From Soonwooa buanensis (GTDB lineage Bacteria; Bacteroidota; Bacteroidia; Flavobacteriales; Weeksellaceae), in assembly GCF_900167905.1 (NCBI RefSeq), contig NZ_FUYZ01000004.1, positions 1 to 64,000 of the forward strand: a stretch of DNA of 64,000 nt, read 5' to 3'. Both the position numbers and the translations under genes were made by a program. This document shows, piece by piece, positions 1 to 64,000 of this stretch. The notes under the pieces are model-generated. The model ran no database searches, was not told the DNA's origin, and was given only the letters and a program-made list of their open reading frames with translations. Positions within the stretch are counted from its first letter, which is position 1. Each line of letters opens with the position of its first letter.

Positions 1-177
1 GCGGCGCTCAGCTCGATAAGATTAAAAAATGACCTTGCAATTTACTTCCAAAGAAAGGTTGCGGAAGGAAAAAACAAGATGTCTATACTCAACGCAATTA
101 GAAACAAAATTATACACAGAATATATGCTTTAATAAAAAACGAATCTGTGTATAATTTTAATTTGCATATGTCATAG
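1..177 (+). CDS. IS110-family transposase, C-terminal fragment
   Basis: An open frame begins at the window edge and ends at TAG 175-177, giving 58 residues. They include a run reading YFQRKVAEGKNKM followed by ILNAIRNKIIHRIYA. This matches the C-terminal tail of IS110/IS1111 transposases, after the Transposase_20 domain, where a basic 'RK.AEGK' segment precedes an 'N.IRNKIIHRIFA' helix. These enzymes are DEDD/serine recombinases that move circular elements and are guided by a structured bridge RNA from a non-coding end of the element. The rest of the gene and the left end of the element lie outside the window. Only 55 bp separate the stop from the converging smr gene, so the right end must be very short. 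Whether the full transposase is intact cannot be seen. Confidence 0.75.
   Translation, partial: AALSSIRLKNDLAIYFQRKVAEGKNKMSILNAIRNKIIHRIYALIKNESVYNFNLHMS
106..159. repeat. 15-bp perfect inverted repeat inside the transposase 3' end
   Basis: AAAATTATACACAGA at 106-120 is the exact reverse complement of 145-159, with a 24-nt loop. It lies wholly within the last 25 codons of the transposase. It could be a stem in the mRNA or a subterminal inverted repeat of the insertion sequence. A T-rich tail follows, so it may also act as a weak terminator. Confidence 0.7.
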
Positions 178-232
178 AAATCGAAGAGACGCCGCCGAGA
201 AAAGATAAATACTATATACTGATGTAGTTATG

Positions 233-727
233 TTATTTAAAAATAAGCTCGATACTGCCAGATTGATGGTAGAAAAATCCGTCGTCATCATATTCTACAT
301 CGGCTAAACCGCGGATTACGTCATAGACCATATTTTGTAAAACGCCATCGCCAATTCCGTGGATGATTATCATACGTTTTAGCTTGTGTTTTCGACAAAA
401 CTCGATAGATTCTTGTAGCTTCTCTCTCTGAATCATCAGTCGTTCAAAAGATTCGTAGTCGTGAGGATTTTTGACAAGATTTTCGAAATGTAAATCGATT
501 CGAAATGCTTCTTTTTTATGCTTTTTGGAAACTGGTTTTGTGTTTTCCTTTTTTACAGAAACTTTGATGTCATCATAAAGACTTTTATCTAAAAGCAAGA
601 CTTTATCTTTTGGAAAGAAATAAACAAAACCAAATTCGTCTTTTACATCGTAACCATTAGGTTTAACCGATGTTATGTGCCCACGAAGATCGTCATCCAA
701 AATACTTACTGCGTCTCCGATTTTCAT
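233..727 (-). CDS. Smr-domain protein with short N-terminal DUF2027-like domain
   Basis: A 164-residue protein starting MKIGDAVSIL at 727. A longer frame exists upstream, but this ATG overlaps the stop of the preceding gene as ATGA, which supports it. Residues 1 to about 45 form a small beta domain (GHITSVKPNGYDVKDEFG) like the start of Bacteroidota DUF2027/Smr proteins. The C-terminal half is an Smr domain with DLH near residue 78 and the loop HGIGDGVLQ. Smr domains of MutS2 and related proteins bind or nick DNA or RNA. Most DUF2027-Smr proteins are about twice this length, so this is a compact form. It is cotranscribed with, and probably translationally coupled to, the phosphodiesterase at 724-1218. 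The substrate is not predictable. Confidence 0.8.
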   Translation of the reverse strand: MKIGDAVSILDDDLRGHITSVKPNGYDVKDEFGFVYFFPKDKVLLLDKSLYDDIKVSVKKENTKPVSKKHKKEAFRIDLHFENLVKNPHDYESFERLMIQREKLQESIEFCRKHKLKRMIIIHGIGDGVLQNMVYDVIRGLADVEYDDDGFFYHQSGSIELIFK

Positions 728-1218
728 TTTGGTCCGAGTTCTATTATTTCTAAATCTTTGATTTCTGATCCGACAATTGAGAAGCGCATCATTGTGCGGA
801 CTTTGTGCCAACCTTGCTTGCCACAAGCACCTGGATTAAGATGCAACAATTTATTTTTCTCATCGTACATCGCTTTCAAAATATGCGAATGCCCAGAAAT
901 GAATAATTGCGGTTGTTCTTCCGCAATATGTTTTTTAGCAAGTGGCGTGTACTTGTTAGGATAACCACCAATGTGGATCATTAGGACTTTAACATCTTCG
1001 CACATAAAAGTGTTGACTTCTGGAAAGATTGTTCGGATTTTGGCTTCGTCGATGTTGCCGTAGACGCCTCGTAGTGGTTTTAGTTTTTCGAGTTCTTCAA
1101 TGACTTGCATACTTCCAAAGTCGCCAGCATGCCAAACTTCGTCCACGTCTTTGGCGTAAGATATAATCCGATCGTCGATGTAAGAGTGACTATCAGAAAG
1201 CAACAAAATCCTTTTCAT
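724..1218 (-). CDS. YfcE/MJ0936-type metallophosphoesterase
   Basis: A 164-residue calcineurin-like phosphoesterase with every metal-binding block in order: LSDSH (residues 7-11), HAGDFG (about 30), GNID (about 55), HIGGYP (about 82) and SGHSH (about 108). The length matches YfcE-like phosphodiesterases, which hydrolyse phosphodiester model substrates in a Mn-dependent way; the physiological substrate is usually unknown. It starts at ATG 1218 and is the first gene of a two-gene unit with smr, sharing a 4-bp overlap. The upstream 500 bp hold repeats rather than another gene. Confidence 0.9.
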   Translation of the reverse strand: MKRILLLSDSHSYIDDRIISYAKDVDEVWHAGDFGSMQVIEELEKLKPLRGVYGNIDEAKIRTIFPEVNTFMCEDVKVLMIHIGGYPNKYTPLAKKHIAEEQPQLFISGHSHILKAMYDEKNKLLHLNPGACGKQGWHKVRTMMRFSIVGSEIKDLEIIELGPK

Positions 1219-1300
1219 ACAGCAAAGGTCTTATTTTTTCCTGAGTTTTGAAAATGGATTTTTTTTAATGATTTTAATAAGCAGAAATGTCTGTATTAAA

Positions 1301-1499
1301 AAGGCTTTCAGGGTTCTGAACCCTGAAAGCCTTCTTGTCTTCTACCACGAATTTTGCGTTAGGGATGGAAGCGGTATCCTTTGGGGTTGGATTGAGGCGG
1401 CGGAGCGTAGCGGAGCCGTCCGAGCGACAAACCTAAAGATAGAGCGGACAGCCCGACTTTTTTTGCGATGGCTAAAGTTTGGGCAAAAAAGGAATGCCC
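1301..1499 (+). repeat. Composite intergenic hairpin repeat, copy 1
   Basis: It opens with a perfect 15-bp stem, AAGGCTTTCAGGGTT at 1301-1315 and its complement at 1319-1333, with loop CTG. CTTGTCTT follows, then at 1356 a framework GCGTTAGGGAT with GGAAGCGG and TATCCTTT. The core reads GGCGGCGGAGC, TAGCGGAGCCGTCCGAGCG, then AAAGATA and GAGCGGACAGCCCGA, ending GGAATGCCC at 1499. TATCCTTT pairs with AAAGATA as an outer stem. Copy 2 (16040-16281) has the same parts in the same order on the opposite strand. It is far richer in GC than its surroundings. Confidence 0.85.
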
Positions 1500-1527
1500 A
1501 AAAAGTTAAGAGACTGTTTAAATTCTA

Positions 1528-1646
1528 TTGCTAAAATTTTTATAAACAATTTGAGATAAATTTTTTGCTTAATATTTGAAGATTTATCGGGATAAATCGA
1601 GAATATTAAGTGGAAAAGGTGCTCAAAGAGTTATAAAATTTAGCAA
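1528..1646. repeat. 119-bp imperfect palindrome, MITE-like
   Basis: The centre is GATTTATC-GG-GATAAATC (1581-1598). Moving outwards, CTTAATATT pairs with AATATTAAG, TTTGAG with CTCAAA, and TTGCTAAAATTTT with AAAATTTAGCAA. The arms are about 58 bp with a few mismatches and short indels. No coding capacity is seen. It could be a miniature transposon or a long RNA hairpin in the region upstream of truA. Confidence 0.75.
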
Positions 1647-1740
1647 AGAAGAGTTGATGTATTTTTAAAAAAAAATATTTCGGTAGAATTTTAAATGGGC
1701 TCTAAGGTTAATTGAAAAAAAATCAGGAAATTTGCAGCAG

Positions 1741-2478
1741 ATGCGATACTTTATAGAATTTGCTTACGATGGCGCACCATACTTTGGTTATCAGGTACAA
1801 CCCAACCAAATTTCGGTTCAAGAAACTTTGGAAAAAGCTTTGTCAACCTTATTGCGAGAACCGATAAAAACGACAGGAGCGGGCAGAACGGACACTGGCG
1901 TACACGCCAAAAAGATATTTGCACATTTTGATTTTGAAGGCGAATTGATGGACAATCTTGTACATCGACTTAATAGTTTTTTGCCTGAAAGTATCGCTGT
2001 TAAAAGAATTTTCGAAGTTAAAAGTGAGGCGCACGCAAGATTTAGTGCGACTTACAGAACTTACAATTACTTTATATCAACGGAAAAAGATCCGTTTACA
2101 AAAGATTTGGCGTGGCAACTTTGGCGCAAAAAATTAGATGTTGACGCTATGAATGAAGCTTGCAAAATCCTTTTTGAATATTCGGATTTTACGAGTTTTG
2201 CGAAATTACATACCGATAACAAAACGAATATTTGTAAAATCTATCAAGCGAATTGGGAACAAAACGGAAGTTTGTTGAAATTTACGGTTTCGGCGGATCG
2301 TTTTCTTAGAAATATGGTTCGAGCAATTGTTGGGACAATGATAGAAGTTGGCGATGGGAAGTTGAAACCCGAAGATATGCACCGCGTTATTACAGAGCAA
2401 CATCGCAATTCTGCGGGGACATCAGCACCTGCGCACGGATTATTTTTAGTAGATGTTGGCTATGATTTTTTAGATTAA
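1741..2478 (+). CDS. truA: tRNA pseudouridine(38-40) synthase TruA
   Basis: A 245-residue enzyme that converts uridine to pseudouridine at positions 38-40 of the tRNA anticodon arm. The catalytic block GAGRTDTGVHA carries the essential Asp (near residue 50). FDFEGELMDN and RLNSFLPESI follow, with the conserved ARFSATYRTYNYFI and, near the C-terminus, FLRNMVRAIVGT. The length is normal for the family. ATG 1741 (MRYFIEFAYDG) is preferred over the TTG at 1732 because it matches the usual N-terminus. The MsbA-like transporter starts only 3 nt after its stop, so the two form an operon. Confidence 0.95.
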   Translation: MRYFIEFAYDGAPYFGYQVQPNQISVQETLEKALSTLLREPIKTTGAGRTDTGVHAKKIFAHFDFEGELMDNLVHRLNSFLPESIAVKRIFEVKSEAHARFSATYRTYNYFISTEKDPFTKDLAWQLWRKKLDVDAMNEACKILFEYSDFTSFAKLHTDNKTNICKIYQANWEQNGSLLKFTVSADRFLRNMVRAIVGTMIEVGDGKLKPEDMHRVITEQHRNSAGTSAPAHGLFLVDVGYDFLD

Positions 2479-2481
2479 AGA

Positions 2482-4239
2482 ATGGAAAAACAAAATACTT
2501 GGCAGATTGTCAAACGACTTTTTATGATTGGGATGAAGTTCCGGTCATGGTTTATTTTGACGTTGATTATCTCCATTTTGCTATCGTTGGTGTCAACTTA
2601 TCGTCCGTATCTAACGATGGAAATTGTTGACAACGATATTACACGCCTAAAAGATACAGGCTTGATGATGAAGCATGTCTACATCCTTATCGGATTGGTG
2701 ATTGCGGAAATGTTGCTGAATTTTTTCCTTGTTTATTTTTCGAATTTTATTTCGCAGAATGTCATCAGAGACATTCGTGAGCGGTTGTACAATAAATTAA
2801 TTTATTTCAAAACTTCTTTCTTTGACAAAACAGCTTTGGGACAGTTGGTAACGCGCGCTGTTGGTGATGTCGAAACCATTGCTGTGGTCTACACAGACGG
2901 TTTTTTGATGGTTTTTGGCGACATTCTTAGATTGGTTTTTGTGCTGGTTATGATGTTCCAAGTGAATGTGGAACTAAGTTATATTTCGTTGGTGATTTTA
3001 CCGTTGATGGTCGTTATCACAAGGTTCTTCCAGAAACGATTGAAGAAAGCATTTGGTGACGAAAGAAGTTGGACAGCCATCCAAAATAGTTTTGTGCAAG
3101 AGCGACTTTCGGGGATGTCGATTATTCAGGTTTTTAATCGTCAAGAAGCGGAGTTTAAGAAATTTGATGATATTAATATTCAACTGAAAGCGGCTTTGCT
3201 GAGAACAGTTTTTATCTTCTCTTTATTCTTTCCAGTTGTTGAATTAATTTCGTCCTTATTTATCGGATTCATTCTTTTTTATGGCGGTTTTATCGAGGTT
3301 AAAGCTGGGGTAATTATCGCATTTATTCAGTTTATCAATATGTTGATTCGTCCGTTGAGACAGATTGCAGATCGCTTCAACAACATTCAACGAGGTTTGG
3401 TTGGCGCAGAACGTGTACTTGGCGTGATGGACGAAAATAACGCGATGCCGAATGATGGTAAAATTATTAAACACGAATTTGCTGGACAAATTGAGTTTAA
3501 AAATGTTCATTTCTCTTATGATGAAAAACAAGAGGTTTTAAAAGGGATTAGTTTTAAAGTTAATCCTGGCGAAACCGTTGCTATTGTTGGCGCAACTGGC
3601 GCTGGTAAATCCACGATTATTAGTTTGATTACGCGTTTGTACGATATTAATTCTGGTGAAATTTTACTCGATGATATCGAAATCCGAGATTATGAATTGT
3701 ACAATCTTAGAAGCCATATCGGTGTTGTGTTGCAAGATGTGTTTTTGTTCCACGGTTCTATTTTTGAAAACTTGACATTGGGCGATGAAAGCATTACTTT
3801 GGAACAGATTAAAAAAGTGGCGAAAGACATTGAAGTTCACGATTTTATCGAAAGTCTTCCTGGTGGATACGACTATGTGGTGAGCGAAAGAGGTTCTTCC
3901 ATTTCGTTAGGACAACGTCAGCTTTTATCATTTTTAAGAGCTTATTTGTCGGATCCTAAACTTTTAATTCTTGATGAAGCGACGTCTTCCATTGACCACG
4001 AAAGTGAAAAATTAATACAACGCGCCACAGAAAAAATTACGCAAAACAGAACGTCAATAATCATCGCACATCGACTTTCGACCATCGAAAAAGCGGACAA
4101 AATCATCGTGATGGAAAAAGGTAAAATCGTTGAAGAAGGCAAACACGACGAGCTTCTTGCACTTAATGGTTATTATGCTTTGTTGTATAATAATCAATCG
4201 CGTGATTCGGAAAGTGCAGAAGATATTGAGGAAATTTAG
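2482..4239 (+). CDS. MsbA-like ABC exporter, fused permease and ATPase
   Basis: A 585-residue ABC half-transporter expected to work as a homodimer in the inner membrane. The N-terminal 320 residues hold about six membrane helices (ABC_membrane). The nucleotide-binding domain has Walker A GATGAGKST, a Q-loop near QDVF, a signature reading SISLGQRQ instead of LSGGQ, Walker B LLILDEATSSID and the switch His in IIIAHRLST. The closest general match is the MsbA/MdlB class, which exports lipids, drugs or peptides; the substrate is not predictable. It begins 3 nt after truA and ends at a bidirectional terminator shared with the efflux operon. Confidence 0.88.
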   Translation: MEKQNTWQIVKRLFMIGMKFRSWFILTLIISILLSLVSTYRPYLTMEIVDNDITRLKDTGLMMKHVYILIGLVIAEMLLNFFLVYFSNFISQNVIRDIRERLYNKLIYFKTSFFDKTALGQLVTRAVGDVETIAVVYTDGFLMVFGDILRLVFVLVMMFQVNVELSYISLVILPLMVVITRFFQKRLKKAFGDERSWTAIQNSFVQERLSGMSIIQVFNRQEAEFKKFDDINIQLKAALLRTVFIFSLFFPVVELISSLFIGFILFYGGFIEVKAGVIIAFIQFINMLIRPLRQIADRFNNIQRGLVGAERVLGVMDENNAMPNDGKIIKHEFAGQIEFKNVHFSYDEKQEVLKGISFKVNPGETVAIVGATGAGKSTIISLITRLYDINSGEILLDDIEIRDYELYNLRSHIGVVLQDVFLFHGSIFENLTLGDESITLEQIKKVAKDIEVHDFIESLPGGYDYVVSERGSSISLGQRQLLSFLRAYLSDPKLLILDEATSSIDHESEKLIQRATEKITQNRTSIIIAHRLSTIEKADKIIVMEKGKIVEEGKHDELLALNGYYALLYNNQSRDSESAEDIEEI

Positions 4240-4262
4240 AATCTATTTAATCATTACAAAAT

Positions 4263-4296
4263 AAAAAAAGCGACTTCTCTCGAAATCGCTTTTTTC
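4263..4296. terminator. Bidirectional terminator between convergent operons
   Basis: AAAGCGA and TCGCTTT form a stem flanked by A and T runs, with an inner TTC/GAA pairing in the loop. It lies between the exporter stop (4239) and the adaptor stop (4314), so it can serve both strands. Confidence 0.85.
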
Positions 4297-4313
4297 TTTA
4301 TAACAACTGAAGT

Positions 4314-5507
4314 TTATTTTTTCTTTTCTTTAAGTTCTTCTTTGTCTTTGTCAGAAGGATTCCAGACTTTAACTTCTGCATTTTTATCAATGCCAGAAAG
4401 GATCTGAACCTTCACGCCATCACTTGCGCCAAGTTTAACATAGACTCTTTTGAAGCTTCCGTTTGGCTGTTTTACTTCAACAAAAGATTTGTCAACATTG
4501 TTTACTTTTTCATACTGAATCAAAGATTCGTCAAGTAACAAAGCATTTTTTTGACTGCTCAATACAACTTCACCGTTCGCACTAAAACCAGCGCGGATGT
4601 ATTCGTTAGTTTTATTGTAAACATCGCCTTCTACAGCAAATTTTATCGTACCAGTTTCTTCCTTACCTTTTGGTGCAATCAGCGTCAATTTACCAGGGAA
4701 AGTCTTGTTTTGAAGTGCGCCAATCACGATGTTCATGTCCATACCTTCTTTTAGTTTTCCGGCTTGCGCTTCGTCAATTGTTCCTTGGAAGATTAATGAA
4801 CCCAAATCTGCAATCGAACAAATTGTTGTCCCAGGGTTAAAAGCATTGGCTTCGATAACTTGGCTACCAACTTTCACAGGAATTTCTAAAACTGTTCCTG
4901 CAGCTTTTGCACGGATTTGTGTTGTTGCCATACCTTGCAATTCTGGCGTTGCTCCAGTTTTTACAATTTGTAATCTTTTTTGAGCCGCATTCAGTTGTTG
5001 ATTTGCGATTTTTTGTTGCTGAACTGTGGATTCATATTGTTGTTGCGCCGTGATATATTCTTGTTTAGAAATCACACCTTGCTTAAACAATTTATCTTGC
5101 ATCGCAAATTGTTTTTGCTGATTCGATACGTTGATTTGGGCATTTTTAACCTGAATCTGCGCGTTGTTGATATCTTGCATGGCACCATTAACGTCTGACA
5201 CTGTTGGGATAATTCTCAAAGTTGCTAAAAGCTGACCAGCAACCACTTTGTCACCTTCTTCAACTTCGATCGCAGTGATAATTCCCGACATATTGGGTTT
5301 AATCTCTATTTCTTCGCGCGGTACAATTTTACCCGTTGCCATTACTTTATCTTCAAGCGTCGATATCGATGGTTTTCTAGTTAAGAAAAGCTCTTTTTCT
5401 GAAGAATTCGATTTAATAAGATAGCTAACGCCCATCGCCAAAGCTGCAAAGACAATAAGTCCAAATAGGATGTAAAGAATCTTTTTGATGTTGAACTTCT
5501 TTTTCAT
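4314..5507 (-). CDS. MacA/HlyD-like periplasmic adaptor of an ABC efflux pump
   Basis: A 397-residue membrane-fusion protein. One N-terminal membrane helix (about residues 10-30) is followed by a barrel-sandwich half (IEIKPNMSGIITAIEVEEGDKVVAGQ), a long coiled-coil hairpin rich in Gln and Asn (about 105-180), the second lipoyl half (AKAAGTVLEIPVKVGSQV), a beta-barrel domain and a Lys/Glu-rich C-terminus. Adaptors of this type link an inner-membrane transporter to TolC. It is the last gene of the operon 9005-4314 and lies 24 nt after permease 2. The divergent tolC-like gene at 9138 probably supplies the outer-membrane channel. Confidence 0.9.
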   Translation of the reverse strand: MKKKFNIKKILYILFGLIVFAALAMGVSYLIKSNSSEKELFLTRKPSISTLEDKVMATGKIVPREEIEIKPNMSGIITAIEVEEGDKVVAGQLLATLRIIPTVSDVNGAMQDINNAQIQVKNAQINVSNQQKQFAMQDKLFKQGVISKQEYITAQQQYESTVQQQKIANQQLNAAQKRLQIVKTGATPELQGMATTQIRAKAAGTVLEIPVKVGSQVIEANAFNPGTTICSIADLGSLIFQGTIDEAQAGKLKEGMDMNIVIGALQNKTFPGKLTLIAPKGKEETGTIKFAVEGDVYNKTNEYIRAGFSANGEVVLSSQKNALLLDESLIQYEKVNNVDKSFVEVKQPNGSFKRVYVKLGASDGVKVQILSGIDKNAEVKVWNPSDKDKEELKEKKK

Positions 5508-5531
5508 TATAGTAGTTTATTTATTTAAAAA

Positions 5532-6803
5532 TTATTCGGTTCTTAAGGCTTCGATTGGTCGTATTTTAACAGCCCGTTGTGCAGGAATCATCCCGATTAA
5601 CAAGCCTAAAACCAACATAATCGCTAATGCCGAAAATACATTACTGTAATCAACCGTTGGATTATAAAATGGGAAAGTGTCATTATTTTTCGTTGCTAAA
5701 TCGAGTCCCATCAGTAGGAAAATCCCGAACAAAAATCCGATAAGTCCCGATGATAAGGTGATAACAACACTTTCTAATAAAATTTGGTTTCGGACTTCAC
5801 TTGGTTTTGCACCTAGCGCTCGACGAATTCCGATTTCTTTAGTTCGTTCTTTAACAGTAATTAAAAGGATATTTGAAATCGCAATAACGCCCGCCAAAAT
5901 CGTCAAAGTTCCGACAACGATGGTCAAAAATTGCATTCCAGTTAAGAAGCCTGTCAACTTTTTGAAAGCTTCGCCAAGGTTAAAACTTCCGTAAGCATTG
6001 GTGTCTTCTGGTGAAGCGTGATATTCTTTTTTAAGTTCGTCTTTTGCTAGATTTTCAACAATTTTAACATCAGCGTCAGGTTTACTCACAATTGCAAAAA
6101 AGTCGACAACATCGCCCGCATTATACATTTTGTTATAGGTGCTAAACGGGATGTAGGCTGATTGATCACTTTCTAGCGGACCGCCAGATTTCCCAACACG
6201 GAAAACGCCAATCACCGTGAAAAACATGCCTTTTATGTTAACCGATTTCCCAATTGGGTTTTCGCTTTTATTAGCATCAAAAAAGTTTTTATAAATCTCT
6301 TCACCAATCACCGCAACATTTTTGCTACTCGATACATCAGCATCGTTAATGTATCGTCCGAAAAGTAATTTTTTTTGCGAGATTAAATTCCCAACAGGAA
6401 AGTCACCAGTCAATACATAAGTTGCCGACTTGCCATTTCTAGAAATTTGTTCGGGTGGATTTCCAAAATTTCCGCGGGCACTTTGTGGCGAGATATAATC
6501 GATTTCCGTGATTTTTGATTTTAAAAGTTCAATGTCTTTAAGGTGAAGTTTCATCGTTCTACCTTTCGGAAAACCATCAAACGGAATAGTCGTGTTCTGT
6601 GCCCAAAGGAAAATTGAATTGGTTGCAAATCCCGCAAAAGCTTTGTTGAAACCGTTTTCCATACCTTTTGCTGCACCCAAAAGACTGACGTACAAAAACA
6701 TGCCCCAACCTACGCCAATCATGGTGAGGAATGTCCGAAGTTTATTATTACTCAACGAATAATAAATCTCCTGCCATGTATCTAAACTGAATAAAATTTT
6801 CAT
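5532..6803 (-). CDS. MacB/FtsX-type ABC transporter permease (second)
   Basis: A 423-residue permease with one N-terminal helix (about 20-42), a large periplasmic MacB_PCD domain (about 45-270) and three C-terminal helices with the typical FtsX stretch KERTKEIGIRRALGAKP. It resembles its neighbour at 7046-8275, especially around this motif, but the two are clearly different proteins, so they may form a heterodimer with the separate ATPase. MacB of Proteobacteria fuses ATPase and permease; here they are separate genes. The 242-nt gap to the preceding permease is unusual for this operon and holds an inverted-repeat element. Confidence 0.9.
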   Translation of the reverse strand: MKILFSLDTWQEIYYSLSNNKLRTFLTMIGVGWGMFLYVSLLGAAKGMENGFNKAFAGFATNSIFLWAQNTTIPFDGFPKGRTMKLHLKDIELLKSKITEIDYISPQSARGNFGNPPEQISRNGKSATYVLTGDFPVGNLISQKKLLFGRYINDADVSSSKNVAVIGEEIYKNFFDANKSENPIGKSVNIKGMFFTVIGVFRVGKSGGPLESDQSAYIPFSTYNKMYNAGDVVDFFAIVSKPDADVKIVENLAKDELKKEYHASPEDTNAYGSFNLGEAFKKLTGFLTGMQFLTIVVGTLTILAGVIAISNILLITVKERTKEIGIRRALGAKPSEVRNQILLESVVITLSSGLIGFLFGIFLLMGLDLATKNNDTFPFYNPTVDYSNVFSALAIMLVLGLLIGMIPAQRAVKIRPIEALRTE

Positions 6804-6906
6804 TCTGTGGTCGAAGCTTTTTGTTTTTATTATTAAATTTTAAATGCCAGTCTCATGAGATTTTACATTTAAAAATTCGATTTTATTTTAAGTTATATTT
6901 TAGTAA

Positions 6907-7013
6907 TCGTCAGTTCGAGTAAAAATCTAAGAGATTTTGTATCGAGAACTTTTATCAGAAAATCACTTTTAGCTCTCGATATGATTTTTACAAAATCTAC
7001 TCGAACTGACGAC
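6907..7013. repeat. Inverted-repeat element inside the efflux operon
   Basis: The outer arms are TCGTCAGTTCGAGTA (6907-6921) and TACTCGAACTGACGA near 6998-7012, a perfect match. They are followed inward by AGATTTTGT and ATCGAGA blocks on both sides, with small indels, giving arms of about 43 bp and a loop of about 21 nt. It lies between the two permease genes, and on the operon transcript it would form a long hairpin. Confidence 0.8.
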
Positions 7014-7045
7014 ATTTTCTTTTTATCTTTTCTTTTTTAAAAAAA

Positions 7046-8275
7046 TTATTCTGCTCTTAGGGCTTCAATAGGTTTAATCTTAGAAGCTCGATAAGCAGGG
7101 ATAAATCCGGCAATTGCGCCTGCAAAAATCAAACAGAAAAATGCGGTCGAAATTAGTCCCCAACCAACCGATGGATCGGTGATGAAATAATCTTCCAAAC
7201 TATCGCCTATTAATTTTAATGTTAAAACACCAACACCAACGCCTATCAATCCCGAAATTACCGTAATTACAATACTTTCTTGAAGAATCAAAGCGACAAT
7301 TCCTGCTGGTTTAGCGCCAATCGCTTTTCGGATTCCGATTTCTTTAGTACGTTCTTTAACAATATATACCATGATGTTGCTAATCCCAATAATTCCAGCT
7401 AAAAGTGTCCCAAGCCCGATAAACCCTACAACCGCCGAGATAACGAACATAAACATAAAAGATTCTTGGTTGTTTTTAGCATTATTTCTCACAATTACCG
7501 CTTGCTTGTCATTAGGCGAAATGCTGTGGCGGTCTTTTATTTTTTTCTCAATTTCATCACCGTATTTTATGGCTTGGTCTGGTGACATTTTTTGATCATA
7601 AGACAACATGATGGTACTCAAACTATCAGATCCTTTTTTCATCTGTTGTAAAGTCGAAAGCGGTACAACTACATGACGCTCGTCCCAGTCGCCTCCTGCG
7701 TCCGAAAAGACGCCAACCACTCGAAACATCGTCCCGTTAATCTGAATCATTTTCCCGATTGGGCTTCCATCTTTGATAAGGTCACGCTGCACCATTCGCC
7801 CGATGGATGTTACATAAGCTTTGCGGTCGATATCCATTGGGGTTATGTAACGACCTTCCATCATGTTTCGGTTTTCCAAAAACTTTTCATCAGGATTAAC
7901 GCCTTGTATTTGATAAGTTCCACTTTCGCGACCGTATTTTACCATCCAATTGGCAGTATATCGAGGCGATGCATATTCGGTTCTACCTTTTGCATTTTTC
8001 TCGATATCGTCAAAATCTTTATTGTCAAGTGTAATTGTTCTGTTAGATTGCAAGCCAGCGTAAGCTTCTGAGGTACGACCCGTAAAAACCATGATAAGAT
8101 TAGCTGCGTCTCTTGTAAAAGCCTGTGCAAAAGAGTTGTTAAGCCCATTACCAATACCGAAAAGAACAATGAAAATAAATAATCCCAAAGCTACAGTAAA
8201 GCCAGAAAGCACCGTCCGCAACACATTGCTACGAATGGAACTAAATATCTCCTGCCAACGGTCTATGTCAAACAT
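7046..8275 (-). CDS. MacB/FtsX-type ABC transporter permease (first)
   Basis: A 409-residue permease with the same layout as the gene at 5532-6803: helix at about 20-42, periplasmic MacB_PCD domain to about 270, then three helices around KERTKEIGIRKAIGAKPAG. It starts 28 nt after the ATPase gene, which fits cotranscription from the promoter region at 9006-9137. It probably pairs with the other permease, using periplasmic movement to drive substrate through a TolC channel. The substrate (peptide, macrolide, lipid or haem) cannot be told from sequence. Confidence 0.9.
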   Translation of the reverse strand: MFDIDRWQEIFSSIRSNVLRTVLSGFTVALGLFIFIVLFGIGNGLNNSFAQAFTRDAANLIMVFTGRTSEAYAGLQSNRTITLDNKDFDDIEKNAKGRTEYASPRYTANWMVKYGRESGTYQIQGVNPDEKFLENRNMMEGRYITPMDIDRKAYVTSIGRMVQRDLIKDGSPIGKMIQINGTMFRVVGVFSDAGGDWDERHVVVPLSTLQQMKKGSDSLSTIMLSYDQKMSPDQAIKYGDEIEKKIKDRHSISPNDKQAVIVRNNAKNNQESFMFMFVISAVVGFIGLGTLLAGIIGISNIMVYIVKERTKEIGIRKAIGAKPAGIVALILQESIVITVISGLIGVGVGVLTLKLIGDSLEDYFITDPSVGWGLISTAFFCLIFAGAIAGFIPAYRASKIKPIEALRAE

Positions 8276-8303
8276 ATTTACTTTAGTTATTTAATTTTAA
8301 TTC

Positions 8304-9005
8304 TTATAAAACGATTTGTTTAATAAACTCATCGCTTTCGATTTTGCCATCTTTTAAGACAACATTACGTTTGGTTTGTGCGGCAACATCAGGTTCGTGG
8401 GTTACGACAACAATCGTTTTTCCTTCGTTGTTAATGTCTTGCAAAAGCTTCATGATATCATGCGTCGTTTGCGAATCTAATGCACCAGTTGGCTCATCCG
8501 CCAAGATAAGTTTTGGTTCGGTGATTAGTGCGCGAGCAATCGCCACACGTTGTTTTTGTCCACCTGACATTTCGCTTGGTAGGTGGTTTGCCCATTGTCC
8601 AAGTCCAACTTTTTCGAGATATTCTAATGCTTTTTGGCTTCTTTCTTTACGACCAACACCTTGATAATATAATGGAAGTGCAACATTTTCGACTGCTGTT
8701 TTATAATTAATCAAATTAAAGGATTGAAATATAAATCCTAAAAACTTGCTTCGATATTCTGCTGCGCGACTTTCTGTCAAATGTTTGATCGGGACGCCGT
8801 CTAGTTCATAAATACCAGTGTCGGCTTCGTCGAGGATACCGATAATATTCAATAATGTAGATTTTCCCGAACCAGAAGAACCCATAATCGATACAAACTC
8901 ACCTTCCGAAATATTAAGGTTGATACCTTTCAGAACATGTAATTTGCTCTTACCAATATCATAGGATTTGTTGAGTTCTTCAATTTTTAAAATTAAATTC
9001 GACAT
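8304..9005 (-). CDS. MacB/LolD-type ABC transporter ATP-binding subunit
   Basis: A 233-residue stand-alone ATPase. It has Walker A GSSGSGKST at residues 42-50, a Q-loop (IFQSFNL), signature MSGGQKQR, Walker B LILADEPTGALD and the switch His in VVVTHEP. 'DEPTGALDS' is characteristic of the MacB/LolD group, which energises FtsX-type permeases. It is the first gene of the operon and lies divergent from the tolC-like gene across 132 bp. Confidence 0.93.
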   Translation of the reverse strand: MSNLILKIEELNKSYDIGKSKLHVLKGINLNISEGEFVSIMGSSGSGKSTLLNIIGILDEADTGIYELDGVPIKHLTESRAAEYRSKFLGFIFQSFNLINYKTAVENVALPLYYQGVGRKERSQKALEYLEKVGLGQWANHLPSEMSGGQKQRVAIARALITEPKLILADEPTGALDSQTTHDIMKLLQDINNEGKTIVVVTHEPDVAAQTKRNVVLKDGKIESDEFIKQIVL

Positions 9006-9137
9006 ATTCTCGGCTTATATTCTAATAGGTAATTGAGATTGTTAAAAAGTTACAATTATTTTCAAAAAAAATATTTTTTTTAATTATTGCGTAACAATTT
9101 ATCAATTATTGAGTCTTATTGTGTATAAACTATTATT

Positions 9138-10493
9138 ATGACACTTCGTAATGTATTAGCAGCTTCGGTAATTTGTTTTGGCGTTTTTGGATATGGTCAA
9201 AAGATTTGGACTTTGCAAGAATGCGTGGACTATGCAGCAAAAAGCAATCTTCAGGTTATCCAAAATTCTTACAATAAAAAAGTACAAGAATCGAATTTAA
9301 CGATTGCAAAAAAAGAATATTTACCGAATGTTAGCGGAAGTATTTCTAATACGGCGACTTTTGGACAAAGCCAAGATGTATTTGGAGTGTCGCAACGTAA
9401 TGATAATTTTAATAACAATGCGAATGTCGGTGCTAATATTTTGGTATATAACAATGGACGTTTAGAAAAGAATATTCGAAAAGTTCAGTTTGATGTCGAA
9501 GCTTCGCAGTTTGATGTGGAGACGGTTCAGAATAATATCTCGTTACAAATTGCGCAACAATATTTAAGTATTTTATTAAATAAGGAAATTGTTAAAATTT
9601 CGCAAAGCGCTTTGCAAAATGCCCAAAAATTACGTGATCGCGCAAAAATAACTACCGATGTTGGGACAACTGCACAAACGATCTTGGCAGAAGCTGACGC
9701 TGCTTTAGCTAGAGAAAAACAAAATCTAAAAGTGGCGGAAGTTAATCGTGATAGAAGCCGATTTGCGCTTGCTCAACTTTTGATTTTAACCGATTATAAA
9801 GAATTTGACGTTGCTGATGTTCCGATACTATTTGATCCACAAGCGCCAGATTTGGGTGTCGAGCAAGTTTTGGACAAAGCCTACGGAAATCAACCTCAGA
9901 TAAAAGCTGCTGAAAGCCGTATCAAATCTTCGGAAGCCCAAACTGAAGTTGTTAAAACTGCTTTTTGGCCGACGATTACAGCTAATGCAGGAGTTGGTTC
10001 GTTTTATTTCAATTCTTTAGCAACCAACACAGTTGGGATTAACCCAGATGGTACGCCAATTAAAGAGCATGGTTTTTTCCAACAATACAAAGATAATTTT
10101 GGTCAACAAGTTGGGATTTCTGCAAACATTCCGATTTTTAATAAAGGTATAACGAAGCTACAGGTAGAGCAATCCAAAATCAACCAAGACATTGCAAAAA
10201 ATAATCTTGATCAGCAAAAATTGGATGTTAAACAAAATGTACAAAAAGCAGCTTTCGACGCAGATGCTAACTATCAAACTTTTTTAACATCTGTAGAAGC
10301 GGAAAAAAGTACCAAGCTGGCTTTAGATTTTGCAGAAAAAAGTTATGAAGCTGGTCGTACAAGCATCTATGATCTCAATATTGCTAGAAATAATTATGCA
10401 AATGCGCAGGGAAGCGTTGCACAAGCGAAATTCAATTATTTATTTAGTCAAAAATTGCTAGATTTCTATTCAGGAATTCCTTTAAGTTTATAA
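9138..10493 (+). CDS. TolC-family outer membrane channel
   Basis: A 451-residue outer membrane efflux protein. A signal peptide ends near the GYGQ at residue 21, and two OEP repeats follow (about 30-220 and 240-445), full of long helices with Ala, Gln and Asn. Typical features are TLQECVDYAAKSNLQV at the N-terminus and YEAGRTSIYDLNIARNNYANA near the end. It should form the trimeric exit duct for the divergent efflux operon at 9005-4314. The 132-bp spacer probably holds both promoters. Confidence 0.93.
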   Translation: MTLRNVLAASVICFGVFGYGQKIWTLQECVDYAAKSNLQVIQNSYNKKVQESNLTIAKKEYLPNVSGSISNTATFGQSQDVFGVSQRNDNFNNNANVGANILVYNNGRLEKNIRKVQFDVEASQFDVETVQNNISLQIAQQYLSILLNKEIVKISQSALQNAQKLRDRAKITTDVGTTAQTILAEADAALAREKQNLKVAEVNRDRSRFALAQLLILTDYKEFDVADVPILFDPQAPDLGVEQVLDKAYGNQPQIKAAESRIKSSEAQTEVVKTAFWPTITANAGVGSFYFNSLATNTVGINPDGTPIKEHGFFQQYKDNFGQQVGISANIPIFNKGITKLQVEQSKINQDIAKNNLDQQKLDVKQNVQKAAFDADANYQTFLTSVEAEKSTKLALDFAEKSYEAGRTSIYDLNIARNNYANAQGSVAQAKFNYLFSQKLLDFYSGIPLSL

Positions 10494-10525
10494 ATAAATT
10501 TCTTTAAAAAGTTAAATTTTAAGCT

Positions 10526-10555
10526 TTTGATTTGTTTATTATTTGATTAAATTTG
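10526..10555 (+). promoter_or_regulatory. Bacteroidota-type promoter abutting the NUDIX gene
   Basis: TTTG at 10526-10529, then 18 nt, then TAAATTTG at 10548-10555. The start codon lies only 4 nt further on. By the Bacteroidota -33/-7 rule, transcription should begin at or next to the ATG, predicting a leaderless mRNA. Confidence 0.65.
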
Positions 10556-10559
10556 AGAC

Positions 10560-11189
10560 ATGCGAAAGTTTGGAAAAGATTTATTAATAAATCTAAAAAA
10601 TGCTGATTTAAAGGGCGAAGATGCGCATTGTATCTATTCGCCAGCTTACCGACCACTGTTTTCTTACGATGATATTTTGACCAAGAATCCTAAGTTTGCG
10701 GCGGTTAATATTTTGTTGTACTTAAAAAATGATGAGTGGTATTTCCCATTGATGGTGCGTAGCGAAAATGAGCACGATCGCCATAGTGGGCAAATATCTT
10801 TGCCAGGAGGAAAGCGGGAAGAGCAAGACCTTAATTTTGCTGATACTGCGAAACGCGAAACCTCAGAAGAAATGGGTATTGATCCGCATTACATCAGAAT
10901 TATTCGTGAGATTTCTCCGATCTATATTCCGCCGAGCAATTTTTATGTTCATCCATTTATTTCGTTTACTAAAAAAAATCCAACTTTCATTTTACAAGAG
11001 AGCGAAGCTGTAGAGTTAATCGAGTTTCCGGTGAGTTCTTTATTGGCGTTGCCAGACAAACCAAAAATGATGACAATGGCGACCAGCAGAGGATACGACG
11101 TTCCTGTTATCGATTTTAATGGTTATCTTATTTGGGGTGCAACCTCAATGATTTTGAGTGAGTTTAGCTTGTTATTGAAAAATGTTTAA
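10560..11189 (+). CDS. NUDIX hydrolase, CoA pyrophosphatase-like (NudL)
   Basis: A 209-residue NUDIX enzyme. The Nudix box reads GGKREEQDLNFADTAKRETSEEMGI, starting near residue 87, with G, RE.SEE and G in place and two extra residues of spacing. It is preceded by the CoA-family signature LMVRSENEHDRHSGQISLPGG. This pairing points to hydrolysis of CoA or its derivatives to 4'-phosphopantetheine and 3',5'-ADP, with Mg or Mn bound by the Glu residues. It is followed at 50 nt by the acyltransferase gene on the same strand. Confidence 0.87.
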   Translation: MRKFGKDLLINLKNADLKGEDAHCIYSPAYRPLFSYDDILTKNPKFAAVNILLYLKNDEWYFPLMVRSENEHDRHSGQISLPGGKREEQDLNFADTAKRETSEEMGIDPHYIRIIREISPIYIPPSNFYVHPFISFTKKNPTFILQESEAVELIEFPVSSLLALPDKPKMMTMATSRGYDVPVIDFNGYLIWGATSMILSEFSLLLKNV

Positions 11190-11239
11190 ATTTGCGCTTC
11201 GAAAAAAATCAGACTAGCGCTGAGTTATAACTGCAAAAA

Positions 11240-12043
11240 ATGGCGAAAAAAAATATTTTTACTGACTCTTTTGGGAATATCTATGTCCTCAAACGTTTTA
11301 TAATTTTTATATTAGGTTTGGTGTCGTATCGCCGTTTTAATGGTTTTAATAAACTAAAAATTACAGGTTCCGAAAACCTTGTTGATCTACCAAAAACCAA
11401 TGTGCTTTTTGTGTCGAATCACCAAACTTATTTCGCTGACGTTGCTGCAATGTACCATGCATTTTGCTCAGTTAATAACGGTTATCTTAACACCATCAAA
11501 AATCCAATTTATCTGTTAAATCCCAAAGTTGACTTCTATTATGTTGCTGCGGAAGAAACGATGAACAAAGGACTTCTTGCAAGAATTTTTAAAATCGCAG
11601 GTGCGGTGACTGTTAAAAGAACTTGGCGTGCCGAGGGACAAAATGTTAACCGAATGGTTGATATGAGCGAAGTTGAAAACATCATGAAAGCCTTGGATAA
11701 TGGTTGGGTAATTACTTTTCCGCAAGGGACAACGTCTGCTTTTGCACAAGGGAGAAAAGGAACCGCTAGATTAGTGAAAAATCAAAGACCAATTGTTATT
11801 CCGATAAAAATAAACGGTTTTCGTAGAGCTTTTGATAAAAAAGGTTTGAAAATAAAAGTCACTGGGACTAAACCAACTTTGGAGTTTAAACCTGCTTTAT
11901 ATATCGATTACGACAACGAATCACCTGCAGAAATTCTTGACAAAATTATGGTCGCAATTGAGCAAACGCCCGAACACAACTTACTCCACGAGTACGATGA
12001 AGAACTAAAAGCCCAGAAAGCTAAGGACGATCCTAAAGCCTAA
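11240..12043 (+). CDS. PlsC-like 1-acylglycerol-phosphate acyltransferase, variant motifs
   Basis: A 267-residue membrane-associated protein of the LPLAT/PlsC superfamily. The catalytic block reads SNHQTYFAD (His61, Asp67), with five residues between His and Asp where classic PlsC has four. The third block is FPQGTTS (160-166) where PlsC has FPEGTRS. A hydrophobic helix lies near residues 18-32. PlsC enzymes add the second acyl chain in phospholipid synthesis. The altered motifs suggest a subfamily with another acceptor or acyl donor. The C-terminus ends in a charged Lys/Glu tail, and a terminator follows. Confidence 0.8.
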   Translation: MAKKNIFTDSFGNIYVLKRFIIFILGLVSYRRFNGFNKLKITGSENLVDLPKTNVLFVSNHQTYFADVAAMYHAFCSVNNGYLNTIKNPIYLLNPKVDFYYVAAEETMNKGLLARIFKIAGAVTVKRTWRAEGQNVNRMVDMSEVENIMKALDNGWVITFPQGTTSAFAQGRKGTARLVKNQRPIVIPIKINGFRRAFDKKGLKIKVTGTKPTLEFKPALYIDYDNESPAEILDKIMVAIEQTPEHNLLHEYDEELKAQKAKDDPKA

Positions 12044-12049
12044 TAAATC

Positions 12050-12081
12050 AAAAACCTACGAAATTTTCGCAGGTTTTTTTT
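12050..12081 (+). terminator. Rho-independent terminator after the acyltransferase
   Basis: The stem AAACCTACGAAA / TTTCGCAGGTTT has one mismatch and is followed by a run of T. It begins 7 nt after the stop at 12043. Confidence 0.85.
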
Positions 12082-12142
12082 ATTAATGTAAATACCTAAT
12101 ATTCGGTATGTTGCATATGTGAATATATGTTTAGATTTACAT

Positions 12143-14035
12143 ATGTTCTCGTATAGTCGATTTTTCATATTTTTTTTAATTATCAGTTGTTCGTTTTTCT
12201 TCGGACAACAAAAGTCTCGTGACACTTTTTTAATTAAAGGTGCTAACTGGGAGCAGATGGCTGACTATGTGAGTTTTTTTGAAGATAGGTCCCACAAGCT
12301 TTCCCTAGATGAAGTTTTGACTTTAGAGCGCAATCATCAGTTTAGAAAAAAGAAAGAATATCGAGTATTCAACAGTAGATATACAAGATCAGACTTTTGG
12401 TTTGTCCTTCCTATTAAGAATGTAAGCGAAAAAGATTTGCAATTGGTTTGGAGTTTTTACAATAACAATTTCAATGTCGATTTTTATGATATAACGAAAG
12501 CGAATAATGCGACACTATTAGCTCAAGTTTCACCAGAACAAATGATTGATGAAAGGCCTTTTGACTCGCGTGCTTTATGTCTGCCTTTTACTCTAAAACC
12601 AAAAGAATTCAAAAAAATTCTGGCTAAAATTAATATTACAAATGCTAATCAAATCTATTTTTTGTCGGACGTTACAACGGTAGAAGATATGTTATTTTGG
12701 GAGCAAAATTATGCCATGACAGTTGGGCAATTTTTGGGATATTTTGGCTTCATGTGTTTATTTAATATTTTCCTTTTTTTTATCTTAAAACAAGAGGTGC
12801 ATTTATGGCATGGTTTCTATGTTTTCAGTATTATTTTGTTTACACTTAACGAGAACATTGTAGATGTTCTACTGCTACCAAAGTGGCTTTATCATTTTCT
12901 GTTGAATTTCCCTAAGATGTTTTGGCTGCTGGTTTCGTTGATATTTTGTATAAAAGTTTTTCAGTTATTTACAGATCAAAAAAGGAATTTTCCTAGATTA
13001 TACAGGGTTCTTTTTTTCTGTCGGAATTTGATTATTGTTACGGTTGTCGTACAATTTTTATTGTGTGTTTTTTTGAATGTGCAAGACACAATCGCGTACG
13101 AGTTTTCGATTTTTTCTGATTCTTTATTACTGGTTGTATCAATTTTGGTTTTCGTTTCAATAATTTATCAAAGTATTAGAGGCGATAAGAATAGTATCTA
13201 TTTTCTAGTAGCATCACTTTTTATTTTAATAGCATTTATCAATTATATGCTAGATGCCATATGGCAAATGCAGTTATTCTACTTTCAGCCAGGAAATATT
13301 TTGGTTGGTATGATGGTGGAAGTTTCTCTCTTGACAGCCATTTTTATAGTAATAATTGTTAAACAAAGTCGAGAGAATAGGAAACAGTTTGAAGTGAAAA
13401 GTATTGAAAATCAGAAGCTCTCCAAAATGATGCTTAATTTACAAGAAGAAGAACGTAAAGAGATTGCACAAGAAATTCATGACGGTGTTGGAAGTCATTT
13501 ATCTGGATTGAAATTATATATTCAGAATATTTTTGAATCTAAAAAACCAATTGAAGAAGATGTTAAATCTGATATTTTAGGACAAATGAAAAACATTTAT
13601 GAAGACCTAAGGAATATTAGCCATCAATTGATGCCAGCTTTTATAGAAGATAGCAAGATTAATGATTTGTTGACGAATAAATTCGAACAATATCAAAGAC
13701 AGTTTCCGAACATCAGATTCGGATTTCAGGAAAATATCGAAGGTGCAAAACTCTCACAAACAGAGCGTTTGCACACTTATAGGATGATTACTGCGCTGGT
13801 CGACAATGCGATAAAACATTCTGAATGTACAGAGATTAACTGTCAAATTTATTATGAAGACAAGCATCTCGAAATAACGGTGGAAGATAACGGAATTGGT
13901 TTTAATCTAGATTCGGATTTTTCAGGAATCGGATTAAGATCTGTAAAAAGTCGCATCAATTATCTTAAAGGCAACATTAATATCGAAAGCAATAAAGATG
14001 GCAGTATATTTATCATCAGCTTACCAATAAACTAA
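12143..14035 (+). CDS. 7TM-DISM sensor histidine kinase (HisKA_3 class)
   Basis: About 630 residues. ATG 12143 (MFSYSRFFIFF) is chosen over the GTG at 12119 because it begins a signal peptide ending near FGQQ. A 7TMR-DISMED2-type periplasmic beta domain (about 25-180) is followed by seven hydrophobic helices (about 190-400), a short coiled coil, the dimerisation and H-box EERKEIAQEIHDGVGSHLSG, and an HATPase_c domain with VDNAIKHS (N-box) and VEDNGIGF (G1). Such kinases sense extracellular ligands, often carbohydrates. The response regulator begins 8 nt after the stop, so they are a cognate pair. The ligand is unknown. Confidence 0.9.
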   Translation: MFSYSRFFIFFLIISCSFFFGQQKSRDTFLIKGANWEQMADYVSFFEDRSHKLSLDEVLTLERNHQFRKKKEYRVFNSRYTRSDFWFVLPIKNVSEKDLQLVWSFYNNNFNVDFYDITKANNATLLAQVSPEQMIDERPFDSRALCLPFTLKPKEFKKILAKINITNANQIYFLSDVTTVEDMLFWEQNYAMTVGQFLGYFGFMCLFNIFLFFILKQEVHLWHGFYVFSIILFTLNENIVDVLLLPKWLYHFLLNFPKMFWLLVSLIFCIKVFQLFTDQKRNFPRLYRVLFFCRNLIIVTVVVQFLLCVFLNVQDTIAYEFSIFSDSLLLVVSILVFVSIIYQSIRGDKNSIYFLVASLFILIAFINYMLDAIWQMQLFYFQPGNILVGMMVEVSLLTAIFIVIIVKQSRENRKQFEVKSIENQKLSKMMLNLQEEERKEIAQEIHDGVGSHLSGLKLYIQNIFESKKPIEEDVKSDILGQMKNIYEDLRNISHQLMPAFIEDSKINDLLTNKFEQYQRQFPNIRFGFQENIEGAKLSQTERLHTYRMITALVDNAIKHSECTEINCQIYYEDKHLEITVEDNGIGFNLDSDFSGIGLRSVKSRINYLKGNINIESNKDGSIFIISLPIN

Positions 14036-14043
14036 ATAACATC

Positions 14044-14643
14044 ATGAAAACTCAATTTATAATCGCCGATGATCATCCTATTCTCGTCAAGGGTATTAGC
14101 GATATTATCAAAGAGCATCAGCTAGGCGAAGTCATTGCCACAGCGAGTAATGGTCGAGAGTTACTTCAAAAACTTAACTCTTGTCATCCAACATTTATTA
14201 TTTTGGATATTAATATGCCTGAGTTAAATGGACTAGATGCCGCTTTAAAGATTAAAAATTTATACTCGAGTATTCCGATTTTGGTGGTTAGCATGAACGA
14301 AGATTTGACCGTTATTGAAAAGTTGAAAAAAATAGGAGTCAACGGTTTTATTCCGAAATCTTTTGAAAATGAAGATTTACAAACCGCAATTAATCAGATT
14401 TTAAAAGGAGAAGATTATTTCCCAAGTAGTATTAATTCTAAATTTTTTCAGAAAAAGCAATTAAGTCAGCGCGAAGTTGAAATCATAAAACTCATCATCG
14501 ATGGGAAAAGTAGCCGCGAAATTGCAGAATTATTAAAACTAAGTGTCTTTACCGTTGATACCCATCGCAAAAATATTGGTCGAAAAACAGGTGCTAAATC
14601 TGCTCTTCAACTCAGTAAAATAGATTTAAATGAGCATGTCTAG
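14044..14643 (+). CDS. LuxR/NarL-family response regulator
   Basis: A 199-residue regulator. The receiver domain (1-120) has the acidic pair ADD at residues 8-10, phospho-acceptor Asp55 in ILDINMPELNG and the conserved Lys in FIPKSF. The C-terminal LuxR helix-turn-helix (about 138-195) begins LSQREVEIIKLI and contains SSREIAELLKLSVFTVDTHRKNI. It is phosphorylated by the kinase just upstream and binds DNA as a dimer. Its targets are not evident. Confidence 0.95.
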   Translation: MKTQFIIADDHPILVKGISDIIKEHQLGEVIATASNGRELLQKLNSCHPTFIILDINMPELNGLDAALKIKNLYSSIPILVVSMNEDLTVIEKLKKIGVNGFIPKSFENEDLQTAINQILKGEDYFPSSINSKFFQKKQLSQREVEIIKLIIDGKSSREIAELLKLSVFTVDTHRKNIGRKTGAKSALQLSKIDLNEHV

Positions 14644-14655
14644 ACTAATTTTTAG

Positions 14656-14663
14656 TACTTTTG
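14656..14663 (+). promoter_or_regulatory. -7 box upstream of mpl
   Basis: TACTTTTG matches TAnnTTTG and lies 18 nt before the TTG start of mpl. No clear TTTG is seen at -33, so the assignment is tentative. Confidence 0.4.
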
Positions 14664-14681
14664 TTTCAAATTAAAATTGAA

Positions 14682-16019
14682 TTGAAAACGCATTTTATTG
14701 CAATCGGAGGTAGTGCGATGCACAATTTAGCGATTGCGCTTAAAGATAAAGGATATCAAGTAACAGGTTCGGACGACGCTATTTTTGAACCATCGCGTTC
14801 TAGACTAGAAAAGAAAGCAATTCTTCCCGCAGAGTTGGGTTGGTTTCCAGAAAAAATAACATCTGATATCGACGCTGTTATTTTAGGAATGCACGCGTAC
14901 GCTGACAATCCAGAATTGGCAAAAGCTAAAGAATTAGGTCTTAAAATATATTCGTATCCCGAATTTTTGTACGAGCAATCCAAACAGAAAACACGAGTTG
15001 TTATTGGCGGTTCTCACGGGAAAACGACCATTACATCTATGATTTTGCATGTTCTTAATTTTAATAAAAAGGACATCGATTATATGGTTGGTGCACAATT
15101 GGAAGGTTTCGATTGTATGGTGAAAATCACTGAGGATAACGATTTCATGATTTTGGAAGGCGACGAATATTTATCTTCAACGCTTGATCCAAGATCTAAA
15201 TTTTTGTTGTATCAACCAAATATCGCTCTTATTTCTGGAATCGCGTGGGATCATATCAACGTTTTCAAAACCTTTGACGATTACGTTGATCAGTTCAGAA
15301 AATTTGTGGCGAGTATTACGCCTGGCGGTGTTTTGGTCTATAACGAAGAAGATGCTGAGGTTGTAAAAGTTGTAGAATCTGCAGAAAATTATTTCAGAAA
15401 AATCCCTTACAAGACGCCAGACTACGAGATTGTTGACGATACCGTTTATTTAAAAACCGAAATGGGCGATATTCCGTTGTCGATTTTTGGAGCACATAAT
15501 TTGCTAAATCTTGAAGGCGCTCGACATATTTGCCAACAACTGGGCATTATGGAAGAAGAATTCTATGAAGCGATTATGAGTTTCAAAGGTGCTTCTAAGC
15601 GTTTAGAAAAAGTTGAACGTCCCGATGGCGGAACTTTATACAAAGATTTTGCGCATGCACCGAGCAAGGTAAAAGCTGCTGTTAAAGCTTTTGTAGAACA
15701 GTTTCCTAACAAAACTAAAAACGGATTTTTAGAGCTTCACACCTATTCGAGTCTTAACCCGATTTTCTTGGAGCAGTACGACCATGCGATGGACGGATTG
15801 GACAATGCTATTGTTTTTTATTCCGAAGACGCTTTGAAAATTAAAAGAATGGAAGCCATTTCTCCAGATTTTATCAAAGAAAAATTCAAAAATGAAAACT
15901 TGAAAGTTTTCACCAATGCCGATGATCTTCATCATTATTGGGCGACTTTGGACAAGAAAGATGGCGTCTTTTTGATGATGAGTTCTGGTAATTTTGGAGG
16001 ACTTGATTTAACAAAATAA
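14682..16019 (+). CDS. mpl: UDP-N-acetylmuramate:tripeptide ligase (Mpl-like), TTG start
   Basis: A Mur ligase of about 445 residues that in known homologues joins recovered murein tripeptide to UDP-MurNAc for cell-wall recycling. The N-terminal Rossmann motif IAIGGSAMHNLAIAL, ATP loop GGSHGKTTITSM and conserved DEYLSSTLD point to Mpl rather than MurC. There is no ATG near the conserved N-terminus. TTG at 14682 yields KTHFIAIGGSAMHN, the usual Mpl start, so it is preferred over TTG 14661. It follows the response regulator and converges on ybaK across repeat copy 2. Confidence 0.87.
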   Translation: MKTHFIAIGGSAMHNLAIALKDKGYQVTGSDDAIFEPSRSRLEKKAILPAELGWFPEKITSDIDAVILGMHAYADNPELAKAKELGLKIYSYPEFLYEQSKQKTRVVIGGSHGKTTITSMILHVLNFNKKDIDYMVGAQLEGFDCMVKITEDNDFMILEGDEYLSSTLDPRSKFLLYQPNIALISGIAWDHINVFKTFDDYVDQFRKFVASITPGGVLVYNEEDAEVVKVVESAENYFRKIPYKTPDYEIVDDTVYLKTEMGDIPLSIFGAHNLLNLEGARHICQQLGIMEEEFYEAIMSFKGASKRLEKVERPDGGTLYKDFAHAPSKVKAAVKAFVEQFPNKTKNGFLELHTYSSLNPIFLEQYDHAMDGLDNAIVFYSEDALKIKRMEAISPDFIKEKFKNENLKVFTNADDLHHYWATLDKKDGVFLMMSSGNFGGLDLTK

Positions 16020-16039
16020 AATTTAAAGAAGAATTATTT

Positions 16040-16281
16040 GGGCGTGTCCCTCGTATTTTTCCTTTACCAAACCTCATAGGTTTTTAGAAACCTATGAGGT
16101 TTTCTTTTGCCAAAATCCTCGGGTCGGGCTCTTTGTTGCAATCTTTGAGCTTGGCGCTCGGACGGCTCCGCTATGCTCCGCCGCCTCACGCCAAGCCAAA
16201 GGATTTCCACGTCGATCCCTCACGCGGGATGTAGTGTTATAAGACAAGAAGGCTTTCAGGGTTCAAAACCCTGAAAGCCTT
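16040..16281 (-). repeat. Composite intergenic hairpin repeat, copy 2, with inserted hairpin
   Basis: In reverse orientation this repeats copy 1: the AAGGCTTTCAGGGTT stem (16249-16263 and 16267-16281), AAGACAAG, the CCCTCACGC frame, the core CGGACGGCTCCGCTATGCTCCGCCGCC and the end GGGTCGGGCT with GGGCGTGTCC (from 16040). An 8-bp perfect stem GCTTGGCG/CGCCAAGC surrounds the core. Between GGGCGTGTCCCTCG and GGGTCGGGCT lies an extra module with a perfect 14-bp stem (16070-16083, 16088-16101). The whole lies between convergent mpl and ybaK. Confidence 0.85.
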
Positions 16282-16313
16282 TTAATAGTTCACATTAGTT
16301 TTTGATAAGAAAT

Positions 16314-16787
16314 TTAGCTACACAAATCAGCAAAACTAGCTTCGGTAACAATTTGTAAATCCTTTGGATTCAGAATAATCTGCAAACCACGTTTCCCAGC
16401 ACTTATGATAATTTCGTTTTCGAGAGTTGCTATTTCTTCGATGTAAGTTGGGAAAGCTTTCTTCATACCAATCGGCGAGCAGCCACCTCGGATATAACCA
16501 GTTGTCGCTAGTAAATCTTTAAGCGGAAGCATTTCACAGTTTTTGTTGCCTGACGCTTTTGCTAGCTTTTTGAAATCCAATTGCGCATCACCCGGAATAA
16601 CAGCCACCAAAAAAGGATCTTTTTGACCTTTCAGTATTAAAGTTTTATAAATTTTCTCCGCCGAAATTCCTAAAGATTCTGCCACGTGTTCTGCGCTGAG
16701 GTCGTTTTCGTCAACCTCATATTCTCGAAGTTCGAAGGCGATGTTTTGCGATTCTAAAATCCGTACAGCATTTGTTTTCTTAGACAT
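16314..16787 (-). CDS. ybaK: Cys-tRNA(Pro)/aminoacyl-tRNA deacylase YbaK
   Basis: A 157-residue YbaK/ProRS editing-domain protein. The N-terminal MSKKTNAVRILESQNIAFELREYEV and AEHVAESLGI are typical. A conserved Lys lies in IYKTLILKG, and the GGCSPIGMKK loop near residue 101 lines the active site. It hydrolyses Cys-tRNA(Pro) formed by error in prolyl-tRNA synthetase. The length is normal for the family. It is a single gene, with repeat copy 2 downstream. Confidence 0.92.
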   Translation of the reverse strand: MSKKTNAVRILESQNIAFELREYEVDENDLSAEHVAESLGISAEKIYKTLILKGQKDPFLVAVIPGDAQLDFKKLAKASGNKNCEMLPLKDLLATTGYIRGGCSPIGMKKAFPTYIEEIATLENEIIISAGKRGLQIILNPKDLQIVTEASFADLCS

Positions 16788-16915
16788 TTTCGAATATTTA
16801 AAACTAAGTTTTTTTGTTTTTTAGTTATGAGTTAACCATAAAAGGCGTAGCTTAATTCAAGCTTACAAAAGAAATTTTTTTTTGTGAACTTTATTTTTTA
16901 TGAGTAATCTTTACG

Positions 16916-16933
16916 CTTTTGTGGTTTAATAAT
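16916..16933 (+). repeat. 18-bp direct repeat shared with 63546-63563
   Basis: CTTTTGTGGTTTAATAAT occurs here and, identically, at 63546-63563, both between genes. A related CTTTTGTGGTTT occurs near 35470. Its function is unknown. Confidence 0.6.
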
Positions 16934-16951
16934 ATTTAATAAAACCTAAAT

Positions 16952-19009
16952 TTAAAACTTTTTTGATTTTAATTCCCATTTCACACCAATAAAACTTCGG
17001 ATGCCTTGCATAGGTGCATAACCATAAGTCGTATCAAAAGTATAATGGTTTGGGTTGTTTGCAGTATCATCAATCTGTTGGTCGAACGGATCATTTGGAC
17101 GCATAATTGGATTTTTTGGTCGGAAGTTCAAAAGGTTTTTTACACCTGCATAGATTTCAAAATGCTTGAATTGCTTCCTAACCTGAATATTCGCCAATGT
17201 AAAAAACGGAGAATATTCTGGTCGAAAGTCGTTTTCCAGAATCGGCAAACGCATCGGTCCATAAAATTGTCCCGTGAAATCAGCAATCCAATTATTTGGA
17301 AAATAATAACTCAAATTATAGATGCCACTCCATTTTGGAGCATGCAATTGTTGTATTTTTTCATTGTCCGATTTTTGATAAACATCCATGTAGGTAAGTC
17401 CTAAATTTATTTTTAAAGGAGAAGACCAAAGTAGATCCATATTTAATGACAAACCTTTAGAAATGGCGTGACCATCCAAGTTTTCAAAAATAATTTTATC
17501 AGGATCGGTATCAAAATCACCAATAATTTTATTCGTGAAATAAGAATAAAAACCAGACAAATCGATATTGATTTTAGAATCTCCAATCGGGATTTTAGTT
17601 AAATAATTTGCAAATGCGTTGTAGGATTCTTCGGGTTTCAGGTCTTCGGAAATTACAACATCGCGAGAACCTGTCAAAGCAGCATGATCTTCTGTAAAAA
17701 CATGTACCACACGAAATCCTTTACCAAAACTTGCTCGGAAAGTGTGATTTTCGTTAGGATTAAATTTCCAAGCCAAACGTGGCGAATGGATCGCGCCATG
17801 TTGATTATCGTAATCTAGTCGATAGGCGAGAAGTAAAGCATTCGATTTCGAAACTTGCCATTCGTCTTGTAGAAAAGCGCCGTAAAGATTTCGGTTTTGT
17901 AAAGACGATGTAGCTAGATTGGTTTCTGTAGCAACAGTATTGTCATCATAAGAAGTCAATTTTGTTGTAATGCCAGAAGTTAATTGATGTTTTCCTAACC
18001 TTTTCAACCATTGGATTTGACCGAAAAAGACTTGTTGTTCTGCCAAAAACGATGTGTCGCCATAATAAGAATCTTGATGATGATAATTATAAGACCATAA
18101 TGTTGTGATGTTTTCGGAAGTTGGTAAGTCGTACAATGCAAAAGCTTCCACACGGTTGGTATAGATGCTTTCGCCATAGATTTGGTCACTTCCACGATGT
18201 GTTTTATCCCAATTTAATTCACCACCGAAACGGTCTTCATAATAATAACGTAATCCTAGACTTGCTTTTTTGTTTTTATTTCTTTTAAAATTCCATTTAT
18301 TAAAAACAGAAATTCTGTGTTGTAAAGGCGTATCGGTAAAGTTGTCTTTATTAAGATCGATTCTGTTTCCAAAATAAAAATGGTTGAGACTCAGTAGACT
18401 CGATATTTTAGGATTAATTTTAAAACTCGTCGCTAAATCGAGATTCAGTTCTGCATCCGACGAAGAGGAGTAGTCAAGGCTTAGTTTTGGGGAAGTTAAT
18501 GGATTTTTTGTAATGACATTAATGATTCCGCCCATAGCTTCGGCGCCATAAGTTGCGTCGGCGGGACCTTTTATAACTTCAATGCGCTCAACCAAATTGC
18601 TTGGTATTCCGCTAAGTCCGTATACAGTTGATAATGAACTGACAATTGGCATTCCGTCGATAAGCATGAGCGTGTAAGGACCTTCCATGCCGTTGATGTG
18701 GATGTCGCCCGTATTACATACAGAACAGTTAAGTTGAGGTTTGACACCGTTAATCATCGCCACCGAATCGAAAATGTTGTTAGTATTACTTTTTCGTAAA
18801 AAAGCCGATGAATAGACTTCTATTGGTATAATACTATTCGTTTTCTTTTGTGGTCTTTGATGTTTAATAATGTTAACGCCTTCTATTTTTTTCGAATTAA
18901 AAGTTGGGCCTACAGCTAATGTATCACTGTCAATTTGCAAACTATCAAGCTCTTGCGAATATGAAAAAGCGGATAAACTAAGTGATAAAATTAAATAAGT
19001 TTTAGTCAT
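16952..19009 (-). CDS. TonB-dependent receptor with Cys-x-x-Cys plug motif
   Basis: A 685-residue outer membrane receptor. A signal peptide (about 1-18) precedes a plug domain (about 55-165) with LMLIDGMPI and the hallmark VERIEVIKGPADATYGAEAMGGIINVIT, then a 22-strand barrel ending in an aromatic Phe. It lacks the carboxypeptidase-like N-terminal domain common in SusC proteins. The plug carries NCSVCNTGD, a CxxC pair seen in a subset of Bacteroidota receptors; binding of a metal such as Cu is possible but unproven. No lipoprotein partner is adjacent. A palindromic operator overlaps its predicted transcription start. Confidence 0.9.
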   Translation of the reverse strand: MTKTYLILSLSLSAFSYSQELDSLQIDSDTLAVGPTFNSKKIEGVNIIKHQRPQKKTNSIIPIEVYSSAFLRKSNTNNIFDSVAMINGVKPQLNCSVCNTGDIHINGMEGPYTLMLIDGMPIVSSLSTVYGLSGIPSNLVERIEVIKGPADATYGAEAMGGIINVITKNPLTSPKLSLDYSSSSDAELNLDLATSFKINPKISSLLSLNHFYFGNRIDLNKDNFTDTPLQHRISVFNKWNFKRNKNKKASLGLRYYYEDRFGGELNWDKTHRGSDQIYGESIYTNRVEAFALYDLPTSENITTLWSYNYHHQDSYYGDTSFLAEQQVFFGQIQWLKRLGKHQLTSGITTKLTSYDDNTVATETNLATSSLQNRNLYGAFLQDEWQVSKSNALLLAYRLDYDNQHGAIHSPRLAWKFNPNENHTFRASFGKGFRVVHVFTEDHAALTGSRDVVISEDLKPEESYNAFANYLTKIPIGDSKINIDLSGFYSYFTNKIIGDFDTDPDKIIFENLDGHAISKGLSLNMDLLWSSPLKINLGLTYMDVYQKSDNEKIQQLHAPKWSGIYNLSYYFPNNWIADFTGQFYGPMRLPILENDFRPEYSPFFTLANIQVRKQFKHFEIYAGVKNLLNFRPKNPIMRPNDPFDQQIDDTANNPNHYTFDTTYGYAPMQGIRSFIGVKWELKSKKF

Positions 19010-19020
19010 ATTATTTTAAA

Positions 19021-19043
19021 GTTAGACAAATCTAACAAAAATA
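19021..19043 (-). promoter_or_regulatory. Palindromic operator over the receptor promoter
   Basis: GTTAGA-CAAA-TCTAAC (19021-19036) is a perfect 6-bp-arm palindrome that begins 11 nt upstream of the start codon. On the minus strand TATTTTTG (19036-19043) fits the -7 box, placing the transcription start inside the palindrome. This is the layout of a repressor site, possibly for a DtxR/MntR- or Fur-like regulator. Confidence 0.55.
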
Positions 19044-19100
19044 TTTGAGTAAGAAAATTTATTCATAATTTTTAATGTTTAATAACTGCTCGAAAATGAT

Positions 19101-19108
19101 TAAATTTG
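19101..19108 (+). promoter_or_regulatory. -7 box of homogentisate dioxygenase gene
   Basis: TAAATTTG lies 18 nt before the ATG at 19127. TTTA 19 nt further upstream (19078-19081) is a 3-of-4 match to the -33 box. Confidence 0.55.
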
Positions 19109-19126
19109 AAAAAAGCGAAAAGTAAA

Positions 19127-20281
19127 ATGAGATACCACAGTTCTGGAAATATTCCACAGAAAAGACATACGATTTTTAAGTCGCCAGAAGATAAATTTTA
19201 TTACGAACAATTGTTTGGTACAGAGGGTTTCCACGGGATTTCTTCATTATTATATCATATCCACCGTCCGACTCAGATAAAGGAAGTTAAGCTTTACAAG
19301 GACGCAACTCCCAAAATTGCAGTTCCCAAAAACATACAGCCAAGGATGTTTAAGGGGAAAGATGTGACGCCAGAAGATGACTTTTTGGAGAGCCGAAAGA
19401 TTTTGATGTTAAACAATGACCTGAAAATGGGACTTGCCAAACCTCGAAAATCTACCGAGTATTTCTATAAAAATGCCCACATGGACGAATTGCTTTTTGT
19501 ACATGAGGGAAGAGGTGTTCTTAAAACTTTTGTTGGAGATTTAGAATTTGGGGTTGGAGATTATTTGATTATACCGCGCGGAACAATCTATCAAATGGAA
19601 TTTGAAACTGAGAATAATGTTTTATTTTTCATTGAAAGTAATTCACCGATCTATACGCCAAAACGTTACAGAAACGAGTTCGGACAATTGTTAGAACATT
19701 CGCCATTCTGTGAGCGAGATATTATTTTACCGACACTTAATGCTCCAAAAGACGAAAAAGGAGAGTTTTTAATAAAGGTTAAAAAAGACGATATGATTTG
19801 GGACATCACTTATGCAACGCATCCTTTCGATGTTGTTGGTTGGGATGGTTTCTTTTATCCGTTCAAATTTAACATCAAAAATTTCGAACCTATTACAGGC
19901 CGCGTACACCAACCGCCTCCAGTACATCAAACTTTTGAGGCGCACAATTTTGTCGTTTGTTCTTTTGTAGCACGACTTTTTGACTACCATCCATTGGCAA
20001 TTCCTGCGCCATACAACCATTCTAATATCGATTCGGATGAAGTATTATTTTATACCGAAGGCGATTTTATGAGTCGTAATCATATCGATTTGATGGACTT
20101 TACCTTGCATCCAGGTGGAATTGTACATGGTCCGCATCCAGGTGCGATGGAGCGTAGTATCGGTGTTAAAGAAACGCATGAATACGCCGTAATGGTTGAT
20201 CCTTTCCGTCCTTTGTTATTGACAGAGGAAGCTATGAAGGTTGAGGATCCATCGTATCTTACATCTTGGTTAGAGCCTTAG
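19127..20281 (+). CDS. hmgA: Homogentisate 1,2-dioxygenase
   Basis: A 384-residue cupin-fold dioxygenase of the HgmA family, in the short bacterial form. It opens homogentisate to maleylacetoacetate in tyrosine and phenylalanine breakdown. Visible marks are RYHSSGNIPQKRHT at the N-terminus, HRP and MGLAKPRKSTEYFYKNAHMDELLFVHEG in the middle, and the metal-site region YNHSNIDSDEVLFY with HPGGIVHGPHPGAMERS towards the C-terminus. ATG 19127 is chosen over TTG 19106. Other genes of the pathway are not adjacent, but CoA-transferase genes follow; acetoacetate, the end product, is a plausible CoA acceptor. Confidence 0.9.
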   Translation: MRYHSSGNIPQKRHTIFKSPEDKFYYEQLFGTEGFHGISSLLYHIHRPTQIKEVKLYKDATPKIAVPKNIQPRMFKGKDVTPEDDFLESRKILMLNNDLKMGLAKPRKSTEYFYKNAHMDELLFVHEGRGVLKTFVGDLEFGVGDYLIIPRGTIYQMEFETENNVLFFIESNSPIYTPKRYRNEFGQLLEHSPFCERDIILPTLNAPKDEKGEFLIKVKKDDMIWDITYATHPFDVVGWDGFFYPFKFNIKNFEPITGRVHQPPPVHQTFEAHNFVVCSFVARLFDYHPLAIPAPYNHSNIDSDEVLFYTEGDFMSRNHIDLMDFTLHPGGIVHGPHPGAMERSIGVKETHEYAVMVDPFRPLLLTEEAMKVEDPSYLTSWLEP

Positions 20282-20333
20282 AAATAAGATATTGTAACAA
20301 ATCCTAAAAGTTATTTTTTAAACCAAACAGATA

Positions 20334-20368
20334 AGAGATGCTTTATTAATTGTTAAGCATTTCTTTTC
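20334..20368 (+). terminator. Terminator after homogentisate dioxygenase
   Basis: AGAGATGCTTTA and TTAAGCATTTCT pair with one mismatch, followed by TTTTCTTGT. It lies 53 nt after the stop. Confidence 0.65.
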
Positions 20369-20436
20369 TTGTATAAAATATAGGGATAAACTTTGATGCC
20401 TTTGTGTTTCAAGGTTTTGAATTAAATTTAAAATCA

Positions 20437-21924
20437 ATGTTAGAGAGAATTAGATTAGAAAATCTACACAACAAAGTAACCACAGCTGAAGAAGCCGCAA
20501 AAATCATCAAAGATGGAATGGTCATTGGCTCTAGTGGTTTTACAAAAGCTGGTGACAGCAAAGCCGTTCTTGCAGCTCTTGCAGAACGCGGAAAAAATGA
20601 AAATCTAAAAATTACATTAATGACAGGCGCTTCTCTAGGTCATGGTACCGACGGGAAACTTGCCGAAGCTAATGTTATTAAAAAAAGAATGCCTTTCCAG
20701 GTTGATCCTATTTTGAGGAACAAAATTAATGCAGGAGATATTCTTTTTATTGATCAACATCTTAGCGAAAGTGCCGAACTTCTTCATGCTAAAAATCTTC
20801 AACAGTTGGATGTTGCGGTGATAGAAGCGGCTTATATTGAACGTGACGGAAGTATTGTTCCTACAACCTCTGTCGGAAATTCTGTAACCTTTGCTGCGAT
20901 GGCAAAAAAGGTGATTATCGAGATTAATACCCAAGTTCCAGAAGATGTTTATGGCATCCACGATATCTACCAGGCAGAAGATTATCCTTTCAGAAACGTT
21001 ATCCCAATCGTTGCACCTTGGAATAAGATTGGACGTAGAAGCATTCCGGTAGATCCAGAAAAGATTGAAGCAATTGTTTTTACCGACATTAAAGATAGTC
21101 CAGCAGATATCGCCAAACCAGATCATAAGACCATCGCGATTGCTAATCACCTTTTGCATTTCTTCGAAAATGAAGTAGCTTTAGGAAGATTAACCGATCG
21201 TTTACTTCCTATCCAAGCCGGAATCGGAAAAGTAGCCAATGCTGTTCTTACAGGATTTAAGGATAGTAATTTCTACGATTTGACAATGTTCTCGGAAGTG
21301 TTGCAAGACAGTACATTCGATTTAATTGATGCTGGAAAATTAAGTTTTGCCTCAGCTTCATCAATTACTGTTTCTAAAGAATGTTACGACCGTGTTTTTG
21401 ACAACCTTCAAAAATATAGAGAGAAAATCGTTTTGAGACCTCAAAACATTTCGAATACGCCAGGTCTTATCCGACGATTAGGAATTATCGCAATTAATAC
21501 CGCAATTGAGTTTGATATCTACGGTAATGTTAATTCAACGCACATCAGTGGGACTAAAATCATGAACGGAATTGGAGGTTCTGGCGACTTTGCAAGAAAT
21601 GCTTATCTAAGTATTTTTGTGACGCAAGCTGCTTCTAAAGAAAATAAAATTTCTCACGTTTTACCAATGGTGTCGCATACCGATCATACCGAACATGATG
21701 TTGATATTTTGGTAACAGATGTTGGATTAGCAGATCTAAGAGGTCTTGCGCCACGCGAACGTGCTCAAAAAATTATTGATAATTGTGTACATCCAGATTA
21801 TAAGGAAGAATTACAATCTTATTTTGATAGAGCTTGCGAAAGAGGTGGACATACGCCACATTTATTAGAAGAAGCTTTCAGCTGGCATCTGCGTCTGGCC
21901 GAAAAAGGAATTATGAAAAAATAG
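20437..21924 (+). CDS. Family I CoA-transferase, succinyl-CoA:acetate type
   Basis: About 495 residues, starting MLERIRLENL at ATG 20437. It belongs to the acetyl-CoA hydrolase/transferase family (AarC, Ach1, SCACT). N-terminal GMVIGSSGFTKAGDSKAV, central GIGKVANAV, the catalytic-Glu segment MFSEVLQDS and C-terminal GIGGSGDFARNAYLS are all present. Family members move CoA between succinyl-CoA and acetate through a glutamyl-CoA thioester. Acceptor specificity cannot be read here. It is probably transcribed on its own, since terminators lie on both sides. Confidence 0.88.
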   Translation: MLERIRLENLHNKVTTAEEAAKIIKDGMVIGSSGFTKAGDSKAVLAALAERGKNENLKITLMTGASLGHGTDGKLAEANVIKKRMPFQVDPILRNKINAGDILFIDQHLSESAELLHAKNLQQLDVAVIEAAYIERDGSIVPTTSVGNSVTFAAMAKKVIIEINTQVPEDVYGIHDIYQAEDYPFRNVIPIVAPWNKIGRRSIPVDPEKIEAIVFTDIKDSPADIAKPDHKTIAIANHLLHFFENEVALGRLTDRLLPIQAGIGKVANAVLTGFKDSNFYDLTMFSEVLQDSTFDLIDAGKLSFASASSITVSKECYDRVFDNLQKYREKIVLRPQNISNTPGLIRRLGIIAINTAIEFDIYGNVNSTHISGTKIMNGIGGSGDFARNAYLSIFVTQAASKENKISHVLPMVSHTDHTEHDVDILVTDVGLADLRGLAPRERAQKIIDNCVHPDYKEELQSYFDRACERGGHTPHLLEEAFSWHLRLAEKGIMKK

Positions 21925-21934
21925 ATTTGTAAAC

Positions 21935-22044
21935 GAAAAGTTTTTGATTTAAACTTTTCAAATATATTTTAAAATCTGTGAAATCGATAAGATTTGTTGG
22001 TTGATTAATTTGCTGACAACCTAAGATATTCACAGATTTTTTTT
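21935..22044 (+). terminator. Tandem hairpins after the first CoA-transferase
   Basis: The first is GAAAAGTTT/AAACTTTTC (21935-21943, 21951-21959). The second is a perfect 12-bp stem AAAATCTGTGAA/TTCACAGATTTT (21971-21982, 22029-22040) with a 46-nt loop and a T8 tail. The second looks like a terminator with an unusually long loop. Confidence 0.6.
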
Positions 22045-22209
22045 GTTTTTGAGTTTTGCTTGTCAAGCTTTTTATTCTTTATTAAAAAATAACTTTTTAC
22101 TTAAAAAAATGTATATTTTTTCGTAGGCTTTACATTGTCGATTTTGCATGTGGAAAATTATTGACTAGAACTATTAAAAATTAACAAACCTGTGAACAAA
22201 TCATCTTTT

Positions 22210-22246
22210 AGCAGAAGTCTTAATCTGCTGATAAATAGTATATTTG
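22210..22246 (+). promoter_or_regulatory. Palindrome plus -7 box before second CoA-transferase
   Basis: AGCAGA-AGTCTTAA-TCTGCT (22210-22229) covers the expected -33 position of a promoter whose -7 box is TATATTTG (22239-22246). This could be an operator. The gene start is 33 nt downstream. Confidence 0.35.
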
Positions 22247-22278
22247 TTAGAGATGTTTAATACAAATTTTAGCCAATA

Positions 22279-23550
22279 ATGTACAATTACGTAAGTGCGG
22301 AAGAAGCAATTTCTATTGTTAAATGTGGTGACAGAGTTTTTTCACACGGAAGTGCCGCAACCCCTAATTTTTTAATCGATGAGTTGGCGAGGCAAGCTTC
22401 GAGATTGCAAGATGTTGAATTAGTTTCTATAACATTGCAAGGCAATATCGAAATTGCAAAACCAGAATACAAAGGACATTTTGCTATTAATTCGTTTTTT
22501 GTTTCGAGTCCAGTTCGTGCGGCAGTTAATTCGGATAACGGTGATTTTGTCCCTGTTTTTTTAAGTGAAATTCCACTTTTATTTAAGAAAAATATTTTGC
22601 CGATTGATGTAGCCTTAGTAATGTTGTCGCCACCCGATAATCATGGATATTGTACATTAGGAACCTCAGTCGATATTGCAAAATCTGCCGTCGATTGTGC
22701 CAAAAAAGTGATTGCGATTATCAATCCAAAAATGCCAAAAACGCAAGGTGATGGGATGATCCACGTCAGCCGAATTGATAAAATGATTTATCATGAATCA
22801 GAACTTCCAACCATAGATTATAGTGCCAAAGTTGGTGATGAAGAGTTATTGGTTGGTAAAAATGTTGCCGAAATTATCGATGACCGCGCGACTTTGCAAA
22901 TGGGAATCGGAACTATTCCTGATGCGGTTCTTAAGTGTTTGAGCAATCATAAAGATTTGGGTATTCATACCGAAATGTTGAGTGATGGTGTTATTGATTT
23001 AATCAAAAATGATGTTATCACTAATAAGTACAAAGGTTATAACGATTTTAAAAACATTACAAGTTTCTGTTTTGGCACACAAAAGCTTTATGATTTTGTA
23101 GATGATAATCCTGTTTTTTCATTTAAAGAAGTGACAGATGTTAACTTTCCGATTAACATTATGAAAAACAAAAAGATGCATGCGATTAACTCAGCAATCG
23201 AAATTGACTTAACTGGTCAGGTTTGTGCAGATTCCATTGGAACATTTCAATACAGCGGTATTGGTGGACAAATGGACTTTATGCGAGGCGCTGCTTTGAG
23301 TGATGGAGGCAAACCGATTATGGCGCTAACATCGAGAACAAAAAAAGGAGTTCCGAGAATTGTGCCTTTTCTTAAAGAAGGTGCAGGCGTAGTGACGACT
23401 AGAGGACATATTCATTATGTTTGTACAGAATATGGAACTGCTTATCTCTACGGAAAAAACTTGAGACAACGTGCTAAAGCGCTTATAGAAATATCGCATC
23501 CTGATGATCGCGAAATGTTAGAAAGAGCTGCTTTTGAAAGATTTAAATAA
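22279..23550 (+). CDS. Family I CoA-transferase, 4-hydroxybutyrate/butyrate type
   Basis: A 423-residue protein of the acetyl-CoA hydrolase/transferase family, shorter than its upstream neighbour and closer to 4-hydroxybutyrate or butyryl-CoA:acetate CoA-transferases. Visible motifs are SHGSAATPNFLIDEL, VALVMLSPPDNHGYCTLG, MGIGTIPDAVL, the catalytic Glu in GIHTEMLSDGV and YSGIGGQMDFMRGA. Reaction: transfer of CoA between short-chain acyl-CoA and acetate; the acid is uncertain. It is separated from the first CoA-transferase by a terminator and its own putative promoter. Confidence 0.85.
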   Translation: MYNYVSAEEAISIVKCGDRVFSHGSAATPNFLIDELARQASRLQDVELVSITLQGNIEIAKPEYKGHFAINSFFVSSPVRAAVNSDNGDFVPVFLSEIPLLFKKNILPIDVALVMLSPPDNHGYCTLGTSVDIAKSAVDCAKKVIAIINPKMPKTQGDGMIHVSRIDKMIYHESELPTIDYSAKVGDEELLVGKNVAEIIDDRATLQMGIGTIPDAVLKCLSNHKDLGIHTEMLSDGVIDLIKNDVITNKYKGYNDFKNITSFCFGTQKLYDFVDDNPVFSFKEVTDVNFPINIMKNKKMHAINSAIEIDLTGQVCADSIGTFQYSGIGGQMDFMRGAALSDGGKPIMALTSRTKKGVPRIVPFLKEGAGVVTTRGHIHYVCTEYGTAYLYGKNLRQRAKALIEISHPDDREMLERAAFERFK

Positions 23551-23574
23551 AATTTTAGTTTTAAAAAAGATTTA

Positions 23575-23612
23575 AATAATTAGTGAAACCTTTTTTTTTT
23601 CAGCTAATTATT
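23575..23612. terminator. AU-rich hairpin between convergent genes
   Basis: A 9-bp perfect stem AATAATTAG/CTAATTATT has a T-rich 20-nt loop, between the CoA-transferase stop (23550) and the AraC stop (23670). The stem is weak, so its action as a terminator is uncertain. Confidence 0.4.
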
Positions 23613-23669
23613 AATGATAAAAAAAGTTTATTGATTTTTTTCAGTAGACTTTTTTTATGTCCCGCAATC

Positions 23670-24593
23670 TTATTGTATTATCAAACTATCATTTTGGAAT
23701 GACTTAGGCGTTGTCCCTTCATGTTGTTTAAAAACCCTTGTGAAATAATTAGTATCTGTGAAACCCGTTTGATAGGCAACTTCTTTAATGCTTTCTCGTT
23801 TTTTTAATAAATCTTTAGCAAGGTTAATACGTTCTTTCATAATAAAATCGTTGGGCGAAATGCCAAGTTCTTCTTTAAACATTTTGAAAAAATTAGACTT
23901 GCTGACATAAGCCATTTTTGCCATTTGATCGATATTCAGTTTTTGATGGAGATTTTGTTTAATAAAATCTATGATGTAACCGAGTCGCGATTGGTTTTTA
24001 GAAAGTTGCAATTGTATCATGGTGCTCGCTTGGGTTTGCATTAATCTTATCAATAATTCTTTGAGAGCAAAATCTGCCATCAGATCTTTGTGCGTGTTAT
24101 TATCCATCGCGATCCGCATAATATTGTTGGTTGCCGAGGTCAAAGATTCTGTATTGAAAAGATAATATTCATGATTTTGAAGTTGCCAAGAGCTTGTGTC
24201 GTCAACTTTTGTTTCATGAAGATTAAGATAATTGAGTGTATTCTCAATAAACTCCGAATTTAGACTTAATGACAAACATTGTGAAGGCGCTTCGTCCGCT
24301 TCAGGAAAGTCGATGACCATCGTTTCGCCAGGTGCTACCAATACACTCTCGCCAGGTAGATAGTCGAAGTAATCCGTTTTGCCATCTAGTTTTAATTTTT
24401 TTTTGCCGCGTAACATTGCTGTAAAAGCCACATCGTTAAAATGTAATTTAACATCAAAAGCACTACGATGGGTTTCATAAATATTAAACTCGCAATTTTT
24501 TAACGTGTAAGAGGTTTTATTTTCTACCATGCTACCAAGCTGCTTTTCGTTTAGTAGTGCAGGTTGGTGTATGTATGATTTTTCTAGCGACAT
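23670..24593 (-). CDS. AraC-family transcriptional regulator
   Basis: A 307-residue regulator. The N-terminal 190 residues form a cupin-like ligand domain (AFDVKLHFNDVAFTAMLRG, YLPGESVLVAPGE). The C-terminal 100 residues hold two helix-turn-helix units, IDQMAKMAYVSKSNFFKMFKEELG and IKEVAYQTGFTDTNYFTRVFKQHEG, the standard AraC signature. It is divergent from the aldehyde dehydrogenase gene across 248 bp. That layout fits a regulator of the dehydrogenase and DUF779 genes, as reported for related acetaldehyde or alcohol oxidation clusters. The inducer is unknown. Confidence 0.92.
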   Translation of the reverse strand: MSLEKSYIHQPALLNEKQLGSMVENKTSYTLKNCEFNIYETHRSAFDVKLHFNDVAFTAMLRGKKKLKLDGKTDYFDYLPGESVLVAPGETMVIDFPEADEAPSQCLSLSLNSEFIENTLNYLNLHETKVDDTSSWQLQNHEYYLFNTESLTSATNNIMRIAMDNNTHKDLMADFALKELLIRLMQTQASTMIQLQLSKNQSRLGYIIDFIKQNLHQKLNIDQMAKMAYVSKSNFFKMFKEELGISPNDFIMKERINLAKDLLKKRESIKEVAYQTGFTDTNYFTRVFKQHEGTTPKSFQNDSLIIQ

Positions 24594-24841
24594 ATTATCC
24601 TTCTTTTAAAATGGCTTTTGTTAAAAATAAGGAATAATCTTTTAATAAACTTCTAATATTTTGTTAAGAAAATTCTAAAGTTTGCAACATAAAGAGGATT
24701 TTACTATAAATGTGTAGGATTGTGCTATTGGTTTGGATTTTATAAAACTAATTTCGAATTATCAATAACAAAAAAACTAACAAGATTTAATGTTTATTGA
24801 TTAAAAGTTTAATTAAAATAAATTTTAAAACCATATATATT

Positions 24842-26350
24842 ATGAGTACAAATGCAATACAAAGACCTGACTTTAAGGCTAAATATGATAATTACATCGG
24901 TGGCAAATTCGTTGCACCGGTTCTAGGAAAATATTTTGATGTCGTTTCACCAGTAGATGGTAAAGTTTTTACACAAGCTGCACATTCGACTAAAGAAGAT
25001 TTGGAGTTGGCTGTTGATGCAGCTGCTAAAGCTTTCGAAACTTGGAAAAATACGTCTGCTACAGAACGTAGCATTATGCTTAATAAAATCGCTGACCGTA
25101 TCGAGGATAATCTACAATACATTGCTTCTGTAGAGACCATGGATAATGGTAAAGCAGTTCGTGAAACTTTGGCGGCAGATATTCCGTTAGCGATTGACCA
25201 TTTCAGATATTTTGCAAGCGTTATCCGTGCAGAAGAAGGATCACTTAATGAGTTGGATAAAGACACGGTTTCTTTAATCGTTAACGAACCTTTGGGTGTT
25301 GTTGCACAAATTATCCCTTGGAATTTCCCAATCCTTATGGCGGTTTGGAAGCTAGCGCCAGCTTTAGCAGCAGGTAACTGTGTGGTTCTGAAACCAGCAG
25401 AAAGCACGCCGATTTCTATCATGGTTCTTATGGAACTAATCGGTGATTTGATCCCTGCGGGCGTTATTAATATCGTTAATGGTTTCGGAGCGGAACTTGG
25501 ACGTGCTTTGGTAACAAATCCAAAAGTGGCAAAAGCAGCTTTCACGGGTTCTACAGCGACAGGACGTTTGGTGATGCAATATGCAACTGAAAATATCATC
25601 CCAGTAACACTAGAACTAGGAGGAAAATCTCCGAATGTATTCTTTAGTTCGGTGATGGACGAAGATGATGAGTTTTTGGACAAAGCGATAGAAGGTGCAG
25701 TATTATTTGCTTTAAATCAAGGTGAAATTTGTACTTGTCCTTCAAGATTGTTGATTCAAGAAGATATTTACGATGCATTTATCGCAAGAGTTGTAGAACG
25801 AGTTAACGCAATTAAAGTTGGTAATCCGTTAGATCCAACGGTGATGATGGGTGCTCAGGCTTCTCAAATCCAGAAAGACAAAATTATGTCTTACATCAAA
25901 TTAGGAAAAGAAGAAGGCGCAGAAGTATTAACTGGTGGCGATGCTAACCATTTGGGTGGCGACATCGAGGACGGATATTACATTCAGCCGACTTTGTTCA
26001 AAGGGCATAACAAGATGCGAATTTTCCAAGAAGAAATTTTTGGACCAGTGTTAGCGGTGACAACTTTCAAAGACGAGGCGGAAGCTATCGCGATTGCAAA
26101 TGACACTATTTACGGTCTTGGAGCGGGCGTTTGGACAAGAGACGCGCATCAATTATATATGGTGCCGAGAGCGATCCAAGCGGGTAGAGTTTGGGTTAAT
26201 CAATACCACTCTTATCCAGCAGGCGCGCCGTTCGGAGGTTACAAACAATCGGGAATCGGTCGCGAAAACCACAAGATGATGCTCGATCATTACCGTCAGA
26301 CAAAAAATATGTTAATCTCATATAACAAGAATAAGTTAGGCTTCTTCTAG
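24842..26350 (+). CDS. NAD-dependent aldehyde dehydrogenase (AcoD/ExaC-like)
   Basis: About 502 residues, starting MSTNAIQRPDFKAKYDNYIGG at 24842; the upstream Met at 24797 adds a non-conserved leader. Cofactor-binding motifs include IIPWNFPI and FTGSTATGR, the catalytic Glu lies in LELGGKSPN and the catalytic Cys in NQGEICTCPSR. The C-terminus PFGGYKQSGIGREN is typical. The match is to acetaldehyde-type dehydrogenases that accompany DUF779 proteins. The divergent AraC gene is the likely regulator, and the DUF779 gene follows 362 bp later after a repeat. Confidence 0.93.
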   Translation: MSTNAIQRPDFKAKYDNYIGGKFVAPVLGKYFDVVSPVDGKVFTQAAHSTKEDLELAVDAAAKAFETWKNTSATERSIMLNKIADRIEDNLQYIASVETMDNGKAVRETLAADIPLAIDHFRYFASVIRAEEGSLNELDKDTVSLIVNEPLGVVAQIIPWNFPILMAVWKLAPALAAGNCVVLKPAESTPISIMVLMELIGDLIPAGVINIVNGFGAELGRALVTNPKVAKAAFTGSTATGRLVMQYATENIIPVTLELGGKSPNVFFSSVMDEDDEFLDKAIEGAVLFALNQGEICTCPSRLLIQEDIYDAFIARVVERVNAIKVGNPLDPTVMMGAQASQIQKDKIMSYIKLGKEEGAEVLTGGDANHLGGDIEDGYYIQPTLFKGHNKMRIFQEEIFGPVLAVTTFKDEAEAIAIANDTIYGLGAGVWTRDAHQLYMVPRAIQAGRVWVNQYHSYPAGAPFGGYKQSGIGRENHKMMLDHYRQTKNMLISYNKNKLGFF

Positions 26351-26363
26351 AGACAAATGTTGT

Positions 26364-26539
26364 GGGCGTGTCACTTGGTTGCCATCCTTAGATAGGTTTG
26401 ATATTTTGTGATTTGGTGTGTTTTTTTGTTAGTCAAAGCAATCAAGTGTCGGTCTACGCACAGTCGCTTTTCTTTCGGGGCTTCGGCTTCGCTCAGCCAC
26501 CGCAAGAAAGAGCTCCGACAATGTGCTTCGCCCTCACGC
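26364..26539 (+). repeat. Composite intergenic hairpin repeat, copy 3 (divergent)
   Basis: It begins GGGCGTGTC and ends CCCTCACGC, the same outer frame as copy 2, but has a different core. Nested arms are visible: CACTTGGTTG with CAATCAAGTG, GCACAGTCG with CGACAATGTGC, and CTTTTCTTTCGG with CGCAAGAAAGAG around a GGCTTCGGCTTCGCTCAGCC tip. It lacks the AAGGCTTTCAGGG hairpin of copies 1 and 2. Confidence 0.7.
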
Positions 26540-26641
26540 AGATGAGGTTACAAAAGATATCAATAGGACAGAGAAGAGAGATTTTATATTTTTAATACCT
26601 AATAATTTATACTTAATTTGTCTTATATAATTTGTGTTTTT

Positions 26642-26671
26642 AGCCTGACTTTAATAGAGTCAGGTTTTTTT
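26642..26671 (+). terminator. Rho-independent terminator upstream of DUF779 gene
   Basis: CCTGACT (26644-26650) pairs with AGTCAGG (26658-26664), followed by seven T. It would stop read-through from the dehydrogenase and repeat. Confidence 0.85.
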
Positions 26672-26712
26672 GTTCCCAGAAATAATGTTTAACTTTAAAT
26701 AAATTAAAAAAG

Positions 26713-27087
26713 ATGATATCTCGATTAGATGTTACAGATAAAGCTTTGGAAGTCATTAATACTTTGGAAGCGCAACACGGACCGTTGATGTTTTATCAAG
26801 CAGGTGGCTGTTGTGAAGGCACTCAGCCACAATGTTTTGAGAAAGGCGGTTTTTTCCCGCGCATGAACGATGTTCTTCTTGGTCACATCAAAGATTTTGA
26901 ATTTTGGATAGACCGCGATCTCTTCGAATATTGGCAGTATTCGCATTTTACATTAGATGTGCTCGACGGTTTTGGTCCTGGTGGCTTTTCTTTGGAAACA
27001 CCTTTGGGAAAGACTTTTAAAGTACATTATCGACTTTTCTCAACCGAGGAACTTGCAGATCTAGAACCTGTAAAAAGAAATGAGTAA
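26713..27087 (+). CDS. DUF779 protein associated with aldehyde dehydrogenase
   Basis: A 124-residue soluble protein of the DUF779 family. The conserved segment MFYQAGGCCEGTQPQC near residues 33-48 carries a CC pair and a third Cys, which could bind a metal or be redox active. LLGHIKDFEFWIDRDLFEYWQYSHFTLDVLDGFGPGGFSLE follows the family pattern. DUF779 genes commonly lie beside AcoD/ExaC-type dehydrogenases; a biochemical role is not established to my knowledge. Here a terminator and a repeat separate it from the dehydrogenase, so it may need its own promoter. Confidence 0.85.
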   Translation: MISRLDVTDKALEVINTLEAQHGPLMFYQAGGCCEGTQPQCFEKGGFFPRMNDVLLGHIKDFEFWIDRDLFEYWQYSHFTLDVLDGFGPGGFSLETPLGKTFKVHYRLFSTEELADLEPVKRNE

Positions 27088-27157
27088 TCAGCTATTTTGT
27101 TTTCCATTGACTAAAATACTAAACAAGATTCTTAGCTAAATTTTAAATAATAGATAA

Positions 27158-27188
27158 CTTGTAATCAATATGCAAAGTTTTATCTTTG
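27158..27188 (+). promoter_or_regulatory. Bacteroidota-type promoter abutting trmH
   Basis: CTTG (27158-27161), 19 nt, then TATCTTTG (27181-27188). The ATG of trmH follows after exactly 4 nt, as in the NUDIX gene, so the transcript should be leaderless or nearly so. Confidence 0.65.
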
Positions 27189-27192
27189 CACG

Positions 27193-27852
27193 ATGAATTT
27201 AGAAGCGACTTATCAATATTTACAACAGTTTTTAACCGAAGAACGCCTTCAAAAAATTGAGCACTTTTCAGCGGAAAGCTCCGACTTTATTTTGCCCGTT
27301 GTTGAGGATGTTTATCAGTTCAGAAATGCCGCTGCAATTCTTCGATCGGTGGAGGCGTGTGGATTTCATAAAGTTGTCGCTTTAGAAAAAGAAAATATTT
27401 TTGATCCCAATCTTCGTGTTACAAAAGGGGCAGATACTTGGGTGCAAGTTGAGAAAATGCCTCGCGAAATTTCATCTTTACAAAAAGTTCGTGATCGTGG
27501 TTACAAGATCGTAGCGGTTTCTCCAGAGCGTAATGCGACGATGCTTCCCGATTATCAACCAAACGAGCCTTTGGCTTTGGTTTTCGGGACAGAATGGGAA
27601 GGCACAACAGACGAACTTTTGGATTTTGCTGACGAAACTTTAGCCATTCCAATGTATGGTTTTACACAAAGTTTTAATGTGTCAGTTGCTGCTGCAATCT
27701 GTATGTACGATTTAAAACAAAAATTGATAAAGTCTAATATTGACTACAAATTGACAGGCGATAAACTTCTAGAAACTAAGATTAATTGGGCAGTTAATTC
27801 TATTAAAAGCGGACCACAGATTTTAGAACAATATCTTAAAAATAACTTCTAA
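27193..27852 (+). CDS. trmH: SpoU/TrmH tRNA 2'-O-methyltransferase
   Basis: A 219-residue SPOUT enzyme. The three motifs are present: FRNAAAILRSVEACGF (motif 1 with the Asn-x-x-x-x-x-Arg pattern), LALVFGTEWEGTTDEL (motif 2) and IPMYGFTQSFNVSVAAAICMYDL (motif 3, lining the trefoil knot). It fits TrmH, which methylates the ribose of G18 in tRNA using S-adenosylmethionine. Other SpoU targets remain possible. It ends 1 nt before the stop of the convergent rsmE. Confidence 0.9.
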   Translation: MNLEATYQYLQQFLTEERLQKIEHFSAESSDFILPVVEDVYQFRNAAAILRSVEACGFHKVVALEKENIFDPNLRVTKGADTWVQVEKMPREISSLQKVRDRGYKIVAVSPERNATMLPDYQPNEPLALVFGTEWEGTTDELLDFADETLAIPMYGFTQSFNVSVAAAICMYDLKQKLIKSNIDYKLTGDKLLETKINWAVNSIKSGPQILEQYLKNNF

Positions 27853-27853
27853 A

Positions 27854-28549
27854 TTACATAAGAGAATAATTCCAAGCGGCAACGAAAGCACCAGCAGTTT
27901 CGGTTCGCAGTCTTTGTTGACCAAGGCTTACCGCTTTGATGTTGTTGTCTGCCAGCATTTGGATTTCTCTTTCCGAGAAGTCGCCTTCTGGACCAATAAG
28001 AAATGTAAGTTCTTGTAAATTAAAGTTTTGTATTGTCGTTAAATCTATTCTTTCTAAATTTTCGTGACAATGGGCAACGAAAGTTGTTTCAGGATTTAAA
28101 GTTTTTATAAAATCAGAAAACTTCGTCAAATCATTTACAATTGGGAAGTGAAATCTCAAACTCTGTTTAGACGCTGCAATACTTTGCTTTCTAAGTTTGT
28201 CGATATTAAGATTTTTACGCTCGGTTTTTTCAGTATTGATCAGTGTAATTTCCGAAATGCCCATTTCCGTCGCCTTTTCAATAAAGAATTCGATGCGGTC
28301 AATATTTTTAGTTGGTGCAATGGCAATATGAAGTTTTGGCGAAAACTCGGCTTGTTTTTCTTTAATTTCGATAACATCCAAACTCGCTTTTTTACCTTCC
28401 AATTTTAAAGTTCCAAAAGCCAAATTTCCCAAACCATCTGTCAAATAGATTTCTTCACCTTCTCTTATACGAAGCACTTTGGTGATGTGTTGTTGTTCTT
28501 CTTCGTTAATTTTGATATCAGGAAATATGTCGCCGTAGAAAAGTTTCAT
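27854..28549 (-). CDS. rsmE: 16S rRNA m3U1498 methyltransferase RsmE
   Basis: A 231-residue SPOUT methyltransferase. The N-terminal PUA-like domain (HITKVLRIREGEEIYLTDG) precedes the catalytic part, with KNIDRIEFFIEKATEMGI, IGPEGDFSEREIQML and LGQQRLRTETAGAFVAA, the knot region of the family. It methylates N3 of U1498 in 16S rRNA. The end is convergent with trmH, with one nucleotide between the stop codons and no room for a separate terminator. Confidence 0.95.
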   Translation of the reverse strand: MKLFYGDIFPDIKINEEEQQHITKVLRIREGEEIYLTDGLGNLAFGTLKLEGKKASLDVIEIKEKQAEFSPKLHIAIAPTKNIDRIEFFIEKATEMGISEITLINTEKTERKNLNIDKLRKQSIAASKQSLRFHFPIVNDLTKFSDFIKTLNPETTFVAHCHENLERIDLTTIQNFNLQELTFLIGPEGDFSEREIQMLADNNIKAVSLGQQRLRTETAGAFVAAWNYSLM

Positions 28550-28648
28550 TGAGTTCTTTTTATTTGACCAAATTTGTCAATTATTATTTATTTTTTAATA
28601 ATTTGTTACCAATTTTTCTGAGAAAAAAGTTTTATTATTTCTAAATTT

Positions 28649-29665
28649 TTACAGATCATACTTCGAAGTTGCAGTTGTCCGAAGATCGGTGAATTCGCCG
28701 CGTTCGTATTTTAACTTTGCAACCATAGCGATCATTGCTGCGTTATCTGTTGTATATTCAAATTTTGGGATGTAGATATTCCAACCTAGTTTTTCGTGAT
28801 TCGCTTGCATAGCTTTGCGCAAAGCCGAATTTGCAGATACGCCACCAGCAATCGCAACTTCTGTGATGTTGAGATCTTTTGCTGCTTTCTCCAGTTTCTT
28901 CATCAGAATTTCAATAATCGCTTTTTGAATCGAGGCGCAAAGATCTTTTAGATTCTCTTGAATAAAATTCGGGTTTTTCTTAACCTCTTTTTGAATAAAA
29001 TATAAAACTGAAGTTTTAATACCGCTAAACGAATAATCGTAATTGTCTAGTTTTGGCTTGTTAAATTGGAAAGCATTGGGATTTCCTTCTTTTGCAAGTT
29101 TATCAATAATTGGTCCTGCAGGATAATCGAGGTCAAATATTTTTCCGATTTTATCAAAAGCTTCGCCAGCGGCGTCGTCAATAGTTTTTCCGATGATTTC
29201 CATATCGAAATAATCCTTTACCAAAACAATCATTGTATGTCCACCGCTAACCGTCAAACACAAAAATGGAAACTTCGGAGGTTGCGGATTCGCATCGTCG
29301 ATAAAGTGCGCCAAGATGTGCGCTTGTAGGTGATTAACCTCTATTAAAGGCACATTAAGACTCATTGCTAAAGACTTAGCAAAGGATGTTCCGACCAAAA
29401 GTGAACCCAAAAGTCCTGGTCCTCGTGTAAAACCTATGGCGCAAATATCATTTTGTTGTATATTTGCTTTTGAAAAAGACTTTGTAACCACGGGAATTAT
29501 GTTTTGCTGATGCGCTCTGGAAGCCAACTCCGGCACAACGCCACCATATTCGTTATGAATAGTTTGGTTGGCAGCAATGTTGGATAAAATTTGATTTCCT
29601 TTGATAATTGCAGCAGAAGTGTCGTCGCAAGATGACTCAATTCCTAAAATAATTGTTTCGCTCAT
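28649..29665 (-). CDS. tsaD: tRNA t6A threonylcarbamoyltransferase TsaD
   Basis: About 338 residues, starting MSETIILGIESSCDD at 29665, the standard N-terminus; an upstream Met would add 11 unlikely residues. An ASKHA-fold enzyme with the iron-binding HLQAH, the nucleotide motif LTVSGGHT, GEAFDKI and the C-terminal AIAGGVSANSALR. It transfers threonylcarbamoyl to A37 of ANN-decoding tRNAs with TsaB and TsaE. Its start codon lies 4 nt from that of the divergent tamB. A TAACTTTG box for it falls inside the first codons of tamB. Confidence 0.96.
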   Translation of the reverse strand: MSETIILGIESSCDDTSAAIIKGNQILSNIAANQTIHNEYGGVVPELASRAHQQNIIPVVTKSFSKANIQQNDICAIGFTRGPGLLGSLLVGTSFAKSLAMSLNVPLIEVNHLQAHILAHFIDDANPQPPKFPFLCLTVSGGHTMIVLVKDYFDMEIIGKTIDDAAGEAFDKIGKIFDLDYPAGPIIDKLAKEGNPNAFQFNKPKLDNYDYSFSGIKTSVLYFIQKEVKKNPNFIQENLKDLCASIQKAIIEILMKKLEKAAKDLNITEVAIAGGVSANSALRKAMQANHEKLGWNIYIPKFEYTTDNAAMIAMVAKLKYERGEFTDLRTTATSKYDL

Positions 29666-29681
29666 AAGAATGGCAAAGTTA
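29663..29681 (-). promoter_or_regulatory. tsaD -7 box overlapping the tamB start
   Basis: On the minus strand TAACTTTG (29674-29681) lies within codons 2-4 of tamB. With the tsaD ATG at 29665, its 5' leader would be only a few nucleotides. CAAA at 29698-29701 is a possible -33, with short spacing (16 nt). Confidence 0.45.
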
Positions 29682-32600
29682 GAAAATAAACAAAACACAA
29701 ATCAACCAAATCCGGAAAAAACGGAGCAGGTTATCAAGAAGCATAAAAGTTCGCTTTGGGTAAGAATTCCTCTTTACCTTATTCTAACGATACTCGGACT
29801 TGTACTGTTAATTTTTATCGCAATTAATCTTCCCGTTACCAAACGTTATATTGCTAGTCAAGCGATAGAACTTCTGAACAACGATTTTAAAATGAAACTT
29901 AAAATCGATGATGTAGATGTTAATTTTTTTGGTGATGTCCGATTGAAAGGCGTTAAAATGAACGACTACAAAGATTTTGAATTCGTAAAGGCTAAAGAAA
30001 TTCAAGCGAATTCGGATTGGTTTGCGTTGGCATTTAACACGAGTAATCTTAAATTTAATAAAGTAGCTTTAGTCGAACCAGACATCAAAGTTATAACTTA
30101 TAAAGGCGATAGCATCAGTAATTTTATTCGTTATATCGATAATTTTAGTAGTGATAAACCATCGGATCCGAACAAAAAGTTCAAGATGAAAATGGTGATC
30201 GACATCATCAACGGTAAAGCAAGTATCGTTAACGAAAATCATCCAGGTGAAGAAGGTCGTTGGTTAGATGCTCGCAATATTTATCTTCATTCTAAAGAGG
30301 TAAATATCGATGGTTCGGACGTTAAAGCCGATATTGGAAAGTTTTCTCTAATTACTAAACGTTGGGGGAAAGAGCATGTTGTTGATCAATTTTCCACCAA
30401 TTTCGAAATCACAAAAAAACATTTAAAATTAGCTGATTTAGTTTTTAATACCGATCATTCTTTATTAATGGGTGGCGTAACGCTTAACCTTGATCCAAAA
30501 ACGGGTTTTGCAGATTTTGGTGATAAAGTTAATTGGGATTTGGAGTTTAAACCCGGAAGTCAATTAAGCGGTTACGACTTGAGTTATTTTGTAACCAATT
30601 GGGATAATTATACGCCAATTAATATGTCGGGGACAATGACTGGCCCGCTTAATAAAATGCATTTGCAAAACTTCCAAGTGCGCTCGCAGGACGTTAATTT
30701 ACATTCTAAAAGTTTAAAAATTTCTGAAGTTCTCAATAAAAAATTTCTTGTAGAAAGCGATCAACTTGACGCAGATATGACATATAAAGGTCTTAAAGCG
30801 ATGTTGCCGAGTTTTATTGCTAAAAGCTTAGGAAATATTGCGGACGATTTTGGACGTTTAAAATACAAGGGTGCAATAAGTGCAAAACCTGAAGAAATCT
30901 ATGCTAATGGTGAAGCGATTACTGGAATTGGACAAGCGAAAATCAAGAATTTTTACTTAACAGATTATAGCACAAAAACGCCTCGTTATCGTGGTTACTT
31001 CGATGTTAAAGATCTTAATGTTACTGCTTTTACAAAGAATAAACAAGTTGGTTTAGTTACTGGAAAATTCAATGTGGATGGACGAAGTTTTGATATCAAC
31101 ACCATGCATTTGCGTACCAAATCTGAGATTGCTCGTATCGAGCTGATGGGTAAAAATATCACAAATGTTGTGCTGGACGGTGTTCTGGATCGTAAAACTT
31201 ACAACGGTTTGGTAAACGTCAACGACCCACATGCGAAAGCTAAAGTTAAAGGTCTTGTTGATTTTTCTACTAAACGTTTAAAAGCGGATATCATCGCAGA
31301 TTTACAATATGTCGATCTTAAACATTTTGGTGTTGCAGCTGGTGATATGAATAGTGTTAGCGGTTATATCGATGGGAAAATTGCTATGACAGATCTTAAT
31401 GATCTTAACCTCGATGCTAATGTTAAAAATTTGACTTTAGTATCATCAAAACAAAAATTGGTGTTGCCAACGTCCGATGTCAAAGCCTTTTTTGAAAACG
31501 GAAATCGCATTGTCTCTGTGGACGCGCCAGGTGCTGTTAATGGTCGAGTAGAAGGACGTTTCAATCTTGAAGATATTGGCAAGATGGTGACCAATAGTAT
31601 TAATAAAATTTTGGTTGGTAATCCACCACGTAAGACTTACAACGGTCAATATTTTAATTTTGATTTCGATGTTAAACAAGGTTTGGTTGCGTTTTTTATG
31701 CCTGAACTAAAAATTCCGCAAGGCGCTTTGGTTAAAGGAAATTATCAAGGATCAACTAATGATTTGGTATTGGATGCTGATGCACCGTATATCAAATATA
31801 TTATGACCAAACAAGAAGAGCTAACCGAAGCAGAGAAATTCTTGGCTGAAACCGACGAGCATTACAAACCCGAACTTAAAAAAACAATTGATAGCGCGAT
31901 GGTTGATAGTCTTCAACTTCGTGTTAATACCGCAAATCTTGAACAACAAGTCTTGGCTTCTGTCAAAAGAGCTGAGTACAATAAAAATGTTATTAAAGAT
32001 TTACAATTAAAAGCCAATAACGAGAATAATCAAAAACTTCATATCGCAACTAATTTCAAGTTGGGGACTTTGGATGAAGAAGCTGATGATAAACTAAAAG
32101 AATATGCTGTCAATCTTAACCAAACGACCAATCCTCGTGGCGATTATGTCTTTAGATTTGAGCCAACTGAGGTTAAAATTAATAATGTCGCTTGGAGTAT
32201 CGATACCAACCCAGAGCTAGATCATTCGATAACTTATCGATTGAAGGAGAAAGATTTTCAGGTTCATAATCTGAGGGTTTATTCCGATGACAGCTCGTTG
32301 TTGGTGAAAGATGCTATTTTTAAATCAGCAAAAGATTTCGATGCTGATGCTGAGGTTAGCAATTTTGACATTGGTAAAATTTTGGCGCTAACGTCATCTA
32401 GTGACAGCGATAATAATCTTGATATTAAAGGAACGGCTAACGGATCCATCAAGATTAAAATGAATGATAAAAACCTTGAGCCTTTAATAGATCTTAAAGT
32501 TGAAGATATCTTTATGAATGGTGAAGCGATGGGTAATTTCGTTATTAATGCAACCAAAAGCACTCGTCCTAATGTTTTTGATATCGATATCCAAGCAAAA

Positions 32601-34337
32601 TCTAGCGAAATGTTTGGTAGTAATAATCTGCATGTAACAGGAACTGTTGATAATAACACCAAGTCGCCAACGCTGGATATGACTGCCGAAATGAACGAGT
32701 TTGATCTTCGTTTTGCGCAACAATTCGTAAAATCTATTTTCGGAAACTTCCGTGGAAAAGCTTCGGGAGATCTTAAAATTTCTGGGACTTTGGCAGATTT
32801 AGATTATAGTGGCGATGTTGCCTTAAAAGGTTTTGGGCTTAAGCTTTTATTTACTGGTGTAGATTATAAATTTGCGGATACTGTTATCAACCTATCGCGT
32901 GGACAAGCGCTTATCAACAGTGTCGAAGTTAACGATGGTCGCGCTAATTCTAAAGGACGTATTTCGGGGATGATTCAATTTGAGACCTTATCATCGATGG
33001 CGATCAACTTAATCCTGGAAGCAGATAATCTTTTAGTGTTAAATAGTACGCAAGATGATAACGACCTTTTCTGGGGAAGAGTCTATGCGCAAGGTGACTT
33101 GTATGTATCGGGACCAGTTTCTGGCTTGGAGATTACAACACCAAGGATGAAAGCACTTAACATGAGTAATTTTACATTTAATAGTAACTCGACCTCGCAT
33201 GTTGAAGAATTCAAAATGTTAAGATTTTTGAAACGTGACGAAGCGGGTGTAATTGCCGTTGAAGAAAAGAAAAAAAGTGGCGCAAATATGCTAATCGATT
33301 TTAACCTTGTTGTAGATAAAGGCACAACAGTTAATGTGTTGGTTGGTGATGACGTTGGTGATATCAGCGTTCGTGGTGATGCAAATCCTCTACGTTTCCG
33401 AATGGAGCGTAACGGAAATGTCGGTATCAACGGAACCTACATCGTAGACAACGGAACTTTCGTTTCTAAAGCAATTCTTAGTAGAACCTTCCAAATTGCA
33501 AAAGGTAGTAGCATCCGTTGGGATGGTAATCCGATGACGCCAGATTTAGGAATTACGGCTAATTATATGAGAACCGTGACCAATGCTGGTGAATATCTGG
33601 GATTAAGTCTTCAACCGATTAATGTACAGTTGACAGCCGATATTACAGGAAGTCTTACAAAACCAGAAATTGCGTTCGGGGTTGGTGCGCCAGATGTTTC
33701 GTCTCAAGTTAAAGAAGCTTTAGCAAGTAAGATGTCTGACGAAAGTGAAAAGATTGTTCAGTTCGGATCCATCCTTGCCATGAATAGTTTTAACGTTTCT
33801 AATGCTGCTGGTTTTGATATTAATATCGGCCGAATGGGAGAAAATGCAGGTTACAATATGTTGTTCAAGCAACTAGGTTCTGTACTTAATACCATTAGTA
33901 ATGTCTACCAAATTGACTTAGGATACATCCAAGGTGACGCAGGTTCTAATACTGGTGACCGTGTTAATACAAGTGTAAGTTTTGCGCTTTCACCAAGGGT
34001 TAAAATTAAAACGGGTCTCGGGATTCCTGTGGCTAGATCAGACAATGCTTCTACCAATAACTTCTTGTCTGGGGAAGGTATTATCGAATATGACTGGAGT
34101 AAAAGTAATAACGGTTCGCGATTGTTAAGAGCCTATTCTAAACCATCAAATATTGGCGTTGGTGTCGCTTCGGCAGGACTTAACCAAAGTTATGGTGTTG
34201 GGGTAGTGTATAGTAAGAGTTTCGATTCTTTCAAATACTTATTTAAGAATGAAAGAAAAGAAAAAAATGCAAAGAAAAAAGATGATAAAAATCAAGTCAT
34301 TAAAATTGATTCTTTAAAAAAAGATACGATTAAATAA
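29670..34337 (+). CDS. TamB-like translocation/assembly protein (AsmA superfamily)
   Basis: A protein of about 1555 residues, starting MAKLENKQNTNQPN at 29670. A single membrane helix near residues 34-55 anchors it to the inner membrane. The rest is a very long repetitive beta structure typical of AsmA/TamB proteins, which form hydrophobic grooves across the periplasm. The C-terminal DUF490/TamB domain is clear (VDNGTFVSKAILSRTF, IRWDGNPMTPDLGI, LSLQPINVQLTADITGSLTKPEI). TamB works with TamA in outer-membrane assembly, and AsmA-like relatives move phospholipids to the outer membrane. A Lys-rich tail ends the protein. Its start is 4 bp from that of the divergent tsaD. Confidence 0.9.
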   Translation: MAKLENKQNTNQPNPEKTEQVIKKHKSSLWVRIPLYLILTILGLVLLIFIAINLPVTKRYIASQAIELLNNDFKMKLKIDDVDVNFFGDVRLKGVKMNDYKDFEFVKAKEIQANSDWFALAFNTSNLKFNKVALVEPDIKVITYKGDSISNFIRYIDNFSSDKPSDPNKKFKMKMVIDIINGKASIVNENHPGEEGRWLDARNIYLHSKEVNIDGSDVKADIGKFSLITKRWGKEHVVDQFSTNFEITKKHLKLADLVFNTDHSLLMGGVTLNLDPKTGFADFGDKVNWDLEFKPGSQLSGYDLSYFVTNWDNYTPINMSGTMTGPLNKMHLQNFQVRSQDVNLHSKSLKISEVLNKKFLVESDQLDADMTYKGLKAMLPSFIAKSLGNIADDFGRLKYKGAISAKPEEIYANGEAITGIGQAKIKNFYLTDYSTKTPRYRGYFDVKDLNVTAFTKNKQVGLVTGKFNVDGRSFDINTMHLRTKSEIARIELMGKNITNVVLDGVLDRKTYNGLVNVNDPHAKAKVKGLVDFSTKRLKADIIADLQYVDLKHFGVAAGDMNSVSGYIDGKIAMTDLNDLNLDANVKNLTLVSSKQKLVLPTSDVKAFFENGNRIVSVDAPGAVNGRVEGRFNLEDIGKMVTNSINKILVGNPPRKTYNGQYFNFDFDVKQGLVAFFMPELKIPQGALVKGNYQGSTNDLVLDADAPYIKYIMTKQEELTEAEKFLAETDEHYKPELKKTIDSAMVDSLQLRVNTANLEQQVLASVKRAEYNKNVIKDLQLKANNENNQKLHIATNFKLGTLDEEADDKLKEYAVNLNQTTNPRGDYVFRFEPTEVKINNVAWSIDTNPELDHSITYRLKEKDFQVHNLRVYSDDSSLLVKDAIFKSAKDFDADAEVSNFDIGKILALTSSSDSDNNLDIKGTANGSIKIKMNDKNLEPLIDLKVEDIFMNGEAMGNFVINATKSTRPNVFDIDIQAKSSEMFGSNNLHVTGTVDNNTKSPTLDMTAEMNEFDLRFAQQFVKSIFGNFRGKASGDLKISGTLADLDYSGDVALKGFGLKLLFTGVDYKFADTVINLSRGQALINSVEVNDGRANSKGRISGMIQFETLSSMAINLILEADNLLVLNSTQDDNDLFWGRVYAQGDLYVSGPVSGLEITTPRMKALNMSNFTFNSNSTSHVEEFKMLRFLKRDEAGVIAVEEKKKSGANMLIDFNLVVDKGTTVNVLVGDDVGDISVRGDANPLRFRMERNGNVGINGTYIVDNGTFVSKAILSRTFQIAKGSSIRWDGNPMTPDLGITANYMRTVTNAGEYLGLSLQPINVQLTADITGSLTKPEIAFGVGAPDVSSQVKEALASKMSDESEKIVQFGSILAMNSFNVSNAAGFDINIGRMGENAGYNMLFKQLGSVLNTISNVYQIDLGYIQGDAGSNTGDRVNTSVSFALSPRVKIKTGLGIPVARSDNASTNNFLSGEGIIEYDWSKSNNGSRLLRAYSKPSNIGVGVASAGLNQSYGVGVVYSKSFDSFKYLFKNERKEKNAKKKDDKNQVIKIDSLKKDTIK

Positions 34338-34417
34338 ATTTTTAGTAGAAAAATTGTGAAACTACGTTAAATCTTGTTAATGTTATTTCGTATTTTTTTT
34401 ATTTTAATGATTTTTTA

Positions 34418-34425
34418 TAAATTTG
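34418..34425 (+). promoter_or_regulatory. -7 box upstream of the Lrp regulator
   Basis: TAAATTTG, 44 nt before the ATG at 34470. A good -33 is not visible. Confidence 0.4.
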
Positions 34426-34469
34426 CAAAAGATTCTTAGAATTTTTAACAATACAATATTTAAATAGTT

Positions 34470-34940
34470 ATGAATTACCAACTAGACGAGATCGATAAAA
34501 AAATATTAGATTTTTTGGTAGAAAACACGAGAATGCCGTTTACGGAAATTGCTAAGCAAATGGACGTTTCTGCGGGTACAATCCACGTGAGAGTGAAGAA
34601 GATGGAAGATGCAGGGATTATTTTGGGTTCGTCTCTTAATATCGATTATGGCAAATTAGATTACCATTTTACAGCTTTTATAGGTATCCTTTTAACAAAA
34701 TCTAACAGAACGCAAGATGTTCTTAAAGAACTTTCTTTAATTCCGAATGTTGTTGAAGCAAGTGTTATCTCTGGAAAGTACAATATCTTTTGTAAAGTAA
34801 GAGCAAAAAATACAGAAGATGCTAAGCGTATTATTTATCAAATTGATGATATCCAAGATGTTATGAGAACCGAAAGTATGATTTCTATGGAAGAATACCT
34901 AAGTGACAAAAACAGATTGATTAACGCGGTATCGATATAA
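34470..34940 (+). CDS. Lrp/AsnC-family transcriptional regulator
   Basis: A 156-residue regulator. The N-terminal winged helix (LDEIDKKILDFLVENTRMPFTEIAKQMDVSAGTIHVRVKKMEDAGII) is standard for the family. The C-terminal RAM/AsnC ligand-binding domain (about 70-145) contains VVEASVISGKYNIFCKVRA. These proteins form octamers that respond to amino acids. It has its own promoter and terminator. The ligand and targets are unknown; proC, about 4 kb away, is one amino-acid gene nearby, but no link is shown. Confidence 0.93.
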   Translation: MNYQLDEIDKKILDFLVENTRMPFTEIAKQMDVSAGTIHVRVKKMEDAGIILGSSLNIDYGKLDYHFTAFIGILLTKSNRTQDVLKELSLIPNVVEASVISGKYNIFCKVRAKNTEDAKRIIYQIDDIQDVMRTESMISMEEYLSDKNRLINAVSI

Positions 34941-34963
34941 TTTTTATCATCCAAAACTTAATG

Positions 34964-35002
34964 AAAAGGGCTTTGTTTATTCAAATGCCCTTTTTATCTT
35001 TA
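34964..35002 (+). promoter_or_regulatory. lrp terminator interleaved with the next promoter
   Basis: AAAAGGGC (34964-34971) and GCCCTTTT (34987-34994) form a terminator stem. The loop begins with TTTG (34972-34975), and 19 nt later TATCTTTA (34995-35002) fits a -7 box, followed by 4 nt and ATG 35007. One short stretch thus seems to be both the lrp terminator and the promoter of the next gene. Confidence 0.55.
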
Positions 35003-35006
35003 TAGC

Positions 35007-35387
35007 ATGAACGAGACGACGACAACATACGATAAAAGCTGGGCTTCAAACAGATTTTTTTACGGAATTTTAATATTCCTTGCGCTACATTTTTATTTGT
35101 CAATTAATACCGATTTGGCGGAGTTTACCCAACATAAAGACATTAACATCCCGACTTGGTATTTCTATATCGTTTTTGTTGTAGATGCGTTGGTATTGCT
35201 TAGTTTGGTGCTTATTGCGATGTGGAAAAAGATTGGCGTTTATGCATTTCCGATATTCATGGTTGCCCATTTTTTAATACACAATTACTTTTTGTCGACG
35301 TTTTTATATTCGGATGTCAGTGTATTATTTTTCTTCGTTGGGCTCGGACTTTTAGCAATTATCCCACGTTGGAATACTTTTAAGTAA
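35007..35387 (+). CDS. Four-helix integral membrane protein, unknown function
   Basis: 126 residues with four hydrophobic segments (about 15-32, 50-70, 75-95 and 100-120). Short charged ends begin MNETTTTYDKSW and end PRWNTFK. The TMs carry many aromatic residues. I recognise no family. The gene follows lrp with its own predicted leaderless promoter and is alone on this strand. It could be a small inner-membrane protein of a type common in Flavobacteriales; no role is suggested by its neighbours. Confidence 0.7.
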   Translation: MNETTTTYDKSWASNRFFYGILIFLALHFYLSINTDLAEFTQHKDINIPTWYFYIVFVVDALVLLSLVLIAMWKKIGVYAFPIFMVAHFLIHNYFLSTFLYSDVSVLFFFVGLGLLAIIPRWNTFK

Positions 35388-35499
35388 ATTTTAGTTTTAA
35401 ATTTTCCTATATTTTTTCTGAATTAAAAATCTAAGGAGATTTTATTTAATTTGATGAAATTAAGCAAGTAGCTTTTGTGGTTTTATTGAAAAATCAAAG

Positions 35500-36336
35500 T
35501 TAATTCACTTTCTCCTTAATCGTATATTTCAGTTTTAAGAAAGTAATTCCCCAAATAGAAAATTGGTGTAAAGCATCGATTTGTTGTTTGTCATTATTAA
35601 ATTTTAAATCTAATCGCTCGTGCATCGTCTTTACAAAACGTCCATAGAATTGGTCTTTTTTATCTTTTAAAACAAAATAAAAACCAGACTCTCCAAATTT
35701 TTTCCCATTCGATTTTAAAACCAAACTTCCATCTTTTAAGATTTCTTTTTCCAGAAGAACGCTCGCATTGCCATTCGGTAACGGAAAAATGATTTTGAAA
35801 AAATCTTTGTCTTTAATTTTACAAAATGTATAAATTCCTGAAAAAATTAACTTTTGGGTTTTCGCGGATTTACGATTCCAAATGGTCCAAACTGTTTTAT
35901 CGTCGGATTTATTTTTAAGTTTCAAAATGCTACTAATCAAACTGGTGTTGAGGTCAGCAGATTTTGATGGCAAATTAAGTTGTTGCAATCGGTTACTAAA
36001 AAGTAATTGTAACAGATTCGAAAAGATTTTAAAAAAAGGATTCCAACTGGCTTCGATTCCAAAATTGTAGTTCGAAGTTTTTTGATAAAAATCTAAAATC
36101 TTAGGATCAATTTTTAAATCAGATTCTGTTTTAAAAAAGAAATCATCTTCCATTAATCCCGATTCTAGACTGTTTTCATCCAAATACAAATTGTCTTCTT
36201 TTGCGATTTTGTCAGCATAATTTATTTGTAAATCCGAATCGCCAATCGGTCCAAGCAACCAATCGTCTTCTGGAGAATTGAGCTGTCGACCAGTCGATTT
36301 AGTCCAAATTTGCGTGATAAAATCTTGTAATGCCAA
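35500..36336 (-). CDS. Uncharacterised protein encoded directly after lnt
   Basis: A 278-residue protein of unknown family. The N-terminus is MALQDFITQIWTKSTGR, followed by an acidic stretch (about 25-75) and two Lys-rich regions. There is no signal peptide and no clear transmembrane helix, so it is probably cytoplasmic or membrane associated. Its start is 6 nt after the lnt stop, so the two are cotranscribed. A role linked to lipoprotein maturation is only a guess from position. Base usage is like the neighbours. Confidence 0.65.
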   Translation of the reverse strand: MALQDFITQIWTKSTGRQLNSPEDDWLLGPIGDSDLQINYADKIAKEDNLYLDENSLESGLMEDDFFFKTESDLKIDPKILDFYQKTSNYNFGIEASWNPFFKIFSNLLQLLFSNRLQQLNLPSKSADLNTSLISSILKLKNKSDDKTVWTIWNRKSAKTQKLIFSGIYTFCKIKDKDFFKIIFPLPNGNASVLLEKEILKDGSLVLKSNGKKFGESGFYFVLKDKKDQFYGRFVKTMHERLDLKFNNDKQQIDALHQFSIWGITFLKLKYTIKEKVN

Positions 36337-36342
36337 GTTATA

Positions 36343-38001
36343 TTATTTACGATTCAGGTATTTTCTTCCAGGAATAAAACAAATCAAAAACCCGACAACA
36401 AACATGCAAAGTCGCGACCACAAATCGCCTGTTCTCACATAGAAAGTTTCGCCTTCCAAAAGATTAGCTTGCGCAGTTAAAGCGCCTTGCGCACCATACG
36501 GAAGTTCGTCAACAATGTCGCCCCGCGCGTTGATGTGGGCGCTAGTTCCGCTGTTTGCAGCACGGACAATTTCTCGACGAGTCTCGATAGCGCGAAGTTT
36601 TGCATAGGCCAACAACTGCTTGTGACCTTGCGAGTAGCCCCACCAAGAGTCGTTGGTGACGATGGCTAGTAGGTTTGCGCCTTTTTTAATATAATCATTA
36701 GTGAATTCACCATAGATGCTTTCATAACAAATAACTGGCGCTAATTTCGCTTTGTTAAAAGGATTTGAAAATACTTTGCGCTCTTTGTCAATACCCAGCG
36801 AACTAATGGTACCGCCCATATTAAGCATTGCATCGCCTAGTAAAGGTTTTAGAACACTCATGTAAGGGAAAATCTCGACACCGGGCACCAATTTGCCTTT
36901 GTGATAGACTTCTACATTTTGATTCGGGATAATTTGCACCGCCGAATTGTAATCGTCAACCCAAAAATTGCGTCCTTCAACGAAACTTGCAGTTTTCGAT
37001 TTTTGATTTTTTTCTTCTTCGTTTTGATAAATATAATAAGTGGAAGCGCCTCCCATAAATAAAGTTTTGGGATGTTGTGCTAAAAATGATTTGATGTCAT
37101 TAATCAATAAACTATTATGAAAACCGCGTTCGCTAATGCTTCCGTAGCCAGGAAATGAAGTTTCGGGAGCGAGATAAATGTCTATTTTTTCTGGATTGCG
37201 ACTATCCTTCAGCACCGAATGTTGTCCTGCAATACTCAACAATTCTGAAACAATCGCAACGCTATCTTTTTCATATTTTTCGTGGTACGGATCGAGGTCG
37301 GGCTGCAACATCGCTACGTTGACACTTCCCACAGGTTTTTCTTCGTAATTAATATACATCAAGTACGAAATCAACATCGGGAAAACCGCCAATCCAACAA
37401 CCAAAGAACTATTAATAATCAAAGATTTTCGTTGTCTACCAGCTTCCCAAATTCTGATGGTGTAAAAGGCTAAAACGTTAACTAACAAAATCCAAAGACT
37501 ACCACCAGTTGCGCCCAAAGTGTCATACCATTGGATAAACTGATGTTGATCAGCAAAAACATTTCCGAGATTTAACCAAGGCCAAGTCAATTCCCAACTC
37601 AAATGGAATTTCTCAAAAACCATCCAAATCGCCACGAAAAATACCAATCCAAAATAAGTCCCTTGACTTTTTTTATACCAATGATAAAACTGAAACGTCA
37701 ACGACATCAACAAAGAATTGACTACAACTGGGAAAACAACCGCCATCATAGAGTGGCTTCCATCAGGATTTAGTGAGTTGTACAGCCAACCTGTTGTGAC
37801 AATATTCCAAATGATAAATACCAAATAGGACAAACCGAAAACTGCCCAAGATTTATGTTTTATTTTACTAAATTTTGAAATCTCATGTTCGACAAGAAGT
37901 AAAGGTACAAACGCGAAAAATATAAAATAAGGTACGCCGTAAGTTGGCCAAGATACACAGAATAGTAATGCGGAGATTAAGCTAAGAATTATGTACTTCA
38001 T
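36343..38001 (-). CDS. lnt: Apolipoprotein N-acyltransferase Lnt
   Basis: About 552 residues, starting MKYIILSLISALLF at 38001. Around seven N-terminal membrane helices (to about residue 210) precede a nitrilase-like periplasmic domain and one last helix. The catalytic triad is visible as Glu in APETSFPGY, Lys in KGKLVPGVE and Cys in VICYES, in the right order. The enzyme adds the third acyl chain to the N-terminal Cys of lipoproteins. It heads a unit with the unknown gene at 35500-36336. Confidence 0.93.
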   Translation of the reverse strand: MKYIILSLISALLFCVSWPTYGVPYFIFFAFVPLLLVEHEISKFSKIKHKSWAVFGLSYLVFIIWNIVTTGWLYNSLNPDGSHSMMAVVFPVVVNSLLMSLTFQFYHWYKKSQGTYFGLVFFVAIWMVFEKFHLSWELTWPWLNLGNVFADQHQFIQWYDTLGATGGSLWILLVNVLAFYTIRIWEAGRQRKSLIINSSLVVGLAVFPMLISYLMYINYEEKPVGSVNVAMLQPDLDPYHEKYEKDSVAIVSELLSIAGQHSVLKDSRNPEKIDIYLAPETSFPGYGSISERGFHNSLLINDIKSFLAQHPKTLFMGGASTYYIYQNEEEKNQKSKTASFVEGRNFWVDDYNSAVQIIPNQNVEVYHKGKLVPGVEIFPYMSVLKPLLGDAMLNMGGTISSLGIDKERKVFSNPFNKAKLAPVICYESIYGEFTNDYIKKGANLLAIVTNDSWWGYSQGHKQLLAYAKLRAIETRREIVRAANSGTSAHINARGDIVDELPYGAQGALTAQANLLEGETFYVRTGDLWSRLCMFVVGFLICFIPGRKYLNRK

Positions 38002-38074
38002 TGCTAAAATTTGACTCAAAAATACGATAATATAATCTTCTAAACTTTATTTTTGCAATGATATTTAAACGTTT

Positions 38075-38446
38075 ATGGGAAAAGTAATTTTAACAACTGG
38101 ACTTTTGATTTTGTCCAACACTTTCATGACTTTGGCGTGGTATGGGCATCTCAAATTCAAGGACATGAATTGGTCTCAAAACCTCGGCCTTATCAGCATT
38201 ATTTTGATAAGTTGGGGCATTGCTTTTTTTGAATATGTGTTGCAAGTTCCTGCAAACAGAATGGGTTTTAAAGAAAATGGCGGCCCTTTTAATCTTTGGC
38301 AACTGAAAGTGATACAAGAAGTTATCTCATTAAGTGTCTTTACAGTATTCGCTATTTTCGTTTTTAAAAATGAAACACTTCGCACGAATCATCTTATCGG
38401 TTTTGGTTTTTTGATTCTCGCAGTTTATTTTATCTTTAAAAAATAA
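38075..38446 (+). CDS. DUF486/DMT-family small membrane protein
   Basis: 123 residues with four membrane helices. The sequence TLAWYGHLKFKD, ISWGIAFFEYVLQVPANRMG and FNLWQLKVIQEVISL matches the DUF486 family, a relative of drug/metabolite transporters. Function is unproven. A -7 box TATTTTTG lies at 38048-38055. Its stop codon overlaps the start of the next gene as TAATG, so translation of the VanZ protein is probably coupled. Confidence 0.82.
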   Translation: MGKVILTTGLLILSNTFMTLAWYGHLKFKDMNWSQNLGLISIILISWGIAFFEYVLQVPANRMGFKENGGPFNLWQLKVIQEVISLSVFTVFAIFVFKNETLRTNHLIGFGFLILAVYFIFKK

Positions 38447-38874
38447 TGCTCAAATTTTTAAAAACAACTTATCGAATTCTCATTATTCCGTACACGATTT
38501 TGTTGTTGTACTTTATGTTTTTGGGCTTTGGTCGAGAAGTGATGTCAATTAACATTGTAAGATTAACACCGTTGGCGTCGACGATACAATTTGTTGAGAA
38601 TTCATTGTTTTTAAAAGATATTCTCATCAACATTATCGGGAATTTTTTGATGTTTTTACCCTTCGGATTTTTAGCTTGGATTTTTCCAAAATTTTACGAT
38701 TTCAAAACTTTGATTCTTAGTTTTTTATTCGTTTTAATCATTGTTGAAGCCTTGCAATATTTCACAAGGCTTGGTGTTTTTGATATCGATGATATTATCC
38801 TTAACTCAATTGGGATGAGTCTTGGATTTTTATTGATGAATTTTCTTGAGCGGATTTTTGCTGTTAAGCATTAA
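38446..38874 (+). CDS. VanZ-like membrane protein
   Basis: 142 residues with about four hydrophobic helices. The segment NIIGNFLMFLPFGFLAWI followed by RLGVFDIDDIILNSIGMSLGF is the VanZ-family signature. VanZ in enterococci confers low-level teicoplanin resistance; most homologues in Bacteroidota have no known role. It overlaps the DUF486 gene by 1 nt and the convergent proC by 11 nt. Confidence 0.88.
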   Translation: MLKFLKTTYRILIIPYTILLLYFMFLGFGREVMSINIVRLTPLASTIQFVENSLFLKDILINIIGNFLMFLPFGFLAWIFPKFYDFKTLILSFLFVLIIVEALQYFTRLGVFDIDDIILNSIGMSLGFLLMNFLERIFAVKH

Positions 38875-39667
38875 GTTCTTTTGATCTTTTTTCGGCGGCT
38901 AAAATTCCTTTTTCGATGGTAGATTTTAGTTCGTTTTCATTAAAGTTTTTAAGTGCAGCTTCGGTTGTACCGCCTTTGGATGCAACATCTTTTATTAAAT
39001 CTTCCAAACTTCTGTCCGAATTGTTGATGAGGTGATAAGCGCCCAACATCGTTTGTTTAACAAACAGTTTCGAAAGATTTTCTTCGATGCCCATTTCCAT
39101 TCCAGCTTTTATCATTGCATCGATAATGTAATAAAAATAAGCTGGTCCACTTCCCGAAAGCGCTGTCACAGCGTCCAATTGCTCCTCATCTTCCAAATAA
39201 ACCGAACGTCCAGTGCTGTTAAGTAATCGTTCGATATTGATAAGTTGACTAAAGCTAATGCCGTCGGCAGCAGTGTAGCCTGTAATGCCCATGCCGAGAA
39301 GCGTTGGCGAATTTGGCATCGCACGAACCACTAATTTATGATTAAATGCTTTCTGAATTTTCTCAATTTTGACACCAGCCATAATCGATAAAAGCATTTG
39401 GTTTTCTTTTATTTTGAATGGAAGATGTTCTACAACATATTGAAAATCTTGCGGTTTTACGGCTAAAATAATGAGGTCAGCCTCGATGTTTTCAACTTTA
39501 TCAAAAGTGCTAACATGAGACTTCGGGAATTCTGATTGTAGTTTTTCGGCTTTGTTATCGCTTCTAACGATTAATTCGAGGTCGGAAGCTTTGATAAGTT
39601 CATATTTTAAAAAAGATTTAGAAAAGGAGACGCCCATATTGCCAGCTCCGAGAACACAGATTTTCAT
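38864..39667 (-). CDS. proC: Pyrroline-5-carboxylate reductase ProC
   Basis: A 267-residue enzyme with the NADP-binding Rossmann motif VLGAGNMGVSF at the N-terminus and the C-terminal dimerisation domain signature LSGSGPAYFYYIIDAMIKAG, VASKGGTTEAAL. It makes proline from pyrroline-5-carboxylate. The length is normal. The 3' end overlaps the VanZ gene by 11 bp on the opposite strand, so there is no spacer for a terminator. Confidence 0.96.
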   Translation of the reverse strand: MKICVLGAGNMGVSFSKSFLKYELIKASDLELIVRSDNKAEKLQSEFPKSHVSTFDKVENIEADLIILAVKPQDFQYVVEHLPFKIKENQMLLSIMAGVKIEKIQKAFNHKLVVRAMPNSPTLLGMGITGYTAADGISFSQLINIERLLNSTGRSVYLEDEEQLDAVTALSGSGPAYFYYIIDAMIKAGMEMGIEENLSKLFVKQTMLGAYHLINNSDRSLEDLIKDVASKGGTTEAALKNFNENELKSTIEKGILAAEKRSKELNA

Positions 39668-39752
39668 GTTTAAATAATAGTTTGGATAATTGTATTTTAA
39701 TTTTGTTTAAAAATAGTGATTTTATCCTTTTGTTTTTAAATTAATAAGAAAA

Positions 39753-40901
39753 TTATTCTGTTGGGAAATCGGGCCTTCTCATTTTAAATTTAGTTCCTGA
39801 CATTGATTCTAAAAATAAAACTAAAGCACGGGTTTCTTCTTTTGATAAATCTAATTTTTTGAGTAGTGGATCTGTTACGGGATAAAGTGGATCTTTTTGT
39901 TTTTGCTCAGGTTTCGGATCAATCATGTGCATACCGCTGTTGTACATGTTAACAATACCTTCTAGATCGTCAAAAAGTCCGTTGTGCATCCAAGGTCTTG
40001 TCAATAGTAAATCACGAAGTTGCGGTGTTTTGAATTTACCAATATCTTCTGCTTTTTTTGTTGTGGTGTAAAGTCCTAGATCTTCGTATTTTCTTTTGTA
40101 ATAAGTTAGTCCAATGTTGTGGAACTGCTCATCCGAAAGATATTGTCCGTTGTGACAATTCATACAACGAGCTTTGGTTCGGAAAATGTGCATGCCGTAG
40201 ATTTCTTGATCGCTTAACGCATCGTATTTCCCATCAAGAAATTGATCAAAACGACTTGGCTGACTTTTTACAGTTTTTTGAAACTCCGCTAAGGCCTTTG
40301 TAATGCGATCAAAGTTGATTTTTTCGTCACCATAAGCATCAACGAAAAGCTTTTTGTAGCCTTTTATTTTTTCTAATTTGTCAGCTAGTTGAGGCGGTTC
40401 CATATTCATCTCATGGTGTGCGGCAATCGGCGAAATAGCTTGATCTTCTAATGTTTGCGAACGGCCATCCCAAAAGAAAGATTGGCGTTGAGCAATATTA
40501 AGAATGCTAATTGTGTTGCGACTTCCTTCCAGATGGTCGTTGCCAAGCGACACGCGACGACGGTCTGTCCAGCCTAATTCTGGATCATGACAAGTGCTGC
40601 AAGAGATTTGGTTGCTTTTGGAAAGTTTAGGATCGAAGAAAAGCATTTTGCCCAATACAACAATTGGTTTTTCTTGCTCTTTGAAGTAGTTAGAATCTCT
40701 TTTAATAGAAGAAAATTCTTTCCAAGAGACACCTTCTTCGATGTTGGGTTTTGGCCATTTCGAAATTGCTTTTTTGTAGCTGTTAACGATATCTTGAAAA
40801 CTTGGATCTTGGATTTCTAAAAGTTCACGGTTAACTTTAGGCGCAAAACTCAACAAAAACATCACGATTGTTGCCAATCCCAAAAGCATTATTTTCTTCA
40901 T
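39753..40901 (-). CDS. Di-haem cytochrome c peroxidase (MauG/CcpA-like)
   Basis: A 382-residue periplasmic enzyme. A hydrophobic N-terminus (1-20) is a signal peptide or anchor. Two CxxCH sites, CSTCH at 101-105 and CMNCH at 246-250, bind the haems. GRSQTLEDQA and RPWMHNGLFDDLEGIVNMYNSG are typical of the family. Members reduce hydrogen peroxide or, as in MauG, oxidise a partner protein. It is the last gene of the four-gene operon with a TonB receptor, a DUF4876 lipoprotein and a beta-barrel, 3 nt after the barrel gene. This suggests it oxidises or processes the transported substrate rather than only detoxifying peroxide. Confidence 0.92.
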   Translation of the reverse strand: MKKIMLLGLATIVMFLLSFAPKVNRELLEIQDPSFQDIVNSYKKAISKWPKPNIEEGVSWKEFSSIKRDSNYFKEQEKPIVVLGKMLFFDPKLSKSNQISCSTCHDPELGWTDRRRVSLGNDHLEGSRNTISILNIAQRQSFFWDGRSQTLEDQAISPIAAHHEMNMEPPQLADKLEKIKGYKKLFVDAYGDEKINFDRITKALAEFQKTVKSQPSRFDQFLDGKYDALSDQEIYGMHIFRTKARCMNCHNGQYLSDEQFHNIGLTYYKRKYEDLGLYTTTKKAEDIGKFKTPQLRDLLLTRPWMHNGLFDDLEGIVNMYNSGMHMIDPKPEQKQKDPLYPVTDPLLKKLDLSKEETRALVLFLESMSGTKFKMRRPDFPTE

Positions 40902-40904
40902 GAT

Positions 40905-42422
40905 CTAAAATGTAATTCCTAAAATTAATTGTGCAAAGTTATTGCTTTTTTTCTGCATCTTATATTGTTGCCACGCGCCTTCGACGTAGAAAGCTGGTAG
41001 TTTTGATAGTTTTATGTCGTAACGAATTTTTGCACCATAGTTTGTGATGTCACTTGCCAGATAATTATAATCGGATATTAACCAATCGAGGATATTCGGA
41101 CGAAGATCGATTGAGATCGCATTGGTCGTTTTAAGAATGTTTTTAGAATAAAAATTGGTCGAAAAACTTATAACCTGATTGTTCAAAATTTCTTGTTTGT
41201 AAAAAGCATCAAATCCTAAAGTATAATTTTTAAATTTTTGCCCACTGAATGGATACATACGCTGCTCAATCGTTTCTTGATATTGAAAATGAGGTGTAGC
41301 GCCAACGACAAACTTGTCCGAATTGTATTGATAAAGCACTTTTACAGTTGTGATGTAATCTTCTTTTTTATAGGTTTTTCTTTTATAAATCTGCTCGATC
41401 ATTTCGGTATGGTTGGTGTAGCCATATTCAGAGCCGATTTTTATAAAAGCTTGATAATTGGCGACGATACCAAAACTGTGATGATTGAAGTTTAAGAATT
41501 TTGCAGCTTCGATTTGATAATGTTTTTTGTCCAGATCCGAAATGTCAAAATAACGATTGGATGGCGTTACACTTTTTTGATTTTTAGCTTCAGAAACAAA
41601 ACCTGTGATGTAAAAAGGATTTTTAGAATTTCTAAAAATTTGTCCGCCTAACTTGTAGCCAAATTCTTCGTAAATGGCTGCAGGACTTCCTCCATTGAAA
41701 AAATAATTAGAAAACCCGAAACCCGTCATTTGATACATTAATGCTTGTCCCAGATCGCTAACAAATTTTATCGATGTGTTTTGTGTATACTTGTTAAGAT
41801 TTCCGAAAAGTCCAATTTCGAAATCTTTGTAAAAACGGTAATTGGCTCCAAGATTAATATTAAGATCAGACGTTGTGCTTTTCTGACGCGGATCACGATT
41901 GCGAGAACCCAACTGCGCAAGATAGCTCGCTTCTAATCCCAAAGTCCAACGATCTATTTTTTGAGAAATTCCGCCCGAAAATTGATAACGCTCCAACTTG
42001 GTGTCGCCACCCGCAGAATCGGCAATGCTGTATGGCGCAATGCGATCATAGTCGAGGTTTTCGTTCCATTTTACAGAAGTAAGTTTTAGATTTTGATAGC
42101 TTGCATTTCCCCAAATGCTTCGATTTTTGTTTTGTTTTTTATAAGAATTGACTTTTATACTAAGTCCATTTTGGCCAGAACCATCTTGTTGTCGGTAGAT
42201 ATTTCGTTTTTCGTTTTCATAACCGATATTAAAATCTGAAAATGAAAAGTTACTATAATCCGACATCGTTGCCGGATTATAGTAAAGATTATTCTGAAGT
42301 TGTCGTTTAATACTATATTGTTGTTCAATCTTAGGAAACAAACGAATGCTGTCTTGGGCTTTCAGACTTGTTATTCCGAAAGTAAAAATGATAAAACTAG
42401 ATAGTATGTGTCGTAACTTCAT
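40905..42422 (-). CDS. DUF6850-type outer membrane beta-barrel protein
   Basis: A 505-residue protein with a signal peptide ending near SLKAQ. The rest alternates polar and aromatic residues in short beta strands and ends with ILGITF, a terminal Phe as in outer-membrane barrels. SRNRDPRQKSTTSDLNINLGANYRF resembles the DUF6850 family seen in similar Bacteroidota operons. The DUF4876 gene ends 11 nt upstream and the peroxidase gene begins 3 nt downstream. It has no TonB plug, so it may be a passive pore or an assembly partner. The family name is less sure than the barrel prediction. Confidence 0.72.
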   Translation of the reverse strand: MKLRHILSSFIIFTFGITSLKAQDSIRLFPKIEQQYSIKRQLQNNLYYNPATMSDYSNFSFSDFNIGYENEKRNIYRQQDGSGQNGLSIKVNSYKKQNKNRSIWGNASYQNLKLTSVKWNENLDYDRIAPYSIADSAGGDTKLERYQFSGGISQKIDRWTLGLEASYLAQLGSRNRDPRQKSTTSDLNINLGANYRFYKDFEIGLFGNLNKYTQNTSIKFVSDLGQALMYQMTGFGFSNYFFNGGSPAAIYEEFGYKLGGQIFRNSKNPFYITGFVSEAKNQKSVTPSNRYFDISDLDKKHYQIEAAKFLNFNHHSFGIVANYQAFIKIGSEYGYTNHTEMIEQIYKRKTYKKEDYITTVKVLYQYNSDKFVVGATPHFQYQETIEQRMYPFSGQKFKNYTLGFDAFYKQEILNNQVISFSTNFYSKNILKTTNAISIDLRPNILDWLISDYNYLASDITNYGAKIRYDIKLSKLPAFYVEGAWQQYKMQKKSNNFAQLILGITF

Positions 42423-42433
42423 ATTTAAAAATA

Positions 42434-43669
42434 TTAATGAACAATACCGTTTTTAAGGCTTGGTTCAGCGTTTTTAATAAAATCTTCTGTTGAATTGTTG
42501 GTGTCTTTGTATATGTTTTTTCCAGTATTTGTTTTACCCAAAACTTTACGACGAACAGATTTTCCCAAACGATTTGGGTCGTTCCAAAATTCGCCAACGC
42601 CAGTCCATCCAGAGTCGATTGTTGTTGACGTTAGAATATGTTGAAATTTGTCAACGACACTATTATTAAATCCATCTACAATCCAAGAATTTGGGATTGC
42701 GTAAGCGCTCTTGTTGGTGATGTTACCAGCTGCGTTGGTGTAAGAATAAGTGTATTTATGATTTTGCAAAAAGTTTTCGGCATTTTCACCAGTTGGGAAG
42801 CGCGCGATAACATAAGACTCAACGCCGCTGCTGTGTAGATAAATCATATCGTCAAACGCCATCGAAGTATAAATTATCTTAACATTTGGGACTGATGGAT
42901 TATCAACTTGTGCTAATGTTGCATTTTTAATTGAAGGAAATTCGAAGTCAGCATTTTGAAGATTGAAAGCTGTACTTGTATTGGCGTTATGATTAACAGC
43001 ATTGTCGGCAATCACTATGAAGTCACCAGGATTAACAGGATGATTAGTTCCAGAACCAGGAAGTTGCATCATGCCTTTGATTGCAAATTTTTCGTTTGGA
43101 GTATATGGCGTCACGTTGTTGTTAACACTTGTCAAAAACTCAGATTGACCAATGATAAGTCCGTCAGCGTACAAGATTTTGTCGGTGTTATTGACAAGTT
43201 TGAAATAACGGCTAGAATTGTAATTTTTCCCTTCAGGCGTTTTTACACCCGTGTAAAATACTTCTTCAATGATAAAATCGCTACCGAATTGTTTAACCAA
43301 CAACGGAATAGAAAGTGCGCTAGAAGCAGTTTTTATATCAGCCGTCATTGTAGCTGCAACATCGACAGTTTCGCCAGAAGCAGTTACCACGCTACCATTA
43401 ACTGTAATTTTGTAAGAACCATAAGCTAATTCTAAGTTCAGGATATTGTTATTTTCAACCAATTTTTTTACAAGGCTTCCTGTATTGTTTTCAAGAATTT
43501 CAACTTCTAAAGATTTGTAATTAGAAATTTCAGTTCCTAAAAATGTTAGATTAACTGTGCTTTTTTGACTTTGTTCAAAACCAAAATCATCGTCGTCCTT
43601 TGCGCATGATACAATGGTCGAGCTAATCGTTAGTCCCACAAGACCGAGTAGTAAAAGCTTTTTTTTCAT
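42434..43669 (-). CDS. DUF4876 lipoprotein, probably surface exposed
   Basis: A 411-residue lipoprotein. The signal peptide ends with a lipobox at TIVSC, Cys22, followed by AKDDDDFGFE. An acidic stretch after a Lys resembles the lipoprotein export signal (LES) that sends lipoproteins to the surface in Flavobacteriia. An N-terminal Ig-like beta domain (about 35-130) precedes the DUF4876 core, with EEVFYTGVKTPEGKNY, SRYFKLVNNTDKILYADGLIIG and MQLPGSGTNHPVNPGDFIVIADNA. It is likely a partner of the TonB receptor encoded 53 nt upstream, by analogy with SusD or HmuY. The ligand is unknown. Confidence 0.85.
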   Translation of the reverse strand: MKKKLLLLGLVGLTISSTIVSCAKDDDDFGFEQSQKSTVNLTFLGTEISNYKSLEVEILENNTGSLVKKLVENNNILNLELAYGSYKITVNGSVVTASGETVDVAATMTADIKTASSALSIPLLVKQFGSDFIIEEVFYTGVKTPEGKNYNSSRYFKLVNNTDKILYADGLIIGQSEFLTSVNNNVTPYTPNEKFAIKGMMQLPGSGTNHPVNPGDFIVIADNAVNHNANTSTAFNLQNADFEFPSIKNATLAQVDNPSVPNVKIIYTSMAFDDMIYLHSSGVESYVIARFPTGENAENFLQNHKYTYSYTNAAGNITNKSAYAIPNSWIVDGFNNSVVDKFQHILTSTTIDSGWTGVGEFWNDPNRLGKSVRRKVLGKTNTGKNIYKDTNNSTEDFIKNAEPSLKNGIVH

Positions 43670-43689
43670 AAGTTTAAAAATTAGAGATA

Positions 43690-43728
43690 TTGTTATTTAG
43701 AATTGTTATTTAGAATTGTTATTTAGAA
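43690..43728. repeat. Three tandem 13-bp repeats at the receptor stop codon
   Basis: TTGTTATTTAGAA occurs three times in a row (43690-43702, 43703-43715, 43716-43728). The stop codon of the TonB receptor lies in the last copy on its own strand. The unit fills most of the gap between receptor and DUF4876 gene. Confidence 0.9.
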
Positions 43729-46461
43729 ATTGTAATTAAGTTCCATCCCAAAATAGGGTGTCGAAAGGTTTTTTCTGTCGATCTTGATGCCGTTCATATA
43801 ATAGGGTTGCGCGTAACCAAAAAGTTTATTAACAAACATTGAGGTTCTCAAAGCTTTGTAGATTTTTTTTGTCACTTTAAAATTAGCGTTCAAGGTATAA
43901 GTGTATTTGGTTTCTAAATTATCCGTTTTCGACACATCTCGAATTAGCCATTGTTTGTAAATGTCGGTCTTGTCATTGTCCGTAAACTGGTGTATAACGC
44001 CGTCGATACCGTAATAAGAAGTCGGTTCTGCCATACGATGGTCACGTTTTCTGTGGTCAAAAATTGATCCTTGAAAAGATGCAGATATTGTTAAATCCAA
44101 ATTTTCTAAATAAGTGTCAACAAAGAAATTATAGTTGAGATTGGAGTTGACAAAGCCATCATCATTTTTATAAATGCCATAGTAAGGAAAATTACTACCG
44201 CCGATGGAAGTACTTGGCTTTTGGTGAACAGGGATTGTATTTCGGTATTCCGTGTGGAAATAGGCACCAGTTAAGGTAAATCTCGTATTAATACCGTCAA
44301 ATCTCGGTGAAGTATATCCGAATTCAATTCCTTTTTTTAGCGTTGCGCTACCGTTTTCGGTTAATGTGTAGCTCCCGAATTCTGAGATCATTTGATAAGG
44401 AATATTGGCAAGATTTGGTCCGTTATTCCAATCATTAATGTCGACAAAAGAGGCGTCGTATTTTTTGTAAGTATGCGTTGTAGTTTGTAATGTATTACGG
44501 AATCCGTTGGCCATTTCTTCCTGAAAATAGGTTACAAAAAATTCATGGTTTTTATAACTAAGATCAATTCTCGCTTCGTATTTTGTGTTTTTAGCAGCAG
44601 TTATATTTTTGTTTTCTAAAGATTGAACGTAAGTCATAAAGTTGACGTAGCGGAATCGTTCATCATTATGATAATAGTTGAGTTGCGTATAATCCAAATA
44701 TTTTGAGTTGGGATAAAGCATCAATAAGGTCGGTTGTTTGTAGAATTGACCATAACCTAATGTTAAATCAGCTTTTAGGGCGTGGTTACCAATAAATATT
44801 TTTGGAAGACCATATTGAAAATTTAATCTTGGTTCAAAAAATAATTGTTTGCTAATGCTATAACTTTCATCCACGCCCAATAACTTAGACGCACGTAGAC
44901 CTGCATAAAGATTCAGTTTATGATCATCGATTTGATAAGACATTTGGTCTCCAACAAAGGCTGCCATCACTTGCCAAGCAGGGATGTCATCGTATGCACG
45001 CGGTCGCACACTCATCGTAGCAGTTGGTGGTGTAAGAGGATTATATTGCTGACCTTTTCCAAAATTTTTAGAGAAACGCCAATCCAGTCCAAGTTCATAT
45101 TGATGGAGTAGAAGACCAGACTTTTTAACTCCATTTAGTTGTAAAAGAGCTGACAAATCGAGAGGTTTACCATCTGTATAGAAATCTGAAATATATTTTA
45201 TCTGAGGAAAAAAACCTACATTTTCACCTTGGATTGTGGCAATAGAAACAGATCGAGGACCAGATTGTTGAACAAGTTTCGTTTGTTCAATCTTATCAAA
45301 GCCTTGACGGATCGCCGTGTTGAAAGTCAATTTATTAAAAAAGTTTTCTTTGCCTAAGATATAAACGAAATTATTAGTTAAACTCAATCGATTATTCGAG
45401 TTTTTGTAAACATCAACAGGCGCGTAACCAGTGTCGGGATCATTTTTTTCTTTGTCAATATTACTAGAAAAATCAATATTAGAACGCCATTCGAGATGTT
45501 TGTTCCATAACATTGTTTTTAATCGAGAACGTACAGATCCCGTTAAGCGTTGATAGTTTTCGTAGGAATCAGTTGGATCTACCTTTGCATCTAGCAAGTC
45601 CATACTAGCCGTCATTTGCCAGTTTTGTTTTAAAGCAAAACCTTTACTAATGTAATATTGTTTACTAAAACCATCTGCTTTGAAACGAGCTTGTAAAGGC
45701 GTTTTACCAATTTTTCTATCAATTTTTATAACGCCAGTTGTCAGATCACCATAAGATGCAGAAGGAATCCCGCGGATAATTTCAACTCTTTCGATGTCGT
45801 TGGTGGAGATGGTTCGCATGTCAACGCCAATGCCAGCAGAAGCCTTGTATTTTGGACCATCTAAAAATTGACTGTCATTAAGAGATAACTGCATATCCGC
45901 ATTTGTATTCCAAATATTATTGTCGATAATAAATTGTGTCCCAAGAGCGCTTGTGTTGTAACTGCTTGGTGCAGAATCGTTTTCTCGTAACAAAACTCTG
46001 TTAGAAGACGTCAAGCTTGGCGTTTTTGCTAATCCTCCTGGTACAAGTTCCATAATGTCAGCAAAGCTCGATGGTTGAAGATGTTCCATGGCTTTTGTCG
46101 TGATGACGGATTTACTTGTTAAGCCTTTTCCTTCTTTTGCAGTAACAATAACTTCTTGAATATTATTTTCGGAAAGAAGTTTTATTGTTAATGTTTGATG
46201 TTGTTTAGCATGAAATTTTAAAACCCTTTCTTGGTAGGATGGATGCTTAACAACAATAGAATATGAGTGGTCTTTCTCAACTAAAAAATTAGTTTCACCA
46301 TTAGGATTTGTTGACTGTTGCTTGTTTTCTGAAACTTTTACAGTTGCATTTTCTAAGCTTTTATTTTTGTTGTCAGTCACTATAATTTTTAGCTCAATTT
46401 TTTGAGCTACAACAACAACCGGAAACAAAATAAGTATTAAAAAACTAAAAAATCTTAACAC
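43723..46461 (-). CDS. TonB-dependent receptor, operon with DUF4876, GTG start
   Basis: A 912-residue outer membrane receptor beginning at GTG 46461; upstream in frame lies a stop and no ATG fits. A signal peptide ends near VVVVAQ. A carboxypeptidase-D-like domain (about 22-105) carries LENATVKVSENKQQSTNPNGETNF. The plug (about 110-230) has ELVPGGLAKT and NDIERVEIIRGIPSASYGDLTTGVIKI. The barrel ends ELNYNF. It imports an unknown ligand using TonB energy. The operon partners are a likely surface lipoprotein, a beta-barrel and a di-haem peroxidase. A Fur-like palindrome and a -7 box lie upstream. Confidence 0.92.
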   Translation of the reverse strand: MLRFFSFLILILFPVVVVAQKIELKIIVTDNKNKSLENATVKVSENKQQSTNPNGETNFLVEKDHSYSIVVKHPSYQERVLKFHAKQHQTLTIKLLSENNIQEVIVTAKEGKGLTSKSVITTKAMEHLQPSSFADIMELVPGGLAKTPSLTSSNRVLLRENDSAPSSYNTSALGTQFIIDNNIWNTNADMQLSLNDSQFLDGPKYKASAGIGVDMRTISTNDIERVEIIRGIPSASYGDLTTGVIKIDRKIGKTPLQARFKADGFSKQYYISKGFALKQNWQMTASMDLLDAKVDPTDSYENYQRLTGSVRSRLKTMLWNKHLEWRSNIDFSSNIDKEKNDPDTGYAPVDVYKNSNNRLSLTNNFVYILGKENFFNKLTFNTAIRQGFDKIEQTKLVQQSGPRSVSIATIQGENVGFFPQIKYISDFYTDGKPLDLSALLQLNGVKKSGLLLHQYELGLDWRFSKNFGKGQQYNPLTPPTATMSVRPRAYDDIPAWQVMAAFVGDQMSYQIDDHKLNLYAGLRASKLLGVDESYSISKQLFFEPRLNFQYGLPKIFIGNHALKADLTLGYGQFYKQPTLLMLYPNSKYLDYTQLNYYHNDERFRYVNFMTYVQSLENKNITAAKNTKYEARIDLSYKNHEFFVTYFQEEMANGFRNTLQTTTHTYKKYDASFVDINDWNNGPNLANIPYQMISEFGSYTLTENGSATLKKGIEFGYTSPRFDGINTRFTLTGAYFHTEYRNTIPVHQKPSTSIGGSNFPYYGIYKNDDGFVNSNLNYNFFVDTYLENLDLTISASFQGSIFDHRKRDHRMAEPTSYYGIDGVIHQFTDNDKTDIYKQWLIRDVSKTDNLETKYTYTLNANFKVTKKIYKALRTSMFVNKLFGYAQPYYMNGIKIDRKNLSTPYFGMELNYNF

Positions 46462-46490
46462 GCTTATTTTTAATAATTATAAATAAACGA

Positions 46491-46544
46491 CAAAAGTAAG
46501 AAGTTGTTAGTTTAAATAAAAATTAATTTAGAATAAATTTAAAT
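46491..46544 (-). promoter_or_regulatory. Receptor operon promoter with Fur-like palindrome
   Basis: On the minus strand TACTTTTG (46491-46498) fits the -7 box. ATTTAGA-ATAAA-TTTAAAT (46526-46544) lies just upstream of the -33 region. Seven of nine paired positions agree, and it resembles Flavobacteria Fur-type sites (ATTTAGA...TCTAAAT). AT-rich surroundings raise the chance of a false match. Confidence 0.4.
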
Positions 46545-46609
46545 AATTGATTTATGTCAGAAAAAGCACTGTCTATGAGTGCTTTGATATTTTTAAATTA
46601 AAAATTTAG

Positions 46610-47626
46610 TTAAAGAATATTTACTTCGCGTTCTAGCTCAATCTTGAATTTTTCTTTAACCGAATTGATGATTTCAGCGGAAAAATTAAATATTTCTTCG
46701 CCGGTCGCATTTCCCGTTTTGTTGATAATCACCAAAGATTGAAGATGGTGCGTCGCTACATTTCCGATTTGTTTGCCCTTCCAACCGCATTGTTCGATGA
46801 GCCAACCTGCGGGGACTTTCACCCAATCGCCGTTTGGATAGCCTTGTATGTTCGGGAATTTATCTTTTAAAATCTCAAACTGACTTAAAGGAATTGTCGG
46901 GTTTTTGAAAAAACTTCCAGCATTTCCGATTTCTTTAGGATTCGGGAGTTTGCTTTCTCTAATCGCAATCACAGCTTTAGAAACCTCTTGGATGCTCGGA
47001 TTCTCGATATTCATTTTTTCGAGTTCAGCTTTTATAGCGCCGTATTCGGTTTTGATTTGATGTTGATGCGTTGTCAAACGAAAAGTAACATTCAGAATAA
47101 CGTATTTACCTTTTCCTTCTTGTTTAAAAATAGAATCGCGGTAACCAAATCTGCATTTTTCTAAATCGAAAGTTTCAACTTCTAAAGTGTCAAGATTAAG
47201 AACATCACAAGATTCAAAAATATCTTTTATCTCGGTGCCATAAGCGCCAATATTTTGCATCGGCGAAGTGCCAACATTTCCAGGAATTAAAGATAAATTT
47301 TCTAAACCGCCATAATTTTTTTCTAAACAATAAAGCACAAATTGATGCCAGTTTTCTCCAGCATTGGCGGTCACCAAAACATGATTGTCGTCTAGTTTTT
47401 TTTCAGAAATTCCTTTTAAATCTAATTGAATTGAGCAACCATCAAAATCCTTGGTCAAAAGAATATTGCTGCCGCCACCCAAAAACAATAAATTTTCGTT
47501 TTGGATTTCGGGATTTTGAAGTACTTCACGAAGCGCTTCAACAGATTTTATTGTTACAAAATATTTAGATTTCGCTTCAACACCAAAACTGTTGAAAGCT
47601 TTTAGGGAAAGATTTTTCTGAATCAT
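46610..47626 (-). CDS. murB: UDP-N-acetylenolpyruvoylglucosamine reductase MurB
   Basis: A 338-residue flavoprotein of the type I (E. coli-like) MurB class. FAD-binding GGGSNILLT (near residue 51), LSLIPGNVGTSPMQNIGAYG, FGYRDSIFK and the C-terminal ERE.N motif are present. The catalytic Ser lies in GNAGSFFKNP. It reduces the enolpyruvyl group made by MurA to form UDP-MurNAc. It has its own frame between the TonB operon and an aminotransferase. The upstream gene ends in a strong terminator, so murB needs a separate promoter, which I did not find clearly. Confidence 0.96.
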   Translation of the reverse strand: MIQKNLSLKAFNSFGVEAKSKYFVTIKSVEALREVLQNPEIQNENLLFLGGGSNILLTKDFDGCSIQLDLKGISEKKLDDNHVLVTANAGENWHQFVLYCLEKNYGGLENLSLIPGNVGTSPMQNIGAYGTEIKDIFESCDVLNLDTLEVETFDLEKCRFGYRDSIFKQEGKGKYVILNVTFRLTTHQHQIKTEYGAIKAELEKMNIENPSIQEVSKAVIAIRESKLPNPKEIGNAGSFFKNPTIPLSQFEILKDKFPNIQGYPNGDWVKVPAGWLIEQCGWKGKQIGNVATHHLQSLVIINKTGNATGEEIFNFSAEIINSVKEKFKIELEREVNIL

Positions 47627-47688
47627 TCTTAGAATTTGAAACTGCTAAATTATCAAAATTAAAAGAAATTGACTTCATAAAGCATCAT

Positions 47689-47715
47689 AAAAAAAGCGGG
47701 AAAATTTTCCCGCTT
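47689..47715 (-). terminator. Terminator of the aminotransferase gene
   Basis: The self-complementary AAGCGGGAAAATTTTCCCGCTT (47694-47715) is followed on the minus strand by seven T. It begins 11 nt after the stop. Confidence 0.9.
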
Positions 47716-47726
47716 CACTATTTATT

Positions 47727-48923
47727 TTATCTGTCATTGTAGACTTTAAGAGCATCTCGAAGAATCTCTGCGCTACGTTTTAGATCTTCAGATTTTAGAA
47801 CGTAAGCAATTCTTACTTGTTTTTTTCCTAATTCTGGATCGCTATAAAAACCTCCAGCTGGCGCTACCATAATAGTTTCTCCATTGTTAGAGTAACTCTC
47901 CAAAAGCCATTGTGCAAACTCTTCTGTATCATCAACAGGAAGTTCTGCAACACAATAGAAAGCACCTTTTGGTTTTGGACAAATAACACCTGGGATTTCG
48001 TTTAGCAAGTCAACTAAAAGATTTCTACGTTTTGTATATTCTTCACGAACGCCACGGATGTAAGCTTCGTCGTTAACGTGTGCCGCTGCAGCAGCAATTT
48101 GCCCCAATAATACTGGACTTAGTCTCGCTTGTGCAAACAACATTGCAGCATCATGTATTTTTTTAGAACGTGTAATCATACAGCCGATTCTTACGCCACA
48201 CATTGAGTAACGTTTTGATTCAGAGTCAATTATGATGCAGTTTTCTGACAATTCTGGGAAAGATAACATCGAAATCTGTTGCTTGCCATCGTACACATAT
48301 TCTCTGTAGACTTCATCCGAAATCACAACGATATCATGTTTAAGAGCGATGTCCGCCAATTGTTGCAATTCTTCTTTGGTGTAAAGATATCCAGTTGGGT
48401 TACCAGGATTACAGATGATAATTGCCTTCGTTTTATCCGTGATTTTTTTCTCAAATTCTTCCATCGGTGGCAACGCAAAACCACTGTCAATACTTGATGG
48501 GATAGCCACAACGTTCACATTAAATGTACTTGTGAAACCATTGTAATTCGCATAATAAGGTTCAGGGATAATGACTTCGTCACCGTCATCACAAAGCGTT
48601 GAGATTGCAAAGTTTAAAGCTTCTGATCCACCGTTAGTTACAATAAAATTATCAGGTGTAATATCTTCGAAACCAAGAGTGTTGTAATAAGTCGTTAAGG
48701 CTTTTCTGTAGTCAAGATTTCCCTCAGAAAGTGCATATTCTAGAACTTTTAAATCGATATTTTTAATAGCATCTAAAGCTGTTTGAGGTGTTTCGATATC
48801 GGGCTGACCGATGTTAAGGTGGTATACTTTTGTACCTTTTTGTTTTGCTTGTAAAGCGAAAGGAACTAATTTTCTAACTGGCGAAGCAGGCATGTGCTTA
48901 GCGCGTTGTGATATTTTTGGCAT
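47727..48923 (-). CDS. Class I/II pyridoxal-phosphate aminotransferase
   Basis: About 398 residues, starting MPKISQRAKHMPASP at 48923; a longer frame upstream is not conserved-looking. Motifs of fold-type I aminotransferases are present: NIGQPDIETP, TNGGSEALNFA, ICNPGNPTGYLYTKEE, DEVYREYVY, the PLP-binding Lys in SESKRYSMCGVRIG and C-terminal RIAYV. The closest match is to AspC-like enzymes. It probably transfers amino groups among aspartate, aromatic or branched amino acids, but the donor is not predictable. Confidence 0.92.
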   Translation of the reverse strand: MPKISQRAKHMPASPVRKLVPFALQAKQKGTKVYHLNIGQPDIETPQTALDAIKNIDLKVLEYALSEGNLDYRKALTTYYNTLGFEDITPDNFIVTNGGSEALNFAISTLCDDGDEVIIPEPYYANYNGFTSTFNVNVVAIPSSIDSGFALPPMEEFEKKITDKTKAIIICNPGNPTGYLYTKEELQQLADIALKHDIVVISDEVYREYVYDGKQQISMLSFPELSENCIIIDSESKRYSMCGVRIGCMITRSKKIHDAAMLFAQARLSPVLLGQIAAAAAHVNDEAYIRGVREEYTKRRNLLVDLLNEIPGVICPKPKGAFYCVAELPVDDTEEFAQWLLESYSNNGETIMVAPAGGFYSDPELGKKQVRIAYVLKSEDLKRSAEILRDALKVYNDR

Positions 48924-48943
48924 AATTTCAAAAATTTGTATGG

Positions 48944-48951
48944 CAAAAATA
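48944..48951 (-). promoter_or_regulatory. -7 box of the aminotransferase gene
   Basis: On the minus strand TATTTTTG lies 20 nt before the ATG. A TTTA block 19 nt upstream (48971-48974) is a 3-of-4 match to the -33 box. Confidence 0.55.
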
Positions 48952-49010
48952 AGATTTAATTTTCTAAATTTAAACTTCATTTTTTCCTTAAACTAAAATT
49001 TAGAACCAGT

Positions 49011-49466
49011 ATGCAAATAGAAGCGACAACTGTTGAAGATTATATTTCTAAAATTCCTGAAGAACGTCAAGAGATTATTAGACAAATGATTGATGTCATC
49101 AATACAAATCTCCCAAAAGGTTTTGAAAATATCACAAGCTACGGAATGCTGGGTTGGGCTGTCCCTTTAAAAGATTATCCAGCGGGTTATCATTGCGCGC
49201 CTGGGACGCCTTTACCATTCATTAATTTAGCTTCGCAAAAGAATTTTATCGCTTTGTATCACATGGGGATTTATGCAAAACCTGATTTGCTAGATTGGTT
49301 TGTGGAAGAATATCCAAAGCATTCTAAAAGAAAATTAGACATGGGAAAATCTTGCATTCGGTTCAAAAAGATGGATGATATTCCGTTAGATTTAATCGCG
49401 GAGCTTTGTCAAAAAATGACAGCTAAAGATTGGATTAACTGTTACGAATCAAACTATAAACGATAA
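49011..49466 (+). CDS. DUF1801-family protein
   Basis: 151 residues with the DUF1801/YdhG fold. EDYISKIPEERQEIIRQMIDVI opens the protein, ITSYGMLGWAV and FINLASQKNFIALYHMGIYA are conserved blocks, and KRKLDMGKSCIRFKKMDDIPLDLI follows. The family is related to frataxin-like or iron-sulfur-related folds in some reports, but function is uncertain. The gene stands alone between the divergent aminotransferase and a bidirectional terminator. Confidence 0.82.
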   Translation: MQIEATTVEDYISKIPEERQEIIRQMIDVINTNLPKGFENITSYGMLGWAVPLKDYPAGYHCAPGTPLPFINLASQKNFIALYHMGIYAKPDLLDWFVEEYPKHSKRKLDMGKSCIRFKKMDDIPLDLIAELCQKMTAKDWINCYESNYKR

Positions 49467-49471
49467 AAAAA

Positions 49472-49494
49472 AACTCAGCTTAGCTGAGTTTTTT
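49472..49494. terminator. Bidirectional terminator
   Basis: The perfect stem AACTCAGC/GCTGAGTT has A runs before and T runs after it. It lies between the stops of DUF1801 (49466) and the isoaspartyl peptidase (49504). Confidence 0.92.
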
Positions 49495-49503
49495 GTTTTG
49501 AAT

Positions 49504-50502
49504 TTATTTGTAAATCAAGACTTCAATTTCGCCTTTGTCGGTTACTGCGCCACGATACATACCTTCTGTATTGAAAGGCATTGCAATGTTTCCGTCTTTA
49601 TCCAAAGCGATAATTCCGCCGTTTCCGCCTAATCTTCCAATTTCATCGATGCTTGCTTGACTGGCATTTTTAACATTTTCTTTTAAAAACTTCATACGAT
49701 CTGCTGCAGTTTTGGATGCCACTGTGCGGATGAAAAATTCGCCCCAGCCTGTTCCTGAAAGTCCAACTTGTTCATTAGCATAAGTTCCGGCGCCGATAAT
49801 TGGAGAATCGCCGATACGATTATATTTTTTGTTGGTCATGCCTCCAGTTGAAGTCCCAGCGGTGATAACGCCATTTTTATCCAAAGCGACAGCGCCAACT
49901 GTCCCGAATTTTTGATCGATTAAAAAATAATCAGGTTGTTTTTGCTGCGTTGCCGAAGTTTTCTTTTCAGATTCTTTAGCTTTCATTTTTTGTAAACTGT
50001 TCCAAGTTTTTTCGGTCCAAAAGTAGTTAGGATCAACAATTTCTAAACCTTGTAATTTTGCAAAATCTTCTGCACCTTTGCCAGCCATCATTACATGTTC
50101 TGACTTTTCCATAACAGCTTTTGCCGCAAGAATAGGATTTTTAATCGTGGTTACACCAGCCACTGCGCCAGCTTTTAAATTGTTGCCTGTCATCACCGAT
50201 GCATCCAACTCGTTTTTGCCCTCGTTGGTGAATACGGCGCCTTTTCCTGCATTAAATAAAGGCGAGTCTTCCATCACCATAATTGCGGTTGTTACTGCGT
50301 CTAATGAAGATTTTCCGTTTTTGAGTTCAGAATAGCCTTTTTGCAAAGCTTCAATAAGTTTATCACGATATTCCTTTTCTTTTTCGGGTGTTAGATTGGC
50401 TTTAGTTATCGTGCCAGCGCCACCGTGGATGACCATAACATATTTTTTTTGAGCCATTGTCATAGCACTAATCAGTAAAAAAGGAAGTAAGAGTTTTTTC
50501 AT
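49504..50502 (-). CDS. Isoaspartyl peptidase/plant-type L-asparaginase
   Basis: A 332-residue Ntn-hydrolase that self-cleaves to alpha and beta subunits. The N-terminal signal peptide (MTMAQ near residue 17) indicates periplasmic export. The nucleophile Thr begins the beta subunit at GTVGAVALD (near residue 200). Substrate-pocket motifs GGAGT, FNAGKGAVFTNEGKNELDASVM, GTSTGGMTNK and GDSPIIGAGTYA are present. It removes isoaspartyl dipeptides and may hydrolyse asparagine or glycosylasparagine. It appears monocistronic and converges on a shared terminator. Confidence 0.93.
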   Translation of the reverse strand: MKKLLLPFLLISAMTMAQKKYVMVIHGGAGTITKANLTPEKEKEYRDKLIEALQKGYSELKNGKSSLDAVTTAIMVMEDSPLFNAGKGAVFTNEGKNELDASVMTGNNLKAGAVAGVTTIKNPILAAKAVMEKSEHVMMAGKGAEDFAKLQGLEIVDPNYFWTEKTWNSLQKMKAKESEKKTSATQQKQPDYFLIDQKFGTVGAVALDKNGVITAGTSTGGMTNKKYNRIGDSPIIGAGTYANEQVGLSGTGWGEFFIRTVASKTAADRMKFLKENVKNASQASIDEIGRLGGNGGIIALDKDGNIAMPFNTEGMYRGAVTDKGEIEVLIYK

Positions 50503-50609
50503 AAAAAAAGGATTTGCATCAAATTTAATAATATTTAAACGCTTAAAGCGTCAGTTTTCAAAAGTTTTAAAATGCTTTTGTAAATTTGCAATCGTAAAAA
50601 TGAAGCAAT

Positions 50610-51242
50610 ATGAAACTGAAATTATTCTTTGTTGGGCTATGTTTAATACTGGTAAGTTGTGCTTCTCATGTAAAATATAAAGGTGTGGAAAACGGAGATT
50701 TGCTTTTTGTAACGGCGCAACAGGAGGGACTTTCTGGGGCAATTAATAATGTGACGCAAAAAGAAGAACGCGCCAATTTTGATCACATCGGCTTGGTAGA
50801 AAAAGCTGGCAAAGATTATTTTGTGCTGCATGCTGCGCCACGAGGCGGTTCTCAACGACAAGCGATGTCCGATTTTGTGAAAGAACAAAAGCAAAAAGGC
50901 CAACATATTGTGGTCTATCGTTTAAAAAATCCATTTCAGAAAAGTATTCCTTATGCGATAAAACAAGCGAATTCTTTGGTCGGAAAACCTTATAATTTTG
51001 ATTATATTTTAAGTGAAAACGCTTATTATTGCTCAGATTTTATCGAACGCTCTTTTAGAAAAGACGATATTTTTAAACTTGAACCTATGACATTTGTCGA
51101 TCCAAAAACTGGTGTAACTAATGTTTTCTGGAAAGATTTTTATCAAAAGAAAAATCTCGAAGTTCCGGAAGGGAAGTTAGGTTGTAATCCCAATGGATTG
51201 GCGGCTTCTGAAAAGTTAGAACGCATCAAAGTTTTAGATTAA
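50610..51242 (+). CDS. YiiX/YebB-type NlpC/P60 lipoprotein
   Basis: A 210-residue permuted papain-like hydrolase. The signal peptide ends with lipobox LVSC, Cys17, followed by ASHVKY, with no acidic export signal. The catalytic His lies in FDHIGLVEK (near residue 58) and Cys in YYCSDFIERSF. Related YiiX-type enzymes cleave amide bonds in peptidoglycan or lipids. A promoter -7 box TAAATTTG lies before it. The last 4 nt overlap with the converging DUF4833 gene. Confidence 0.83.
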   Translation: MKLKLFFVGLCLILVSCASHVKYKGVENGDLLFVTAQQEGLSGAINNVTQKEERANFDHIGLVEKAGKDYFVLHAAPRGGSQRQAMSDFVKEQKQKGQHIVVYRLKNPFQKSIPYAIKQANSLVGKPYNFDYILSENAYYCSDFIERSFRKDDIFKLEPMTFVDPKTGVTNVFWKDFYQKKNLEVPEGKLGCNPNGLAASEKLERIKVLD

Positions 51243-51754
51243 ATTTTTACCTTTTCGCTGACATTTTTACCTGTTTCAAAATCTTTTCCAGTTAGGAGAA
51301 TATAGTCTGCACTTGGCTTTAATCCTGAGTTTTTTAATTGGATGAACATTTTTTCAAGATAGATTTTGTTGCCATTAACCGTTAAAAATACTGCAGGTTT
51401 TTGTTGGTTGTTAAAAGCTAAATAAAGTTTGAGTGTCTTTTGTCCTTTTAATGAAAATTCAAAAAAATTATCATCGATTTTCTTAAAATTAATACCATAC
51501 GCCATCGAGTTTTGTATCATGGTTAATGGTTTTACTTCTGCGTTTTCGTTGTATAGAATTCTATAAATATTAATAGGGTTTTTCTCCGAAATATTCTTGC
51601 CATCCATCACCGCATCGTACATAAAAGTGTTGTGATTATCACTATGTTGGATGTAGAAAAGATGATTTCCTTTTTTGTCAGGCGTCGGATAATTGGTCTG
51701 CGATTTACATATTTGAATGCTGATAAAACATACAAATAACAATAATAATTTCAT
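51239..51754 (-). CDS. DUF4833-like exported protein
   Basis: 171 residues with a signal peptide ending near CKSQ. The segment HLFYIQHSDNHNTFMYDA and the middle NPINIYRILYNENAEVKPLTMIQ fit the DUF4833 family, a small periplasmic group. The role is unknown. Its stop (TTA read in reverse) and the stop of the opposite YiiX gene share the palindrome TTAA. Confidence 0.72.
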   Translation of the reverse strand: MKLLLLFVCFISIQICKSQTNYPTPDKKGNHLFYIQHSDNHNTFMYDAVMDGKNISEKNPINIYRILYNENAEVKPLTMIQNSMAYGINFKKIDDNFFEFSLKGQKTLKLYLAFNNQQKPAVFLTVNGNKIYLEKMFIQLKNSGLKPSADYILLTGKDFETGKNVSEKVKI

Positions 51755-51854
51755 TTTGATTAAAAGCTTTAAGCCAAAAATAGTAATTAAAAATTAATTT
51801 ATGAAAAGTTATGCTATTAATAGAAAATGTTTAACTTTATCTAAAACCTAAGTT

Positions 51855-52409
51855 ATGACTATATTATTGATAATTATTATTATCGCAGTTCTAGTGGCTT
51901 TCTATGCCATTTCTATTTATAACAAACTTGTTAGACTTCGTAATCTTGTCCAAGAAGGATGGAGTAGTATTGACGTTATGCTAAAAAAACGTCACGATCT
52001 TATTCCTAATTTGGTTGAGACGGTTAAAGGTTACGCAACCCACGAACGGTCGACTTTGGATAGCGTGATCCAAGCAAGAGCTAGCGCTGTTAACGCAAAT
52101 AATCTACACGATAAAGAAGCAGCAGAGAAAAATCTGAGCCAAGCGATGATGAATTTGATGGCTGTTGCAGAGCAATATCCTGATCTTAAGGCTAATGCCA
52201 ACTTCCAACAATTGCAAGGCGAACTTTCTAATATTGAAGGAGATATCGAAAAAGCTAGACGTTATTATAACGGAACAGTTCGTGAGAATAACACGGCGGT
52301 TGAGTCTTTCCCAAGCAATATCGTGGCGAATATGTATAAGTTTGAAAAAGCACAATTCTTCGAACTTCAAAATGCTGCAGAACGCGAAGTGCCAACTGTA
52401 AAGTTTTAG
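51855..52409 (+). CDS. lemA: LemA family protein
   Basis: A 184-residue protein. An N-terminal helix (1-22, MTILLIIIIIAVLVAFYAI) anchors it with the rest a long helical bundle. The block YNKLVRLRNLVQEGWSSIDVMLKKRHDLIPNLVETVKGYATHE is the family signature. LemA is commonly encoded beside membrane metalloproteases, TPM-domain proteins or DUF2207 proteins. Here two DUF2207 genes follow, the first 2 nt after its stop, so these three genes form one operon. Function remains poorly defined. Confidence 0.95.
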   Translation: MTILLIIIIIAVLVAFYAISIYNKLVRLRNLVQEGWSSIDVMLKKRHDLIPNLVETVKGYATHERSTLDSVIQARASAVNANNLHDKEAAEKNLSQAMMNLMAVAEQYPDLKANANFQQLQGELSNIEGDIEKARRYYNGTVRENNTAVESFPSNIVANMYKFEKAQFFELQNAAEREVPTVKF

Positions 52410-52411
52410 GA

Positions 52412-54352
52412 ATGAAATATTTACTGCTAATATTTACATTTTGTTTCTCAGTTTTTGGATTTTCCCAAGATGTTAATGAGGAACAAACTAATACAAATAG
52501 TGACTATTATAGTCAATCTGAACGGATTCTTAACTATCATTCGGATATTAAAGTTGATGTAAGTGGTGACTTAGAAGTAACGGAAACAATAAAAGTCAAT
52601 GCGTTAGAACAGAATATTCGTCACGGGATTTTTAGAACTTTTTTGACGGAGCGACAACTCAATGGCAAGAATCAAAAAGTTAAATACAAGATAACTTCTG
52701 TTACTCGAGACGGAAAGACCGAAAACTACCACACAGAGACGGGTTCAGGTTATTATAAAATATATATTGGTTCCAAAGAGACGGATTTGCCCGCAGGTCA
52801 ATATGTGTTTGCAATTACCTATAGAGTTGCGAAACAAATTGGTTTCTTTTCTAAATTTGATGAATTATATTGGAATGTCAACGGTCTAGATTGGGATTTT
52901 CCAGTTGATAAAATTTCTGCAAAAGTGACGTTGCCAGCCAATGTTAAAATTTTGCAAAACGCTTGTTATACAGGGGCTTCAGGTAGTAAAGAAAGCAATT
53001 GTTCTTCTAAAGAAATTGATAGCCACACTATCGAATGGAACGCTGAAAATCTTAATGCTAAAGAGAATTTAACAATCGCGGTTGGTTTTAACAAGGGTGT
53101 TTTTGTACCGCCGCCGCCGCCAAGTTTTCTTGAGAAAAACGGTGTTTTGTTATTGCTGGGATTGTCGATGTTGGGTATGATTGGTTATGGTCTTAGTCTT
53201 TGGAAAAAATATGGTGTCGATCCACCAAAACCTACTGTTTATCCACAGTTTAATGTTCCAGAAGATATGTCGCCAGCGACTTTAGGTTATATTAAAAAAG
53301 AATCTTTCAATAATAAATTCTTGACCGCAACTTTGGTTAATCTTTCCATTAAAGGTTTTACTAAAATTGTTGAAACCGAATCCAAAGGCTTTTTAGGATT
53401 GTCTTCTTCTAAAAATTATACGATTCAGAAAGTTAAAGAACCTGATCAAAGTTTAGCCAAAGAAGAAATTGGCGTTATGAACGATCTTTTCAATAATAGA
53501 GATGAGGTGACTTTGGATGGTTCTTACGATTCTAAAATAGAAAGCGCTGTTGACAACTTCGAAAGCAACATCGAATACCAACACAAAAAGTTTTTAACAG
53601 AAGGAAATAATCAAAAATTTGTTTTGTATTTATTTCTTTTTGCGTCTGCGGTTTATTTTTCGGGATTAATACTTGCTGGTTTCAAAGATGATGACTTTAT
53701 GTTTAGTATCATAGGTATTTTCCCATACTTTATCAGCATTGTTATTTATTTTGTAGCAACCCGATTTTTAGGAAAAGTTAAGATAAAAGGTTGCGTGAGT
53801 ATTTTTGTATTATTTTTTGCACTTTCATTTATATTACCATTTTTGACAATGGGCTTTTCTTCGGCATTACCACAAGATTATAGGTATTGCTTCCAGTTTG
53901 CAATATTGTCATTGTTGTTGCTGTTGGCTTTCCAGTATTTTATTAAACGACCGTCCGAAGAAAAATTAAGACAACAATCCTTAATCGACGGTTTCAAAAT
54001 GTACATGGGTGCGGCAGAAAATGAACAAATAAAATTTCATAATTCACCACAAATGACACCCGAAATTTTCGAAAAATACTTGCCTTACGCCATGGTGTTG
54101 GGTGTTGACGATATTTGGGGCAAAAAGTTTGAAACCGCATTATTAGCGATGGCTACAGGTTATACGGCATCTTGGTATGTTGGTAATTTTGTAGGCTTTA
54201 ATAATTTCGGAAGCACGCTCAACTCAGGCTTGACAGATTCTATCAGCTCTGGTTCTACTGCGCCATCTAACAGTAGTTCTGGCGGAAGTGGTTCTAGCGG
54301 CGGTGGATTTTCCGGCGGTGGCGGCGGTGGCGGCGGCGGCGGCGGCTGGTAA
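52412..54352 (+). CDS. DUF2207 membrane protein, polyglycine-Trp tail (first)
   Basis: 646 residues. A signal peptide (to about FGFSQ, 19) precedes an extracytoplasmic DUF2207 domain (to about 235) with RILNYHSDIKVDVSGDLEVTETIKV, YWNVNGLDWDFPV. One helix near 248-265 leads to a cytoplasmic domain, with about four more helices (405-510). The C-terminus is a Ser/Gly linker then GGGFS and eleven Gly and a final Trp. Such tails are typical of DUF2207 and TPM-domain proteins, and their role is unknown. It is about 30-40% like its downstream paralogue by eye. Confidence 0.9.
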   Translation: MKYLLLIFTFCFSVFGFSQDVNEEQTNTNSDYYSQSERILNYHSDIKVDVSGDLEVTETIKVNALEQNIRHGIFRTFLTERQLNGKNQKVKYKITSVTRDGKTENYHTETGSGYYKIYIGSKETDLPAGQYVFAITYRVAKQIGFFSKFDELYWNVNGLDWDFPVDKISAKVTLPANVKILQNACYTGASGSKESNCSSKEIDSHTIEWNAENLNAKENLTIAVGFNKGVFVPPPPPSFLEKNGVLLLLGLSMLGMIGYGLSLWKKYGVDPPKPTVYPQFNVPEDMSPATLGYIKKESFNNKFLTATLVNLSIKGFTKIVETESKGFLGLSSSKNYTIQKVKEPDQSLAKEEIGVMNDLFNNRDEVTLDGSYDSKIESAVDNFESNIEYQHKKFLTEGNNQKFVLYLFLFASAVYFSGLILAGFKDDDFMFSIIGIFPYFISIVIYFVATRFLGKVKIKGCVSIFVLFFALSFILPFLTMGFSSALPQDYRYCFQFAILSLLLLLAFQYFIKRPSEEKLRQQSLIDGFKMYMGAAENEQIKFHNSPQMTPEIFEKYLPYAMVLGVDDIWGKKFETALLAMATGYTASWYVGNFVGFNNFGSTLNSGLTDSISSGSTAPSNSSSGGSGSSGGGFSGGGGGGGGGGGW

Positions 54353-54364
54353 GATACAATCGTC

Positions 54365-56404
54365 ATGAAGTATTTATTTTTAATATTTGTATTAGCGATT
54401 AATTCAGTTGTTTTTTCGCAAGGAAGACCTGCAATTATATCGTTAGAAGATATAGATTCTGAAGATTATCAAGATAGTCTTCAGAATTATAATGCGTATA
54501 AAGAGCGGGTTATTGACTTCCATTCGGATATTGTTATTTCTAAAAAATCGGTTGTTAGGGTTACAGAAACTATTAAAGTCTATGCCGCTGGTTACGAGAT
54601 CAAACGTGGACTTTTTCGCGCGCTACCAATGATTAGAAATATTAATGGAATTCGCGAAGATGTCGATTACAACATTATTTCTATTAAAAAAGATGGATCC
54701 AAAGAACCATATCATATCGAAAGGCTTAACGAAGTTTTTAATATCTATATCGGCTCAAAAGATTATTTATTAAGTTCTGGAAATTACACCTACGAAATAA
54801 CTTACGAAACAACCGATCAAATTGGGTATTTTAAAACCTATGATGAGTTTTATTGGAATGTAAATGGAACAGATTGGAGTTTCCCGATTGAGCATATCAG
54901 CGCAAAAATTACTTTGCCAGCTGGTGCAGATATTTTACAAAATTCTTGTTATACAGGACTGCACGGAAGTCAGGAGAAAAATTGTACACCAAAAACGCTT
55001 GGCCCAACCGAAATGTTTTTTGAAGCTTCTAATCTTAAACTTAAAGAAAATCTTACGATTGCAGTTGGTTTCAAACCAAATATTCTAGAAGCGCCATCAG
55101 CTTTTTCTAAGCTTTTTAGAAAAAATAAGGATAGAATTCCTTTGATTTTGGTGGCTTGTTTTTTAGTTTTTTACTTTGTTAAAACTTGGTTTAGACATGG
55201 ACGCGTTACCAACAAGCCTATTGTTATTCCTCAGTTTGATGCGCCTTACAATTTGTCTCCCGCTGCAATTGGTTATATCGAAAAAGGCGAGTATGACGCT
55301 TCTCATCTTGCTGCCAATCTTGTTGATATGGCTATTAAAAAAGTGATTTCTTTAAAGGAAGATACATCGCATCAGCAGACTTTTAACACGTTTCGAGTTT
55401 ATGATATTAAAAAATTGACGGATAATACAGAGGCTTTATTAGATGATGAAAAGTTAATTTTTAATGATATTTTCGGAGAGAAAACTTCCAAGCTTAAAAT
55501 TGACGGAACCTACGATAGACGCTTGAAAAATGCCAGCGCAGATCTTCATAAATTATTACGCAAAAATCTCGAAAAATTTACGGTAGATATTCCGAATATG
55601 CGTTTTGTTTATAATGCCTTGATGATGATTGTCGGGACTTTTCTTTTGGGTTTATTGTATGCATCTTTGGCGGATAATAACAATTTCGAAATGTTTGGTA
55701 TCGGCGCCATGTTTGTCTTTTTCGATGGGCTTATTATCTTATTGGTTTTATCGCTTTGGAAGGAGTTTTACAAGACTTTTATTGTCTTTGTATTACTCAT
55801 TTTTCTAATTCTTTTTTGTGTGCCATTATTTCTTTTTGCGTTTGGCGGCTCAGAAGATATGACCAGATTGGGTTCGGATTGTTTTAAATTTTTAATTTTT
55901 GGAGGGATTAGTTTACTTATTTTTAAATATTTTATTAAACGACCTTCTGACGAAAAAGTGCAAATGAAATCCGAGATAGAAGGTTTCAAAATGTATCTTG
56001 GGACAGCGGAAGAAGCGCAACTGAAGTTCCATAATCCGCCAGAAATGACAACGGATTTATATGAAAAATTCTTGCCTTACGCCATTGTTTTGAATGTTCA
56101 AGATATTTGGGGACAGCGTTTCCGAAGTTCATTAAAATCGTCTTTGGTTGACACAACTGAGTTTTCTGAATTTGCTTTTGATTCTACTTTTGCTTCGGCA
56201 TTTTCGATGTCGGTCTTAGAGTCTAGTAATCCTCCTGCACCAGCTAGTTTTACGTCTTCCTCATCAGATTCATCCTCTTATTCGTCCTCATCTTCTAGAT
56301 CATCTTCGTCGAGTTCTTATTCCGGCGGTTCTAGCTCTAGCGGTTCTAGCGGCGGTGGATCATCTGGCGGCGGCGGCGGTGGCGGCGGTGGCGGCGGTTG
56401 GTAA
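54365..56404 (+). CDS. DUF2207 membrane protein, polyglycine-Trp tail (second)
   Basis: 679 residues, a paralogue of the preceding protein with the same layout: signal peptide, DUF2207 domain (VIDFHSDIVISKKSVVRVTETIKV, YWNVNGTDWSFPI), a helix near 258, then four helices around 415-520. The C-terminal 75 residues are almost only Ser, then Gly, ending in Trp. The second gene begins 12 nt after the first. The pair looks like a tandem duplication, with the two membrane halves diverged but the ends kept. Confidence 0.9.
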   Translation: MKYLFLIFVLAINSVVFSQGRPAIISLEDIDSEDYQDSLQNYNAYKERVIDFHSDIVISKKSVVRVTETIKVYAAGYEIKRGLFRALPMIRNINGIREDVDYNIISIKKDGSKEPYHIERLNEVFNIYIGSKDYLLSSGNYTYEITYETTDQIGYFKTYDEFYWNVNGTDWSFPIEHISAKITLPAGADILQNSCYTGLHGSQEKNCTPKTLGPTEMFFEASNLKLKENLTIAVGFKPNILEAPSAFSKLFRKNKDRIPLILVACFLVFYFVKTWFRHGRVTNKPIVIPQFDAPYNLSPAAIGYIEKGEYDASHLAANLVDMAIKKVISLKEDTSHQQTFNTFRVYDIKKLTDNTEALLDDEKLIFNDIFGEKTSKLKIDGTYDRRLKNASADLHKLLRKNLEKFTVDIPNMRFVYNALMMIVGTFLLGLLYASLADNNNFEMFGIGAMFVFFDGLIILLVLSLWKEFYKTFIVFVLLIFLILFCVPLFLFAFGGSEDMTRLGSDCFKFLIFGGISLLIFKYFIKRPSDEKVQMKSEIEGFKMYLGTAEEAQLKFHNPPEMTTDLYEKFLPYAIVLNVQDIWGQRFRSSLKSSLVDTTEFSEFAFDSTFASAFSMSVLESSNPPAPASFTSSSSDSSSYSSSSSRSSSSSSYSGGSSSSGSSGGGSSGGGGGGGGGGGW

Positions 56405-56420
56405 GCCTTATCATTGCTAT

Positions 56421-56852
56421 CTAGTTGATAAACAAGATTATTTTATTTTCATTATTTTTTGAAAGAATACTGTCTAGACGTTGCTCTGTAATTGGATAAG
56501 ATTGGGAATTGTAAATAATCTCGTGGTCTTTCTTTTTAAATTTTAAAAATTTTGGAAAGCCTGCTTTTTCTTTGGTTTTAATTAAATCAGAGACATCTAC
56601 TTTTTGAGTTGCAAAACCTTCACTTCCCGAAAACTGAATTTCCGTCAAAAGATTTAACTGATATTTATAAATTTCTTTAATTAAAAAATCTTTATTTTCA
56701 AATTTTATAAAGTTTGTTTTTGGATAAATCGACAGATAGTTTGGGTTGTATTCTGCAATGAGAATCTGTTTCGGTTTCGAAAATGAAAAGAAGCCTATCA
56801 GCAAAATAACTAATAGACTTAGTGTTATTAAAACAAATTTGAAACGTTTCAA
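56421..56852 (-). CDS. Small membrane-anchored protein, unknown
   Basis: 143 residues. A strong hydrophobic N-terminus (about 6-27) acts as a signal anchor. The remainder is soluble, Lys-rich, and ends NKIILFIN. No family is recognised. The start is 19 nt after the stop of the flavoprotein gene on the same strand, so it may be cotranscribed. It converges with the DUF2207 operon. Confidence 0.6.
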   Translation of the reverse strand: MKRFKFVLITLSLLVILLIGFFSFSKPKQILIAEYNPNYLSIYPKTNFIKFENKDFLIKEIYKYQLNLLTEIQFSGSEGFATQKVDVSDLIKTKEKAGFPKFLKFKKKDHEIIYNSQSYPITEQRLDSILSKNNENKIILFIN

Positions 56853-56871
56853 AAGATGTTTAATTCAAAGT

Positions 56872-57432
56872 TTATTTCCAAAAAATCGTACACCAATCAA
56901 CAAAAGCGGTCATAAATTTTTTAAGATATTCAGTTGTACGTTCATCCAGTTTTCCGTTTTCATCAAAAGCTTTTCCGATTTGGCTTAAATAAATTTCTGG
57001 CTGTTGCATCGTGTAGATATTGACCGATGTCAAACTCTGACGTAGATGGTGATTAGCCCCGAATCCGCCCAACATGCCGGGAGAACTACTGATAACTGCG
57101 CCAGGTTTTTTGCCCCAAACGCCTTTTCCACCTGGTCGCGAAGCCACATCGATGGCATTTTTAAGAACTGCTGGTACGCCGCGATTGTATTCTGGCGTTA
57201 CAAAAATACAAGCATCTAATTTTTTTACGCTTTCACGAAATTCTTTATAATTCTCTGGTGCTTCATCATGGTCATCAAAATCCTGATTGTACAAAGCTAA
57301 TTGCCCAATTGGGATAATTTCTAAAGTCAAATTTTCTGGTGATAAAGCAATTAGTTGCTCTGCAATTTTTTTTGAAAAAGCTTCTTTTCTAAGACTTCCT
57401 ACGAAAATGCCAATATGTTTTTTGTCCATCAT
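56872..57432 (-). CDS. NADPH-dependent FMN reductase
   Basis: A 186-residue flavodoxin-fold reductase. FVGSLRKEAFSKKIAEQL binds FMN phosphate. The conserved VTPEYNRGVPAVLKNAIDVASRP follows, with SSSPGMLGGFGANHHLRQSL after it. The family (ArsH, chromate or quinone reductases) uses NADPH to reduce FMN, quinones or other electron acceptors. Met1 or Met2 could start it; both are present. It is followed by an unknown gene on the same strand. Confidence 0.9.
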   Translation of the reverse strand: MMDKKHIGIFVGSLRKEAFSKKIAEQLIALSPENLTLEIIPIGQLALYNQDFDDHDEAPENYKEFRESVKKLDACIFVTPEYNRGVPAVLKNAIDVASRPGGKGVWGKKPGAVISSSPGMLGGFGANHHLRQSLTSVNIYTMQQPEIYLSQIGKAFDENGKLDERTTEYLKKFMTAFVDWCTIFWK

Positions 57433-57493
57433 TTTATTTTTTTATTGATTTAAAATTAATGAATTTTACTGGAACATATTTGTTTTAAAACAA

Positions 57494-57521
57494 AAAAGAC
57501 ATCCTTTTCAGAATGTCTTTT
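57494..57521 (-). terminator. Terminator after murA
   Basis: AAAAGACAT pairs with ATGTCTTTT with a short loop, and the minus strand continues in T-rich DNA. It begins 16 nt after the murA stop. Confidence 0.75.
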
Positions 57522-57536
57522 GTTTATTTTGTAGAA

Positions 57537-58844
57537 TTAAATTCTTCGAATATCTGCGCCTAAAGCTTTTAGACGACCATCGATGTTTTCGTAACCACGG
57601 TCAATTTGCTCGATGTTGTGGATGGTTGATTTTCCTTCTGCCGAAAGCGCTGCAATTAGCAAGGCATTTCCTGCACGAATATCTGGCGAAACCATCGTTG
57701 TTCCACGTAAAGGTGTTTCATGGTTTAGTCCAACAACTGTGGCTCTGTGCGGATCACAAAGGATAATTTGCGCTCCCATATCAATCAATTTATCAACGAA
57801 AAATAATCTTGATTCAAACATTTTTTGATGTACCAAAACAGTACCTTTCGCTTGTGTCGCAACTACCAAAATAATAGACAATAAATCTGGCGTAAAGCCT
57901 GGCCAAGGCGCATCCGAAATATTTAAAATAGAACCGTCAATAAACTTTTGAATTTTATAATGTTCTTGCGCTGGGATAAAAATGTCGTCACCGCTTTTCT
58001 CTAACTGGATCCCAAGTTTTCTGAATGTATCAGGAATAATTCCTAGCTGGTTCCAGTTAACATTTTTAATGGTAATTTCTGACTTAGTCATGGCAGCAAG
58101 ACCAATCCAAGAGCCGATTTCCACCATATCAGGAAGCATCGTATGTTCTGTCCCGCGAAGTGACGTCACACCTTCAATCGTTAAAAGATTAGATCCAACA
58201 CCTGAAATATTAGCGCCCATGCGATTCAACATTTTACAAAGTTGTTGCAGATAAGGCTCGCATGCAGCGTTGTAGATTCTTGTTTTTCCTTTTGCTAAAA
58301 CCGCGGCCATAATAATATTGGCAGTTCCTGTAACAGAAGCTTCTTCTAAAAGGATGAATTTTCCTTGTAGTTCTTTCGCTTTTAAAGAATAATATTGTTC
58401 TTCCTCATCATAAGAAAACTCAGCACCCAATTCAACAAAACCTTGGAAGTGCGTATCCAGACGACGTCTTCCGATTTTGTCACCACCAGGCGTAGGCATA
58501 TAAGCTTCGCCATAACGTGCTAGCATTGGACCTAACAGCATAACAGAACCACGAAGTTTTGCACCATCTTTTTTAAACTCAGGAGATTTTATGTAATCAA
58601 AATTAACTTCGTCCGCTTTGAAGGTGTAATCGCCATGACCATTTTTTGTGATTTTCACATTGAAGTCACCCAAAATTTCAATCAAACGGTTAACATCATG
58701 GATGTCGGGGATATTGTTGATTCTGATCTCTTCATCCGTTAACAATACAGCACACAAAATCTGAAGCGCTTCATTCTTGGCACCTTGCGGTGTTATGTCG
58801 CCATGTAGTTGTTTTCCTCCTCGTATTTCAAAAGCTCCGTTCAT
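57537..58844 (-). CDS. murA: UDP-GlcNAc enolpyruvyl transferase MurA with active-site Asp
   Basis: A 435-residue enzyme of the EPSP synthase fold, first committed step of peptidoglycan synthesis. GAKNEALQIL (Lys23, Asn24) and LRGSVMLLGPMLARYGEAYMP are typical. The active-site loop reads TPGGDKIGRRRLD, with Asp122 where most MurA have Cys115 (PGGCAIG). In Mycobacterium and Chlamydia a Cys-to-Asp change at this site makes MurA insensitive to fosfomycin. MurA is translationally coupled to DUF4290: the stop and start overlap as TAATG. Confidence 0.96.
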   Translation of the reverse strand: MNGAFEIRGGKQLHGDITPQGAKNEALQILCAVLLTDEEIRINNIPDIHDVNRLIEILGDFNVKITKNGHGDYTFKADEVNFDYIKSPEFKKDGAKLRGSVMLLGPMLARYGEAYMPTPGGDKIGRRRLDTHFQGFVELGAEFSYDEEEQYYSLKAKELQGKFILLEEASVTGTANIIMAAVLAKGKTRIYNAACEPYLQQLCKMLNRMGANISGVGSNLLTIEGVTSLRGTEHTMLPDMVEIGSWIGLAAMTKSEITIKNVNWNQLGIIPDTFRKLGIQLEKSGDDIFIPAQEHYKIQKFIDGSILNISDAPWPGFTPDLLSIILVVATQAKGTVLVHQKMFESRLFFVDKLIDMGAQIILCDPHRATVVGLNHETPLRGTTMVSPDIRAGNALLIAALSAEGKSTIHNIEQIDRGYENIDGRLKALGADIRRI

Positions 58845-59515
58845 TATTTTCTGTTATTTTTCTGATTGTTTTGATTATTCTGGTTGTTGTGGTGATGTCT
58901 TTTTTTCGCGTTGTTATTGGTGTTTTGGTTTCTGTTATTCTTGTTGTTATTATTACGATTGTTGTTGTAATAGATTTTACTCTTATCCAAAGAATCTATA
59001 CCTGTCAAATCGAGTCTATTTTGTGATAAATCCTTTAGATGACGGATAATAACATCATCTTGTACATGTTCTTTATTATAAACATTGTAAGATTTTTTCA
59101 TGTTATTTGCGATTACTTGTATCAACGCATCTTTTTCGTCTCCATCTTCAAGAACAATAGCGCGTTCGATAAGTTGCAAAATACTTTTACCATAGAATTT
59201 GTATTCGTTATCATAAGACGGATACGGCATTTTTCTAGGTTTGGTCGTTAATTCTTCTGGTGTCAAAATCGGATATGGAGAATCTACATCGAGATCATGA
59301 TTGGCTAAAATAAATAGATGATCCCAAAGTTTGTGTTTGTAATTTTCTTCGTCACGCAGATGCGGGTTACGTTGTCCCATAAATTCTATAATGGATCTTG
59401 CGGCATCATTTCGCTCTTCTTTGGTTGGTAGTGTTCTACAGATTTCTACCATCTCTTGGATCATTCTGCCATATTCTGGCATCTGAAGCGCATTTCTTTG
59501 GGTGTTATATTCCAT
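58844..59515 (-). CDS. DUF4290 protein with Asn-rich tail
   Basis: About 223 residues, starting MEYNTQRNALQMPEYGRMIQ at 59515. The conserved DUF4290 core (1-165) has ICRTLPTKEERNDAARSIIEFMGQRNPHLRD and LWDHLFILANHDLDVDSPYP, a family conserved across Bacteroidota. The C-terminal 50 residues are mostly Asn, with Arg, Lys, Gln and three His. The tail is disordered and could bind RNA or metal. It is encoded before murA with a 1-nt overlap, in a pairing that seems conserved in Flavobacteriales. Confidence 0.9.
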   Translation of the reverse strand: MEYNTQRNALQMPEYGRMIQEMVEICRTLPTKEERNDAARSIIEFMGQRNPHLRDEENYKHKLWDHLFILANHDLDVDSPYPILTPEELTTKPRKMPYPSYDNEYKFYGKSILQLIERAIVLEDGDEKDALIQVIANNMKKSYNVYNKEHVQDDVIIRHLKDLSQNRLDLTGIDSLDKSKIYYNNNRNNNNKNNRNQNTNNNAKKRHHHNNQNNQNNQKNNRK

Positions 59516-59596
59516 AACTGCAAATATAGGAAATAATAGAAATTTTTGATAGCTCAAAATTCTATCAAGATGTTAAATTATCGGTCGTTTTTTTAA

Positions 59597-60025
59597 CTAA
59601 AATTCGTCGGGGATAAATTTTTTTCGGTCTTTTTCTGACGGAATTCTGCAATGTTGAGACATCAGATTTTTGCGTCGTTTTGCAACTTGGTCGTATAAAA
59701 AATCTCTAATAAAATAAGGAAGCAATTTTCCAAGAATTGCTGTATGATAGATTCCGCCTAATGTTCTTGCGATTTTTATAGCGGCATCAGATTTTTTAAA
59801 ATAAAATGCATTCGGTTTCCAAAGATAAATACTGTCAAAATCTTGCTGTTCGAGTTGTCTTTCTTTTAAAAATGCTTGTCCAAAATTAGATTGTAAAGCC
59901 GCAAACAGAAATTGGTCTTTTTTATCCCTATCCAAAATCCATTGCACCCAAAAGTTGCAAAATCCACAATCACCATCATAAAAAACAATGTATTTATCGC
60001 GATAATTGTCTGGTAATTTTTCCAT
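59597..60025 (-). CDS. DCC-family thiol-disulfide oxidoreductase-like protein
   Basis: 142 residues. The YDGDCGFCNFWVQWIL segment (16-31) carries the DxxCxxC motif for which the family (DUF393) is named; FAALQSNFGQAFL follows. Members are thought to have a thioredoxin-like fold. It is encoded directly after a haem-binding protein, with a 1-nt TAATG overlap, suggesting that both act on the same redox process. Confidence 0.88.
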   Translation of the reverse strand: MEKLPDNYRDKYIVFYDGDCGFCNFWVQWILDRDKKDQFLFAALQSNFGQAFLKERQLEQQDFDSIYLWKPNAFYFKKSDAAIKIARTLGGIYHTAILGKLLPYFIRDFLYDQVAKRRKNLMSQHCRIPSEKDRKKFIPDEF

Positions 60026-60486
60026 TAAAAAATATTAGCTTCTTCGGTATCTTGTTTAACTTGTCGGAAATACTCGATAAGCAATTTCTTAGTTTCTGGC
60101 GTTAATTTCGCTTCTGGATGACCGAGAAGATAAGACTCCAAAGGCATTTCGTCTTTCTCCAACATTTCTATCGATTCTTCCAATTTGTGAGCTTGGCGTT
60201 TTGGTTCGTAAGTCGCCCAAGTCGAGAAGTTTAATTTAATTCTACCTTCGTCAATATGATTTTTCACAAACCAAGATGCTGGCGCAATGTCCGCATACCA
60301 CGGATATTTTGTCTCGTTAGAATGACAATCATAACAAGATGTTTTCAGGATTTTAGCAACTGTTATTGATGGTTTTTTCGTGTTTACAAAATCCATTTGC
60401 GGATTGATCTCAGGATTAATTTTATCAATTGGAAAAAACTGAATCATGATAAAAGCGACCAAAAGTACCGTAATTACTTTTTTCAT
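60025..60486 (-). CDS. Haem-binding domain protein (cytochrome-like)
   Basis: 153 residues. An N-terminal hydrophobic stretch (about 4-20) exports or anchors it. CYDCHSNE (residues 51-58) is a CxxCH haem site. KYPWYADIAPASWFVKNHIDEGRIKLNFSTW follows the Haem_bd domain pattern. Such proteins are periplasmic haem carriers or electron-transfer proteins. The downstream DCC gene is translationally coupled. Confidence 0.85.
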   Translation of the reverse strand: MKKVITVLLVAFIMIQFFPIDKINPEINPQMDFVNTKKPSITVAKILKTSCYDCHSNETKYPWYADIAPASWFVKNHIDEGRIKLNFSTWATYEPKRQAHKLEESIEMLEKDEMPLESYLLGHPEAKLTPETKKLLIEYFRQVKQDTEEANIF

Positions 60487-60669
60487 TTCCGAAAGCTTTT
60501 TTAAAAAAGTGAATTTAAGAAAATTTCAACTAATAGTTTTATTTCTTTTTTATTAATCATTTTCGAAATTTACTTTGAATTAAATTTAAAATAAATGCTT
60601 AAGCTATTAATATTCTAGCACTTAGTTGATAATTAATATTTAACACAAAATATTTTATTTGAAAAAGTT

Positions 60670-60769
60670 TATCTTTGCAAAAAAATTGGGCTCCGAAAGT
60701 CGGAGAGACTCATTAATAATCAGGTCCTAATGCAAATACTAAAAGCTAAGGATTATTAAACATTTTTTT
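60670..60769 (+). promoter_or_regulatory. der promoter and structured 5' leader
   Basis: TATCTTTG (60670-60677) is a good -7 box. The predicted leader of about 85 nt contains the perfect hairpin CTCCGA-AAG-TCGGAG (60691-60705) near its 5' end. It is GC-rich compared with the rest of the leader. A -33 element is not seen. Confidence 0.5.
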
Positions 60770-62080
60770 ATGTCAAATATTGTTGCCATCGTTGGCCGTC
60801 CTAATGTTGGGAAATCTACGTTGTTTAATCGTTTACTAGAAAGAAGAGAAGCTATTGTTGACTCGACTGCAGGTGTTACCAGAGACCGTCATTACGGAAA
60901 ATCTGATTGGAACGGTGTAGAATTTACGGTGATCGATACTGGAGGTTATGACGTTAATAATGACGATATCTTCCAAGAAGAGATTTCGAAACAAGTACAA
61001 TTAGCGATTGACGAAGCAACTTCTGTCGTATTTATGCTAAATGTTGAGGAAGGTCTTACAGAGACTGATCAAGAGATTTACGAAATGCTTCGTAGAGCGA
61101 ACAAGCCAGTATACATCGTTATTAACAAGGTTGATTCTTCAAAAGAAGAATTGGCTGCAACAGAATTTTATCAATTAGGAATCGATAAATATTATACTTT
61201 ATCTTCTGCAACTGGTTCTGGTACTGGAGAATTGCTAGATGATGTTGTTAAGGATTTTCCTACGACAGAGTACAATGATCCTTTCGAAGGACTTCCAAAA
61301 ATTACGATTGTTGGTCGTCCGAATGTTGGTAAATCGACATTGACAAACGCTTTGCTTGACAACGAAAGAAATATTGTAACCAATATTGCTGGTACCACGA
61401 GAGATTCTGTACAGAGTCTATATAAAAAATTCGGTCACGAGTTTGTGTTGGTTGACACGGCTGGTATGCGTAAGAAGAATAAAGTTTCTGAAGATTTAGA
61501 GTTTTATTCGGTGATGCGTTCGGTTCGTGCTATCGAAAATTCGGATGTTGTCATCATCATGGTGGATGCAACTTTAGGTTGGGAAGCGCAAGATATGAGC
61601 ATCTTCGGGATTGCCCAAAGAAACCGTAAAGGTATTGTGATTGTTATCAATAAATGGGATTTGGTTGAGGATAAAAAAACGAATACAATGCGTGATTTCG
61701 AGGCTGCAATTCGTCACAAGATTGGTCAGTTTAGTGATGTTCCAATTTTGTTTACATCAGCTTTAACCAAGCAACGTATCCTGAAAGCTGTCGATACAGC
61801 AATGGAGGTTTATGAAAATCGTAAACAAAAAATCAAAACGTCTAAGCTTAACGAAGTGATGTTGCCGATTTTTGAAAATACGCCACCACCAGCTATCAAA
61901 GGAAAATATGTGAAAATCAAATATTGTGTGCAATTGCCGACGCCGTCGCCACAGTTTGTGTTTTTCTGTAATCTTCCGCAATATGTTAAGGAGCCTTACA
62001 AAAGGTTTACGGAAAACCAATTGCGTAAAGAATTTGGATTTTCGGGTGTTCCGATTGAAGTTTATTTCAGACAAAAATAA
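60770..62080 (+). CDS. der: Ribosome biogenesis GTPase Der (EngA)
   Basis: A 436-residue protein with two tandem G domains. G1 motifs GRPNVGKST occur near residues 8 and 180, G3 in DTGGYD and DTAGMRKKNK, and G4 in NKVD and NKWD. The C-terminal KH-like domain starts near residue 350. Der acts in assembly of the 50S subunit and is essential in many bacteria. A structured leader precedes it, and a terminator follows closely. Confidence 0.97.
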   Translation: MSNIVAIVGRPNVGKSTLFNRLLERREAIVDSTAGVTRDRHYGKSDWNGVEFTVIDTGGYDVNNDDIFQEEISKQVQLAIDEATSVVFMLNVEEGLTETDQEIYEMLRRANKPVYIVINKVDSSKEELAATEFYQLGIDKYYTLSSATGSGTGELLDDVVKDFPTTEYNDPFEGLPKITIVGRPNVGKSTLTNALLDNERNIVTNIAGTTRDSVQSLYKKFGHEFVLVDTAGMRKKNKVSEDLEFYSVMRSVRAIENSDVVIIMVDATLGWEAQDMSIFGIAQRNRKGIVIVINKWDLVEDKKTNTMRDFEAAIRHKIGQFSDVPILFTSALTKQRILKAVDTAMEVYENRKQKIKTSKLNEVMLPIFENTPPPAIKGKYVKIKYCVQLPTPSPQFVFFCNLPQYVKEPYKRFTENQLRKEFGFSGVPIEVYFRQK

Positions 62081-62086
62081 AATATC

Positions 62087-62115
62087 AGCCTTTCGATTTT
62101 TCGGAAGGCTTTTTA
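62087..62115 (+). terminator. Terminator after der
   Basis: AGCCTTTCGA pairs with TCGGAAGGCT with one mismatch, followed by TTTTTATTT. It starts 7 nt after the stop. Confidence 0.85.
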
Positions 62116-62164
62116 TTTCTTAACTTTAAAGCTAATTTATATTTTTAAAAAGAATTCCTCTTTT

Positions 62165-62815
62165 ATGATAACAGAATTGTCCCAAGAATTTTCTTTAGTT
62201 AACTCATGGATTAATGACTTGCGAAATGTCGATGTACAACAAGATCGCATGAAGTTCCGTCGAAATCTTGAACGCATTGGTGAGATTGCAGCTTTCGAAA
62301 TTAGTAAAGGTATGGCGCAAGTCGACGTCGAAATTACCACGCCTTTGGATAAAGTTGCAGCTAAAGAAATTGCAGTACAACCAGTTATTACAACGATTCT
62401 AAGAGCTGGCGTTCCGTTATTTCAAGGGGTTCTTAACTATTTTGATAAAGCAGATTGCGGATTTGTAGCCGCTTACCGAAAGCATGATGCTAACGATTAT
62501 TTTTCCATTAAACAAGATTATTTAACTTGTCCTAATCTAGATGGTCGTCCGTTGATTGTGGCGGATCCGATGTTGGCGACGGGTGCTTCGTTGATTGAAG
62601 CAATTAAAGATTTGTTGACTAACGGAACGCCGACAGAAATGCACATTGTTGCAGCAATTGCAAGTCAACAAGGTGTTGATGCTATTCAATCGGCTTTTCC
62701 AAATGCTAAAATTTGGGTTGGTGTCATCGATGCTTCTTTAACTTCGAAAGGTTATATCACGCCAGGATTGGGCGACGCTGGCGATTTATCTTACGGCGAA
62801 AAACTACAACGCTAA
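62165..62815 (+). CDS. upp: Uracil phosphoribosyltransferase
   Basis: 216 residues. The PRPP-binding loop LIVADPMLATGASLIEAI (near residue 135) is clear. ITTILRAGVPLFQGVL and the C-terminal YITPGLGDAGDLSYG (uracil-binding) agree with UPRTase. It makes UMP from uracil and PRPP in pyrimidine salvage. Its length is normal. It lies between der and the converging comF gene. Confidence 0.95.
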   Translation: MITELSQEFSLVNSWINDLRNVDVQQDRMKFRRNLERIGEIAAFEISKGMAQVDVEITTPLDKVAAKEIAVQPVITTILRAGVPLFQGVLNYFDKADCGFVAAYRKHDANDYFSIKQDYLTCPNLDGRPLIVADPMLATGASLIEAIKDLLTNGTPTEMHIVAAIASQQGVDAIQSAFPNAKIWVGVIDASLTSKGYITPGLGDAGDLSYGEKLQR

Positions 62816-62842
62816 TTTTAGAATCGTAAATCGTAAATTTTT

Positions 62843-63487
62843 TTAATCCATTGCAACTACCAAAATACTAACTTTTGTATTCGGGTGTTTGAGGATTTCC
62901 CATGCAATGCTTGCGAGCGTATTCCCAGTTGTATAAACATCGTCTATTAAAAGAATGTGTTTATTTTCAGGATTTTCGATTACTGAAAAAAGACTTTCGG
63001 TTTCGGTTCTATGTTGTTTGTCTTTTTGAGCTTGCGCTTTGTTGTGAAAGTTTCTTTTGAGAAGTTGATGATTTATCGGAATCTTATAAAGTTTTGATAA
63101 TTCGTTTCCAAATAAAGTCAATTGATTGTAACCGCGCCTTTTTAACTTTTTTGGATGAAGCGGAACGCTGACAATTTCGTCAATTTCTGTGATTTTAATT
63201 TTGTCAAAAATCCAGTGTGCAAAATGTTTTCCAATGAATTCTTGATCGCCATATTTTAGTCGATGAAGAAGATTTTGTGCTAAATTTTCTTCTTTAAAAA
63301 TGAATAAAGCATAAGCTTGTTCGATAGGAAAAAGGAGTTTCGCTTTTTGAGCTAAAGGATTTTCGGAATCAAATTTAAAATGGCTAAAACTCAGTTTTTC
63401 TTCACAAATATCACAAAGAATTGTATTTGCTGAGATAATTTCTTCGCAAGCCAAACATCGATTCGGAAAAAATAAATCCAAAAACAT
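62843..63487 (-). CDS. ComF-family phosphoribosyltransferase-like protein
   Basis: 214 residues. The N-terminal zinc-binding Cys clusters CLACE and CDICEE (residues 12-32) and the C-terminal LLIDDVYTTGNTLASIAW (PRPP-type loop) define the ComF/GntX family. YGDQEFIGKHFAHW and RRGYNQLTLFGNEL are typical. In naturally competent bacteria ComF is needed for DNA uptake, and in others it has an unknown role. It appears alone; no other competence gene is in the window. Confidence 0.9.
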   Translation of the reverse strand: MFLDLFFPNRCLACEEIISANTILCDICEEKLSFSHFKFDSENPLAQKAKLLFPIEQAYALFIFKEENLAQNLLHRLKYGDQEFIGKHFAHWIFDKIKITEIDEIVSVPLHPKKLKRRGYNQLTLFGNELSKLYKIPINHQLLKRNFHNKAQAQKDKQHRTETESLFSVIENPENKHILLIDDVYTTGNTLASIAWEILKHPNTKVSILVVAMD

Positions 63488-63545
63488 GGCAAAATTCTTT
63501 ACTTAAATATAAGAATTTTTAGTAGAGATTTTTTTTTAATTTAAA

Positions 63546-63563
63546 CTTTTGTGGTTTAATAAT
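63546..63563 (+). repeat. 18-bp direct repeat, second copy
   Basis: CTTTTGTGGTTTAATAAT, identical to 16916-16933. It lies between comF and the partial regulator gene. Confidence 0.6.
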
Positions 63564-63591
63564 GAAGCAAACTGAGGATTTTCTAAAAAAA

Positions 63592-64000
63592 TTATTTTCC
63601 TAAAATTTGATTTCTAATTTTATCAATCGACTTTTTCATATCGTTGTTGAAAAGTTCTTTGTCAAGACGTGTTGCAGGCGCTTGTCTCACATCGCAATTG
63701 CTAATGCTGCAATGTTCGCAGGTGACACCGACTTCAACAGTCTGTAGATTGGCGCTTTTTGCGAAATTAATTTTCTTGAGGGAGTTGGTGTTTAATAAAA
63801 TTCCGAGGCAATAACTGCGGTTGCTACCATCAGAAAATGGATTTTTTTGCGACGTCGAAATCACCAAATAACTCAATCCAAAATCTTTATAATGTGAGAT
63901 TTGTGCGTTAGTTAATTGCGCATCGCTGCTTTCGAGTTGCTCCATATTTTTAAGCGCGACCCAGCGACGACAATAATGCTCGTTCATCGCGTTAGAGCGC
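63592..64000 (-). CDS. Transcription regulator fragment, IrrE/short-chain acyl type, C-terminus
   Basis: The frame is open to the window edge and ends at 63592, so the N-terminal part lies outside. The visible 135 residues include HYCRRWVALKN near the start, SYLVISTSQKNPFSDGSNRSYCLGILL and a Cys cluster CEHCSISNCDVRQAPA. This pattern fits the C-terminal domain of XRE-IrrE regulators of the DUF2083 (short-chain fatty acyl-CoA) class, which end in a CxxC...C...R motif. The HTH domain is not in the window, so the class assignment is tentative. Confidence 0.6.
   Translation of the reverse strand, partial: RSNAMNEHYCRRWVALKNMEQLESSDAQLTNAQISHYKDFGLSYLVISTSQKNPFSDGSNRSYCLGILLNTNSLKKINFAKSANLQTVEVGVTCEHCSISNCDVRQAPATRLDKELFNNDMKKSIDKIRNQILGK

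Follow-up and report, generated by a model that had tools for sequence, protein, structure and literature searches.

A conserved TonB receptor-DUF4876-DUF6850 operon with a MauG-type di-haem gene, a probable Fur-regulated iron-uptake system in Soonwooa buanensis

The minus strand of the 64,000-nucleotide stretch of the Soonwooa buanensis genome analysed here (the window) carries between 46461 and 39753 a set of four genes which, to judge from sequence and genomic context, is probably a conserved, Fur-regulated operon for iron uptake. These genes encode, in order, a TonB-dependent receptor, a DUF4876 lipoprotein, a DUF6850 outer-membrane barrel and a MauG/CcP-type di-haem protein (Table 1), and are separated in the list of open reading frames by gaps of 53, 11 and 3 nt, a spacing from which they are predicted to be cotranscribed. 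This gene content and the gaps had been described in an earlier note on this DNA and are confirmed by the open reading frames and Pfam families; the envelope location that it had proposed for the products is likewise supported. Comparative data support the operon itself, its conservation, a Fur-box footprint upstream of it, and the assignment of its products to families and folds. The regulatory evidence, a Fur-box-like site, was missed in the earlier note; for the receptor/DUF4876 core, a strong response to iron in three Bacteroidales is already on record (PMC10434189).

Table 1. Genes and candidate regulatory features of the operon, by position in the window
Feature	Position	Strand	Details
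TonB-dependent receptor	43723..46461	-	912 aa, GTG start; Pfam Plug 2.8e-08, CarbopepD_reg_2 6.6e-06
DUF4876 lipoprotein	42434..43669	-	411 aa; Pfam PF16215 E 5.8e-46
DUF6850 outer-membrane barrel	40905..42422	-	505 aa; Pfam PF21012 E 2.5e-76
MauG/CcP-type di-haem protein	39753..40901	-	382 aa; Pfam CCP_MauG 2.9e-53
Fur-box-like operator ATTTAAATTTATTCTAAAT	46526..46544	-	17/19 to Riemerella Fur box ATTTAGAATTATTCTAAAT; 65 nt before receptor start
Putative Bacteroidota -7 promoter element TACTTTTG	46491..46498	-	read from sequence; fits TAnnTTTG
16-bp hairpin in start of barrel gene	42250..42285	-	terminator-like scan; RNAfold z -3.8

The 912-aa receptor bears an N-terminal carboxypeptidase-regulatory-like domain (Pfam). 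Comparison of its profile with solved structures yielded matches to N-terminal domains only and to no receptor barrel, so that its substrate cannot be read from homology. The receptor gene is directly followed by the DUF4876 lipoprotein gene, the arrangement that defines systems of the PG1019-22 / BT1938 type. Pfam detected neither a SusD-family match in the operon lipoprotein, as expected of a SusCD nutrient-uptake system, nor an HmuY partner gene in the operon, as expected of Hmu-type haem uptake. The lipobox cysteine of the DUF4876 protein (C22) is kept in relatives, and the acidic stretch KDDDD that comes after it resembles the surface-export signals of Bacteroidota. The AlphaFold2 model of this protein (pLDDT 90.5) matches 4Q1Z, the solved structure of BT_1938, with Z 29.4 across 351 residues and an rmsd of 13, the latter probably due to differing domain placement, and its N-terminal domain is modelled as a common transthyretin-like/pilin-like sandwich. 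In two Weeksellaceae a gene for an HmuY-like T9SS protein is inserted between the receptor and DUF4876 genes (L103:8563-9873 and L113:8968-10284). The inserted protein is 27% identical to the S. buanensis HmuY over a matched length that includes the sorting domain; its identification as HmuY was not retained, the similarity being only to the S. buanensis protein and below the Pfam HmuY threshold. The insertion, seen in only 2 loci, points weakly to haem. A literature search for DUF4876, DUF6850 and BT1938 brought up no study of their function.

Across 296 Bacteroidota genomes DUF4876 and DUF6850 (over the cut-off) were each found in 29, and both in 27 (Fisher 1e-33); within the family of S. 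buanensis, DUF4876 is present in 88 of 246 genomes. Examination of 125 distinct wide loci revealed a receptor gene beside DUF4876 in the same direction in 120 and a barrel gene in 122, the exceptions including several cut contigs or split genes. Recurring in nearly all these loci, the adjacency of the triad genes is not a product of chance. The earlier note had suggested a search for co-occurrence as a check on its proposal, and unlinked genes in relatives as evidence against it; DUF4876 and DUF6850 proved to be shared by 27 of 29 carriers, and the linkage held with one exception, a stand-alone di-haem gene in genome G002. This gene is 58% identical to the S. buanensis copy and has a Fur-box-like site of its own (2 mismatches), and the triad of the same genome is without a di-haem gene.

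The position after the barrel gene differs between lineages. A di-haem gene is next in line in 71 of 81 distinct non-Bacteroidales loci and in 0 of 44 Bacteroidales-type loci, the two groups having been partly assigned by hand. Near the latter are found genes for M16 peptidases (13 loci), ABC proteins (8, with PepSY in 4), HEAT proteins (2) or small lipoproteins; in 16 loci no such gene was seen. This variability of the fourth gene implies that the receptor, lipoprotein and barrel form a phylum-wide core with an exchangeable last slot, the common theme of which may be periplasmic processing; the di-haem gene is not needed for the core, because the 44 Bacteroidales-type loci and 10 others have no adjacent copy. 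The M16 peptidases, of about 940 aa, lie near the DUF4876-barrel pair in Bacteroidales loci L170, L176, L183, L191, L196, L199 and others, and recall iron-protein processing of the FusC/PqqL type. Tandem DUF4876 genes were observed within single loci in L082, L083, L169 (Apibacter) and L152 (Capnocytophaga).

The AlphaFold2 model of the DUF6850 protein (pLDDT 92.5) displays 18 long strands and no plug domain, which bears out the second, plug-less barrel of the earlier note, and an N-terminal helical segment (residues 28-55) that could occupy the lumen. Structure comparisons returned general outer-membrane barrels only, with Z up to 18, an rmsd of 4-6 and roughly 10% identity, and were not taken to identify the fold. 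Close to its N-terminus the protein has a conserved NPAxM motif that recalls FadL-type hatches; kinship with FadL was set aside because the strand count differs. The start of the barrel gene also contains the hairpin listed in Table 1, which is present in a single copy in the S. buanensis genome and is kept in Weeksellaceae orthologues, with compensatory changes on both sides in 4 of 12 pairs and 13 covarying cells versus 2.8 in shuffles and 0-2 in slid controls. The level of pairing is biased because the sequences were chosen for a shared protein motif; such a choice does not account for the covariation, however, in which AAC, for instance, always goes with GGT. The hairpin is possibly an attenuator or mRNA-processing element and may set the ratio of receptor and lipoprotein to barrel and enzyme.

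The Fur-box-like site ATTTAAATTTATTCTAAAT sits slightly upstream of the putative -7 element TACTTTTG, TAnnTTTG being the -7 consensus of Bacteroidota, and its upstream end at 46544 coincides exactly with the outer limit that the earlier note had given to the operon. The reference motif is from the relative Riemerella. This Fur box, ATTTAGAATTATTCTAAAT, is backed by EMSA at several promoters (PMC5609570). The window contains 3 matches to the motif versus 0.21 expected. When the best site no more than 200 nt upstream of each gene was scored with at most 4 mismatches, a Fur-box-like site was recovered before 68 of 80 non-Bacteroidales orthologous receptors versus 24 of 591 neighbouring genes (Fisher 1.5e-59, the related loci not being independent), and the reversed control motif was recovered before 12 of the same 80 receptors. 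Upstream of 35 Bacteroidales orthologues the Riemerella-type motif was found in no case. Throughout the S. buanensis genome 43 matches were obtained at 3 mismatches versus 31 for the reversed control, which means that the motif alone is not selective and that the argument rests on its position and conservation. The genome encodes two FUR-family proteins, and other TonB receptors in it are also preceded by the motif. Two Fur-box-like sites lie between a divergent hmuR-like receptor gene and an HmuY-family T9SS gene (C11:272961-273010; L207, L217).

Relatives of the operon are known to respond to iron. At low iron PG1019-22 of Porphyromonas gingivalis are up 21- to 215-fold, and BT3625-33 and BT1933-39 of Bacteroides thetaiotaomicron 37- to 128-fold and 3.5- to 7.4-fold respectively, all three sets holding DUF4876 and receptor genes; in Porphyromonas, Prevotella and Bacteroides such DUF4876/receptor loci are described as iron-starvation-induced, with no substrate assigned (PMC10434189). 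Furthermore, an excess of hemin strongly represses a DUF4876 gene of P. gingivalis (PMC10470040), and PG1019 tops the list of periodontitis-induced genes in one study (PMC5807917). An iron-related uptake function is thus supported both by the conserved Fur-box footprint and by the published iron-starvation induction of relatives (PMC10434189). The statement of the earlier note that no characterised system has this gene content holds for function, but not for the receptor/DUF4876 core, which is published as iron-responsive in three Bacteroidales and for which the BT_1938 structure is solved.

The same note had proposed uptake coupled to redox processing; its uptake half is borne out as iron-related, and its redox half stays conjectural, the di-haem gene being an optional fourth module outside the universal core. 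The di-haem protein has two c-type haem motifs (CXXCH at residues 101 and 246) and is a clear member of the CCP_MauG family (PF03150; 181 bits versus a cut-off of 25.6). It covers nearly the full length of the MauG equivalog TIGR03791 and of the MbnH profile TIGR04039, scoring 228.9 bits versus a cut-off of 443.85 and 200.7 bits versus 362.85 respectively, and no MbnP partner is adjacent, its operon neighbours being the DUF6850 and DUF4876 proteins. Among solved structures its sequence is matched best by bacterial cytochrome c peroxidases (E 2e-48, PDB alignments), and the linkage to iron import makes a guard against Fenton chemistry plausible; the protein might accordingly be a protective peroxidase, which clears periplasmic H2O2 during iron import and leaves the ligand untouched. 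We consider this unlikely, since the axial Met that goes with the electron-transfer haem in classical bacterial cytochrome c peroxidases appears from the alignment to be replaced by Tyr320, conserved alongside W144 in the 73 operon homologues (Tyr320 in at least 95% of them), and an axial Tyr is a trait of the MauG/MbnH type. General detoxification would also leave unexplained the tight linkage to one receptor family and the existence of SusCD-linked homologues. The latter are MauG-type genes that end FecR-SusC-SusD-lipoprotein operons (L229:7918-16607, L231:506-9077 and L232:8096-16847; genomes G025, G021 and G170), in which the lipoprotein is of 487-492 aa and has no Pfam match. Taken with the Fur-box-bearing copy of G002, these homologues indicate that the MauG-type enzyme pairs repeatedly with TonB uptake.

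MauG matures methylamine dehydrogenase and MbnH matures MbnP, and the di-haem enzyme, as a member of the same superfamily, could in like manner mature the DUF4876 protein, the barrel or the receptor by Trp/Tyr oxidation. The neighbouring secreted DUF4876 lipoprotein has a well conserved Trp329, and MauG-type genes adjoin a lipoprotein in the SusCD operons too. Nevertheless, none of the Trp, Tyr, Cys, Met or His residues of the partners passed a 90%/40% cut-off for specificity to enzyme loci: receptor Y784 (89% vs 22%) just misses it, and W329 is found in 93% of DUF4876 proteins from loci with the enzyme vs 75% of those from loci without it. This lack of a redox-active residue specific to enzyme loci makes partner maturation less likely, and we hold it to be quite improbable. 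MbnH-like enzymes act in copper systems, and cobalamin has its own receptor-lipoprotein pairs, among them BtuB-BtuG, either of which could suggest a non-iron metal complex or cofactor as the cargo, with membership in the Fur regulon incidental. Such a cargo is very unlikely in view of the conserved Fur-box-like footprint, the response to iron and hemin published for relatives (PMC10434189, PMC10470040) and the HmuY-like insertion in L103/L113.

Hence, we favour, as fairly likely, a Fur-repressed iron-acquisition operon that combines surface capture, TonB import and oxidative processing of the ligand by the di-haem enzyme. Upon iron starvation Fur would release its site at 46526-46544, which would allow transcription of the four genes. 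Haem or a ferric complex would be captured as the iron-bearing ligand by the DUF4876 lipoprotein, which is probably exposed at the cell surface, and handed to the TonB-dependent receptor for import; the DUF6850 barrel would be an obligate partner and perhaps a channel through which a product or co-substrate passes. In the periplasm the MauG-type enzyme, driven by H2O2 or O2, would oxidise the imported ligand and so render its iron releasable; in other lineages peptidase or PepSY/ABC genes would take the last slot. We infer the substrate class, the surface capture, the role of the barrel and the action of the enzyme. As a tentative suggestion, the action of the enzyme could constitute a new route of iron release, in which peroxide or oxygen serves to break up or oxidise the iron-laden ligand in the periplasm after TonB import, in the place that related systems give to a peptidase. 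The enzyme would be a haem protein produced at the very time of iron shortage. The DUF4876 genes of gut and oral Bacteroidota rank with the most iron-induced ones, and the literature found assigns them no substrate or mechanism; the triad with its obligate DUF6850 protein and exchangeable last slot makes one testable system of scattered unknowns.

Like PG1019-PG1022, BT1938-39 and BT3625-33, the operon places a TonB receptor beside DUF4876 lipoprotein genes, and its DUF4876 protein matches 4Q1Z/BT_1938; unlike these, it includes a MauG-type gene (0/44 Bacteroidales-type loci) and a Riemerella-type Fur box (0/35). It is reminiscent of HmuR-HmuY and HfpR-HfpY in pairing a TonB receptor with a secreted or surface partner under predicted iron repression, and two of its relatives have the HmuY-like insert, but the S. 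buanensis operon is without HmuY and has an obligate second barrel and a di-haem enzyme. The latter shares with MauG and MbnH two CXXCH haem sites, an inter-haem Trp and a Tyr at the axial position, whereas it scores far below both cut-offs and its partners are an uptake triad rather than methylamine dehydrogenase or MbnP. FusABC and YddAB-PqqL import protein-borne iron with the aid of an M16 peptidase. Here too a TonB receptor is linked to a putative periplasmic processing enzyme, and 13 Bacteroidales-type DUF4876 loci do have an M16 peptidase; the S. buanensis operon differs in that a di-haem enzyme takes the place of the peptidase and a lipoprotein and a barrel are also encoded.
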